From contig RFGF01000121.1 in NCBI GenBank assembly GCA_003695915.1, positions 1-35,646 on the forward strand: a stretch of 35,646 nt of DNA, read 5' to 3'. Origin of the DNA: Nitrospirota bacterium (GTDB taxonomy: Bacteria; Nitrospirota; Nitrospiria; Nitrospirales; UBA8639). Below, in pieces: positions 1 to 35,646 of the stretch. The notes under the pieces are model-generated. The model was not told the DNA's origin, made no database searches, and saw only the letters and a list, made by a program, of their open reading frames with translations. Both the position numbers and the translations under genes were made by a program. Numbering within the stretch: position 1 is the stretch's first letter; each line of letters begins with the position of its first letter.

Positions 1-3
1 AAG

Positions 4-117
4 TATGCTTGCCTATAAAGAACCCGGTCACATCGACGCCATTCCCCTCCACGCCATCGCTCCCAAACCGTTCGACTGGGAACTCTTTGCTAGGATGCAC
101 GGCACGGACTTGCTGCA
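4..117 (+). pseudogene. Short reading frame, probable C-terminal remnant
   Basis: A 37-residue reading frame opens at an ATG at base 4 and stops with TGA. Its composition is protein-like (HIDAIPLHAIAPKPFDWELF), but I recognise no family. It lies at the left edge of the window, so it could be the end of a gene broken or cut off on the left. No ribosome binding site can be judged so close to the edge. The surrounding kilobase contains no intact gene, which favours a decayed remnant. Confidence 0.25.
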
Positions 118-1160
118 GTGACCTACGCAAATGGACTGCCAAAGAACAGACTCAGCTCTTTTACTGGCAGTTCCGTTGGCACCAAGATCATCGGGCAGTA
201 CGAACCCAGTATTTTTCTTGTCCCGAATGGGCTCTGTTTCCTCTCTGGCTGTGCAGACCCAACGCAAAAAGCGTGTACGATCTGTGTGGTGCCTGCAAGG
301 CACCCGATCGCCTCGTTTAGGTCCAACAGAAATGCACTGACTGGCTAGGATCACCCCCTGCAACAGCAGCGCAGCCGTTTGCGACTTCCACCGTATGATC
401 GAGCTTTATCTATCGAAGTAGTTATTTGCCTATCCATCTTTCCTTGCACTTTTCAGGTATCCACCTGCCGGTGTCGATAGGACATGGGCCCCGGTTCCGG
501 TAGCCTAATAGAGACGCTCGGTGTTGCAACGGACCATTCATGCATTCACATCCTTCTGTAGATGCTGCACGCTCTCGTAAAGCGTCAACCGGAAGGCAGG
601 CCAACCCCCTTGTCCAGCACCGTGAGATTGAAGCGCGCCACGAATCCATAGTCTTCAGGGAATACTCCCTGGTGGTTCGGCGCTCAATATCGTTCAGGGC
701 CAGATACCGCTCATAAGCCTCATGGTTTTCCGGCCGCAATCTTGTGGGAAGGCTGATCGAGCTATTGTACTTCAAGAGCCGATGTGGTGGCATGCGCATC
801 AGCCGGTTCAACGAGCTACAGGACCTGAACCTGCATGCGGTGCGATCACGTCCACTAAGAAAAGATTAATCGGAAGGCTCGTATCTGCATCTGCCGACGG
901 AACGGGGTTGCCTATCCGCGGGACTGGCATGCCTGTTTGAACTTTCTAAAACAATTCGAACCAGTACAGTGGCGATGCCTTGTGGGAACCTTCCCTCTCG
1001 CATAATGCGAACGTGGCGCTTGTGCCATTCTCGCTCAACCATTAAGCCAGTCAGGTGCTGGCTGCATCCTGACCATATGATGCCTCGCTTTTCCAAAGCC
1101 GGGGAGAAGGCACAACCGCTGTTTGCGGAAAATCTCTTCTAAGCGCAGGACTAAAGTTCG
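118..1160. other. Gene-poor decayed stretch
   Basis: No intact gene is visible on either strand. The short open frames here lack ribosome binding sites and recognisable motifs. The only stretch with convincing protein character is the frameshifted minus-strand remnant at 541-811, listed separately. Confidence 0.5.
541..811 (-). pseudogene. Frameshifted coding remnant, family unknown
   Basis: On the minus strand a frame starting at the ATG at 811 reads NRLMRMPPHRLLKYNSS and then a Leu/Arg-rich stretch to about base 665. Protein-like sequence then continues in another frame (FPEDYGFVARFNLTVLDKG, around 605-660). It continues in a third frame as GWPAFRLTLYESVQHLQKD, ending near 541. Two small indels in one coherent sequence of about 90 residues are the signature of a decayed gene. 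I do not recognise the family. There is no functional partner nearby, only other debris. Confidence 0.35.
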
Positions 1161-1933
1161 TCAAATGATTCCGGCGGCGAGCAACACGGCCACGCAGTAG
1201 AGCAAAATTGCGACCAGCAGGCGTACACCGCTCATGGTAACTTTTGTCAGCAGTCGGTTACCGATGAAGGCTCCGGTGAAAGCAGAAGCTGTAGCGACGA
1301 TAAGCAATCCCAGGTTTTGCCCCAAGCTAGCGGCTTCGAAACGATCGGCGTACACTATCAGGCGAGAAACATCCACCAAGCAGGCGATGACCACACCAGT
1401 CGCGATGAAAGCCTCTTTACGCAGCCCACAACAGAGCAAAAAGATGGTACGCAAGGCACCTTGATGCCCGGAGAGCCCTCCGAAGAATCCGCTGAGCACA
1501 CCACCTAGAGGAAGATACTTGCGTGGCAAGGAGAAGCTTCGCGCGGCGGGCAGCAATTCCAATGTGGCAAAGCCAATCATCAGCAAGCCGATCACTAGAT
1601 TTACGGGCAAAACAGCAAATGAATGATCCAACCAGTGGTAATGCCAAATAGGCTGCTGATCAGCCAACATAAGTAACACTTGTGCGCCAAAAAACGCGCT
1701 GATCAACGCGGGGAGGCCGAACCGCAGCACAACCGCTAGCTCAGCATGATGAGCCAGCAAGGCCAGTTTGAACAAATTGTTCAAGAAGTGCACTATGGCG
1801 GTCAGGCTTACTGCCACCTCGGCAGGGAAAAAGAGGGCAAAGGCCGGCAGCAGGATAGTACCCAGTCCGAAGCCGGAAAAAAGGTCAGTGCGGAGGCAAG
1901 CAGGGCGGTGGCACACACAATCAGGTAGGTCAT
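1161..1933 (-). CDS. TSUP (TauE/SafE, DUF81) family membrane transporter, frameshifted near the start
   Basis: This is a predicted inner-membrane permease of the TSUP family, whose members export sulfite, sulfoacetate or other organosulfur anions; the substrate here is unknown. About seven to eight hydrophobic segments are visible, with the typical first-repeat FSGFGLGTILLP and second-repeat GVLSGFFGGLSGHQGALR. The longest uninterrupted frame begins at a GTG at 1916 and reads 251 residues, but its first residues (CHRPACLRTD) are not membrane-like. The natural start is the ATG at 1933 (MTYLIVCATALLASALTFF), which gives a proper first helix and joins the main frame only if the six-A run at 1877-1882 (plus strand) had seven. 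The gene is therefore either a recent frameshift mutant or carries a sequencing error. No partner gene lies nearby. Confidence 0.75.
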
Positions 1934-2662
1934 GAGGACTTAATCCAAGGCTGGATGTTGACCGTTACGACATATGACAAGCACCATTGTCAAGCCATCC
2001 GGCAGCTTGGGATCCTCATCTAGCCGAGCGCTTTCGGATAACCTGTTCGCTAAACATGACTCTGCCCTTGACCATTTCTCCGCATGGGACCCTTAATCAC
2101 TTTCCCTGAAGAAAAAGGTGAGATCTAAAGTTGGGCTCTATCTAAATAAATAGCATAATGAAGTAAGCCTATAAACGTATATAACATAATGCAGCCGTAG
2201 CGACGCACCAAAATTCACGAATCTACTAAGCACAACATTCCGCTGCACAGTTTGCACCACTTCGTTTAGACCACACCTCACTGGCATTCATCGTTCCCAA
2301 CATGGCCTCAAAGAAGTTAGGCAAAAATTCAACCATGGACATTCCGCGAATGGAATCCTCGAACGGTGTGTCCTGAGCAAGAATACCTTGTTGACAGGCT
2401 GTCAGCACTGCACACTGAGATGCCCAAGGAAATACCGAATGCCTTTGGTAGATATTTCTGTCTGAGTCAGTTTTTCTCTGATCCAGCCTCTCCTGTTCAA
2501 CCTGTTTCTGACCAACTGCTCGACACTGAATTCATGATGATAGCCGTCGTTAGCCTGACCGAACCCGTTCAGGGAATCCGCGATCGTTACGAAAGACAAA
2601 GCCCCTCTTTATACGAACCAGCTTCGCAGTGAGCGAGTCAGGACTCTGGGAAAGGAGGAGGC
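1934..2662. other. Intergenic region without a recognisable gene
   Basis: Only short frames of 60-90 codons occur, on both strands and overlapping one another. A minus-strand pair (2402-2599 and 2226-2408) reads as if it could be one decayed protein (EFSVEQLVRNRLNRRGWIRE, then FEDSIRGMSMVEFLPNFFEA), but no family is recognised. AT-rich tracts near 2140-2200 precede it. Confidence 0.4.
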
Positions 2663-3655
2663 ATGGGACGCATACGCTCGGTACCAGAAGACATCATCGG
2701 ACATTGACGGACGGATGGGAGCGAAACGGGTACGGGCGCCTTGGTGCCCGATACCTGTCGAACGCTGAGCATTTCAAAGCACACCTCCTACCGGTGGAAC
2801 CTGGAATACGGTGGGCTGCGAGTGGATCAAGCCACATACCTGACGAGCTTGGAGCACGAGAAGAGTCGCCTGAAGGAACTGGTCGCCGATCTGTCGTTGG
2901 ACAAAACGACCTTGCAGGAACTTGCCGAGGGACACTGCTAAGCCCGGCACGACGACGGGAAGCGGTGGTCCGTGTTCAACAGAGATTGGCGGTGTCGGAA
3001 CGCTGGGTGTGTCTCGTCTTGAAGCATTGTCGAGCCCATAGCGTCATGGACATCAGCTGTCGAGCGGAAGAGCACAGCTCCGCACCCGCCTTCGTGAAGC
3101 AGCACGGCCTCCGGGCAGTGGCGTTCTCGCTGGATTCCCGCGCGTTTACTTTGAGAAGGCTGGGCCGTCAATCATACATAAACGCGTGGCGTGAATGCGG
3201 CGCCGGAAGGGTGAAAAGTGCCTCAGAAGCAATCCCACTGGGCCAGTGCTGGTTAACTGCTCGCTCTTGCATTCGGCCCTATCCGGAGTATCCGCATCAT
3301 GTCTGATCGTAGGAGTTTATGATGGATCGGACGCAGGATGAACGATCACTCCAATGTTGGTTGGCGTGGGCATGGGGTACCCAGCGAATCTTCGCTGCGA
3401 GAATGGGCCAGCGTGTATTGCTCCGCCATTACGGAAGTGGGACCAGCAGTTGGACGTGGCCGGTATTTCTTGAACCAGGGAGTCCCTGGGAAAATGGTTA
3501 GTGGGGAATCGTTCAGGAGACAGTTTCGGGATGAGTTCCTGAACGGAGAAACCTTGTACAGGGTGCAAGACGCTCAAATCATCGAAGGCTGGCAATGCCA
3601 AAACGGTGGTATCACCAATGGGAGTTGGTCACTCAAGGCAAGGGAAGAATAGGCG
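2663..3655 (+). mobile_element. Degenerate IS3-family (IS407-like) insertion sequence, OrfA and OrfB pseudogenes
   Basis: OrfA remnant: it begins at the ATG at 2663 (GRIRSVPEDIIGH), breaks at a stop, and resumes in another frame with the HTH/leucine-zipper end SYRWNLEYGGLRVDQ and LKELVADLSLDKTTLQELAEG, stopping at 2941. This matches the conserved end of IS407-group OrfA proteins. OrfB remnant: SPARRREAVVRVQQRLAVSE follows immediately. Pieces resembling the DDE transposase appear in several frames: SCIRPYPEYPHHV, FMMDRTQDER, EPGSPWENG (about 3470-3500) and FRDEFLNGETLYRVQDAQ (about 3525-3580). Stops and frameshifts throughout make the element dead. Terminal inverted repeats were not identified, so both ends are approximate. 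Confidence 0.8.
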
Positions 3656-3688
3656 ATCCAGCCACACAATTTCTGGCTCAGCTGCTGT

Positions 3689-5299
3689 TTACTGAAAGGT
3701 GTACCACAAGAGACTCACAATCGCTATCAAACTGAACGAGGCTATGAGGCTCACAAGATCTCGTTCAGGAGACCGCGTTTGTGAGGATGCATCAGCATAG
3801 CCTACAGAACCTTCCACTGGGACTTGCTTTTTTCCAGGTGGCTGGCGCTCCAGACCATCCTCCTTTCTGAGGCTCATCCCTATCAAGATTAACGAGCAGA
3901 TGCCAAACATGACCGCGGCATAATGCAAAAAATGCGGATCAATCAACAGACGAACCAGTGGAGCCTGGATAGGCGTCAGCCCATCAATAATCTCCAGCAT
4001 GAGGCGAAGTCCTCCAAAGAAAAATCCCACGACTAAGGCGAGAAGGGCCCCGCGGGCGCGAGCCCGATGCCACATCAATCCTATGAGAAAGCATGCCGCA
4101 ATTGGCGGGCTCAGGTAGGCCTGGATACTCTGGAGATAAAGGAATAACTGATGCGAGACCAGGGGAATGAATGGGACCCAAAGAATGCTCAGAAGAATCA
4201 CAACACCGGTGGTCAACCGCCCGACATGGACCAGTCGCCGTTCACTCACCGTCGGAAAGAGGCGCTGATAGAGGTCAACCGTGATCAAGGTCGAAGAGGA
4301 ATTCAGCACGGCACTGAGGCTTGACATGAGCGCGGCTAGCAGTGCGGCCACGAGAAGCCCCATCAGGCCCGGCGGCAAAAGATGCATGGCTAACGTCACA
4401 AGTGCCTCATCACCGTGGATATTGGGATACAGCGCTTTGGCAATAAGACCCGGCAAGACTAGGAGAAACACCGGCAAGATTTTCAAATAACCGGCGAAAA
4501 TCGCTCCGCGGCGTGCTTCGACCACGGACCGTTCGCTCAAGGCCTTCTGTACAATCACTTGGTCCGTACACCAATACCAGAGTCCCAGCAAGGGTGCGCC
4601 CAGGAAGATCCCCGTCCAGGGAAAGTTTGGATCCGAGGCGGGCCGGATCATGTCGAAATATTCTGGAGGGAGCCGAGCGCGCAGTCCCGCCCACCCATCC
4701 ACAGCTTGCAAGCCTTGCCAGGCCAATACACCCGCCCCGGCAATGAGAATGAATGCCTGAATAACATCCGTGTAAATGACCGCGCGGAGTCCGCCGACTA
4801 CGGTATAGAGGCCTGTGAGTATCACCATCGCTAGCGCCGAAGTCACATAATCCCAGCCAAACAAAGCTTCCAGCAGGAGACTTCCTGCATAGAGCGCCAC
4901 GGCAATTTTGGTGAGAATATACGCGATCAATGAGATGCCGGTTACCATGAGGCGACACGCTAGACTGTACCGGTACTCCAAAAACTCCGGCATGGTGAAC
5001 ACGCCCGTCCGGTGATAGAGCGGGACAAACACCCATGCCAGCACCAAGAGCACCAAGCATGCCAACCATTCGAAGTGTCCAATGGCTAATCCCGTGCTGG
5101 CACCGGAACCGGACAATCCAATAAAATGCTCGCTGGAAATATTGGTGGCGAAAAGAGAAGCGCCCACAGCAAACCATCCCATCTGTCGGCTAGCCAGGAA
5201 ATAGTCCGTGCTCGTGCGGTTGTACCGAGCGCACATGAATCCAATGCCGAGAATGCCGGCGAAATAACAGCCGATGATCAGCAAATCGAGTGTGGCCAT
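3689..5299 (-). CDS. Sodium/solute symporter (SSS/SLC5 family), sugar-type
   Basis: This inner-membrane Na+-coupled symporter has the LeuT fold with about 13-14 hydrophobic segments over 536 residues, a normal length for the family. SGLT-like features include ATNISSEHFIGLSGSGAS near residue 50, FTMPEFLEYRYS near 100, GGLRAVIYTDVIQ near 170, and the sugar-transporter signature AALMSSLSAVLNSSSTLITV near 335 followed by DLYQRLFP. The motif QSIQAYLSPPI near 390 corresponds to the loop and helix of SGLT-type glucose carriers. A poorly conserved cytoplasmic stretch precedes a last helix (IASFSLIAIVSLLWYTF). It is divergent from the adjacent glycosidase gene, so uptake of a glucose-type sugar released from an oligosaccharide is a reasonable inference. 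The substrate cannot be fixed from sequence; myo-inositol or another polyol is possible. Confidence 0.88.
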   Translation of the reverse strand: MATLDLLIIGCYFAGILGIGFMCARYNRTSTDYFLASRQMGWFAVGASLFATNISSEHFIGLSGSGASTGLAIGHFEWLACLVLLVLAWVFVPLYHRTGVFTMPEFLEYRYSLACRLMVTGISLIAYILTKIAVALYAGSLLLEALFGWDYVTSALAMVILTGLYTVVGGLRAVIYTDVIQAFILIAGAGVLAWQGLQAVDGWAGLRARLPPEYFDMIRPASDPNFPWTGIFLGAPLLGLWYWCTDQVIVQKALSERSVVEARRGAIFAGYLKILPVFLLVLPGLIAKALYPNIHGDEALVTLAMHLLPPGLMGLLVAALLAALMSSLSAVLNSSSTLITVDLYQRLFPTVSERRLVHVGRLTTGVVILLSILWVPFIPLVSHQLFLYLQSIQAYLSPPIAACFLIGLMWHRARARGALLALVVGFFFGGLRLMLEIIDGLTPIQAPLVRLLIDPHFLHYAAVMFGICSLILIGMSLRKEDGLERQPPGKKQVPVEGSVGYADASSQTRSPERDLVSLIASFSLIAIVSLLWYTFQ

Positions 5300-5330
5300 A
5301 TCTGATCCGAAGAATTATGAGAATTATGCC

Positions 5331-7985
5331 ATGCCGGTCATGAATGACACTGGTGCGTTATTCAGCCCTCTGAGAAATGTGTTTCTGCTGCCGTACCTGA
5401 GGCTCACCTGGCAGCAACGTCTTGTGAGTGTCTTTATCAGTGTTTTGGCGATCGGAGGGATCTCGCCTCTCGCTTTGGGCTTCGCCCCCATTCCGGCTGT
5501 TGATCTTCCTGTTCCCGAACTCCACGTTACCCAACCGGCCATAGCGAATGAACCGTTTACCGTAACCGGCCGACAGGCGGGAATATTCGGCCTGCAGAAT
5601 GGGTCATGGGAAGCTTGGATCTATCCCTATAAGATCCTTCGAGACGTTCAACTCTCAGCTACGCTTGAACAGTATGGACCTCCTTTGGATTTGCACCAAT
5701 TGGCCAGCACAATTGTCGTGACCCCGAGCTGGACCGTGATCACCCATTCGCATATTGCCTTTCGCATTCAACAGGTTCTGTTCGTCCCATCTAACATCCC
5801 TGCGGCCATTGTGTTATTCAAGATCACCAGTTCACGTCCCCTCACCCTTTCTCTACAGTTTGTTCCAGAAATGCAACCCATGTGGCCTGGGGCTGCCCCA
5901 CTGCCCTCACCAGAATGGGTACCCGATCACTCAGCCATCCTCTTACACACCGAAGGGGCAGCACACGTGGGGCTGGTCGGTTGGACCACCTCCCAAGCAG
6001 CTCCCTTTCAGCCGTTTCAAGAAATCACCACCGCCTCCCCGCAACTCGAGCTCTCTCTTGTCTACGACCCGACACAACATGCGGACTTCATATTTCCGCT
6101 CATTATCCTTATGAACCAGGACGGCAAAGATCAGGCGCTCCATCTCCTGGAGACCTTGCGAAACGCCATTCCCCAAGAGTTACAACGTCGTTACCAGGCG
6201 TATCAGGATCTCTTGGCGACGCGCCTCCGTATCGAGACTCCTGATCCGCGTATGAACGAGGCTCTCCAATGGGCTATGATCGCCCTGGAGCAAAGCCGCG
6301 TTCGGTATCAGGACGAAGAAGCCTTGATTGCTGGTTATCACCTCTCCGGGCGGACTACACGACCAGGCTTTGCCTGGTTCTTTGGCCGGGACATGCTGTG
6401 GAGCGTTCCTGCACTTTTAGACATCGGTGATTTGAAGACAGCTCGACAGGTCCTGAAATTTCTCATGCATCGCCAACGGCACGATGGCAAGATGATGCAT
6501 GAATGGTCTCAATCCTCACACTTGGTGCGTTGGGCCAAGGACTATCCCTATTTCTATGCAGCTGCCGATGCCACGCCCCTGTTCCTGATTGCCATGGATG
6601 AGTACTTGCGTGCTAGCGGGGATCTCCAATTTCTCACTGACTCTTGGCAAGCCGTTGCTGCCGCCTACGCGTATGCTCGAACTCATGATGCCGATGGTGA
6701 TGGATTATATGAGAACACAGGATCCGGCCATGGATGGGTAGAATCCGGTCCCTTGAGTCATGCTCATCAAGAATTCTATTTGGCTTCACTGTGGACGGCC
6801 GCACTTCAAGCTGTCATCCACATGGCGAACGCCATTGGACAGGTGGAGATGGTCTCCGAGGCTGAACAAGCCTTGACCAAAGCACGATCTGCTCTCTCCA
6901 TGTACTGGGGAGGGCCTTCTCGCTGCTGGGCCTTTGCTAAAACCCGATCTGGCCAGTTCAATTGGGTGCCCACCATCTTTCCAGCCGTCGCCCTGTGGCA
7001 TGATCTCCTTCCACGCGATCGCACCGCTTGTTTGCTGGATCAATGGGCCTCTGCCGAGTTTTCCACAGATTGGGGGCTCAGACCCATCAGGCGGTCTCAC
7101 CCTCTGTACGATCCCATCAGCTATCATCATGGATCGGTATGGCCCTTGTTTACTGGTTGGGTAGCCCTTGCAGAATATCGGGCTCATCGGCCAGTCAACG
7201 GGTTTATGCATCTTTGGCAAAACGCCGAACTCACGTTTCATCACAATCCAGGAAAGATCACGGAATTGCTTTCCGGCGAATTTTTCCGGCCATTTCCGCG
7301 GAGCAGCTCCCACCAACTCTGGTCTTCGGCGATGGTGGTGACCCCCATGATTCGCGGCCTCCTAGGACTATCCGGTGACGCCCTCCGGCACCAGCTCACG
7401 CTCGCTCCTGCTCTGCCAGCGCACTGGGATACGGTTACCGTTCGACACTATCGATTCGGCACCCATCAGGTTGCCTTTACGCTGCACAAGGATGCACATC
7501 GGTATCGAATCACGGTCCACCATAAAGGAGACACTCCACTTGCACTCCGCTTTCTTCCTGTCCTTCCCTTTGGGTCTCAATCCCTAGCTGCCCAACTTGA
7601 TCATCTCCCTGTCGATTTGAATTCCTCTCTCACGATTCCTCCAGAGGGAAGCATCTCTCTTACCTATACCTTCTCCCCGGGAGTGGAAATACGCCCCCCT
7701 CTCTTATCATCCTTTGTCACGGGACAACGCAGCACGGGATTGCGTTTCATCCGAGCCCAATTTCATAAGTCAACGCTTCGCCTTGCGCTCGAGGGCCATA
7801 GTGGGCGTGCCTATGAGGTATCCTTGCTAACATCGCTTCCCCTTGTTTCATGGACGGGTGTCCAAAACGTGCGTGATCAGGGGGGGGAATGGAAAACATT
7901 TGTCATTGATTTTCCTCAAGATCCTCGTCGAGGTTATGTCCGAAAAGACGTCGTTCTGGGTTTTGAGGCGACTCCACATCAGTAA
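5331..7985 (+). CDS. Six-hairpin glycosidase, amylo-alpha-1,6-glucosidase-like, probably exported
   Basis: This large (alpha/alpha)6-barrel glycoside hydrolase belongs to the glycogen-debranching/GH15-GH63-like superfamily. The N-terminus has a hydrophobic segment (RLVSVFISVLAIGGISPLAL) after a basic stretch, suggesting a signal peptide or membrane anchor and a periplasmic enzyme. A beta-sandwich-like domain of about 250 residues follows. The catalytic barrel contains GRTTRPGFAWFFGRDMLWSV near base 6350, MMHEWSQSS, YFYAAADATPLFLIAMDEYL, DADGDGLYENTGSGHGWVES, and later SYHHGSVWPLFTGW and SSSHQLWSSAMV. These are the hallmark helices of this superfamily; acidic residues in FGRD, the DxDGDG loop and GWVESG are candidate catalytic or binding positions. 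The C-terminus is beta-rich. The frame is open from 5274, but ATGs at 5331 and 5340 are preferred because 5274 lies inside the divergent symporter gene. No clear ribosome binding site decides between them. Exact specificity is unknown. Confidence 0.8.
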   Translation: MPVMNDTGALFSPLRNVFLLPYLRLTWQQRLVSVFISVLAIGGISPLALGFAPIPAVDLPVPELHVTQPAIANEPFTVTGRQAGIFGLQNGSWEAWIYPYKILRDVQLSATLEQYGPPLDLHQLASTIVVTPSWTVITHSHIAFRIQQVLFVPSNIPAAIVLFKITSSRPLTLSLQFVPEMQPMWPGAAPLPSPEWVPDHSAILLHTEGAAHVGLVGWTTSQAAPFQPFQEITTASPQLELSLVYDPTQHADFIFPLIILMNQDGKDQALHLLETLRNAIPQELQRRYQAYQDLLATRLRIETPDPRMNEALQWAMIALEQSRVRYQDEEALIAGYHLSGRTTRPGFAWFFGRDMLWSVPALLDIGDLKTARQVLKFLMHRQRHDGKMMHEWSQSSHLVRWAKDYPYFYAAADATPLFLIAMDEYLRASGDLQFLTDSWQAVAAAYAYARTHDADGDGLYENTGSGHGWVESGPLSHAHQEFYLASLWTAALQAVIHMANAIGQVEMVSEAEQALTKARSALSMYWGGPSRCWAFAKTRSGQFNWVPTIFPAVALWHDLLPRDRTACLLDQWASAEFSTDWGLRPIRRSHPLYDPISYHHGSVWPLFTGWVALAEYRAHRPVNGFMHLWQNAELTFHHNPGKITELLSGEFFRPFPRSSSHQLWSSAMVVTPMIRGLLGLSGDALRHQLTLAPALPAHWDTVTVRHYRFGTHQVAFTLHKDAHRYRITVHHKGDTPLALRFLPVLPFGSQSLAAQLDHLPVDLNSSLTIPPEGSISLTYTFSPGVEIRPPLLSSFVTGQRSTGLRFIRAQFHKSTLRLALEGHSGRAYEVSLLTSLPLVSWTGVQNVRDQGGEWKTFVIDFPQDPRRGYVRKDVVLGFEATPHQ

Positions 7986-8342
7986 GGACCCCAGACATGA
8001 GGAGACGCTATTTTCCCGGCAATGACCAATCCTTCCCCGTTTCCAAAAATTATGTCTTTTCCCCACAAAGGTATTCCCACCGAGTCCCATGGTTCCCTAG
8101 ATTCATGAATCGTGGACGGCACAGCAGTCTTTCGCTCGAGAACCTGAAAAGCTAGATTACATCGACCACCGAACTGAGGACGGCTCAATCCTTCATGTTC
8201 TTCGCAAAACATGGTTGATTTCCGATCACGCGGTGCGAATACTGGAACATCCAAGCCTTCGGCCAGCTCGCTCGATCGAGCACCACATTGGTCGTTCCCC
8301 ACAGTGTCTCCGATCTGGCTGGAATGGCAACCCTGGCTATGA
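7986..8342. other. Intergenic region at the left margin of the integrated-element relic
   Basis: No gene with a ribosome binding site or recognisable product is visible. The end of this stretch should have carried the missing N-terminus of the adjacent TraT-like gene, but none of the three frames shows a lipoprotein signal. The junction of the old integrated element probably lies here. Confidence 0.4.
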
Positions 8343-8876
8343 CGATTCTCAACCGTCCAAAGCGAGGTGGTCTATTGCAATAAGGCCAAGGCGGGAACCA
8401 CGGCCGATACCTTGTTGGCCGCCGGATGGGGCGACACGATCGGTGCCGTTGCCGGCACCGGCGCCTTCCTCGGCGGAGGAAGCCCGGCATGGATTCCCGG
8501 ACTCGGAATCGGCGGGGCACTGGCGGGAGCCGCCGCCTCCAAGCTCACCGAAGATACGACCTATGTTTGCGCCGTGGATGTGCAGATTACCGAACGGACC
8601 AAAGACGCGGTCCAGCAGACCATCACCCAACAGGCCGCTCCAACCCCGAGCTCACGCGCATCGAGCGTCATCTCCGCCCTCATCGGCGGCACGAGTGTGG
8701 CACCCCCGACAGCCGGAAGCACCCAGCAACAGATCACCGAAACGCGAACCGGGCATACCCTGATCCATCAGGTGCGATTCGTCGCCTCGACCACTAAAAT
8801 GTGGCTAGACATGGAGGAAACAACCCCGGCACTGGAACAACGACTCGTACAGGGAATTAGCGGCGTTTTCCCATAG
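8343..8876 (+). pseudogene. TraT-like complement resistance/surface exclusion protein, 5' truncated
   Basis: The preserved part corresponds roughly to the last two thirds of TraT, an outer-membrane lipoprotein of about 240 residues that blocks mating-pair formation on F-like plasmids and gives serum resistance. Visible features are the glycine/alanine-rich transmembrane-like region (GDTIGAVAGTGAFLGGG and GIGGALAGAAASKL), the strong family motif VCAVDVQITERTKDAV, and the terminal LEQRLVQGISGVF, which aligns with the TraT C-terminus. A stop codon (8340-8342) precedes the frame. The only possible starts (e.g. GTG at 8367) leave no signal peptide or lipobox, so the product could not be sorted as TraT. 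It lies just upstream of an HTH gene and a broken integrase, consistent with remnants of one mobile element. Confidence 0.7.
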
Positions 8877-8898
8877 AAACACAAAGGAGAAAATCATC

Positions 8899-9135
8899 AT
8901 GCAGGAATACTTGCCGACTCAAACCAAAAAGACCTATACTCGCCAGCCACATCCAGAGCCTGAGGTCATGGATGTCGCAGCCTGTGCAGCCTTTCTCGGC
9001 ACAACAGCATACGCAATTCGTGCAAGAATCCGGCGCCGTCAAATACCTTACCGACGCTTTATGGGTCGCATTGCCTTTTTAAAAGAAGAAATCGTCCAAT
9101 TTCTCAAATCATTACCAACAGACGATCCTCTCTGA
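8899..9135 (+). CDS. Small helix-turn-helix protein, excisionase/MerR-like
   Basis: This is a 78-residue protein. Its core (EVMDVAACAAFLGTTAYAIR, RIRRRQIPYRRFMGRIAFLK, EEIVQFLKSL) follows the HTH_17/excisionase pattern: a helix-turn-helix that recognises DNA, a basic wing with P-Y-R-R, then a helix starting at EEI. A good Shine-Dalgarno (AAGGAG, about 10 bases before the ATG) supports the start. It ends 24 bases before the tyrosine integrase remnant and points the same way, which fits an xis-int pair of an integrative element. It appears intact although the integrase is dead. Alternative: a general DNA-binding regulator of the old element. Confidence 0.7.
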   Translation: MQEYLPTQTKKTYTRQPHPEPEVMDVAACAAFLGTTAYAIRARIRRRQIPYRRFMGRIAFLKEEIVQFLKSLPTDDPL

Positions 9136-9159
9136 TTCCTCTGATTCACTGATTGACCC

Positions 9160-10257
9160 ATGCCACGACAAGGAGACAGACTAGCCAAAAGGGGCCGGTC
9201 GCGGTGGTTGGATTTTCGAAACCAAGGAAAGCGTCACACCGTTCGCATAGGATCCAATAGTTCACGCACAATCGCGCGGGAAATTGCTCGCGTTCGCCGC
9301 GCCGAAATTCTCAAGTGCGAATCTGGACTGACTTCAACACCTCAGACGCATCTTTCATTTGCCAAGGCCGCGACAGAATTCCTCAAATGGGCTCAAACCA
9401 ATAAACGGCCTCAACCGTTCGAACCTATCAGCAAAACATTAAGCAACGCAGCGCATTTTTTAACGACAAGCCTCTACACCACATTAACCCTTTTCTCATT
9501 GAACAATATAATAAACGCAAACGCATTCAAGATGGCGCACCAGTACGCCTCAACCGAGAACTTCTCTGCCTGAAAAATCTCTACAATCGTTGTAAAGAGT
9601 GGAACCTCTATGACGGAGACAATCCTGTTTCCCAGGTAAAATTTTGAAAGAACCTCGCAACCGAACCCGCTTTTTATACTCAGATGAAGAGGCTCGCTTG
9701 CTCCAGGCTACTCGAGAGCCAATCAGAACATTGATCCTCGTGGGTATTTATGCAGGTCTTCGCATCGAATCCGAAGCCTTAACCTTGCAATGGGATGACG
9801 TAGACTTTAAAAATAATACCTTGACAGTCCAAGCCGCATATGCCAAAAGAGGAGAATGCCGAACGATCCCTATCAATCATCTCTTGCGTGAAGCCTGATG
9901 CGTCTCCAACAGTCCTCGCACTCCAAATGGGTATTCGTCAATCAGCATGGTCGGCCATATCGATCGATTCAGAAACTCTTTCAAGCAGCCTGCCGAAACG
10001 CAGGTCTTTCGAATCTGACACCACATACATTGCAGCATACCTTCGCCTCGCGACTGGCCATGGCTGGTGTCGATCTCCGTACCATTCAAGAACTCGGCGG
10101 GTGGAAATCGCTCAGAATGGTCAAGCGGTACGCACATCTCAACGCTAAACACAAACAAGAAGCCGTCGAAAAAATTGCCACGTTATTCGGACACAATTCT
10201 TGCTCTGTTTCACAACGCTATTCACAACACCCTTTCAACATCGCATCGATATCATGA
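9160..10257 (+). pseudogene. Tyrosine recombinase (phage-type integrase), broken by several frameshifts
   Basis: Integrase sequence is spread over at least three frames. The first piece (9160 to about 9415) holds the arm-binding/SAM-like part (FAKAATEFLKWAQTNKRP). Another frame continues to a stop near 9645 (LKNLYNRCKEWNLYDGDNP). The frame from 9644 has the catalytic start GIYAGLRIESEALTLQWDDV and ends at 9898. The last frame (9898-10257) carries PHTLQHTFASRLAMAGVDL, TIQELGGWKSLRMVKRYAHL. In active members the third motif is HxLRH; here the arginine position is glutamine (codon at 10033-10035). Loss of a catalytic arginine plus frameshifts near 9415, 9643 and 9893 make it non-functional. It ends 28 bases before tRNA-Ser. 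Confidence 0.9.
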
Positions 10258-10284
10258 ACGCAAGCTATTGATAATAAAGGACGC

Positions 10285-10375
10285 GGAGAGGTGGCCGAGT
10301 GGCCGAAGGCAACGGTTTGCTAAACCGTCGTAGGGTAACCCCCTACCGCGGGTTCAAATCCCGCCCTCTCCGCCA
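10285..10375 (+). tRNA. tRNA-Ser (anticodon GCU)
   Basis: The acceptor stem GGAGAGG (10285-10291) pairs with CCTCTCC (10365-10371), followed by discriminator G and encoded CCA (10373-10375). The D arm (GCCGAGTGGCCGAAGGC) and the anticodon stem-loop ACGGT-TTGCTAA-ACCGT place GCT at the anticodon, which reads AGC/AGU serine codons. The long variable arm (TAGGG-TAAC-CCCTA) is typical of class II serine tRNAs. The T arm is GCGGGTTCAAATCCCGC. The gene is intact, although an integrase remnant abuts its 5' side. Confidence 0.96.
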
Positions 10376-10384
10376 TCTTCTTTA

Positions 10385-11530
10385 TTGGTCCATTCCGATC
10401 GAGCACAGCCATGGCCGCCAGCACTCCATCCCTCCAATTCGCTTTTCCTAAATGCAGCGCTTTGTCTTATGCGTGAGCACCGGTGGGAATCATGTCAGAC
10501 GTATAGCTTTCAAGAGGTATCGGCCCTGACTGACCGTCTGATGCAGGCTGGATTTTCCGTTCCCGGACTCGAGAAAGAGCTTATCGGTTACATCGAGGAT
10601 TGGCAGGTGTCGCATCCGTCAGAGATCCACCGACTCGATCACTGGACAACGGAAGATGTGACGCTCACCCATATTCTCGAGGGATGGAGCGGCGATTTTT
10701 TTCTCTTGGCAGGCAAATATCATACGGCGTTTGAGGACCATCAGGCGCTCGACACTTACTGCTCGGTCTGTCATCCTTTTCTTCTCGAGGGTCGTTTCAC
10801 GACCCTGCTTCCGAAAGCTATGTTTTGGATTGGCTTCCGCCATAGCCATTCGTTTATCCGCGTGCGCATTCACACAAACGAAATTATCGCTCCCGGCGAG
10901 CCCTGTTCCGATGCGCAACGAGCCCTGTGGATCGAGGAACGCTTGGCAGCGTTTGACAGCGTGATCGCAATGTTGGATATTCCGGTTACAGCGAGAGAAG
11001 AAAACGGGAAGGTCACGCTGACGTCTTCAAGACGCGAGGCAGCGCTATTCTGCTCATGGCCCGATGCCTTCGGCCCCTGTCAATTTGAATACAACAGCGC
11101 TGATGCGTATGAGTTTTTAGTGCCTGCCAGTCGATTGGCCGCCACCATGGGCACGCAGCCTGTGACCGTCCGTAGTTATTTGACCGGCTTTTCCGAGGAA
11201 CAGCTTCAGGATTTTCAGACATCCGTTCCATGGACGCATATGGCCTATCGGTGTTCCCTTCACACCACATTCGGTGAACTACCAACGGTGCAAAAAATGT
11301 TGGGAGAGTCCGGCCGGCTCTATACCACGCTCTACGAGTTTGGAACCCGGACTCACCTCCAACGAGGCCCCGAGGCTTCAGCTGTTTTTGGCATCGTCGG
11401 GCACGCGGGCGCCTTTCAATTCGAAATTCGCCTCAATCAATTGCCGTTGACACAGTCGGAAACAACCGAATGGTTGACCTCAATGCTGCACGTTCCGCTC
11501 GTCTACGCCCCACTTTCAGCCTTTCCATGA
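10385..11530 (+). CDS. Conserved-looking hypothetical protein
   Basis: A long frame of 381 codons opens at a TTG at 10385; an in-frame ATG at 10469 (MREHRWESC) is an alternative start, and neither has a clear ribosome binding site. The protein appears soluble: no signal peptide or membrane helix is seen. Composition is mixed, with many aromatics (HILEGWSGDFFLLAGKYHTA, LLPKAMFWIGFRHSHSF) and scattered Cys without a metal-binding pattern. I do not recognise a family. It begins 9 bases after tRNA-Ser and converges with the lipoprotein gene; the two stop codons are about 20 bases apart. The even coding character over the whole length argues for a real gene. Confidence 0.65.
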   Translation: MVHSDRAQPWPPALHPSNSLFLNAALCLMREHRWESCQTYSFQEVSALTDRLMQAGFSVPGLEKELIGYIEDWQVSHPSEIHRLDHWTTEDVTLTHILEGWSGDFFLLAGKYHTAFEDHQALDTYCSVCHPFLLEGRFTTLLPKAMFWIGFRHSHSFIRVRIHTNEIIAPGEPCSDAQRALWIEERLAAFDSVIAMLDIPVTAREENGKVTLTSSRREAALFCSWPDAFGPCQFEYNSADAYEFLVPASRLAATMGTQPVTVRSYLTGFSEEQLQDFQTSVPWTHMAYRCSLHTTFGELPTVQKMLGESGRLYTTLYEFGTRTHLQRGPEASAVFGIVGHAGAFQFEIRLNQLPLTQSETTEWLTSMLHVPLVYAPLSAFP

Positions 11531-11550
11531 TGCCCGCGGTCAAGCGCCTT

Positions 11551-12126
11551 TTACTCTTCTCGAATCATTCGCCCGGGCAGGACCCTTCGTTTATTGACGA
11601 TATCCGTCAAGGCTTCCATGCTGATCAACAGGTAGGCATTGTCGCTTTTGTGCATGACGGTGTACGTCCGTCCGTCGAATTGAACCGTGGGAGGGCCTGA
11701 ATCCGATTTGGCGACCGCGAGTCGATACTTCTCCGGAAATAATGCTGTATCGCGAGCGAACGTCAAATAGGTGCCTTCTTCGAAGCTAACGTCGAGGGCC
11801 TCATCCCTCACATCGACAGCGATACCGGGCGTCCCCTTTTTGACGAGCACTTCTTCGACGGTTTTCCCTGAACTCAGAATCAGCTTTCCTCGCAAAATCT
11901 GCTTCTCATCCGCGGTGACGATTCGATGCAAGGTGATGGTATCCGACACGTAGAATTGCAGGTGTTTGATTTCTTCAGAAGTCAAATTATGCTTAAGTCG
12001 CAATTGATGAGTGAATGGAACTCTGTCAACCAGCGCTTTCCCTTTGGACTGATAGGTTTGACAGCCAAGCATCACGCACGCCACACCGATCAGAACCATG
12101 ACAGCCAGCACTCGATATGGATTCAC
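11551..12126 (-). CDS. Small predicted lipoprotein, function unknown
   Basis: The start chosen is the GTG at 12126, because a strong Shine-Dalgarno (GGAGGGAGG) lies just upstream; the same frame is open further up to 12156. The protein of about 191 residues begins NPYRVLAVMVLIGVACVML followed by GC, a lipoprotein signal peptide with an L-G-C lipobox, so it should be lipidated and membrane anchored. The mature part is beta-rich (HLQFYVSDTITLHR, GKLILSSGKTVEEVLVKKGT, PPTVQFDGRTYTVMHKSDNA). No family is recognised, although the layout resembles small periplasmic beta-sandwich lipoproteins. It converges with the hypothetical gene at 10385. Confidence 0.72.
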   Translation of the reverse strand: MNPYRVLAVMVLIGVACVMLGCQTYQSKGKALVDRVPFTHQLRLKHNLTSEEIKHLQFYVSDTITLHRIVTADEKQILRGKLILSSGKTVEEVLVKKGTPGIAVDVRDEALDVSFEEGTYLTFARDTALFPEKYRLAVAKSDSGPPTVQFDGRTYTVMHKSDNAYLLISMEALTDIVNKRRVLPGRMIREE

Positions 12127-12567
12127 AACACACCTCCCTCCGTTGAACATTTCCAATCATGGACAGGGAACTTCCTTCGATAGGCTCATCATGCCTCACG
12201 ACATGTGCCACAATCACTCTGCAGCAATTCCTGTATCAAAAGACGCCGATTCGCCGGCCGACGACGATCGATCATGGGCCAAGCAATATCCCTAATGAGC
12301 GCTGATGTTCTCCCGTCGGAGAAAGGCGACTCGCATCATGGTCATTCTCGGCTCCGTTGTGGACAACGATGTGCTGTCTTCTCTCGACATCCCAGATCTC
12401 GCCGAGCTCTTGTATCGAGCAAGCGATCGCTCTTGGAACACACCTTTCGGGCACAGAGGAGACGGAGCATCGGCTAAGGTGATCAGAAAACAGGAATGCT
12501 CCAGCAGCAGGAGTGAACAGGAAGAAACAAGGGCGCCGGAGCGTCGAGTCCTCGGCGGTTGTGCAGA
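12127..12567. other. Intergenic region upstream of the lipoprotein gene
   Basis: No gene is supported. The plus-strand frame (12305-12766) and minus-strand frame (12272-12571) lack ribosome binding sites and family features. The region should hold the promoter of the lipoprotein gene, but no convincing -35/-10 pair was picked out. Confidence 0.4.
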
Positions 12568-12807
12568 TCACGCCACCTTGGGATTCCCTTTGGAACGTCG
12601 AATCGATGTCGGGCGGGCTAACACTGGCCGTCCACGTTTTTCCCGATCCTGTTGCCCAACTGGCGTCAAGCGATTTTGTAAAATCGTTCGATCGAGCACT
12701 TCACCGCAATTGAAACATCGCCAATTGGCCACAACCAACTCGGCATCGTTGAGGCCAACCGTTTGATCGGGAATCAGTAATCCTCCGCAACGTTGACATT
12801 TCATCAT
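12568..12807 (-). CDS. Small zinc-ribbon protein
   Basis: A 79-residue protein starts MMKCQRCGGLLIPDQ and continues to NWRCFNCGEVLDRTILQNR. Two CxxC knuckles (CQRC and CFNC) about 26 residues apart form a zinc ribbon; the C-terminal tail is basic. GAGG a few bases before the ATG supports a start at 12807 or the next codon. Proteins of this size and layout are common as uncharacterised zinc-binding proteins in several phyla; a nucleic-acid or regulatory role is only a guess. It lies alone, on the same strand as the CBS/MgtE cluster. Confidence 0.72.
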   Translation of the reverse strand: MMKCQRCGGLLIPDQTVGLNDAELVVANWRCFNCGEVLDRTILQNRLTPVGQQDREKRGRPVLARPTSIRRSKGNPKVA

Positions 12808-13109
12808 TAGAACCTCAACCTAAAATAAAGAACGAATAAATCCCGGCTGCAATGATGTAGCGACCGTTCCCGCAGATGACCTGCGCATCGATCGTAAAAC
12901 GAGTGGCCTATTGTAATCATAGATTCAGCCTTATGCCAACTAGGGAAATTGCGCACAAGCTGGAGAACGAGTCGCCCCTACGTGCTGCGTTCTTCTTCCT
13001 GAACCGTCGCACCGTCTATCTATTCCCCAAATCCTGCCGATGCTTGAGGATGCGGGCGAAATGCGCGAGGCATGAACGCTTCCAACCGGCGAAGCTTCTT
13101 TCAGGGCAT
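12808..13109. other. Intergenic region between the zinc-ribbon and CBS genes
   Basis: About 300 bases without a supported gene. The plus-strand frame 12876-13124 has no ribosome binding site and no recognisable motif. No clear terminator was found for the upstream CBS gene. Confidence 0.4.
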
Positions 13110-13874
13110 TTACGCAATGCCTGAATAATAGCGAATGATGTCCGAGACGGAAATGACGCCTACGACTTCGTTGCTTTCGACGACGGCTAAATGTCTGGTG
13201 GCTTTTTCCTTCATCAATCGCACCGCTTCGATGATGGGATCGCTGGTTTCCACGGTGACCAACGGTTCGCGCATACAGGTCTTCACCGTCGTGCTCAGGG
13301 GATCCAATCCATGGGCCACCACCTCTCGTGTCAATTCCGTCTCGGTAATGCTTCCCACGTACTCATCCCCGCCTTGGACTAAGAGTGAACCGATTTTCCA
13401 TTGCTCTAAGAGCGTCCCTGCTTCTCGAAGGGTGGCATCCATGGGTACGGCACGAATGGTCCTCGTCATGTAATCCGCAACTCGTGGCCCCGTCAGTTTG
13501 ACGTGCTTGATCCCCTTGCTGGCGGCAGCTCGACGCGTTTCCAATTCGGCCAAGCAACTTTCCAAAACGCGAAGCCGTTGCCGGACCGTTTCCTGAAACG
13601 AAGATTGCGTTCCACTCTCCGGCGCCTCTTCCGGCAGATTCATCATCCCTGCTGCATCACCGAGCTGAGCATATTCATAGGCTTCGAGCATGGGCGATGC
13701 ACTGCCAAAAATCTTTGCAATCAGTTCTTCTGTTTTCGTGTCGAAGTCGATGATGGATTCCGGCGGCGCCTCCAAATGAATCCAATCTTTGACCGTCAGG
13801 ATTCGCGCTCGGATGTCTTCAATGTCCCGATCGAGATCGACTTTTCTCCCTTTGTGTCCAGCGGATTCAGCCAT
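13110..13874 (-). CDS. CBS-domain protein
   Basis: A cytosolic protein of 254 residues. The first about 130 residues are charged and helical (DIEDIRARILTVKDWIHLEA and later RQRLRVLESCLAELETRRAA), possibly a coiled coil. The second half is a CBS pair: VADYMTRTIRAVPMDATLRE, then LLVQGGDEYVGSITETELTR, and CMREPLVTVETSDPIIEAVR, HLAVVESNEVVGVISVSDII. CBS pairs bind adenine nucleotides or metal ions and regulate partner enzymes and channels. The start at 13874 has GAGGGGG just upstream. It follows mgtE on the same strand after 122 bases and may be part of that transcription unit, in which case a regulatory role in Mg2+ or ion transport is an inference. Confidence 0.85.
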   Translation of the reverse strand: MAESAGHKGRKVDLDRDIEDIRARILTVKDWIHLEAPPESIIDFDTKTEELIAKIFGSASPMLEAYEYAQLGDAAGMMNLPEEAPESGTQSSFQETVRQRLRVLESCLAELETRRAAASKGIKHVKLTGPRVADYMTRTIRAVPMDATLREAGTLLEQWKIGSLLVQGGDEYVGSITETELTREVVAHGLDPLSTTVKTCMREPLVTVETSDPIIEAVRLMKEKATRHLAVVESNEVVGVISVSDIIRYYSGIA

Positions 13875-13996
13875 AATGCCCCCTCATTCAAAAAAACCAT
13901 TCGGCTAATGCGGCCAATACTATCCTAGGCATTCGTAGACCTGCAACCAGTCATTGAGGGGTCCTACGCACATCTTCGGGAACACGGTTTCCGAGG

Positions 13997-15301
13997 TTAG
14001 CCCGTCAATAAGCCGGAAAACAACGTGGCCAAGCCGAGAAAGCTGAAAAAGCCCGCGACATCCGTGATGGTGGTGAGCACAATCGAGGACGACTGCGCAG
14101 GATCCTGTTTCAAGGCTTTGAGCGCCATGGGAATGATGGCCCCGGACAACCCCGCAATGACCATAGAAAGCACCATGGAAATGCCAATAATCAGCGCCAA
14201 CCCGGACGAGTGACTCCATACAAAGACGGCGCACGCCGCCACCAGCGCCACGGCGAGACCATTCCAAAACGCCACGGTCACTTCTTTGAGGCAAACCCGC
14301 CACCACTCCGATAGACGGACATCGCGCAGTGCGAGTCCACGAAGCACGACCGCGAGCGATTGCGCACCGGTATTCCCGGATTGCCCTGCCACGATGGGAA
14401 GTAGGACGGCGAGTGCCGTAAATTGTGCAATGGTTTCTTCAAACAGCCCGACGACAAAGGCGGCCAGAAAAGCCGTGAGCAGATTGATCTGCAACCATGG
14501 GAGGCGCTTTCTGACCGAAAACCATACTGGAGACAATGCCCGTTCATCTTTATTAGCACCGACCATCGTTTGAAGGTCGGCCGTCGCATCCTCTTGACTC
14601 GCTTTGATGATATCCTCGTTGCGGATTACCCCGAGCAAATGGCCATCCAAATCCGTCACGGGAATGGTAAAGAGATGCCGTTCGCTGAAAAGTTCGACGA
14701 TTTGCTCGCGAGACTCCAAAGGATGGATGGCGGACACATCCCGGTGCATCACCGCCTGGAGCCGCTCGTGTGGATCCACTAAGAGCAGATCTCGGACCGA
14801 TAATTTCCCGACCAAGACCTGACGGCGATCGATGACGTAGAGATCATGGATTTCTTTGGGCGCCCGCAATCTAACCTGAACCATGGCGTCGCGAACGGTC
14901 AGATCTTCCGGTAGCGCGAAAACCCGAGGATCCATCAGACTTCCCACACTGTCAGGGGGATACTCCATGAAAAGACGAATATCATTGGCGTCCCGTTCCG
15001 GGAGACGACTCAAGATTGCCTGACGCAAGCCCTCGTCCAATCGGAGCAGCAACGAGGCCGACGTCGTGGGAGAAAGCTTGGGGACCAGGCGGACCAATAG
15101 GTCGGTCGGCATGGCGGCGATTACGTCTGCCGCCACCGGCGGGCTCATGGCCGCCAGCAGGTTGACGGCATTCTGCGCGGGCGTATTCTGGAGAATCCGG
15201 ATGATATCCGGAATGTCAAAGGTTTCCAAGATCTGGGCCGCTTCTTCTGGAAAATCCGTGAAGAACGCTTCATACAGAACTTGGCTGGACATGGATATCA
15301 T
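13997..15301 (-). CDS. mgtE: Magnesium transporter MgtE
   Basis: This is a Mg2+-selective channel of the inner membrane. The order is standard: N-terminal helical domain (AAQILETFDIPDIIRILQNT), CBS pair (YPPDSVGSLMDPRVFALPED; FSERHLFTIPVTDLDGHLLG), plug helix, then five transmembrane helices. These include LPIVAGQSGNTGAQSLAVVL, the family signature around the pore, and MVIAGLSGAIIPMALKALKQ and ITDVAGFFSFLGLATLF with the conserved D-P-A and D-x-x-G-F motifs. The frame is open further upstream, but the ATG at 15301 is chosen: AGGAGGT lies 8 bases before it, and it overlaps the TGA of the preceding gene (ATGA), indicating translational coupling. The protein is 434 residues, normal for MgtE. Mg2+-dependent gating by the cytosolic domain is established for the family. 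Confidence 0.94.
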   Translation of the reverse strand: MISMSSQVLYEAFFTDFPEEAAQILETFDIPDIIRILQNTPAQNAVNLLAAMSPPVAADVIAAMPTDLLVRLVPKLSPTTSASLLLRLDEGLRQAILSRLPERDANDIRLFMEYPPDSVGSLMDPRVFALPEDLTVRDAMVQVRLRAPKEIHDLYVIDRRQVLVGKLSVRDLLLVDPHERLQAVMHRDVSAIHPLESREQIVELFSERHLFTIPVTDLDGHLLGVIRNEDIIKASQEDATADLQTMVGANKDERALSPVWFSVRKRLPWLQINLLTAFLAAFVVGLFEETIAQFTALAVLLPIVAGQSGNTGAQSLAVVLRGLALRDVRLSEWWRVCLKEVTVAFWNGLAVALVAACAVFVWSHSSGLALIIGISMVLSMVIAGLSGAIIPMALKALKQDPAQSSSIVLTTITDVAGFFSFLGLATLFSGLLTG

Positions 15302-16152
15302 GTCGGTTGACCTCCTGAGTCTCGTGAACGAAACGCATCCTGCATTTGAGCCATATCGGTTAAGATGCTGATGCCTGCCAATGAATAGGCCTCCCACAAC
15401 TGGATCAAGGCTTGGCTGAAGGAGCCGGGGCTTTGGGTCACCATCTTTTCGCGTTCCAACGCGCGAAGCGTTCGATAGCGCAAGGCGCCCAAAAAGGTCC
15501 CCCATCGATCAATCACGGGCAGTGTATGGAAGCGAGCCCATTGCGGATGCTGGAGAATTTCTTCGACGGTCAAATCTGCAGCCAACGTCACCGGCTGCCG
15601 CGTCATGAAGCTAGCCAGCAATTCATCGTCGTCGGCCACGATCAGTTGCTTGAGGGTCACCAAGCCTTCCAATTTGGTATCTCGATCGATCACATACACA
15701 TAGTACATCGTATGCTTCGCATCCTGTCGAATACGCCTCAAGGCCTCTTCGACAGCAATGTCCGGTGGAAGGGTGAGCACGCGAGCGTCGGCCAAGGACC
15801 CCGCGGTTTGAGGGGGATAGCGCAGGGCACGACGGAGGCTGGCACTGACCGCTTTCGCCATCCGATCGAGCATATCGTTCCGAATGGACTCATCCAATTG
15901 CCGCAAAATTCCGATGGCCGAAGAGGCCGACAGATATTCAAGGACGCCTGCTGCCGTCTCCGGCGGCAGTCCCGTCACGATCTTGGCGGCTGGTCCCGGC
16001 AAGCAGTGTTCGAGTACCATGGCAATGACTTCGGGAGGAAAGGGTGCGAGTATGGCCGCCACTTCTTGGGCGTTCAGGGCTTCTACTCGCCGAGCCGCTT
16101 CCAAAGGATGCGATTGAAAAAACGCTAAGGTCAATCGATCTTCAGGAAGCAT
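15298..16152 (-). CDS. MgtE-N plus CBS-pair protein without a channel domain
   Basis: A soluble protein of 284 residues is built like the cytosolic half of MgtE. The N-domain superhelix (AQEVAAILAPFPPEVIAMVL, GLPPETAAGVLEYLSASSAI) leads to YPPQTAGSLADARVLTLPPD and two CBS motifs (YVYVIDRDTKLEGLVTLKQL; HTLPVIDRWGTFLGALRYRT). It has no transmembrane helices; the C-terminal tail (FSQALIQLWEAYSLAGISI) aligns only with the region just before or at the first MgtE helix. The ATG at 16152 is preferred over 16176 because GGAGG lies about 6 bases upstream of it. It overlaps the MscS-like gene upstream by 11 bases and mgtE downstream by 4 bases, so all three are tightly co-expressed. A Mg2+-sensing partner of the full MgtE is a plausible inference, as homologous N domains dimerise. 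Confidence 0.85.
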   Translation of the reverse strand: MLPEDRLTLAFFQSHPLEAARRVEALNAQEVAAILAPFPPEVIAMVLEHCLPGPAAKIVTGLPPETAAGVLEYLSASSAIGILRQLDESIRNDMLDRMAKAVSASLRRALRYPPQTAGSLADARVLTLPPDIAVEEALRRIRQDAKHTMYYVYVIDRDTKLEGLVTLKQLIVADDDELLASFMTRQPVTLAADLTVEEILQHPQWARFHTLPVIDRWGTFLGALRYRTLRALEREKMVTQSPGSFSQALIQLWEAYSLAGISILTDMAQMQDAFRSRDSGGQPT

Positions 16153-16990
16153 GGGAATCCTCCGGATCAGCGGCATTGGTAATCATCGCTGTCGTGTCAT
16201 CGAATTGCGAAGCCGGAATGATGACGCGTCCTTCTCGCGTATCCACCACGACGGAAACCGGCGTCATCGCCACGATCGTACCTTGCACGTTGCCGATTTT
16301 CACATTCATTCCCACATGGAGCACGCTCCGCAGGTAATGCGCAGCAATCAGATTGGCCACTGCTTTCCTGGACCCAAGGCCAAACGACAACGCGGCTCCT
16401 CCGATTAACCCAGCTACCAGCAGGATGATCGTGTTATCCAATAGGGCCGTGTTGATTCCCAATTGATTGATGGCCGTTACGATGACCAACAGCATCGCCG
16501 CCACGTAGAACGCCTGGGCAATAATCGTTCCCTGTGCCAGCCCTGCGGATCGACATGCCATAATGATCAGTTCTCGCACGAAGTTGGAAGCGGCCAGACC
16601 GATCACCAAAATGAGGATGGCAATGGCGACTCTGGGCAGATAATAGACGACCGTCGTCAAAGCTTCGGAGAGAATGGTGAGCCCCGCTGATTCCGCTGCC
16701 GAGATGAGAAACAACAAAAACACCAACCAAAAACCGATCAGACCGACCAATTCGGACATCCGTCGCTTGGTGCCAACCCGTTCCAGCAAGACTTGCACAG
16801 TGGTCCGGCTCAGCAGACGATCGAATCCGATGAACTGCAAGACGCGACTTGTCACCACGGCGAGCAGCTTGGCCAAGATCCACCCCACTACCAGCAAAGC
16901 CACGCCGAGAAGCAGCCCAGGAAGATATGACACGAATGTCGCGAAGTTTTTGGCGAGCGAATCGGTAAAGGCTTGAGTCCAAGAGTTCAT
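16142..16990 (-). CDS. MscS-like mechanosensitive channel / conserved TM-helix protein
   Basis: An inner-membrane protein of 282 residues. Hydrophobic segments include FVSYLPGLLLGVALLVVGWI, VGLIGFWLVFLLFLISAAES, TTVVYYLPRVAIAILILVIG and IILLVAGLIGGAALSFGLGS. The last is followed by a beta-domain stretch (VLHVGMNVKIGNVQGTIVAM, REGRVIIPASQF) typical of the MscS fold. The paired LP...GW and LPR...G segments match the conserved TM-helix repeat found in CmpX-type relatives. Function is inferred as small-conductance osmotic release or ion balance. The ATG at 16990 has GGAGG six bases upstream. It is the first gene of the overlapping cluster with the MgtE genes. An IS200/IS605 element begins just upstream of its ribosome binding site. 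Confidence 0.85.
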   Translation of the reverse strand: MNSWTQAFTDSLAKNFATFVSYLPGLLLGVALLVVGWILAKLLAVVTSRVLQFIGFDRLLSRTTVQVLLERVGTKRRMSELVGLIGFWLVFLLFLISAAESAGLTILSEALTTVVYYLPRVAIAILILVIGLAASNFVRELIIMACRSAGLAQGTIIAQAFYVAAMLLVIVTAINQLGINTALLDNTIILLVAGLIGGAALSFGLGSRKAVANLIAAHYLRSVLHVGMNVKIGNVQGTIVAMTPVSVVVDTREGRVIIPASQFDDTTAMITNAADPEDSHAS

Positions 16991-17008
16991 AGAACCTCCG
17001 CAAGGGAA

Positions 17009-17028
17009 CCCGCGACTTCAGTCGCGGG
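17009..17028 (+). repeat. Left-end hairpin of the IS200/IS605 element
   Basis: CCCGCGAC-TTCA-GTCGCGGG is a perfect 8-bp stem with a 4-base loop. It closely matches the hairpin at the right end, as expected for TnpA recognition structures. Confidence 0.8.
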
Positions 17029-17076
17029 AGGCATTGCGGCTTGCTTGACATGCCAGTTGTTGCTACCACGTGAGAC

Positions 17077-17490
17077 ATGGTAGATCTCGTCACCAATAGG
17101 AATTGCGTCTATCAAACAGCCTACCATGTGATTTGGTGTCCGCAGTATCGGCGTGGTGTGTTGACGGGATCGGTGGCAGAGGAAGTGGGCCGCATGCTGG
17201 ACGCGATCTGCGCGGAGCGGGGATGGCCGGTGATCTCCAAAGAGATTCAGCCAGATCACATCCATCTCTTTGTTCGCATCCCGCCTGCCATTGCTGTAGC
17301 CGATGCCGTCAAGGTGCTCAAGGGCGTGACGGCCCGCCGCCTGTTTCAGCGGTTCCCGGAGCTGAAAACACAACTCTGGGGTGGGAATCTGTGGTCGCCG
17401 TCCTACTACGTCGGCACGGCTGGCAACGTCAGCGCCGAGACCATTCGGCGCTCCATCGAACGGTCTGCGCACGTCACCAAGAGGCGCTAG
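17077..17490 (+). CDS. tnpA: IS200/IS605 TnpA, Y1 HUH transposase with apparent loss of the catalytic tyrosine
   Basis: A protein of 137 residues of the REP/IS200 transposase family, which cuts and rejoins single-stranded DNA at element ends. Conserved elements: YQTAYHVIWCPQYRRGVLTG near residue 12, the HUH motif in PDHIHLFVRI with His61 and His63, VKVLKGVTARRLFQRFP, and LWSPSYYVGTAGNVSAETI. In the family the nucleophilic tyrosine lies in the helix after this motif, in the context RRYIE (Tyr127 in IS608 TnpA). Here the aligned codon is TCC (bases 17452-17454), giving RRSIE with Ser126, one base change from TAC. If the alignment is right the protein could not make the covalent DNA link. Length is otherwise normal. 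tnpB starts 4 bases after its stop. Confidence 0.9.
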   Translation: MVDLVTNRNCVYQTAYHVIWCPQYRRGVLTGSVAEEVGRMLDAICAERGWPVISKEIQPDHIHLFVRIPPAIAVADAVKVLKGVTARRLFQRFPELKTQLWGGNLWSPSYYVGTAGNVSAETIRRSIERSAHVTKRR

Positions 17491-17493
17491 ACC

Positions 17494-18624
17494 ATGCTGC
17501 GTACCGCATCGATCAGGCTGGAGGCGACCCCGCAACAGTCTGCCGCGTTGCATGCGCTGCGCTCGGCGTATGCCGATGCTTGCAATCTCCTTGTGTCCGT
17601 TGTGCGCGCGCATCGGGTGGCGCTGCACCAACGCGCCTACACGATGCTGCGCCAGAACACGCCGCTTGGCGCCCAGATGTGCTGCAACGCCATTTTCTCG
17701 GTGTGCAAGGCATACCGGGCGCAGAAGGCGCTGGGGCGGATCAAAAGCGACGCGCCGGTCCCCAACATCCGCTTCGACCGCGCATCGGTGCACTTCGATC
17801 AGCGCACCTACACCCTCAAGGGCGAGACCGTCTCGCTCAACACCCTTTGCAGCCGCATCGCGGTTCCGATGCGCCTGGGTGAGCACCAGCGCCAAATCCT
17901 CAAATCCGGCCAGGCAAAAGAAGCCGAACTCCTCGTTCGCAAAAAGCGCTGGGACTTCAACCTCGTCGTTGAGTCCAGCGACAAGGAACCGGTGGCATCC
18001 GGCCCCGGAGTGGGGGTGGATGTCGGAGAAAACACCCTCGCCGCCCCAAGCACGGGCAAGGTCTTTGGCGGCGGGAAGTTGCGCGACAAACGCGACCGCT
18101 ACCTTGCCCTGCGCCGCCGTCTTCAGTCCAACGGCAGCCAAAGCGCCAAACAAAAGCTCCGGCAGGTCTCTGGCAAAGAAGCGCGGCGTAGCCATCACAT
18201 CAACCACGAAACGAGCAAGGCGATTGTCGAAGAAGCGAAGCGACTTGGCGTTGCCAAGATCGTAATGGAAGACTTGACGCATATCCGTGAGCGGATCAAG
18301 GCAGGCAAGCGCGTACGTGCAAGACTCCACCGCTGGGCCTTCCGGCAGCTTCAGACCTTCGTCGAGGACAAAGCAAAAGCCGCTGGCATCGCAGTCGAGG
18401 ATGTCGAGCCGGCCTACACGAGCCAGACCTGTTCTTGCTGCGGCGGACTCGGCCAACGTGTCAAGCATCGTTTCGTGTGCGGACACTGTGGTTTCCGGGC
18501 GCACAGCGACGTGAATGCGAGTCGAAATCTTGCCCGGATAGGCGGGACTGCCGTCCCGTCTAGGGCGGTCGTACATACGCCTGATGTGGGGAGTGCGGAT
18601 AACCATGTCTGCGCTTCACAATAA
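17494..18624 (+). CDS. tnpB: TnpB, RNA-guided DNA endonuclease (Cas12 ancestor)
   Basis: A protein of 376 residues. The N-terminal part is the OrfB helix-turn-helix/WED-like region (ASIRLEATPQQSAALHALRS). The RuvC domain is complete: Asp176 in GVGVDVGENTLAAP, Glu259 in IVMEDLTHIRERI, and Asp339 in HSDVNASRNLARI. Between the last two is the zinc ribbon CSCCGG...FVCGHCGF, and before it YTSQTCSCCG. TnpB proteins use an omega-RNA from the element's right end to cut DNA next to a target-adjacent motif, which helps the element persist. All catalytic positions are present, so it is predicted to be active, unlike TnpA. It probably shares a transcript with tnpA. The 3' end of the gene and the hairpin after it should encode the omega-RNA. 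Confidence 0.93.
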   Translation: MLRTASIRLEATPQQSAALHALRSAYADACNLLVSVVRAHRVALHQRAYTMLRQNTPLGAQMCCNAIFSVCKAYRAQKALGRIKSDAPVPNIRFDRASVHFDQRTYTLKGETVSLNTLCSRIAVPMRLGEHQRQILKSGQAKEAELLVRKKRWDFNLVVESSDKEPVASGPGVGVDVGENTLAAPSTGKVFGGGKLRDKRDRYLALRRRLQSNGSQSAKQKLRQVSGKEARRSHHINHETSKAIVEEAKRLGVAKIVMEDLTHIRERIKAGKRVRARLHRWAFRQLQTFVEDKAKAAGIAVEDVEPAYTSQTCSCCGGLGQRVKHRFVCGHCGFRAHSDVNASRNLARIGGTAVPSRAVVHTPDVGSADNHVCASQ

Positions 18625-18626
18625 AG

Positions 18627-18646
18627 CCTGCGACTGCAGTCGCGGG
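18627..18646 (+). repeat. Right-end hairpin of the IS200/IS605 element
   Basis: CCTGCGAC-TGCA-GTCGCGGG forms an 8-bp stem (one T-G wobble) two bases after the tnpB stop. It resembles the left-end hairpin and should form the 3' scaffold of a TnpB omega-RNA; the flanking sequence after it (from about 18647) would be the guide. Confidence 0.75.
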
Positions 18647-18660
18647 TTATTTACGTTCTA

Positions 18661-19718
18661 TCTCTCAAAAAGAGTATGGCGCGACGAACCATCGGCCGCG
18701 CATGGGTACCGTGATCCAGCCCCTTCTTCTGTTGTCACACACGAGGGCGATCGACACGATACATCGGGTGGTTTCCACCCAAGACTTCTCCATTGGTGAG
18801 CCGTTTAATTGGCGACGCTGGATAACCGGTGAGCGCGAGAAGCTCCGTGGAAGGCCCATGTGAGCTCTGCTCCCACTATAAACACCGGGGACCGATAAAA
18901 CAACTAGAGGAAAAAGAAGAGCGTGCCGCCCAAGGCGCCGCAGCATGTCGTAAGGGATCGCGCAAAATATCCGCGAACACCAGCTTGGAGATCGCAAACA
19001 GCGTCGCCTCAAGCAGGAAGCCGACCAGCACAGGCCGCGTCTCCATCGCTTTGGCGGGAAAGAGTGGATAGAACACCATAACCAGCGTCGCGGGAAGAGG
19101 AGCCAACCGCGCTGAACTCATGCATTTAATTGAGAAGCCGGTGCATGGCAAGGCTTTGGACGGCAGCACCGAGCCATTCAATACCCACCACCCACCGTCA
19201 TGATGATCAACCGCGATAAGGAAAACATGCGCACAACATCCAGACGTTTTCCATGAAGGCGGGAACGCGACCGATTGACACCAAACACACCTGTGAAGAC
19301 ATACCGAACGGAACCGAACCGCAGGCTGCGGAGATGAAAAAACCAAACCATCCATTACCCCTCACGGACGCCGATTGGCGACAAGCTGGGATAACGCGTC
19401 AAAGAAGCCTGAGGTGTTCCCGGCAAAAGATGCTCGAGGATTTCTTGCACTCAAGCGAGCGCCCGCTCTGAATCACAAGGTGCGCCTGAGCCCTGACACG
19501 GCCAGCCGCGCAAGCAGCATAGAAGACAACAAATCTCATGACAATCCCGACGCCAGAAAACTGCCGTTGTCGGCAAAAATTTGGCGACGGCCCACGCGAT
19601 CAGTCGCAGGATCTGTTGTTGAGTTCGATCCGATTCATCACCGGTTCTCGAATCCAACCAGCAAGAACAACCGTCATGATCCCATGTTCGGCTCGGCGCG
19701 AGGGACGCCCTGTTCGGC
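18661..19718. other. Gene-poor stretch between the IS element and malQ
   Basis: No intact gene is convincing. Apart from the possible membrane-protein remnant at 18880-19120, the open frames on both strands lack ribosome binding sites and known motifs. Confidence 0.4.
18880..19120 (-). pseudogene. Possible remnant of a small membrane protein
   Basis: On the minus strand a frame reads LPATLVMVFYPLFPAKAMET followed by RPVLVGFLLEATLFAISKLV and FADILRDPL. It then degenerates, while another frame continues hydrophobically (GALGGTLFFFL). Two hydrophobic helices and a shift between frames suggest a decayed membrane protein. No ribosome binding site was found and no family is recognised; chance open frame is the alternative. 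Confidence 0.3.
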
Positions 19719-21944
19719 TCAATCGGTCAGAGGGCTGCGATGATTGTTCCGCAACGACATGGCGCGCCGTTCCCGGTGCACAGCACGAAGCAATCGAGCG
19801 ACGACGGGATCCTTCATCCATTGCTCCAGCGGTCGCTCGAGCTTGAGCTGCCACGACGGATACGCCGCAACGGGAATTCCCGGAAAATTTGGGGCCTCAC
19901 GTTCACCGACGAGATCTTCGAGAGTCACAATGACCAACCGAGAAGGTGTCCGAGCCACATAACGATAGAGAGCTTCGCACAAGTCATCCGGACATATCGA
20001 CGGAACCGCATCGAGAGCATAACCGGGCGGCAGCAGACCTGTTCGATGGAGCGCCTCGAGCAGCGCGCGACGTTCGCGAGCTCGCTGCGCACGAGCGTCT
20101 CGAAGTGCACGGGCAGTGGGATACAGGCCCAATCGCGCTTTAATCTCGATGTCTCGTCCGTCCCAGAACCCGCGAATCGTGGGAAGATCATGGGTCGTCA
20201 CCGCCACGAGTGCCTGATCAGGAAAACGAGATGGCCGTCGAACCCTTCCGCTGGGCGTGTGTTCGAAGAGCAGCACGCGGTAGGAGAGCATACCTCTTTG
20301 CCTCAACCGTCTTCGTATCTCAGACGTTACCGTTCCCAAGTCCTCCCCGACGACCATGACCCGAGCCCGCATGCTTTCCAGTGCCACGATGGCCAACAAT
20401 TCTTCGGCCGGATATCGAACGTAGACACCATCGGCATTCGAAGCCTGATCGGGAATCCAAAACAATCGAAACAGGCCCATGACATGATCCAGACGAAGCA
20501 CCCCGCCATATCGCATGGTGCGTCGAATCGTTTCGATAAACAACTCGTACCCATGGGCACGCAGTTGTCGAGGATTGAAAGGAACGAGACCCCAGTTTTG
20601 GCCCTGGAGGTTGAAGGCATCGGGAGGGGCGCCGATCGACATGCCGTGAGCCAGCTGGCTTTGAAACATCCAGGCATCTGCACCGCCAGGATGAATGCCG
20701 ATCGGCAAATCGTGATAGAGCTTCAATCCGACTCCGGCTCGCTGGGCCGCCTGATCCGCAACACCAAGCTGTGTGTCGCACAGCCATTGCAGGTATTGGT
20801 GAAATTGAACCTCTTTGGCGTATGCAGCACAGAACGCATCCAACATGGGCGCATTCGGCGTCCGGTACTCGGGTGGCCAGCAAGACCAGGGAGTACCATC
20901 AAAACGGTCCATCAGCGCTTGAAAAACCGCGAAGCGCTGCAATACGGGGCCGCCATGCTTCACGAATCGTCGAAAGGCGCGTGCACGCGCCGTGCGCTGA
21001 TCGAGATGCCGGATACAAAACTCGTTGTAGAGCGGTTCCAAGACTTGCCGCTTGATCGACCGGACGGCGGCATAATCGACGGTGTCGCGTTCGCGCAAGG
21101 ACGCCAAGGCATGACGAAGCGGAGACCGAATGACACGACGACGGATTCGTTCTGAGCGCTGAAACTCCGGAATAGCCGTGATGTCTAAATACATCGGATC
21201 GAGAAACAAGCGACTGGATGGAGAATAAGGACTGATCACGCCCGGCATCCCGGCACACAACGGATTTACCCCGACCGTATCCGCGCGATGCTCTCCCGCC
21301 CACTGGATGACGCGTCGCAGATCGGAAAAATCACCGCATCCCCAATTGGTCGCGGATCGCAGCGTAGCCAGTTGTAATGTCATCCCCCACATACGCCGAG
21401 TGCTTCGAGGAAGATAGCACTTCGGCGGAGGCGCAATGACGAGTGCGCGTCCATCGATTGTGCGGTCGCTCGTGGAGGCACGGATATGCAGTTGATAGTA
21501 GCCTGGCGGAGCACAAGCAGGAAACGGCAGCACCACACGTCCGTAACGCTGACCGTTGACCATCTTGACATCCTGGATGCGACACGAGCGCCCACGATGG
21601 TGAAACTGGCGAATGTCACCGGCATCGTTTTGCACCGTTCCTTCAATGACCAGGCGATCCAGCCCTATCTCGTCAAGAGGAAGCGACAGCGTAAGAGACT
21701 GTATCGAGGAGGAATAGACGATCACGGGCTCGACGACTCTTCGCCACTCTTGGACCAGCACTTCGGCCAGCGCCTTGCGCACGTCATTGACCGTCGCACT
21801 TGTTACGCCGAGAGATTCCAACACCGCACGCAGCGTATGGGCGGGGACCGCTCGTTTACGATGGAGCCCGTCACGATACTCGATCAGAAGACCGAAACGT
21901 CGGGCCAACGCTCGGAGAAGCATTTCAAAGGCTGGATCGGTCAC
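19719..21944 (-). CDS. malQ: 4-alpha-glucanotransferase (amylomaltase), GH77
   Basis: This cytosolic enzyme transfers alpha-1,4-glucan segments between maltodextrins. Its 741 residues fit the long MalQ type with an N-terminal extra domain (about residues 1-170). The catalytic barrel shows WGMTLQLATLRSATNWGCGD near 185 and GVNPLCAGMPGVISPYSPSS near 225. The nucleophile Asp lies in GVLRLDHVMGLFRLFWIP near 485, the acid/base Glu in VVGEDLGTV near 533, and the third carboxylate in VTTHDLPTIRGFWDGRD near 586. All three catalytic residues are present. The frame begins at a GTG at 21944 without a clear ribosome binding site; an ATG seven codons later is possible. With glgX 1.1 kb away it fits glycogen or maltodextrin turnover. 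A long opposite-strand frame is a shadow of this high-GC gene. Confidence 0.93.
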   Translation of the reverse strand: MTDPAFEMLLRALARRFGLLIEYRDGLHRKRAVPAHTLRAVLESLGVTSATVNDVRKALAEVLVQEWRRVVEPVIVYSSSIQSLTLSLPLDEIGLDRLVIEGTVQNDAGDIRQFHHRGRSCRIQDVKMVNGQRYGRVVLPFPACAPPGYYQLHIRASTSDRTIDGRALVIAPPPKCYLPRSTRRMWGMTLQLATLRSATNWGCGDFSDLRRVIQWAGEHRADTVGVNPLCAGMPGVISPYSPSSRLFLDPMYLDITAIPEFQRSERIRRRVIRSPLRHALASLRERDTVDYAAVRSIKRQVLEPLYNEFCIRHLDQRTARARAFRRFVKHGGPVLQRFAVFQALMDRFDGTPWSCWPPEYRTPNAPMLDAFCAAYAKEVQFHQYLQWLCDTQLGVADQAAQRAGVGLKLYHDLPIGIHPGGADAWMFQSQLAHGMSIGAPPDAFNLQGQNWGLVPFNPRQLRAHGYELFIETIRRTMRYGGVLRLDHVMGLFRLFWIPDQASNADGVYVRYPAEELLAIVALESMRARVMVVGEDLGTVTSEIRRRLRQRGMLSYRVLLFEHTPSGRVRRPSRFPDQALVAVTTHDLPTIRGFWDGRDIEIKARLGLYPTARALRDARAQRARERRALLEALHRTGLLPPGYALDAVPSICPDDLCEALYRYVARTPSRLVIVTLEDLVGEREAPNFPGIPVAAYPSWQLKLERPLEQWMKDPVVARLLRAVHRERRAMSLRNNHRSPLTD

Positions 21945-22444
21945 GAGATGATTTGGACTCGAACGTATGGAGGCCGGTCTGCCATGCTGCCAGGACTCAC
22001 AGATCGTCGACGATGTGGCTTAGTCAACGTGCGTTAAAAGCCGATCGGCGTCGAACGCGATAGGCATCGAACCACACATCGGAGTCGTTTGCCTTTCGAG
22101 TTCGTTCCTTGCCTTGAGCATAGCATACCTGAGAGTTCTGCCAAGTGACGGCATTCAGGTTCTCATTGCCGCTCCTATCGGCCATGCTCGGGATTCGTCA
22201 TTTCCTTATCAATAGTTTCGTCATGAGCGAGACGCGATAACCCTCTCGAGGACCCTATAATTGGACTCTTGCCTCTTGCGCTCGTTACAATGAGCTTGGT
22301 AAAGTTCTGCAGCAAAAGACGTTCGCAGCCCAAGCTCGGGTGAGTGCCGGAACAGCATGTTGAATGGATCGTTGTGCTGATTGCGCCGTGACAATCGGCG
22401 CGTATGAGGTTTCTTGATCTCTCGCATACGAAAGGAGTCGACTT
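21945..22444. other. Intergenic region between malQ and the YtxH-like gene
   Basis: About 500 bases without a supported gene. It should contain the promoters for malQ (minus) and the YtxH-like gene (plus). The short minus-strand frame at 22221-22427 has no ribosome binding site and no family character. Confidence 0.45.
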
Positions 22445-22684
22445 ATGGACAATGATTCTCGTTTGATCGTCTTTGCTGGCATTTCATTTCTTGTAGGAAT
22501 TATGGTCGGAACAGGATTGGGCTTGCTTCTTGCCCCCCAATCCGGAAGCCGAACCCGTCGCCAAATCCGAAATATGGTCGAGGATGCAGGAGAGCGTGTC
22601 AGCGAATTGGCAGAAGATGCGAAAGAAACCGTATCGGAAATGGTCGAACGCGGCAAAAAACTCGTCAGCGAGCGGATGTCTTGA
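22445..22684 (+). CDS. YtxH-domain protein
   Basis: A small protein of 79 residues: an N-terminal membrane helix (LIVFAGISFLVGIMVGTGLG) leads into LLLAPQSGSRTRRQIRNMVE, the signature of the YtxH/GvpP-like family, then a long amphipathic helix (SELAEDAKETVSEMVERGKK). Relatives are induced by general stress and starvation in several bacteria; the biochemical role is unknown. AAGGAG lies 9 bases before the ATG. It precedes tatA by 91 bases in the same orientation, perhaps by chance. Confidence 0.85.
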   Translation: MDNDSRLIVFAGISFLVGIMVGTGLGLLLAPQSGSRTRRQIRNMVEDAGERVSELAEDAKETVSEMVERGKKLVSERMS

Positions 22685-22775
22685 TCAGGCATCGTCTCTG
22701 AACTCACAGCATAATCTGGCTATGTCATGCTTTTAAGAACAAAGAGGCGACCTCACATAATCGAGGAGGTGACGT

Positions 22776-23051
22776 ATGTTCGGATCATTCGGATTTATGG
22801 AATTGCTACTGATTTTAATCATCGTGCTGATTATTTTCGGAGCAGGCAAATTGCCTCAACTCGGCGAGGGGTTAGGGAAAGCGATCAAAGGGTTTAAAAA
22901 GAGCGTCAATGAACCCGATGCTGTCGACGTCACGGCCTCATCGGCAACACCGGAGCCGACCCCGGCGCAATTGCCTCCAGCAGAATCTTCTCCGGATTCG
23001 ACGGTCGGCGCCGGTCAGCCTAGAACGGAATCTCCCCAACCGTCTGCCTAA
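22776..23051 (+). CDS. tatA: Sec-independent translocase subunit TatA
   Basis: TatA forms the pore of the twin-arginine export system, which moves folded proteins across the inner membrane. The 91-residue product has a short N-terminal segment, one membrane helix ([14 protein letters not shown]), the hinge [19 protein letters not shown] and an amphipathic helix (GFKKSV), followed by a Pro/Ser-rich acidic tail. The conserved F-G motif is present. The start has a strong GGAGG 7 bases upstream. No tatB or tatC lies in the window. TatA/E-type is favoured over TatB by the length and the GAGKLP motif. Confidence 0.92.
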
Positions 23052-23086
23052 ACGAAAGACAGCGATGAAGCGCCTTGGCCCGGTGT

Positions 23087-25231
23087 TTATCCGGACGACC
23101 CTTTGTGTGCTTCCCGAAGTTCAAGCAAAACGACTGAGCGAGGTCCCAACGCGTATTTTTGACCGCCTCGATACGTTCGTTTCTTGTCCGCCAGCTCAAA
23201 GGTATCCACGATCACCTCCCAACGCACTTCGCGCTTATGCGCCGGAAGCACAAATGGCACTTCCTCGTGATGAGCATTGAGCAGCCATAAAAACGTCTCG
23301 TCGCGGATGGGTTTGCCATTCGTGTCTTTTTCCTCGATCGCATCACCGGCAAGGCGGATGCCGATGGTGCGAAACCCTTGGTTCCATTCTTCATCGCTCA
23401 TTTCCTTCCCAAGGGCATTGAACCAGGCGAGGTCTTTCACTTCCGATCCGCGGATATGCCGGCCCTGGAAAAAGCGGCGACGCCGAAATACCGGATGCCG
23501 TTTCCTCGTGGCGATCATCTCGCGAGTGAATTCGAGCAGTTGCAATTGGGGTTTGGTGAGATTCCAGTCATACCAACTGATCTCGTTGTCTTGGCAATAG
23601 GCGTTGTTGTTGCCATTTTGCGTCCGACTGATTTCATCGCCCCCGCAGAGCATCGGCACTCCTTGCGAGAGCAAGAGCGTAGCCAGGAAATTCCGTTTTT
23701 GGCGTTCGCGGAGCCGATTGATTTCCGGATCATCTGTCGGACCCTCTACCCCACAATTCCAACTGAGATTGTCGTCGGTGCCATCGCGGTTGTCTTCCAA
23801 ATTCGCCTCGTTGTGCTTGTGGTTATAGGAGACGAGATCGTTGAGCGTAAACCCATCGTGCGCAGTGATAAAATTGATACTGGCAAATGGTTGTCGCCCG
23901 CTGGCCCCGTACAAATCGCTGCTCCCCGTCAAACGGTAGGCCACTTCCCCGAGCACCCCGCCGTCTCCTCGCCAAAATCGACGGATGGCATCTCGATACT
24001 TTCCGTTCCACTCGGCCCACCCTGGTGGAAAATTTCCGACTTGATATCCGCCCTCCCCCAAATCCCAGGGCTCAGCGATTAACTTGACCTGCGAGAGCAC
24101 TGGGTCTTGATGAATGATGTCGAAAAAGGCGCTGAGTCGATCGACATCGTGCAGTTCCCGCGCCAGGGCTGAAGCCAAATCGAAGCGAAAGCCGTCAACA
24201 TGCATCTCACAGACCCAATAGCGCAAACTATCCATGATCAATTGCAGCGCACGGGGATGTCTGACATTGAGCGTATTGCCGCATCCGGTATAGTCCATGT
24301 AATACCGAGGCTGATCGGGAACCAATCGATAATAGGAAGCATTATCGATCCCCCGGAATGACAACGTTGGCCCCAAATGATTCCCTTCCGCGGTGTGGTT
24401 ATACACGACATCCAAAATCACCTCGATGCCGGCGCTATGGAGGGTTTTTACCATCGTCTTGAATTCTTGGACCATTCGTCCGGGTTCCTGATAGGCCGAG
24501 AACCGGACATCGGGGGCGAAGAAGCCGATCGTGTTATACCCCCAATAATTGGTCAACCCCTTATCGGCCAAAAACTTATCCGTCACTGAGTGATGCACCG
24601 GCAACAACTCGACGGCCGTCACTCCCAGTTCTTGCAAATACTCGATCATCGGTGGACTGGCAAAACCGGCGTAGGTTCCGCGCAGCGGCTCCGGCACATC
24701 AGGGTGGCGTTTCGTAAAGCCTTTCACATGGACTTCATAAATCACCGTTTGCGACCACGGTGTCTGAAGCGGTCGATCGGCTCCCCATGAAAAGGCCTGC
24801 TCGATGACCACCGATTTGGGCACATTGCCGGCATTGTTACGGTCATCGTAAGAAAGATCTTCTGCCGGATCACCGATCCGGTAGCCAAACATGGCGTCCG
24901 ACCACTGCACGAGACCCGACAACGCCTTGGCGTAGGGATCGATCAAGAGCTTCGAGGGATTGAAGCGATGGCCAGCATTGGGATCATACGGCCCATGCAC
25001 ACGGTATCCGTACAACTGGCCAGGCCGTACGTCGGAAATGTAGACATGCCAAACTTGATCGGTCCGCTCTTCCAGGCGAATGCGCACGGTTTCTTTATCC
25101 TGAAGAGGATGATCGAAAAGGCACAGGTCGACAGCCGTAGCATTTTCAGAAAAAATCGCAAAATTGACGCCTTCGCCATCCCAGGTCGCCCCGAGCGGAT
25201 ACGGCCACCCCGGTCGAAGCCTCAAGGCCAT
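23087..25231 (-). CDS. glgX: Glycogen debranching enzyme GlgX (isoamylase-type, GH13)
   Basis: This cytosolic alpha-1,6-glucosidase trims branches of phosphorylase-limited glycogen. It has 714 residues with an N-terminal CBM48 domain ([20 protein letters not shown]) and a GH13 barrel. Catalytic regions: [10 protein letters not shown] near 278, nucleophile Asp in [17 protein letters not shown] near 347, acid/base Glu in [18 protein letters not shown] near 387, and the third Asp in [20 protein letters not shown] near 458. This is followed by [20 protein letters not shown], typical of GlgX/TreX. The ATG at 25231 fits the start of the CBM48 domain, with weak AAAGG before it. It converges with tatA (gap 35 bases) and works with MalQ in glycogen breakdown. 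TreX-type specificity cannot be excluded. Confidence 0.94.
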
Positions 25232-25323
25232 GACGTTCGCCTTTGTGCATGGTGTCCAGTCATCGTCATGTTCATCTCGCTCCTCTCAATCACGATACGA
25301 ATCTCATCGTCCGCAAGGGAACA

Positions 25324-26805
25324 TTAACTGCGCGGCTTGGCGGGCATCGGCATGTCTGCAATCGCTTCATCCAAGTAGTGGTGCAGCAATGCGTCCTGAT
25401 CGACGGGAACGATCACGAGTTGACGCTGATCGAACGTATTGGCCCAATACAGGTAAGCCCACTCGAGGCTCGCTCCCGTTTCGACATGTAATTGACGCCC
25501 ATCGTGCTCTTGAAACGTGTGTTCTCGGTGCACAATTTTGTCGGGAAGAGCTTCCCAAATCCATTGCGCAACGGGGGTGTGATTTTCATACCACGGGAGA
25601 GGCTCTTCTGCCGTCGCTGGAACCGTACGCTGGCTCAACCATGCAATCAATTCCGCGCGATCGGAGGCTGTGCGTCTCTCCCACTGCGAGAGCAGTCGGG
25701 CAAACAAGGGGGCATCGATGGCGGCGCCGATGACGACACTTTCCACATCGTGCACATTGCTGACATAACAAAAGTGCAAAGCATTTTCCCATGTGCCGAC
25801 AGTCAACCGACAACGACCAAAACGCTGGGCATCGGCATCGACTGTCCGATGGGGAAAGAGGCGACACAAGCGCTGGCCGATCTGTCGTGCCTGCGCACCG
25901 GACACACAATATAAGCTGTCCCCTTCGCGAGGCTCCCATTGTTCGTCCCATTCCCAACGGGACGTTGGCGCATAGCTCACTTCATACAGCGGGCCATCGT
26001 CGATCAATTCGCCGAGGCTGTGGTACCGGATTAGAAAGGGTTTGGTATATAGCGACAAACCGCGAGCGCTCAGCGCCCGTTGAAGCAACACACGTCGCCC
26101 CAGATGCGTGGCTTTTTCGCAAAGCAACAGTCTTCCCTTGGCATCGAGAAGCCGACATAGGGCATCCAGACGAGTCTTGAGCCCCGTCCGCTCCTCGAGC
26201 ACGTGTTGATGATCGCAATCGGCAGCTCGATCAAAGGTCCGCCACGATCGACTTGGCATCCCTGGATCATGCTCGGCTTGGAACACGGCGTGTGTCGACA
26301 AAACGAGATCGAAGCGCAATGAATCCGGTCTCCATTCAGACAGGTCGGTCAACTCGAATCGCACATTGCGCACATGTCGTTTGCGGGCTTCTGCTGAGGC
26401 TGTAGCAATGGAAACTGGGGATCGATCGATTCCCACAAATTCGGTCTCCGGGAAGAGCGACGCATAATAAATGGTCAAGATTCCGACGCCGCATCCAACA
26501 TCCAATACGCGACATGCTGGCGCGATCCGGTCAGCCATCGTCGAACCAACCGTCATATAATAATCGTAATGCTGGCTGTGCAACGCTGGAAGAATCTGTG
26601 GGTGTGCGGCAAGGTCGTAAAAGGCTCGTTCGGCCTGAATGGATTCGCCTCGCTCTTGGCGCAATCGATCCAGTCTCTGCCGCTCATGCGCAGGAATCTG
26701 TTCGCGCTGCCATTGTTCGTACGCCGCGGCATCCGGGAATTGGCGGAGTCCCCACGACGCTAAATACTGTGCGAGCCTTGCCTGGTCGTTATGATGGGTT
26801 GGCAT
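25324..26805 (-). CDS. Class I SAM-dependent methyltransferase with a long C-terminal extension
   Basis: A protein of 493 residues. The Rossmann methyltransferase core spans roughly residues 85-250: motif I is RVLDVGCGVGILTIYYAS (glycine-rich SAM-binding loop), then TEFVGIDRSPVSIATASAEA with the acidic ribose-binding residue, and VRFELTDLSEW. The N-terminal 90 residues are helical and charged. The C-terminal about 240 residues (from GPLYEVSYAPTSRWEWDEQW onward) carry no known motif and may form a second domain. The substrate is unknown. No ribosome binding site is obvious before the ATG at 26805. It lies between the ProA-like gene and glgX on the same strand, with no functional link visible. 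Confidence 0.75.
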   Translation of the reverse strand: MPTHHNDQARLAQYLASWGLRQFPDAAAYEQWQREQIPAHERQRLDRLRQERGESIQAERAFYDLAAHPQILPALHSQHYDYYMTVGSTMADRIAPACRVLDVGCGVGILTIYYASLFPETEFVGIDRSPVSIATASAEARKRHVRNVRFELTDLSEWRPDSLRFDLVLSTHAVFQAEHDPGMPSRSWRTFDRAADCDHQHVLEERTGLKTRLDALCRLLDAKGRLLLCEKATHLGRRVLLQRALSARGLSLYTKPFLIRYHSLGELIDDGPLYEVSYAPTSRWEWDEQWEPREGDSLYCVSGAQARQIGQRLCRLFPHRTVDADAQRFGRCRLTVGTWENALHFCYVSNVHDVESVVIGAAIDAPLFARLLSQWERRTASDRAELIAWLSQRTVPATAEEPLPWYENHTPVAQWIWEALPDKIVHREHTFQEHDGRQLHVETGASLEWAYLYWANTFDQRQLVIVPVDQDALLHHYLDEAIADMPMPAKPRS

Positions 26806-26910
26806 GGTTGATCATACCGGGCTTTCTTGCTTTCCCATCATCGAATGTTTCTCTTCTCAATCGATGCCTAACGGCCGGCGCGATGGATGAATCTGAGCGA
26901 TCAACATGTG

Positions 26911-28266
26911 TCAAAACTTCGGAGATAACATCATGGCATCGTGGTATGTTTGAGGGATGGGATGAGGTTGCCGAAGTTGACCGGTTCCAAGAGCGACGAT
27001 CTTTTGACAGGTGAGCGCGTGCAGCGTCAAGGGACCACGGGCGTGAAAGCGGGAACTGTTTATGCCGACTTGCGGGCCCAACTCGAGCGATTCGCCGCCA
27101 TGAAGCCTGGTGGACGCATTGACAAACACCGCGCCAGCGTCCACCTCGTGAATAAATCGCATAGCGGTCTCATAATCTCTCGTGACGATGGCGTCCGTAT
27201 GGCCGGGTCCGTATTGGGCAATATGATCGAGCGCTTCATCGAGATCGCGGACGATTTTGATGCACAACGTCAGTGACTGAAATTTTTGCTCCCAATCCTG
27301 ATCGGAAGCTGGCTTCACCCCGAGATGGCCCGTCATTTCCATGACTCCCATCATCGAAACCGTTTTAGGGCAGCCGCGAACGTCGACCTTGAACTCTTCC
27401 AATAGGCGCCGAACAAGGCCGGGCAGAACATGTCGCGCCACGGCTTGATGAACCAGTAACGTGTCGATGGCATTGGAGGCAGCCGGATCCTGCACTTTGG
27501 CATTGACTACCAGCGTTTGGGCCAGAGGAATTTCGATATCGCGGTCGATATACATGTGGGACACACCCCCGTCATCGCCGATAATCGGCACTCTGGCCTG
27601 TTCTCGCACGCCGCGCCGAAGGGCAGGCTTCCCTTTGGCAATCGCCGCATCGATATATTTCGTGAGACGGACCGCTTCGAGCGCGGCCTCTGGCTCCTGA
27701 CGATCTAACAAGATCGTCGCGTCCTCGGGATATCCGATGCGTTGCAACGCCTCCCGTATACACTGCGCCACCTTAGCATTCGTGTTCATCCATTCCGATC
27801 CACCTCGAAAGAGGCATAGATTTCCCGTTTTGATGCAGGTCGAAAATGCCTGGACGGCCATGTGGGGTCCCAGGTCCGTAATCACGGCAATGACTCCCAA
27901 GGGACAGCGCATCCACCCGACTTGCAAACCATCGGGTGTCGTCCAAGACTGCGTGATGGCTCCGATTGGATCAGGCGATTCGATCAAACGTTGGATGTCA
28001 TCGTTCATCTCGTCGATCATGTCTTCGGTCAGGCGGACACGTTCGAGCGCCAGCCGATAATCTTGGGGATCGAGATCTTTGGGAATGTTGCCGACGTCGC
28101 GTTGATTGGCTTCCACGATCGCATCACGTTGTTCCTGCAGTTGCTTTTGGATTTGAAGAAGCGCCTCGATCCGTTTTTGCCCTGGCAGACGTATCGCGAC
28201 CCGCGCAGCCTGTTTGAGTCGTTTTCCCAGTTGTTCGACATAGAGTTTAGGTGGCAATGCGACCAT
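26911..28266 (-). CDS. ProA-like protein (glutamate-5-semialdehyde dehydrogenase homologue) lacking the catalytic Cys
   Basis: The protein of 451 residues aligns along its whole length with ProA, the ALDH-superfamily enzyme that makes glutamate semialdehyde for proline. The match includes LFRGGSEWMNTNAK, IDTLLVHQAVARHVLPGLV, GHTDAIVTRDYETAMRFIHE and FVNASTRLHGG, SRFHARGPLTLHALT. The position of the nucleophilic Cys (Cys255 in Thermotoga ProA, within xCNAxETLLV) is Ser264 here (codon TCC, plus-strand 27475-27477) in DPAASNAIDTLLV. The usual YESRPN motif reads ITDLGPHMAV. Catalysis as a normal dehydrogenase is therefore doubtful. No proB is next to it. It may be a paralogue with a new role; a genuine proA elsewhere in the genome would support that. 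Confidence 0.85.
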   Translation of the reverse strand: MVALPPKLYVEQLGKRLKQAARVAIRLPGQKRIEALLQIQKQLQEQRDAIVEANQRDVGNIPKDLDPQDYRLALERVRLTEDMIDEMNDDIQRLIESPDPIGAITQSWTTPDGLQVGWMRCPLGVIAVITDLGPHMAVQAFSTCIKTGNLCLFRGGSEWMNTNAKVAQCIREALQRIGYPEDATILLDRQEPEAALEAVRLTKYIDAAIAKGKPALRRGVREQARVPIIGDDGGVSHMYIDRDIEIPLAQTLVVNAKVQDPAASNAIDTLLVHQAVARHVLPGLVRRLLEEFKVDVRGCPKTVSMMGVMEMTGHLGVKPASDQDWEQKFQSLTLCIKIVRDLDEALDHIAQYGPGHTDAIVTRDYETAMRFIHEVDAGAVFVNASTRLHGGESLELGPQVGINSSRFHARGPLTLHALTCQKIVALGTGQLRQPHPIPQTYHDAMMLSPKF

Positions 28267-28778
28267 CGCTTCAGGACTCCTTTAACGCTTGCAGTTGCAT
28301 GGACAATCCACCGAGTATCCGGATTGACGAATCATAACAATCCTGTTGCTAAATTTCATTTCTCAATGCAAACGCGGCGCACTATATCCGCTAGCATACC
28401 ACGAGTCAAAATTTTTTGATGCGATCGACACATCGTAGGGGCAACACTCTTGTGAAAAGTCTTGCGCGATAGTTTCGACGCTTCTCGAGGAGGTTTTTAG
28501 CGCCGTTTCGTGCCACTCATTATGCACGTGTCTTCCTCTATCTCCTGATCAATCCAGGCATTTTACTTGCTAAAATTTTATGATTATGCTAGCTTTCCAG
28601 GGTTCTGATTCTAGAGAAATCAGATCGGCAATAAGGCGTACAATGTGTGTGGCAAAAACGAAGCGTATGGATTTATGCAAAGAGCAACAACATGGAGACG
28701 ACTCGATTATGCAACAGATGACTTTGAAAGTTGGTTTACTTGAATTTCCGAGAACGAAGGGAGGTGAGGGAGGACGGT
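28267..28778. other. Leader/intergenic region upstream of rpsB
   Basis: About 510 bases separate the divergent ProA-like and rpsB genes. It is locally AT-rich at 28340-28420 and 28560-28600. The small frame at 28580-28792 has no ribosome binding site and runs into rpsB out of phase, so it is not called. The length leaves room for an rpsB leader with autoregulatory structure, but no known S2-binding fold was recognised. Confidence 0.4.
28562..28590 (+). promoter_or_regulatory. Candidate sigma-70 type promoter for rpsB
   Basis: TTTACT (28562-28567) and TATGCT (28585-28590) are separated by 17 bases in an AT-rich stretch about 190 bases before the rpsB start. Each hexamer matches the consensus at four of six positions. 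This is a weak, pattern-based call. Confidence 0.3.
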
Positions 28779-29576
28779 ATGATCACGATTAAGTCCCTGT
28801 TGGAAGCTGGAGTCCACTTCGGGCATCAAACCAATCGGTGGAACCCCAAAATGAAACCCTATATTTTTGGGGAACGGAACGGTATATATATTATCGACCT
28901 CGAAAAGACGCTCGAGTGCTTTCACGCCGCATACAACTTTGTTCGTGATACGGTAGCGGCTGGAGAATCCGTGTGGTTCGTGGGCACCAAGCGCCAAGCG
29001 ATGGACATTGTGGAAGAAGAAGCCAAACGCTGCAATATGCCTTATGTCAATCAGCGATGGCTCGGTGGCATGTTGACCAATTTTCAAACTTTGAAAAAAA
29101 GTATCGCTCTATTAAAGAAACTGGAAGCTGCGCAAACTGATGGGACGTATGAACGGCTCAAAAAGAAAGAAATCGTGCGATTGGAGAAGAAGCGAGCGCG
29201 TTTGGAAAAGTATCTGAGCGGAATCAAAGGGGTTACCGATTTGCCCGGCTGCGTGTATATCGTCGATACGCGGGTCCAACACATCGCGGTCCAAGAAGCC
29301 AACCGAATGGGCATTCCCATTGTGGCCATTGTGGATACTAACTGCGATCCAACGGGGATTGACTATCCCATCCCCGGGAACGACGATGCCATCCGCTCTA
29401 TCAAACTGTTTACCTCCCATATCGCCGATGCATGTTTGGAAGGATTGGAACTTCGACACAAGCGCGAACACGCTGAGGATTCGGAAGAAAGATTGATGGC
29501 GGAGATGTTATCGGCGCGCGCCACCACCGAAGAAGCCGCGAGCGTAGAAAGCCTACCATCCCCGCAACCATCCTGA
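28779..29576 (+). CDS. rpsB: 30S ribosomal protein S2
   Basis: S2 sits on the small-subunit head-body junction and recruits bS1. The 265-residue product starts [20 protein letters not shown] and carries the uS2 signatures [20 protein letters not shown] near residue 18, [36 protein letters not shown] near 92, and [20 protein letters not shown] near 185. The tail is acidic and Ala/Ser-rich. The frame is open upstream, but ATG 28779 is chosen because it fits the family N-terminus and follows GGGAGGTGAGGGAGG. It heads the conserved rpsB-tsf-pyrH-frr block. Confidence 0.97.
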
Positions 29577-29593
29577 TTGTCGTACGACGATCA
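29574..29593 (+). promoter_or_regulatory. Hairpin at the rpsB stop codon
   Basis: TGATTGTC-GTAC-GACGATCA forms an 8-bp stem (one T-G wobble) with a 4-base loop and includes the rpsB TGA. No T-run follows, so it is not a standard terminator. It may limit transcript decay or modulate readthrough into tsf, or be chance. Confidence 0.4.
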
Positions 29594-29652
29594 GTTTCAA
29601 CAGCCTCATCGTCTTGACGTTCGTTTGAAAATAAAAAGGGAGAATGATTCGC

Positions 29653-30249
29653 ATGGCCAGCACAAGCGCCTTAGTGAAAGAACTTCGCATGAAAACCGGG
29701 GCCGGCATTTTAGATTGTCAAAAAGCGCTCCAGGAAACCGGAAATGACGTGGAAAAAGCGATCGACTTGTTGCGGCAGAAGGGATTAGCCGCGGCGCAAA
29801 AACGATCCGGACGCGAAACCAAAGAGGGCGTCATCGGCGCCTATGTTCATGCCGGAAACAAAATCGGCGTGCTCATCGAAGTGAACTGCGAAACCGACTT
29901 CGTCGCACGCAATGAAGAATTTCAAGCCTTGGTCAAAGAGTTGACCCTCCAAATCGCCGCGGCGAATCCAACCTATGTTAAACGCGAAGATGTCCCCCCT
30001 GAGGTCATCGAGCGGGAAAAAGCGATTTATTTAGCCCAGGTCAAGGAGATGGGAAAGCCCGAAGCGGCATGGGAGAAGATCGTTGAAGGAAAGTTGGAAA
30101 AGTTCTTCCAAGAGCATTGCCTGCTTGAACAAACCTACATTAAAGATCCAAATATGACCATCAAGGATCTGTTAACCCGATACATTGCCAAACTCGGAGA
30201 AAATATTACCATTAGCCGATTTACTCGTTATCAATTGGGACAAGAATGA
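29653..30249 (+). CDS. tsf: Elongation factor Ts
   Basis: EF-Ts is the nucleotide exchange factor that recycles EF-Tu. The product of 198 residues is the short form. The UBA-like N-domain ([40 protein letters not shown]) contains the signature L-R-x-x-T-G-x-G, then the core has [20 protein letters not shown] and [10 protein letters not shown], the conserved TDFVAR motif that contacts EF-Tu. The C-terminus has [19 protein letters not shown]. The first in-frame ATG is at 29644 (MIRMAST); the second at 29653 ([12 protein letters not shown]) matches the family start. GGGAG lies before the first, so either is possible. Its end overlaps pyrH by 4 bases (ATGA). Confidence 0.96.
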
Positions 30250-30998
30250 GCGCTCCGGTTTACCGGCGTATTCTTCTCAAAATCAGCGGGGAAATGCTTG
30301 CTGGCGAACAAGGATACGGCATCCACCCGACTGTCTTGGACAACTTGGCGAACGAAATTTGCGATGTTGTCGCGATGAACGTTCAGATTGCCATCGTGAT
30401 CGGTGGTGGGAACATTTTCCGTGGCTTGGCTGCCAGTGCTTCGGGGATGGAACGCGCATCGGCCGATTACATGGGGATGTTGGCAACAATGTTGAACGCG
30501 CTCGCCCTTCAAAATATCTTGGAGGCCAAAAATATTGCCACCCGCGTCCTGTCGGCTATCGAAATGCGTCAATTGGCGGAAAGCTATATTCGTCGACGAG
30601 CGATCCGGCATTTGGAAAAAGGTCGCGTGGTCATCTTCGGGGCCGGCACTGGCAATCCTTACTTTACCACTGATACCGCAGCTGCTTTGCGGGCCATGGA
30701 AATCGGCGCCGAAGTCATCTTAAAGGGGACCAAAGTCGATGGAATTTACGACGCCGATCCTCGCCTCCATCCCACGGCCAAACGCTATGATGAATTATCA
30801 TTCTTAACCGTCATCAACAAACAATTGAAAGTCATGGATGCGACAGCGGTCACGTTATGCATGGACAATCAGCTGCCATTGATTGTCTTTAACCTCACGA
30901 TTCCCGGAAATATCGTTCGTATTCTTCATGGGGAACGTGTGGGAACCATCGTTACGCCAGACGTTCCCGTGCAAGCAGGAGCGACATCGAATGGCTGA
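30246..30998 (+). CDS. pyrH: Uridylate kinase (UMP kinase)
   Basis: Phosphorylates UMP to UDP in pyrimidine nucleotide synthesis. The 250-residue protein of the amino-acid-kinase fold shows [20 protein letters not shown] at the start, [20 protein letters not shown] near 48, [20 protein letters not shown] near 78, [20 protein letters not shown] near 128, [20 protein letters not shown] near 160 and [20 protein letters not shown] near 200. All are PyrH hallmarks. The ATG overlaps the tsf stop (ATGA), and frr begins inside its last codons, so the three genes are translationally coupled. Confidence 0.97.
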
Positions 30999-31548
30999 TC
31001 CGACCTTACAAAAAGTTGAGCAGCGTATGCAGGGAGCCCTGGAACATCTTCGACGAGAAGTGGCAAGTCTGCGAACGGGCCGGGCATCGCTTTCGTTGCT
31101 GGACCATATCATGGTGCCGTATTACGATACGCCGACCCCGTTAAAGCAATTAGCAACCCTGTCGATTCCTGAAAGCCGATTGATCACTATCCAACCTTGG
31201 GATCCCTCGTTGATCAAAGCCATCGAAAAAGCCATTGCCTCGTCCGACCTCGGGCTCACTCCATCCAACGACGGGAAGGTGATTCGTTTGCCTATTCCGC
31301 CCTTGAGCGAAGAACGCCGAAAAGAACTGGTCAAAGTGTGCAAAAAATACGGTGAAGAAGCGAAAATCCAGATTCGCGGATTTCGGCGAGAAGGTAACGA
31401 AGAACTCAAACGGCGTCAAAAAGAGGGGTCGTTAACAGAGGACGAACTTAAACGCTTGGAACAAGAAAATCAAAAACTGACCGATAAATATATCCAGAAA
31501 GTCGACGAGTTGATCAAGAAAAAGGAGGAAGAAATTCTCGCTATCTAA
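30991..31548 (+). CDS. frr: Ribosome recycling factor
   Basis: RRF splits post-termination ribosomes together with EF-G. The product of 185 residues is the usual size. Visible motifs: [13 protein letters not shown]-type sequence ([20 protein letters not shown] near 19), [20 protein letters not shown] near 62, [20 protein letters not shown] near 90 with the conserved P-P-L-T/S-E-E-R-R, and a C-terminal helix ending [16 protein letters not shown]. The frame is open from 30883, but ATG 30991 is the family start; it overlaps the pyrH end by 8 bases. Confidence 0.97.
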
Positions 31549-31558
31549 AGGATCATTC

Positions 31559-32779
31559 GTGACCGACTCTTGCACTCCCTGCTCAGCCTCCCCTCACTTT
31601 CCTCTTGTCGCCACCATCAGTCTATCGGCCCTGGCCCATAATGTCGCGGTGGTTCGACAGCTTCTTTCTCCTTCCTGCAAAATTCTCGCGGTCATCAAGG
31701 CCGATGCGTACGGTCATGGCGCACAGAACATCGCCGAGGCGCTTGTCCGACAATCGATTCCCTATTTCGGCGTGGCGACGGTTTACGAGGGAGTGGCTCT
31801 CCGACAACACGGCATTCGACAGCCCATCCTGATCATGGGAGGCCTGCTGCCAGAGTTGATCCCTGATCTTCTCCGTTTTCAACTGATTCCGGTCATTGGC
31901 AATTGGGAAACCGCACTCGCCCTCTCCCATGACCTCAAGCAACGCGCTGGAACCGCTTACCCGGTACATTTGAAAATCGACACCGGCATGAGACGGCTCG
32001 GTTTTTCTCCCGATGACGTCCTGGCATTGCTGGATCATCCGGACTTGTCTCGTATCTTCCAATTTCAAGGACTGATGACTCATCTGGCTGATGCAGATAA
32101 TCTCGACCCGACGTTTACTCAACAGCAACTGCAATCTTTTGAGAACCTGATCCAGCGCATCCGGAAACGCGGTGTCTCGATTCCTCTGATCCATGCGGCG
32201 AACAGTACAGCCATCTTTCGATACCCCGAGGCTCACCTCGACCTCGTCCGCCCTGGTCTTGCCTTATACGGATACCATCTCGCCCCCCTTCACGACCATC
32301 AGGTTTCGCTGAAGCCGATCATGACGGTTTCGACAAGGATCGTGCATCTTCGAACCGTTTCGCCTGGTGAATCTCTTGGATACAACGGCGCATTTCGCAC
32401 CATGCGTCGTTCGCGCATTGCTGTTTTGCCTATCGGCTATTATCATGGGCTTGCTCGGCGGCTTTCTAACCGTGGCCAAGTGCTTGTGCGGGGACAGCGG
32501 GTGCCTATTGTAGGAAAAATTTGCATGGACATGACGATGATCGACGTGACGGATGTCCCAAGCGTCACACTTGGCGATCCGGTCGTGCTCATCGGTCAGC
32601 AGAGCCAGGGACACATCACGGCGATGGACATTGCCGAATGGCAAGAAACGGTTCCCTATGAAGTGCTCTGTGCGATCGGAAGCAAGGCCTCGCGTGTCTA
32701 TGAGTCTACTCCGACTCTTGAGCTGCATCCTCGTGAAGCCCACGCACCGGCGATGGCGATTCCGCTTTCTTCTGGTTGA
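31559..32779 (+). CDS. alr: Alanine racemase
   Basis: This PLP-dependent enzyme supplies D-alanine for peptidoglycan. The 406-residue product starts at GTG 31559 with AAGGA 9 bases upstream. The PLP-lysine lies in ILAVIKADAYGHGAQNIAEA near residue 42. Other family features are VHLKIDTGMRRLGFSPDDV near 137, the phosphate-binding AANSTAIFRYPEAHLDLVRP near 210, GESLGYNGAFRTMRRSRIAV with the second catalytic Tyr near 270, and GKICMDMTMIDVTD near 318. It sits 10 bases after frr and is likely cotranscribed. A biosynthetic alr and a catabolic dadX cannot be distinguished by sequence, but the context favours alr. Confidence 0.95.
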   Translation: MTDSCTPCSASPHFPLVATISLSALAHNVAVVRQLLSPSCKILAVIKADAYGHGAQNIAEALVRQSIPYFGVATVYEGVALRQHGIRQPILIMGGLLPELIPDLLRFQLIPVIGNWETALALSHDLKQRAGTAYPVHLKIDTGMRRLGFSPDDVLALLDHPDLSRIFQFQGLMTHLADADNLDPTFTQQQLQSFENLIQRIRKRGVSIPLIHAANSTAIFRYPEAHLDLVRPGLALYGYHLAPLHDHQVSLKPIMTVSTRIVHLRTVSPGESLGYNGAFRTMRRSRIAVLPIGYYHGLARRLSNRGQVLVRGQRVPIVGKICMDMTMIDVTDVPSVTLGDPVVLIGQQSQGHITAMDIAEWQETVPYEVLCAIGSKASRVYESTPTLELHPREAHAPAMAIPLSSG

Positions 32780-32787
32780 GAAATAGA

Positions 32788-33096
32788 TTACGTTTTTAAT
32801 TTACGTTTCAGTCGTTTTTCCACGCTCGCAATTTTGCTCGTCAATCGCCCTTTGTGCCCGCGACGATAATCAACCTTGATGATGCAGGATATGCGCGGGC
32901 AATCTTTTCGCATCCGCTCGAAGCATTGTTTCACCACATCGAACACCTCATCCCATTCCCCTTCTAACACCGTTCCCATAGGGTTGAGACGATACTCCAG
33001 TCCGCTTTGTTCAATAATCTCTAGCGAACGGGCGACATATTTCCCCACACTTTCGCCTTTTCCCAACGGGGTCATACTGAATTCTAATAAGACCAC
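32788..33096 (-). CDS. MTH1187/YkoF-type thiamine-binding family protein
   Basis: A small protein of 102 residues of the MTH1187 (DUF77, Thiamine_BP) family: VVLLEFSMTPLGKGESVGKY at the start, SGLEYRLNPMGTVLEGEWDE in the middle and RISCIIKVDYRRGHKGRLTS near the end. These match the ferredoxin-like fold that binds thiamine-type ligands in structural work on relatives; the cellular role is unclear. The frame is open from 33144, but GTG 33096 is preferred: AGGAGG lies 5-6 bases upstream and the product starts at the family motif. It converges with alr, with only 8 bases between the stop codons. Confidence 0.88.
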   Translation of the reverse strand: MVLLEFSMTPLGKGESVGKYVARSLEIIEQSGLEYRLNPMGTVLEGEWDEVFDVVKQCFERMRKDCPRISCIIKVDYRRGHKGRLTSKIASVEKRLKRKLKT

Positions 33097-33265
33097 GCAC
33101 TGCCTCCTTTCATCGAAAACATCCTTTATTGTTTTGATAACCAAATCTAAAAAGACTTTATCTAAAAATACTTTTTAGCACACGGCTCGATCACTTCGAA
33201 TACCTCAAGGCTTCTATGCTTGATTTCAGGGCAGACAGTTCGCGAGCGACTCCCGACTATAATGC

Positions 33266-33880
33266 TCACGCAATGCCTCGACGTGCGAGTTCAGCCTGGA
33301 GCCATGCCGCCTGGGCTTCCTGGTAAAATTCTGGGACGAGGATAGCCATAAATGCATCGCGTTGAAAAGGTTGTTGCTGCATTGCTTGTTGTTCTGCCAT
33401 CAGCAGATCGCAAACAGCATCGAGCATCCCAGACTGCTCCACTGCCTGATAGGCATGATGTTGTAATAATAAAGAGCAGACTTGCCTGAAGAGGGTTTTC
33501 GTTTCTTGGGAACAAGGCGGGATCCACCCTTCTCGACAGCCCACTTCATAATAGACACGTCGAGCGAGTTGTTCCCGTGAGCCGTCAGCTGGAATTCCTA
33601 ATTCTTGACAAATAGTGCGCAAAATGTCCGCATCATAGTGTAAGAGATGGAACAGAGCTTGGCGGGCAGGCGGTTCGGCTGGAAGCACCAAAGTAGGCTT
33701 ATGACGACGAATTCGCGCCAATTGTTCATCGATGGTACCATGCGGCGATTCCCCCAATTCTTGGAGCCATGTGCTCAATTCCTGGGAAATGCATAGATTA
33801 ATATACGCTGAGCGTAGCAATTCGGTGAGTTCATTGAGACTGGGAATTTCCCCAGAGGCCGATGATTCGCTTATGGACAT
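33266..33880 (-). CDS. Hypothetical helical protein
   Basis: A 204-residue, largely helical, soluble protein. It contains LNELTELLRSAYINLCISQE, a region resembling SAP/HeH-type helix pairs (DILRTICQELGIPADGSREQ with LARRVYYEVG), and Gln-rich AEQQAMQQQPFQRDAFMAIL. No membrane segment or metal-binding set. I do not recognise a family. The resemblance to SAP helices (leucine and glycine spacing) is weak and could suggest nucleic acid contact, but that is speculative. It points in the same direction as the thiamine-binding gene with 169 bases between. Ribosome binding site weak. Confidence 0.6.
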   Translation of the reverse strand: MSISESSASGEIPSLNELTELLRSAYINLCISQELSTWLQELGESPHGTIDEQLARIRRHKPTLVLPAEPPARQALFHLLHYDADILRTICQELGIPADGSREQLARRVYYEVGCREGWIPPCSQETKTLFRQVCSLLLQHHAYQAVEQSGMLDAVCDLLMAEQQAMQQQPFQRDAFMAILVPEFYQEAQAAWLQAELARRGIA

Positions 33881-35123
33881 GATCGTGCCGATAAGAAAAA
33901 GCTATTAGGATTTTTCGCCTTTACAAGCTCTTCATGGATGCATTTATCCTATCGCTCAATTCGGATCTCTACGACATCACTTCTGGCAAGATAGTATCTG
34001 AAATGGTTGCATGCTCTTATGATGATGGATCATTAGGCAATACGGTTCCCTATCTTGTCAGGAGATCTTATTTTATCTTTTTTAGCTTCTGAATCCCAAC
34101 CGTTTTTGCCTCATGGCATTACATTTCTTGAAAAGATTGAAAGACACGGTGAAGAAATAGAGTCAGCATGGCTAAGCCATCAATCAGATTTAGGCCACGG
34201 CCCCGGAGCAATCTTTGGTATCATTGGGCTCACCACGGCTGCCACCGCGGATCGGGGCGGAATGAGGAATGATGAGTGCCAGTTGCAACGTTCACCCATC
34301 AGAGCTATGTGCTGAGCATCCTCAGCTGTCCAGGGTGGCAAGCGCTGATCAAGGGCGAAGCCTCCGAGGCCCGACGGGCATGGGCTAAAACTTGGACGCG
34401 CCATCGCTTATCGTAGTGCGCGTGGCTCACCTGAGGGGCCGTACGCAGGTCGGCCATAGCTTGGCCCTTCAGGCCTTCCAGGACAATCATGGCCTTGGTG
34501 TCGGCCTTCCATTGCCGTCGTTTCAGGGCTGCCCCCTCTCTGTTGCAGCCACAAAATACTCAGTTCCCCGGCTCGATCAAAACGGAGAGCGCTAGACTCT
34601 TTGTACTCCGCAGTGATCCGCTGGCCGTTCGCATCCCACACCTCTGTGAGGGCGGAATCCCCACAGACAGAGCCCAGGATCATTCGATCGTTCATATCCG
34701 TTGCTCGGTCTCTGCGTTTCCCTTGGGATGGTCGTAGCAGGTAGAAGACTGCAGATCTTCACGAGGATCATACCGGACAGGAACTTGATCGTGGCGGGGT
34801 GTCCCGTAGTCGTTTGCGAACTTTGGCTGGTCCACTTGCATCCTTCGGGGCTGTGGGACTTGCGAACCCGCGTACTCGTGTAAGCTTCCCATCTCGCCTG
34901 CGAGGAGCTGGTCCCTTGGGTCCATGATCGACCTTATGGAGCAGCGTAGCGAAGTCGCATGACGCCCCGATCAGGATTTTCTCCTTGACATATGGCTTCA
35001 TCGATGACGCTGATATATATATATGTATCGATTGGCGCTTCGAAGATTTCTCTGATAGCTAACCGATCAAGAAAGACGGGCCATTGCCCATTCCTTTTTG
35101 CATACCCGCACGGACCTTGATCC
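33881..35123. other. Decayed region with mobile-element debris
   Basis: Open frames on both strands are short and overlapping. The only recognisable piece is the IS3 OrfA remnant at 34350-34526. A minus-strand frame at 34692-34925 contains FANDYG...VPVRYDPRED, faintly like the beta-barrel end of Mu-type transposases, but this is too weak to call. No RNA gene or terminator was identified. Confidence 0.4.
34350..34526 (-). pseudogene. IS3-family OrfA remnant
   Basis: The minus strand reads ALKRRQWKADTKAMIVLEGL then KGQAMADLRT and QVSHAHYDKRWRVQVLAHAR. This is the helix-turn-helix head of IS3-type OrfA, where functional copies read W-x-A-x-x-K...I-V-L-E-G-L-K-G...Q-I-S-x-x-x-Y-Y-x-W-R-D-Q-F-L-x-H-A. 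The HTH turn is damaged (ATAPQVSHAH-like), one frame disturbance lies at YDKRW, and the rest of the transposase is missing. A second, different IS3 relic in this window (the other is at 2663-3655). Confidence 0.65.
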
Positions 35124-35390
35124 ATGCGCATCTACACCATCGGCCACTCCTCCCGCACGAGAGACGAATTGCTGCAATGGCTCAACCAGCAGGCGATCAC
35201 AGACCTCGTCGATGTCCGGCGGTTTCCAGGCTCTCGCAAGTGGCCGCAGTACCATCGTACTGCCTTGGCGGAATGGTTGCCTCAGCACGGGATCGACTAT
35301 CACTGGATGGAAGGCCTGGGCGGCCGACGCTCGCTCAAGAATCCCGATGTCGCGCTGTTTTTCGATGAGGCCATCATAGGGGGATTGTGA
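35124..35390 (+). pseudogene. DUF488 protein, truncated
   Basis: The start MRIYTIGHSSRTRDELLQWL and the motif LVDVRRFPGSRKWPQYHRTA, then HWMEGLGGRR, are characteristic of the DUF488 family (usually about 120-190 residues, role unknown). After about residue 75 the family pattern (D/P-rich, then FRGYADYM-like) is lost and the frame ends with FFDEAIIGGL. The sequence at the stop looks like the edge of another mobile element, so the 3' part is probably cut off. No ribosome binding site is evident before the ATG. Confidence 0.7.
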
Positions 35391-35442
35391 CACGAGGTAT
35401 TTCGAACGGAGGTATAGTCAAAAAATGTGGAAATAGAAAACA

Positions 35443-35510
35443 GGCGGTGGCAACCTTTCGGGTAAGCAACCCCACCGGGCTGCCGCCCGGCACAGAAAGG
35501 AGGCACCGCC
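35443..35510 (+). ncRNA. Candidate structured RNA leader (four-helix fold)
   Basis: A 7-bp closing helix GGCGGTG (35443-35449) pairs with CACCGCC (35504-35510). Inside, CCTTTC (35454-35459) pairs with GAAAGG (35495-35500), and this helix encloses two hairpins: GGGT-AAGCA-ACCC (35460-35472) and CCGGGC-TGCC-GCCCGG (35475-35490). All stems are perfect. AGGAGG (35498-35503) lies at the junction of the outer helices, 7 bases before an ATG at 35511, so the fold would control access to the ribosome binding site. No known riboswitch class was recognised. Confidence 0.45.
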
Positions 35511-35646
35511 ATGAGAAAGAGCGCACAGCGACGGGAGGCGAGTCAAGGCATCTCTGGGACCATCTGGAGGCGTTTGTGCGCGGCCACATCCAGCAGTTCG
35601 GCCAGCGGCGGTGAGTTGAAGAGGGCACGACGCGGCTGGGCCGGGG
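35511..35646 (+). CDS. Start of an ORF or transposase, incomplete at the window edge
   Basis: An ATG at 35511 follows AGGAGG and opens a frame (MRKSAQRREASQGISGTIWR) to the window end. This frame has low-complexity Ser/Ala content. The next frame reads as an IS256-like transposase beginning (HLWDHLEAFVRGHIQQF). The real product may need a frameshift or may start at a different codon. Not resolvable within this window. Confidence 0.3.
   Translation, partial: MRKSAQRREASQGISGTIWRRLCAATSSSSASGGELKRARRGWAG

Follow-up and report, generated by a model that had tools for sequence, protein, structure and literature searches.

The reverse-strand gene at positions 26,911 to 28,266 of the window (the whole 35,646-nucleotide stretch analysed here) encodes a ProA paralogue, for which we use the working label ProA2, whose catalytic residues have been replaced throughout a conserved clade and whose gene is always accompanied by that of a class I SAM-dependent methyltransferase. 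Its strict link to this methyltransferase, together with lost catalysis and newly gained invariant features, leads us to favour the view, which we hold at about an even chance, that ProA2 is a pseudoenzyme acting as a non-catalytic partner of the downstream methyltransferase.

Results

The original prediction, made from the letters of this DNA, held the protein to be a full-length relative of ProA, and this is borne out by profile matches and by its nearest solved relatives, which are ProA/GPR proteins. ProA2 scores 392.8 bits against NF001221/PRK00197 (cut-off 289), homologous to the ProA family over its full length, and 317.1 bits against TIGR00407 (proA), narrowly below the cut-off of 317.45; it is 42% identical to the ProA of its own genome. 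The NF001221 cut-off is an equivalog cut-off, here exceeded by a protein without the catalytic Cys, so automatic annotation will probably give every member of the clade the wrong name, glutamate-5-semialdehyde dehydrogenase. GPR proteins also rank first in a Foldseek search with the structure model of ProA2, a model of moderate quality (pLDDT 79, pTM 0.61, with residues 386–411 and the end of the tail poorly resolved) that is too coarse to place the tail or to show what fills the old active site. The features discussed below are collected in Table 1.

Table 1. Positions of ProA2, its altered and added segments, and neighbouring features in the window.
Feature	Position	Strand	Remarks
ProA2, full-length ProA paralogue without catalytic Cys	26911..28266	-	451 aa, ATG start, no internal stop
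Ser264 codon TCC at the ProA nucleophile Cys position	27475..27477	-	alignment with ProA structures
ITDLGPHM (residues 129-136) replacing IYESRPNV	27859..27882	-	alignment; RPN Arg and Asn gone
GDDGG (residues 230-234) replacing KHDKG	27565..27579	-	alignment; Lys gone in 97/97 orthologues
Paralogue-specific insertion GVMEMTGH (residues 307-314)	27325..27348	-	alignment
Paralogue-specific C-terminal tail (residues 434-451), PHPIPQTYHDAMMLSPKF	26914..26967	-	absent from canonical ProA
Class I SAM-dependent methyltransferase	25324..26805	-	493 aa, directly downstream of ProA2; adjacent in 130/130 loci
Sigma-70-like promoter match TTGACT-17-TATAGT	28381..28409	-	10/12, upstream of ProA2; consensus match only

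Alignment to ProA structures and to canonical Nitrospirota ProA agrees with the prediction in placing Ser264 at the catalytic Cys position (DPAASNAID in ProA2 versus RPSTCNTVE in the structures) and in finding ITDLGPHM at residues 129–136 instead of a YESRPN-type motif. Canonical ProA copies have C at the nucleophile column without exception (20/20), and the RPN Arg and Asn, the HDKG Lys, T263 and E268 are equally invariant among these 20. Each of C264, R133 and K230 is replaced in all 97 distinct ProA2 orthologues, with G, C or S in the HDKG Lys column; T263 and E268 are replaced throughout the clade, and N135 is lost in nearly all members (a single Asn in a 44-row alignment), its column holding mostly L, S, H, K, A, P or F, while P134 is retained. 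We take the RPN Asn as the counterpart of the oxyanion Asn in other ALDHs, and the HDKG region as that of the ALDH general-base motif. The losses are concentrated: of the 153 columns that do not vary in canonical ProA, ProA2 has lost 28, comprising 7 of the 14 within the two catalytic motif windows versus 21 of the 139 outside them (Fisher p = 0.005), and the former pocket positions 132, 133, 135, 231 and 264 vary among unlike residues within the ProA2 clade.

The “Ser clade” whose conservation the prediction proposed to check does not exist, the nucleophile column of the 97 orthologues drifting among S (41), A (34), T (14), P (7) and G (1). A role for serine as a replacement nucleophile is thereby ruled out, and Ser264 is one among several small residues remaining after the loss of Cys. 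Since all 97 lack Cys there, the Ser codon cannot be put down to a sequencing error. With the RPN Arg and Asn and the HDKG Lys also gone, changing Ser264 to Cys is not expected to rescue ProA activity by itself. In GPR chemistry, Cys attacks the acyl phosphate to form a thioacyl enzyme and is required (PMC8963878). The alignments thus strongly support loss of dehydrogenase function in ProA2, and we infer that the protein is enzymatically inactive. Loss of catalytic residues across a conserved clade under selection characterises an ALDH-fold pseudoenzyme, and this is the pattern found here.

Other parts of the protein have been kept or gained. The NASTR motif (residues 383–387) is preserved, with N383, S385 and R387 present in 97/97 orthologues; R154 and N265 are also retained, leaving the fold and the ligand side partly kept, and the substrate-side residues K257 and Q259 are invariant. 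Specific to ProA2 are W159 (constant in 96/97) and R217 and D268 (in 97/97). The C-terminal tail follows the consensus PHP(V/I)PxxYxDAxM, with P434, H435, P436, P438, Y441, D443, A444 and M446 invariant in all 97 and lacking from canonical ProA. ProA2 is under purifying selection, its median dN/dS being 0.10 (58 pairs) versus 0.14 for canonical ProA (14 pairs; Nei-Gojobori method). The earlier argument that an intact frame speaks against random decay therefore holds, both from the intact frames and from this ratio, and ProA2 appears to be a protein with a different, constrained function.

The same genome carries the second proA and the proB that the prediction had proposed to look for: a canonical proA (C37:866-2110, 595 bits), proB (451 bits) and proC (290 bits). 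ProA2 is therefore not the only ProA of its genome, whereas a sole ProA with normal activity in a proline prototroph had been named as what would refute the prediction. Since the complete proline route (ProB, ProA, ProC) is kept, ProA2 is free of proline duty. The idea of a paralogue without dehydrogenase function is strengthened by the lost dehydrogenase residues and the separate canonical proA; the protein may have the binding or regulatory role that was proposed with it. In a set of fetched loci (L034-L053), proB adjoins proA in families f2 and f4, which have no ProA2, and no proB lies beside proA within the fetched flanks in the ProA2-bearing families f1 and f3.

In the genomes sampled, ProA2 is confined to two families. 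Among 60 related genomes, orthologues of the same length and 45–59% identity were found in f1 (the window's family) and f3, and none in f2 and f4 of the same order. Across 197 genomes of the phylum, every f1 and f3 genome has one ProA2 match (680–794 bits) and nearly all also carry a canonical ProA (about 460–520 bits); outside these families only the canonical type was present. Every sampled f1 or f3 genome that is at least 90% complete has both ProA2 and the methyltransferase, genomes of 1.7–1.8 Mb included, and no other sampled Nitrospirota genome has ProA2 or a close homologue of the methyltransferase. A single-protein scan of named genomes gave no match; scanning 84,980 named species genomes by profile, with two C-terminal patterns, did give Nitrospirota loci, yielding 159 relatives, of which 80 were kept, all titled Nitrospirota MAGs (many of them Nitrospira sp.) except one labelled Nitrospinota (L081). 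By comparison with a published account (PMC12342949), f1 is presumably family UBA8639 (lineage IV) and f3 Nitrospiraceae. We found no report of the ProA2 paralogue in the open-access literature.

In a tree of 69 rows, which leaves out the mis-framed row L175, ProA2 forms a single clade (support 100/100) whose sister is the canonical ProA of f1 and f3 (98/95), the two being joined at 100/97. A single duplication of proA inside Nitrospirales, in an ancestor shared by f1 and f3, explains why ProA2 is monophyletic and has the ProA of its own families as sister; a horizontal origin is unsupported by the tree. Nor is a tie to nitrite oxidation as such supported, since f2 genomes have NxrA-like ORFs and lack ProA2, in agreement with the report that family NS-4, which f2 presumably represents, has nxrAB (PMC12342949). 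The window's own genome contains relatives of the DMSO-reductase type II alpha subunit (G000:C104:1043-2863 and G000:C12:19048-20517; frames of 1149–1184 aa), which are possibly NxrA.

The methyltransferase gene lies next to ProA2 on the same strand in 130/130 loci, representing the 97 distinct ProA2 proteins. Its close homologues occur in exactly the f1 and f3 genomes among 148 searched, the remaining genomes giving just weak matches to the SAM core. The SAM motif (D-x-GCG-x-G) is present with D102, G104, C105, G106 and G108 invariant, among 67 invariant columns in the alignment, and PF13847 matches at 8e-16; none of the listed curated NCBIfam models reaches its cut-off. A confident AlphaFold model (pLDDT 90) matches class I cores, and the structure search recovered the common SAM core only (TM ≤0.32 over the query). 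A sequence search of the PDB likewise matched the SAM core and gave no close solved relative; protein lysine methyltransferases 1 and 2 (5dnk, 5doo), which share this class I core, are among the best matches, but they cover about 90 of 490 positions and leave unmatched the N-terminal part and the C-terminal domain (YENHxPSAQ...ANTFDQRQLV, or YENH...ANTFDQRQLV in brief). This domain is undescribed; it is a diverged tandem pair in f1 (hhalign probability 96.6%) and single in most f3 members.

The surroundings of the pair differ between the families. In f1, rpsB-tsf-pyrH lie upstream, the pair being divergent from these genes, a conserved ORF and alr (28731-32779 of the window, + strand) in an order kept family-wide; the flanking genes in f3 are others, and their translations were read as a transporter, a threonine-aldolase-like gene and, in some loci, sugar-phosphate dehydrogenases. 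A ribosomal role suggested by the rpsB-tsf neighbourhood is unsupported because this context is limited to f1. After the pair, the window holds glgX and malQ (glycogen debranching and 4-alpha-glucanotransferase; 19719-25231, - strand), an ordinary neighbourhood that was not seen in the wide flanks of ProA2 loci L054-L073 (tblastn, 1e-8). No terminator-like site was found between ProA2 and the methyltransferase gene in the window, and the arrangement is consistent with a single transcript for both. Since only one duplication was involved, the pair may stay together partly through shared descent, though its surroundings have been reshuffled between the families.

Discussion

On the reading that we favour, proA was duplicated in an ancestor shared by two nitrite-oxidising families (presumably Nitrospiraceae and UBA8639), and one copy lost gamma-glutamyl-phosphate reductase chemistry and was retained as a pseudoenzyme. 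Its folded body, together with the new tail and insertion, would then serve as a scaffold, an activator or a ligand-sensing subunit of the methyltransferase, with which it is presumably in physical contact; the ProA body may sense a metabolite, for example a glutamyl compound or NADP(H). Adjacency also fits with a shared pathway without contact, or with modification of ProA2 by the methyltransferase. In its strongest form, which we put forward tentatively and consider somewhat less than an even prospect, the stripped ProA would be indispensable as a subunit of a methyltransferase system that is itself undescribed and universal in the two main nitrite-oxidising families of Nitrospirales; the former ProA pocket would sense a metabolite, to which the system couples methylation.

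Alternatively, ProA2 might be active through Cys-independent chemistry, such as a binding/lyase or isomerase step on a glutamyl-type compound whose product the methyltransferase then methylates. The invariance of the substrate-side NASTR motif, N265, R154 and K257/Q259, the new invariant polar residues R217 and D268, and an operon-like linkage strict enough to suit a two-step pathway would all accommodate such an enzyme; however, drift at pocket positions 132, 133, 135, 231 and 264 would be unusual for a new active site located there, and no more pathway genes are linked in both families, so that we regard this as unlikely, though it is the foremost of the alternatives. A dead subunit within ProA/ProB oligomers, tuning proline synthesis through feedback or channelling while the methyltransferase played a separate or modifying role, is a more doubtful proposition. 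It would draw on the paralogy of ProA2 and ProA in the tree, on the position of proA away from proB in the ProA2-bearing families and next to it in f2 and f4, which lack ProA2, and on the oligomeric nature of GPR and its coupling to glutamate kinase in P5CS (PMC8963878), but neither proB nor proA adjoins ProA2 in the fetched loci, the methyltransferase is its sole constant neighbour, and the tail is conserved beyond the apparent need of a mere dimerisation copy.

The adjacency and co-occurrence of the two genes could also mean that ProA2 is a protein substrate of the methyltransferase, whose best PDB sequence match is a protein lysine methyltransferase (5doo) over the SAM-binding core only. 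That core is common to all class I enzymes, and a dedicated, inactive substrate of 451 aa would be an odd arrangement; we consider this improbable. The chance that ProA2 is after all a functional ProA, or else a pseudogene, is very slight: the whole-protein HMM score does exceed the ProA equivalog cut-off, but a canonical ProA resides in the same genome and the Cys, Arg and Lys are lost in all orthologues and the Asn in nearly all, while dN/dS of 0.10 and intact frames exclude decay.

Nitrospira-type bacteria, among them the comammox organisms, are major oxidisers of nitrite. That every near-complete sampled genome of both families has this two-gene unit, found nowhere else in the phylum, points to a core function that has gone unrecognised, and strong selection along with a constant methyltransferase neighbour suggests a dead metabolic enzyme with a new job. 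If the non-catalytic partner reading is right, ProA2 would be a clear bacterial pseudoenzyme of the ALDH superfamily with a probable partner in hand, which makes its role directly testable.

Compared with known systems, ProA2 shares descent over its full length with ProA (EC 1.2.1.41; PDB 1o20, 4ghk, 8zok) and has the NASTR and RGG-type motifs in common with it, but lacks the nucleophile Cys, the RPN Arg and Asn and the HDKG Lys, and it differs further in the extra insertion near residues 307–314, the 18-residue C-terminal tail and another gene neighbour. A ProA by descent that fails the defining catalytic feature should not be named gamma-glutamyl phosphate reductase. The GPR domain of P5CS/ALDH18A1 belongs to the same domain family; in contrast to ProA2, P5CS is a fusion with glutamate kinase and has kept its Cys, which is C598 in Drosophila. 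On present evidence ProA2 most resembles ALDH-fold pseudoenzymes such as ALDH16A1, a mammalian aldehyde dehydrogenase pseudoenzyme that has likewise kept the ALDH fold, lost its catalytic residues and is thought to act via protein contacts (PMC10650815), although ALDH16A1 belongs to another ALDH subfamily of separate origin, whereas ProA2 comes from bacteria and its gene is paired with that of a methyltransferase.
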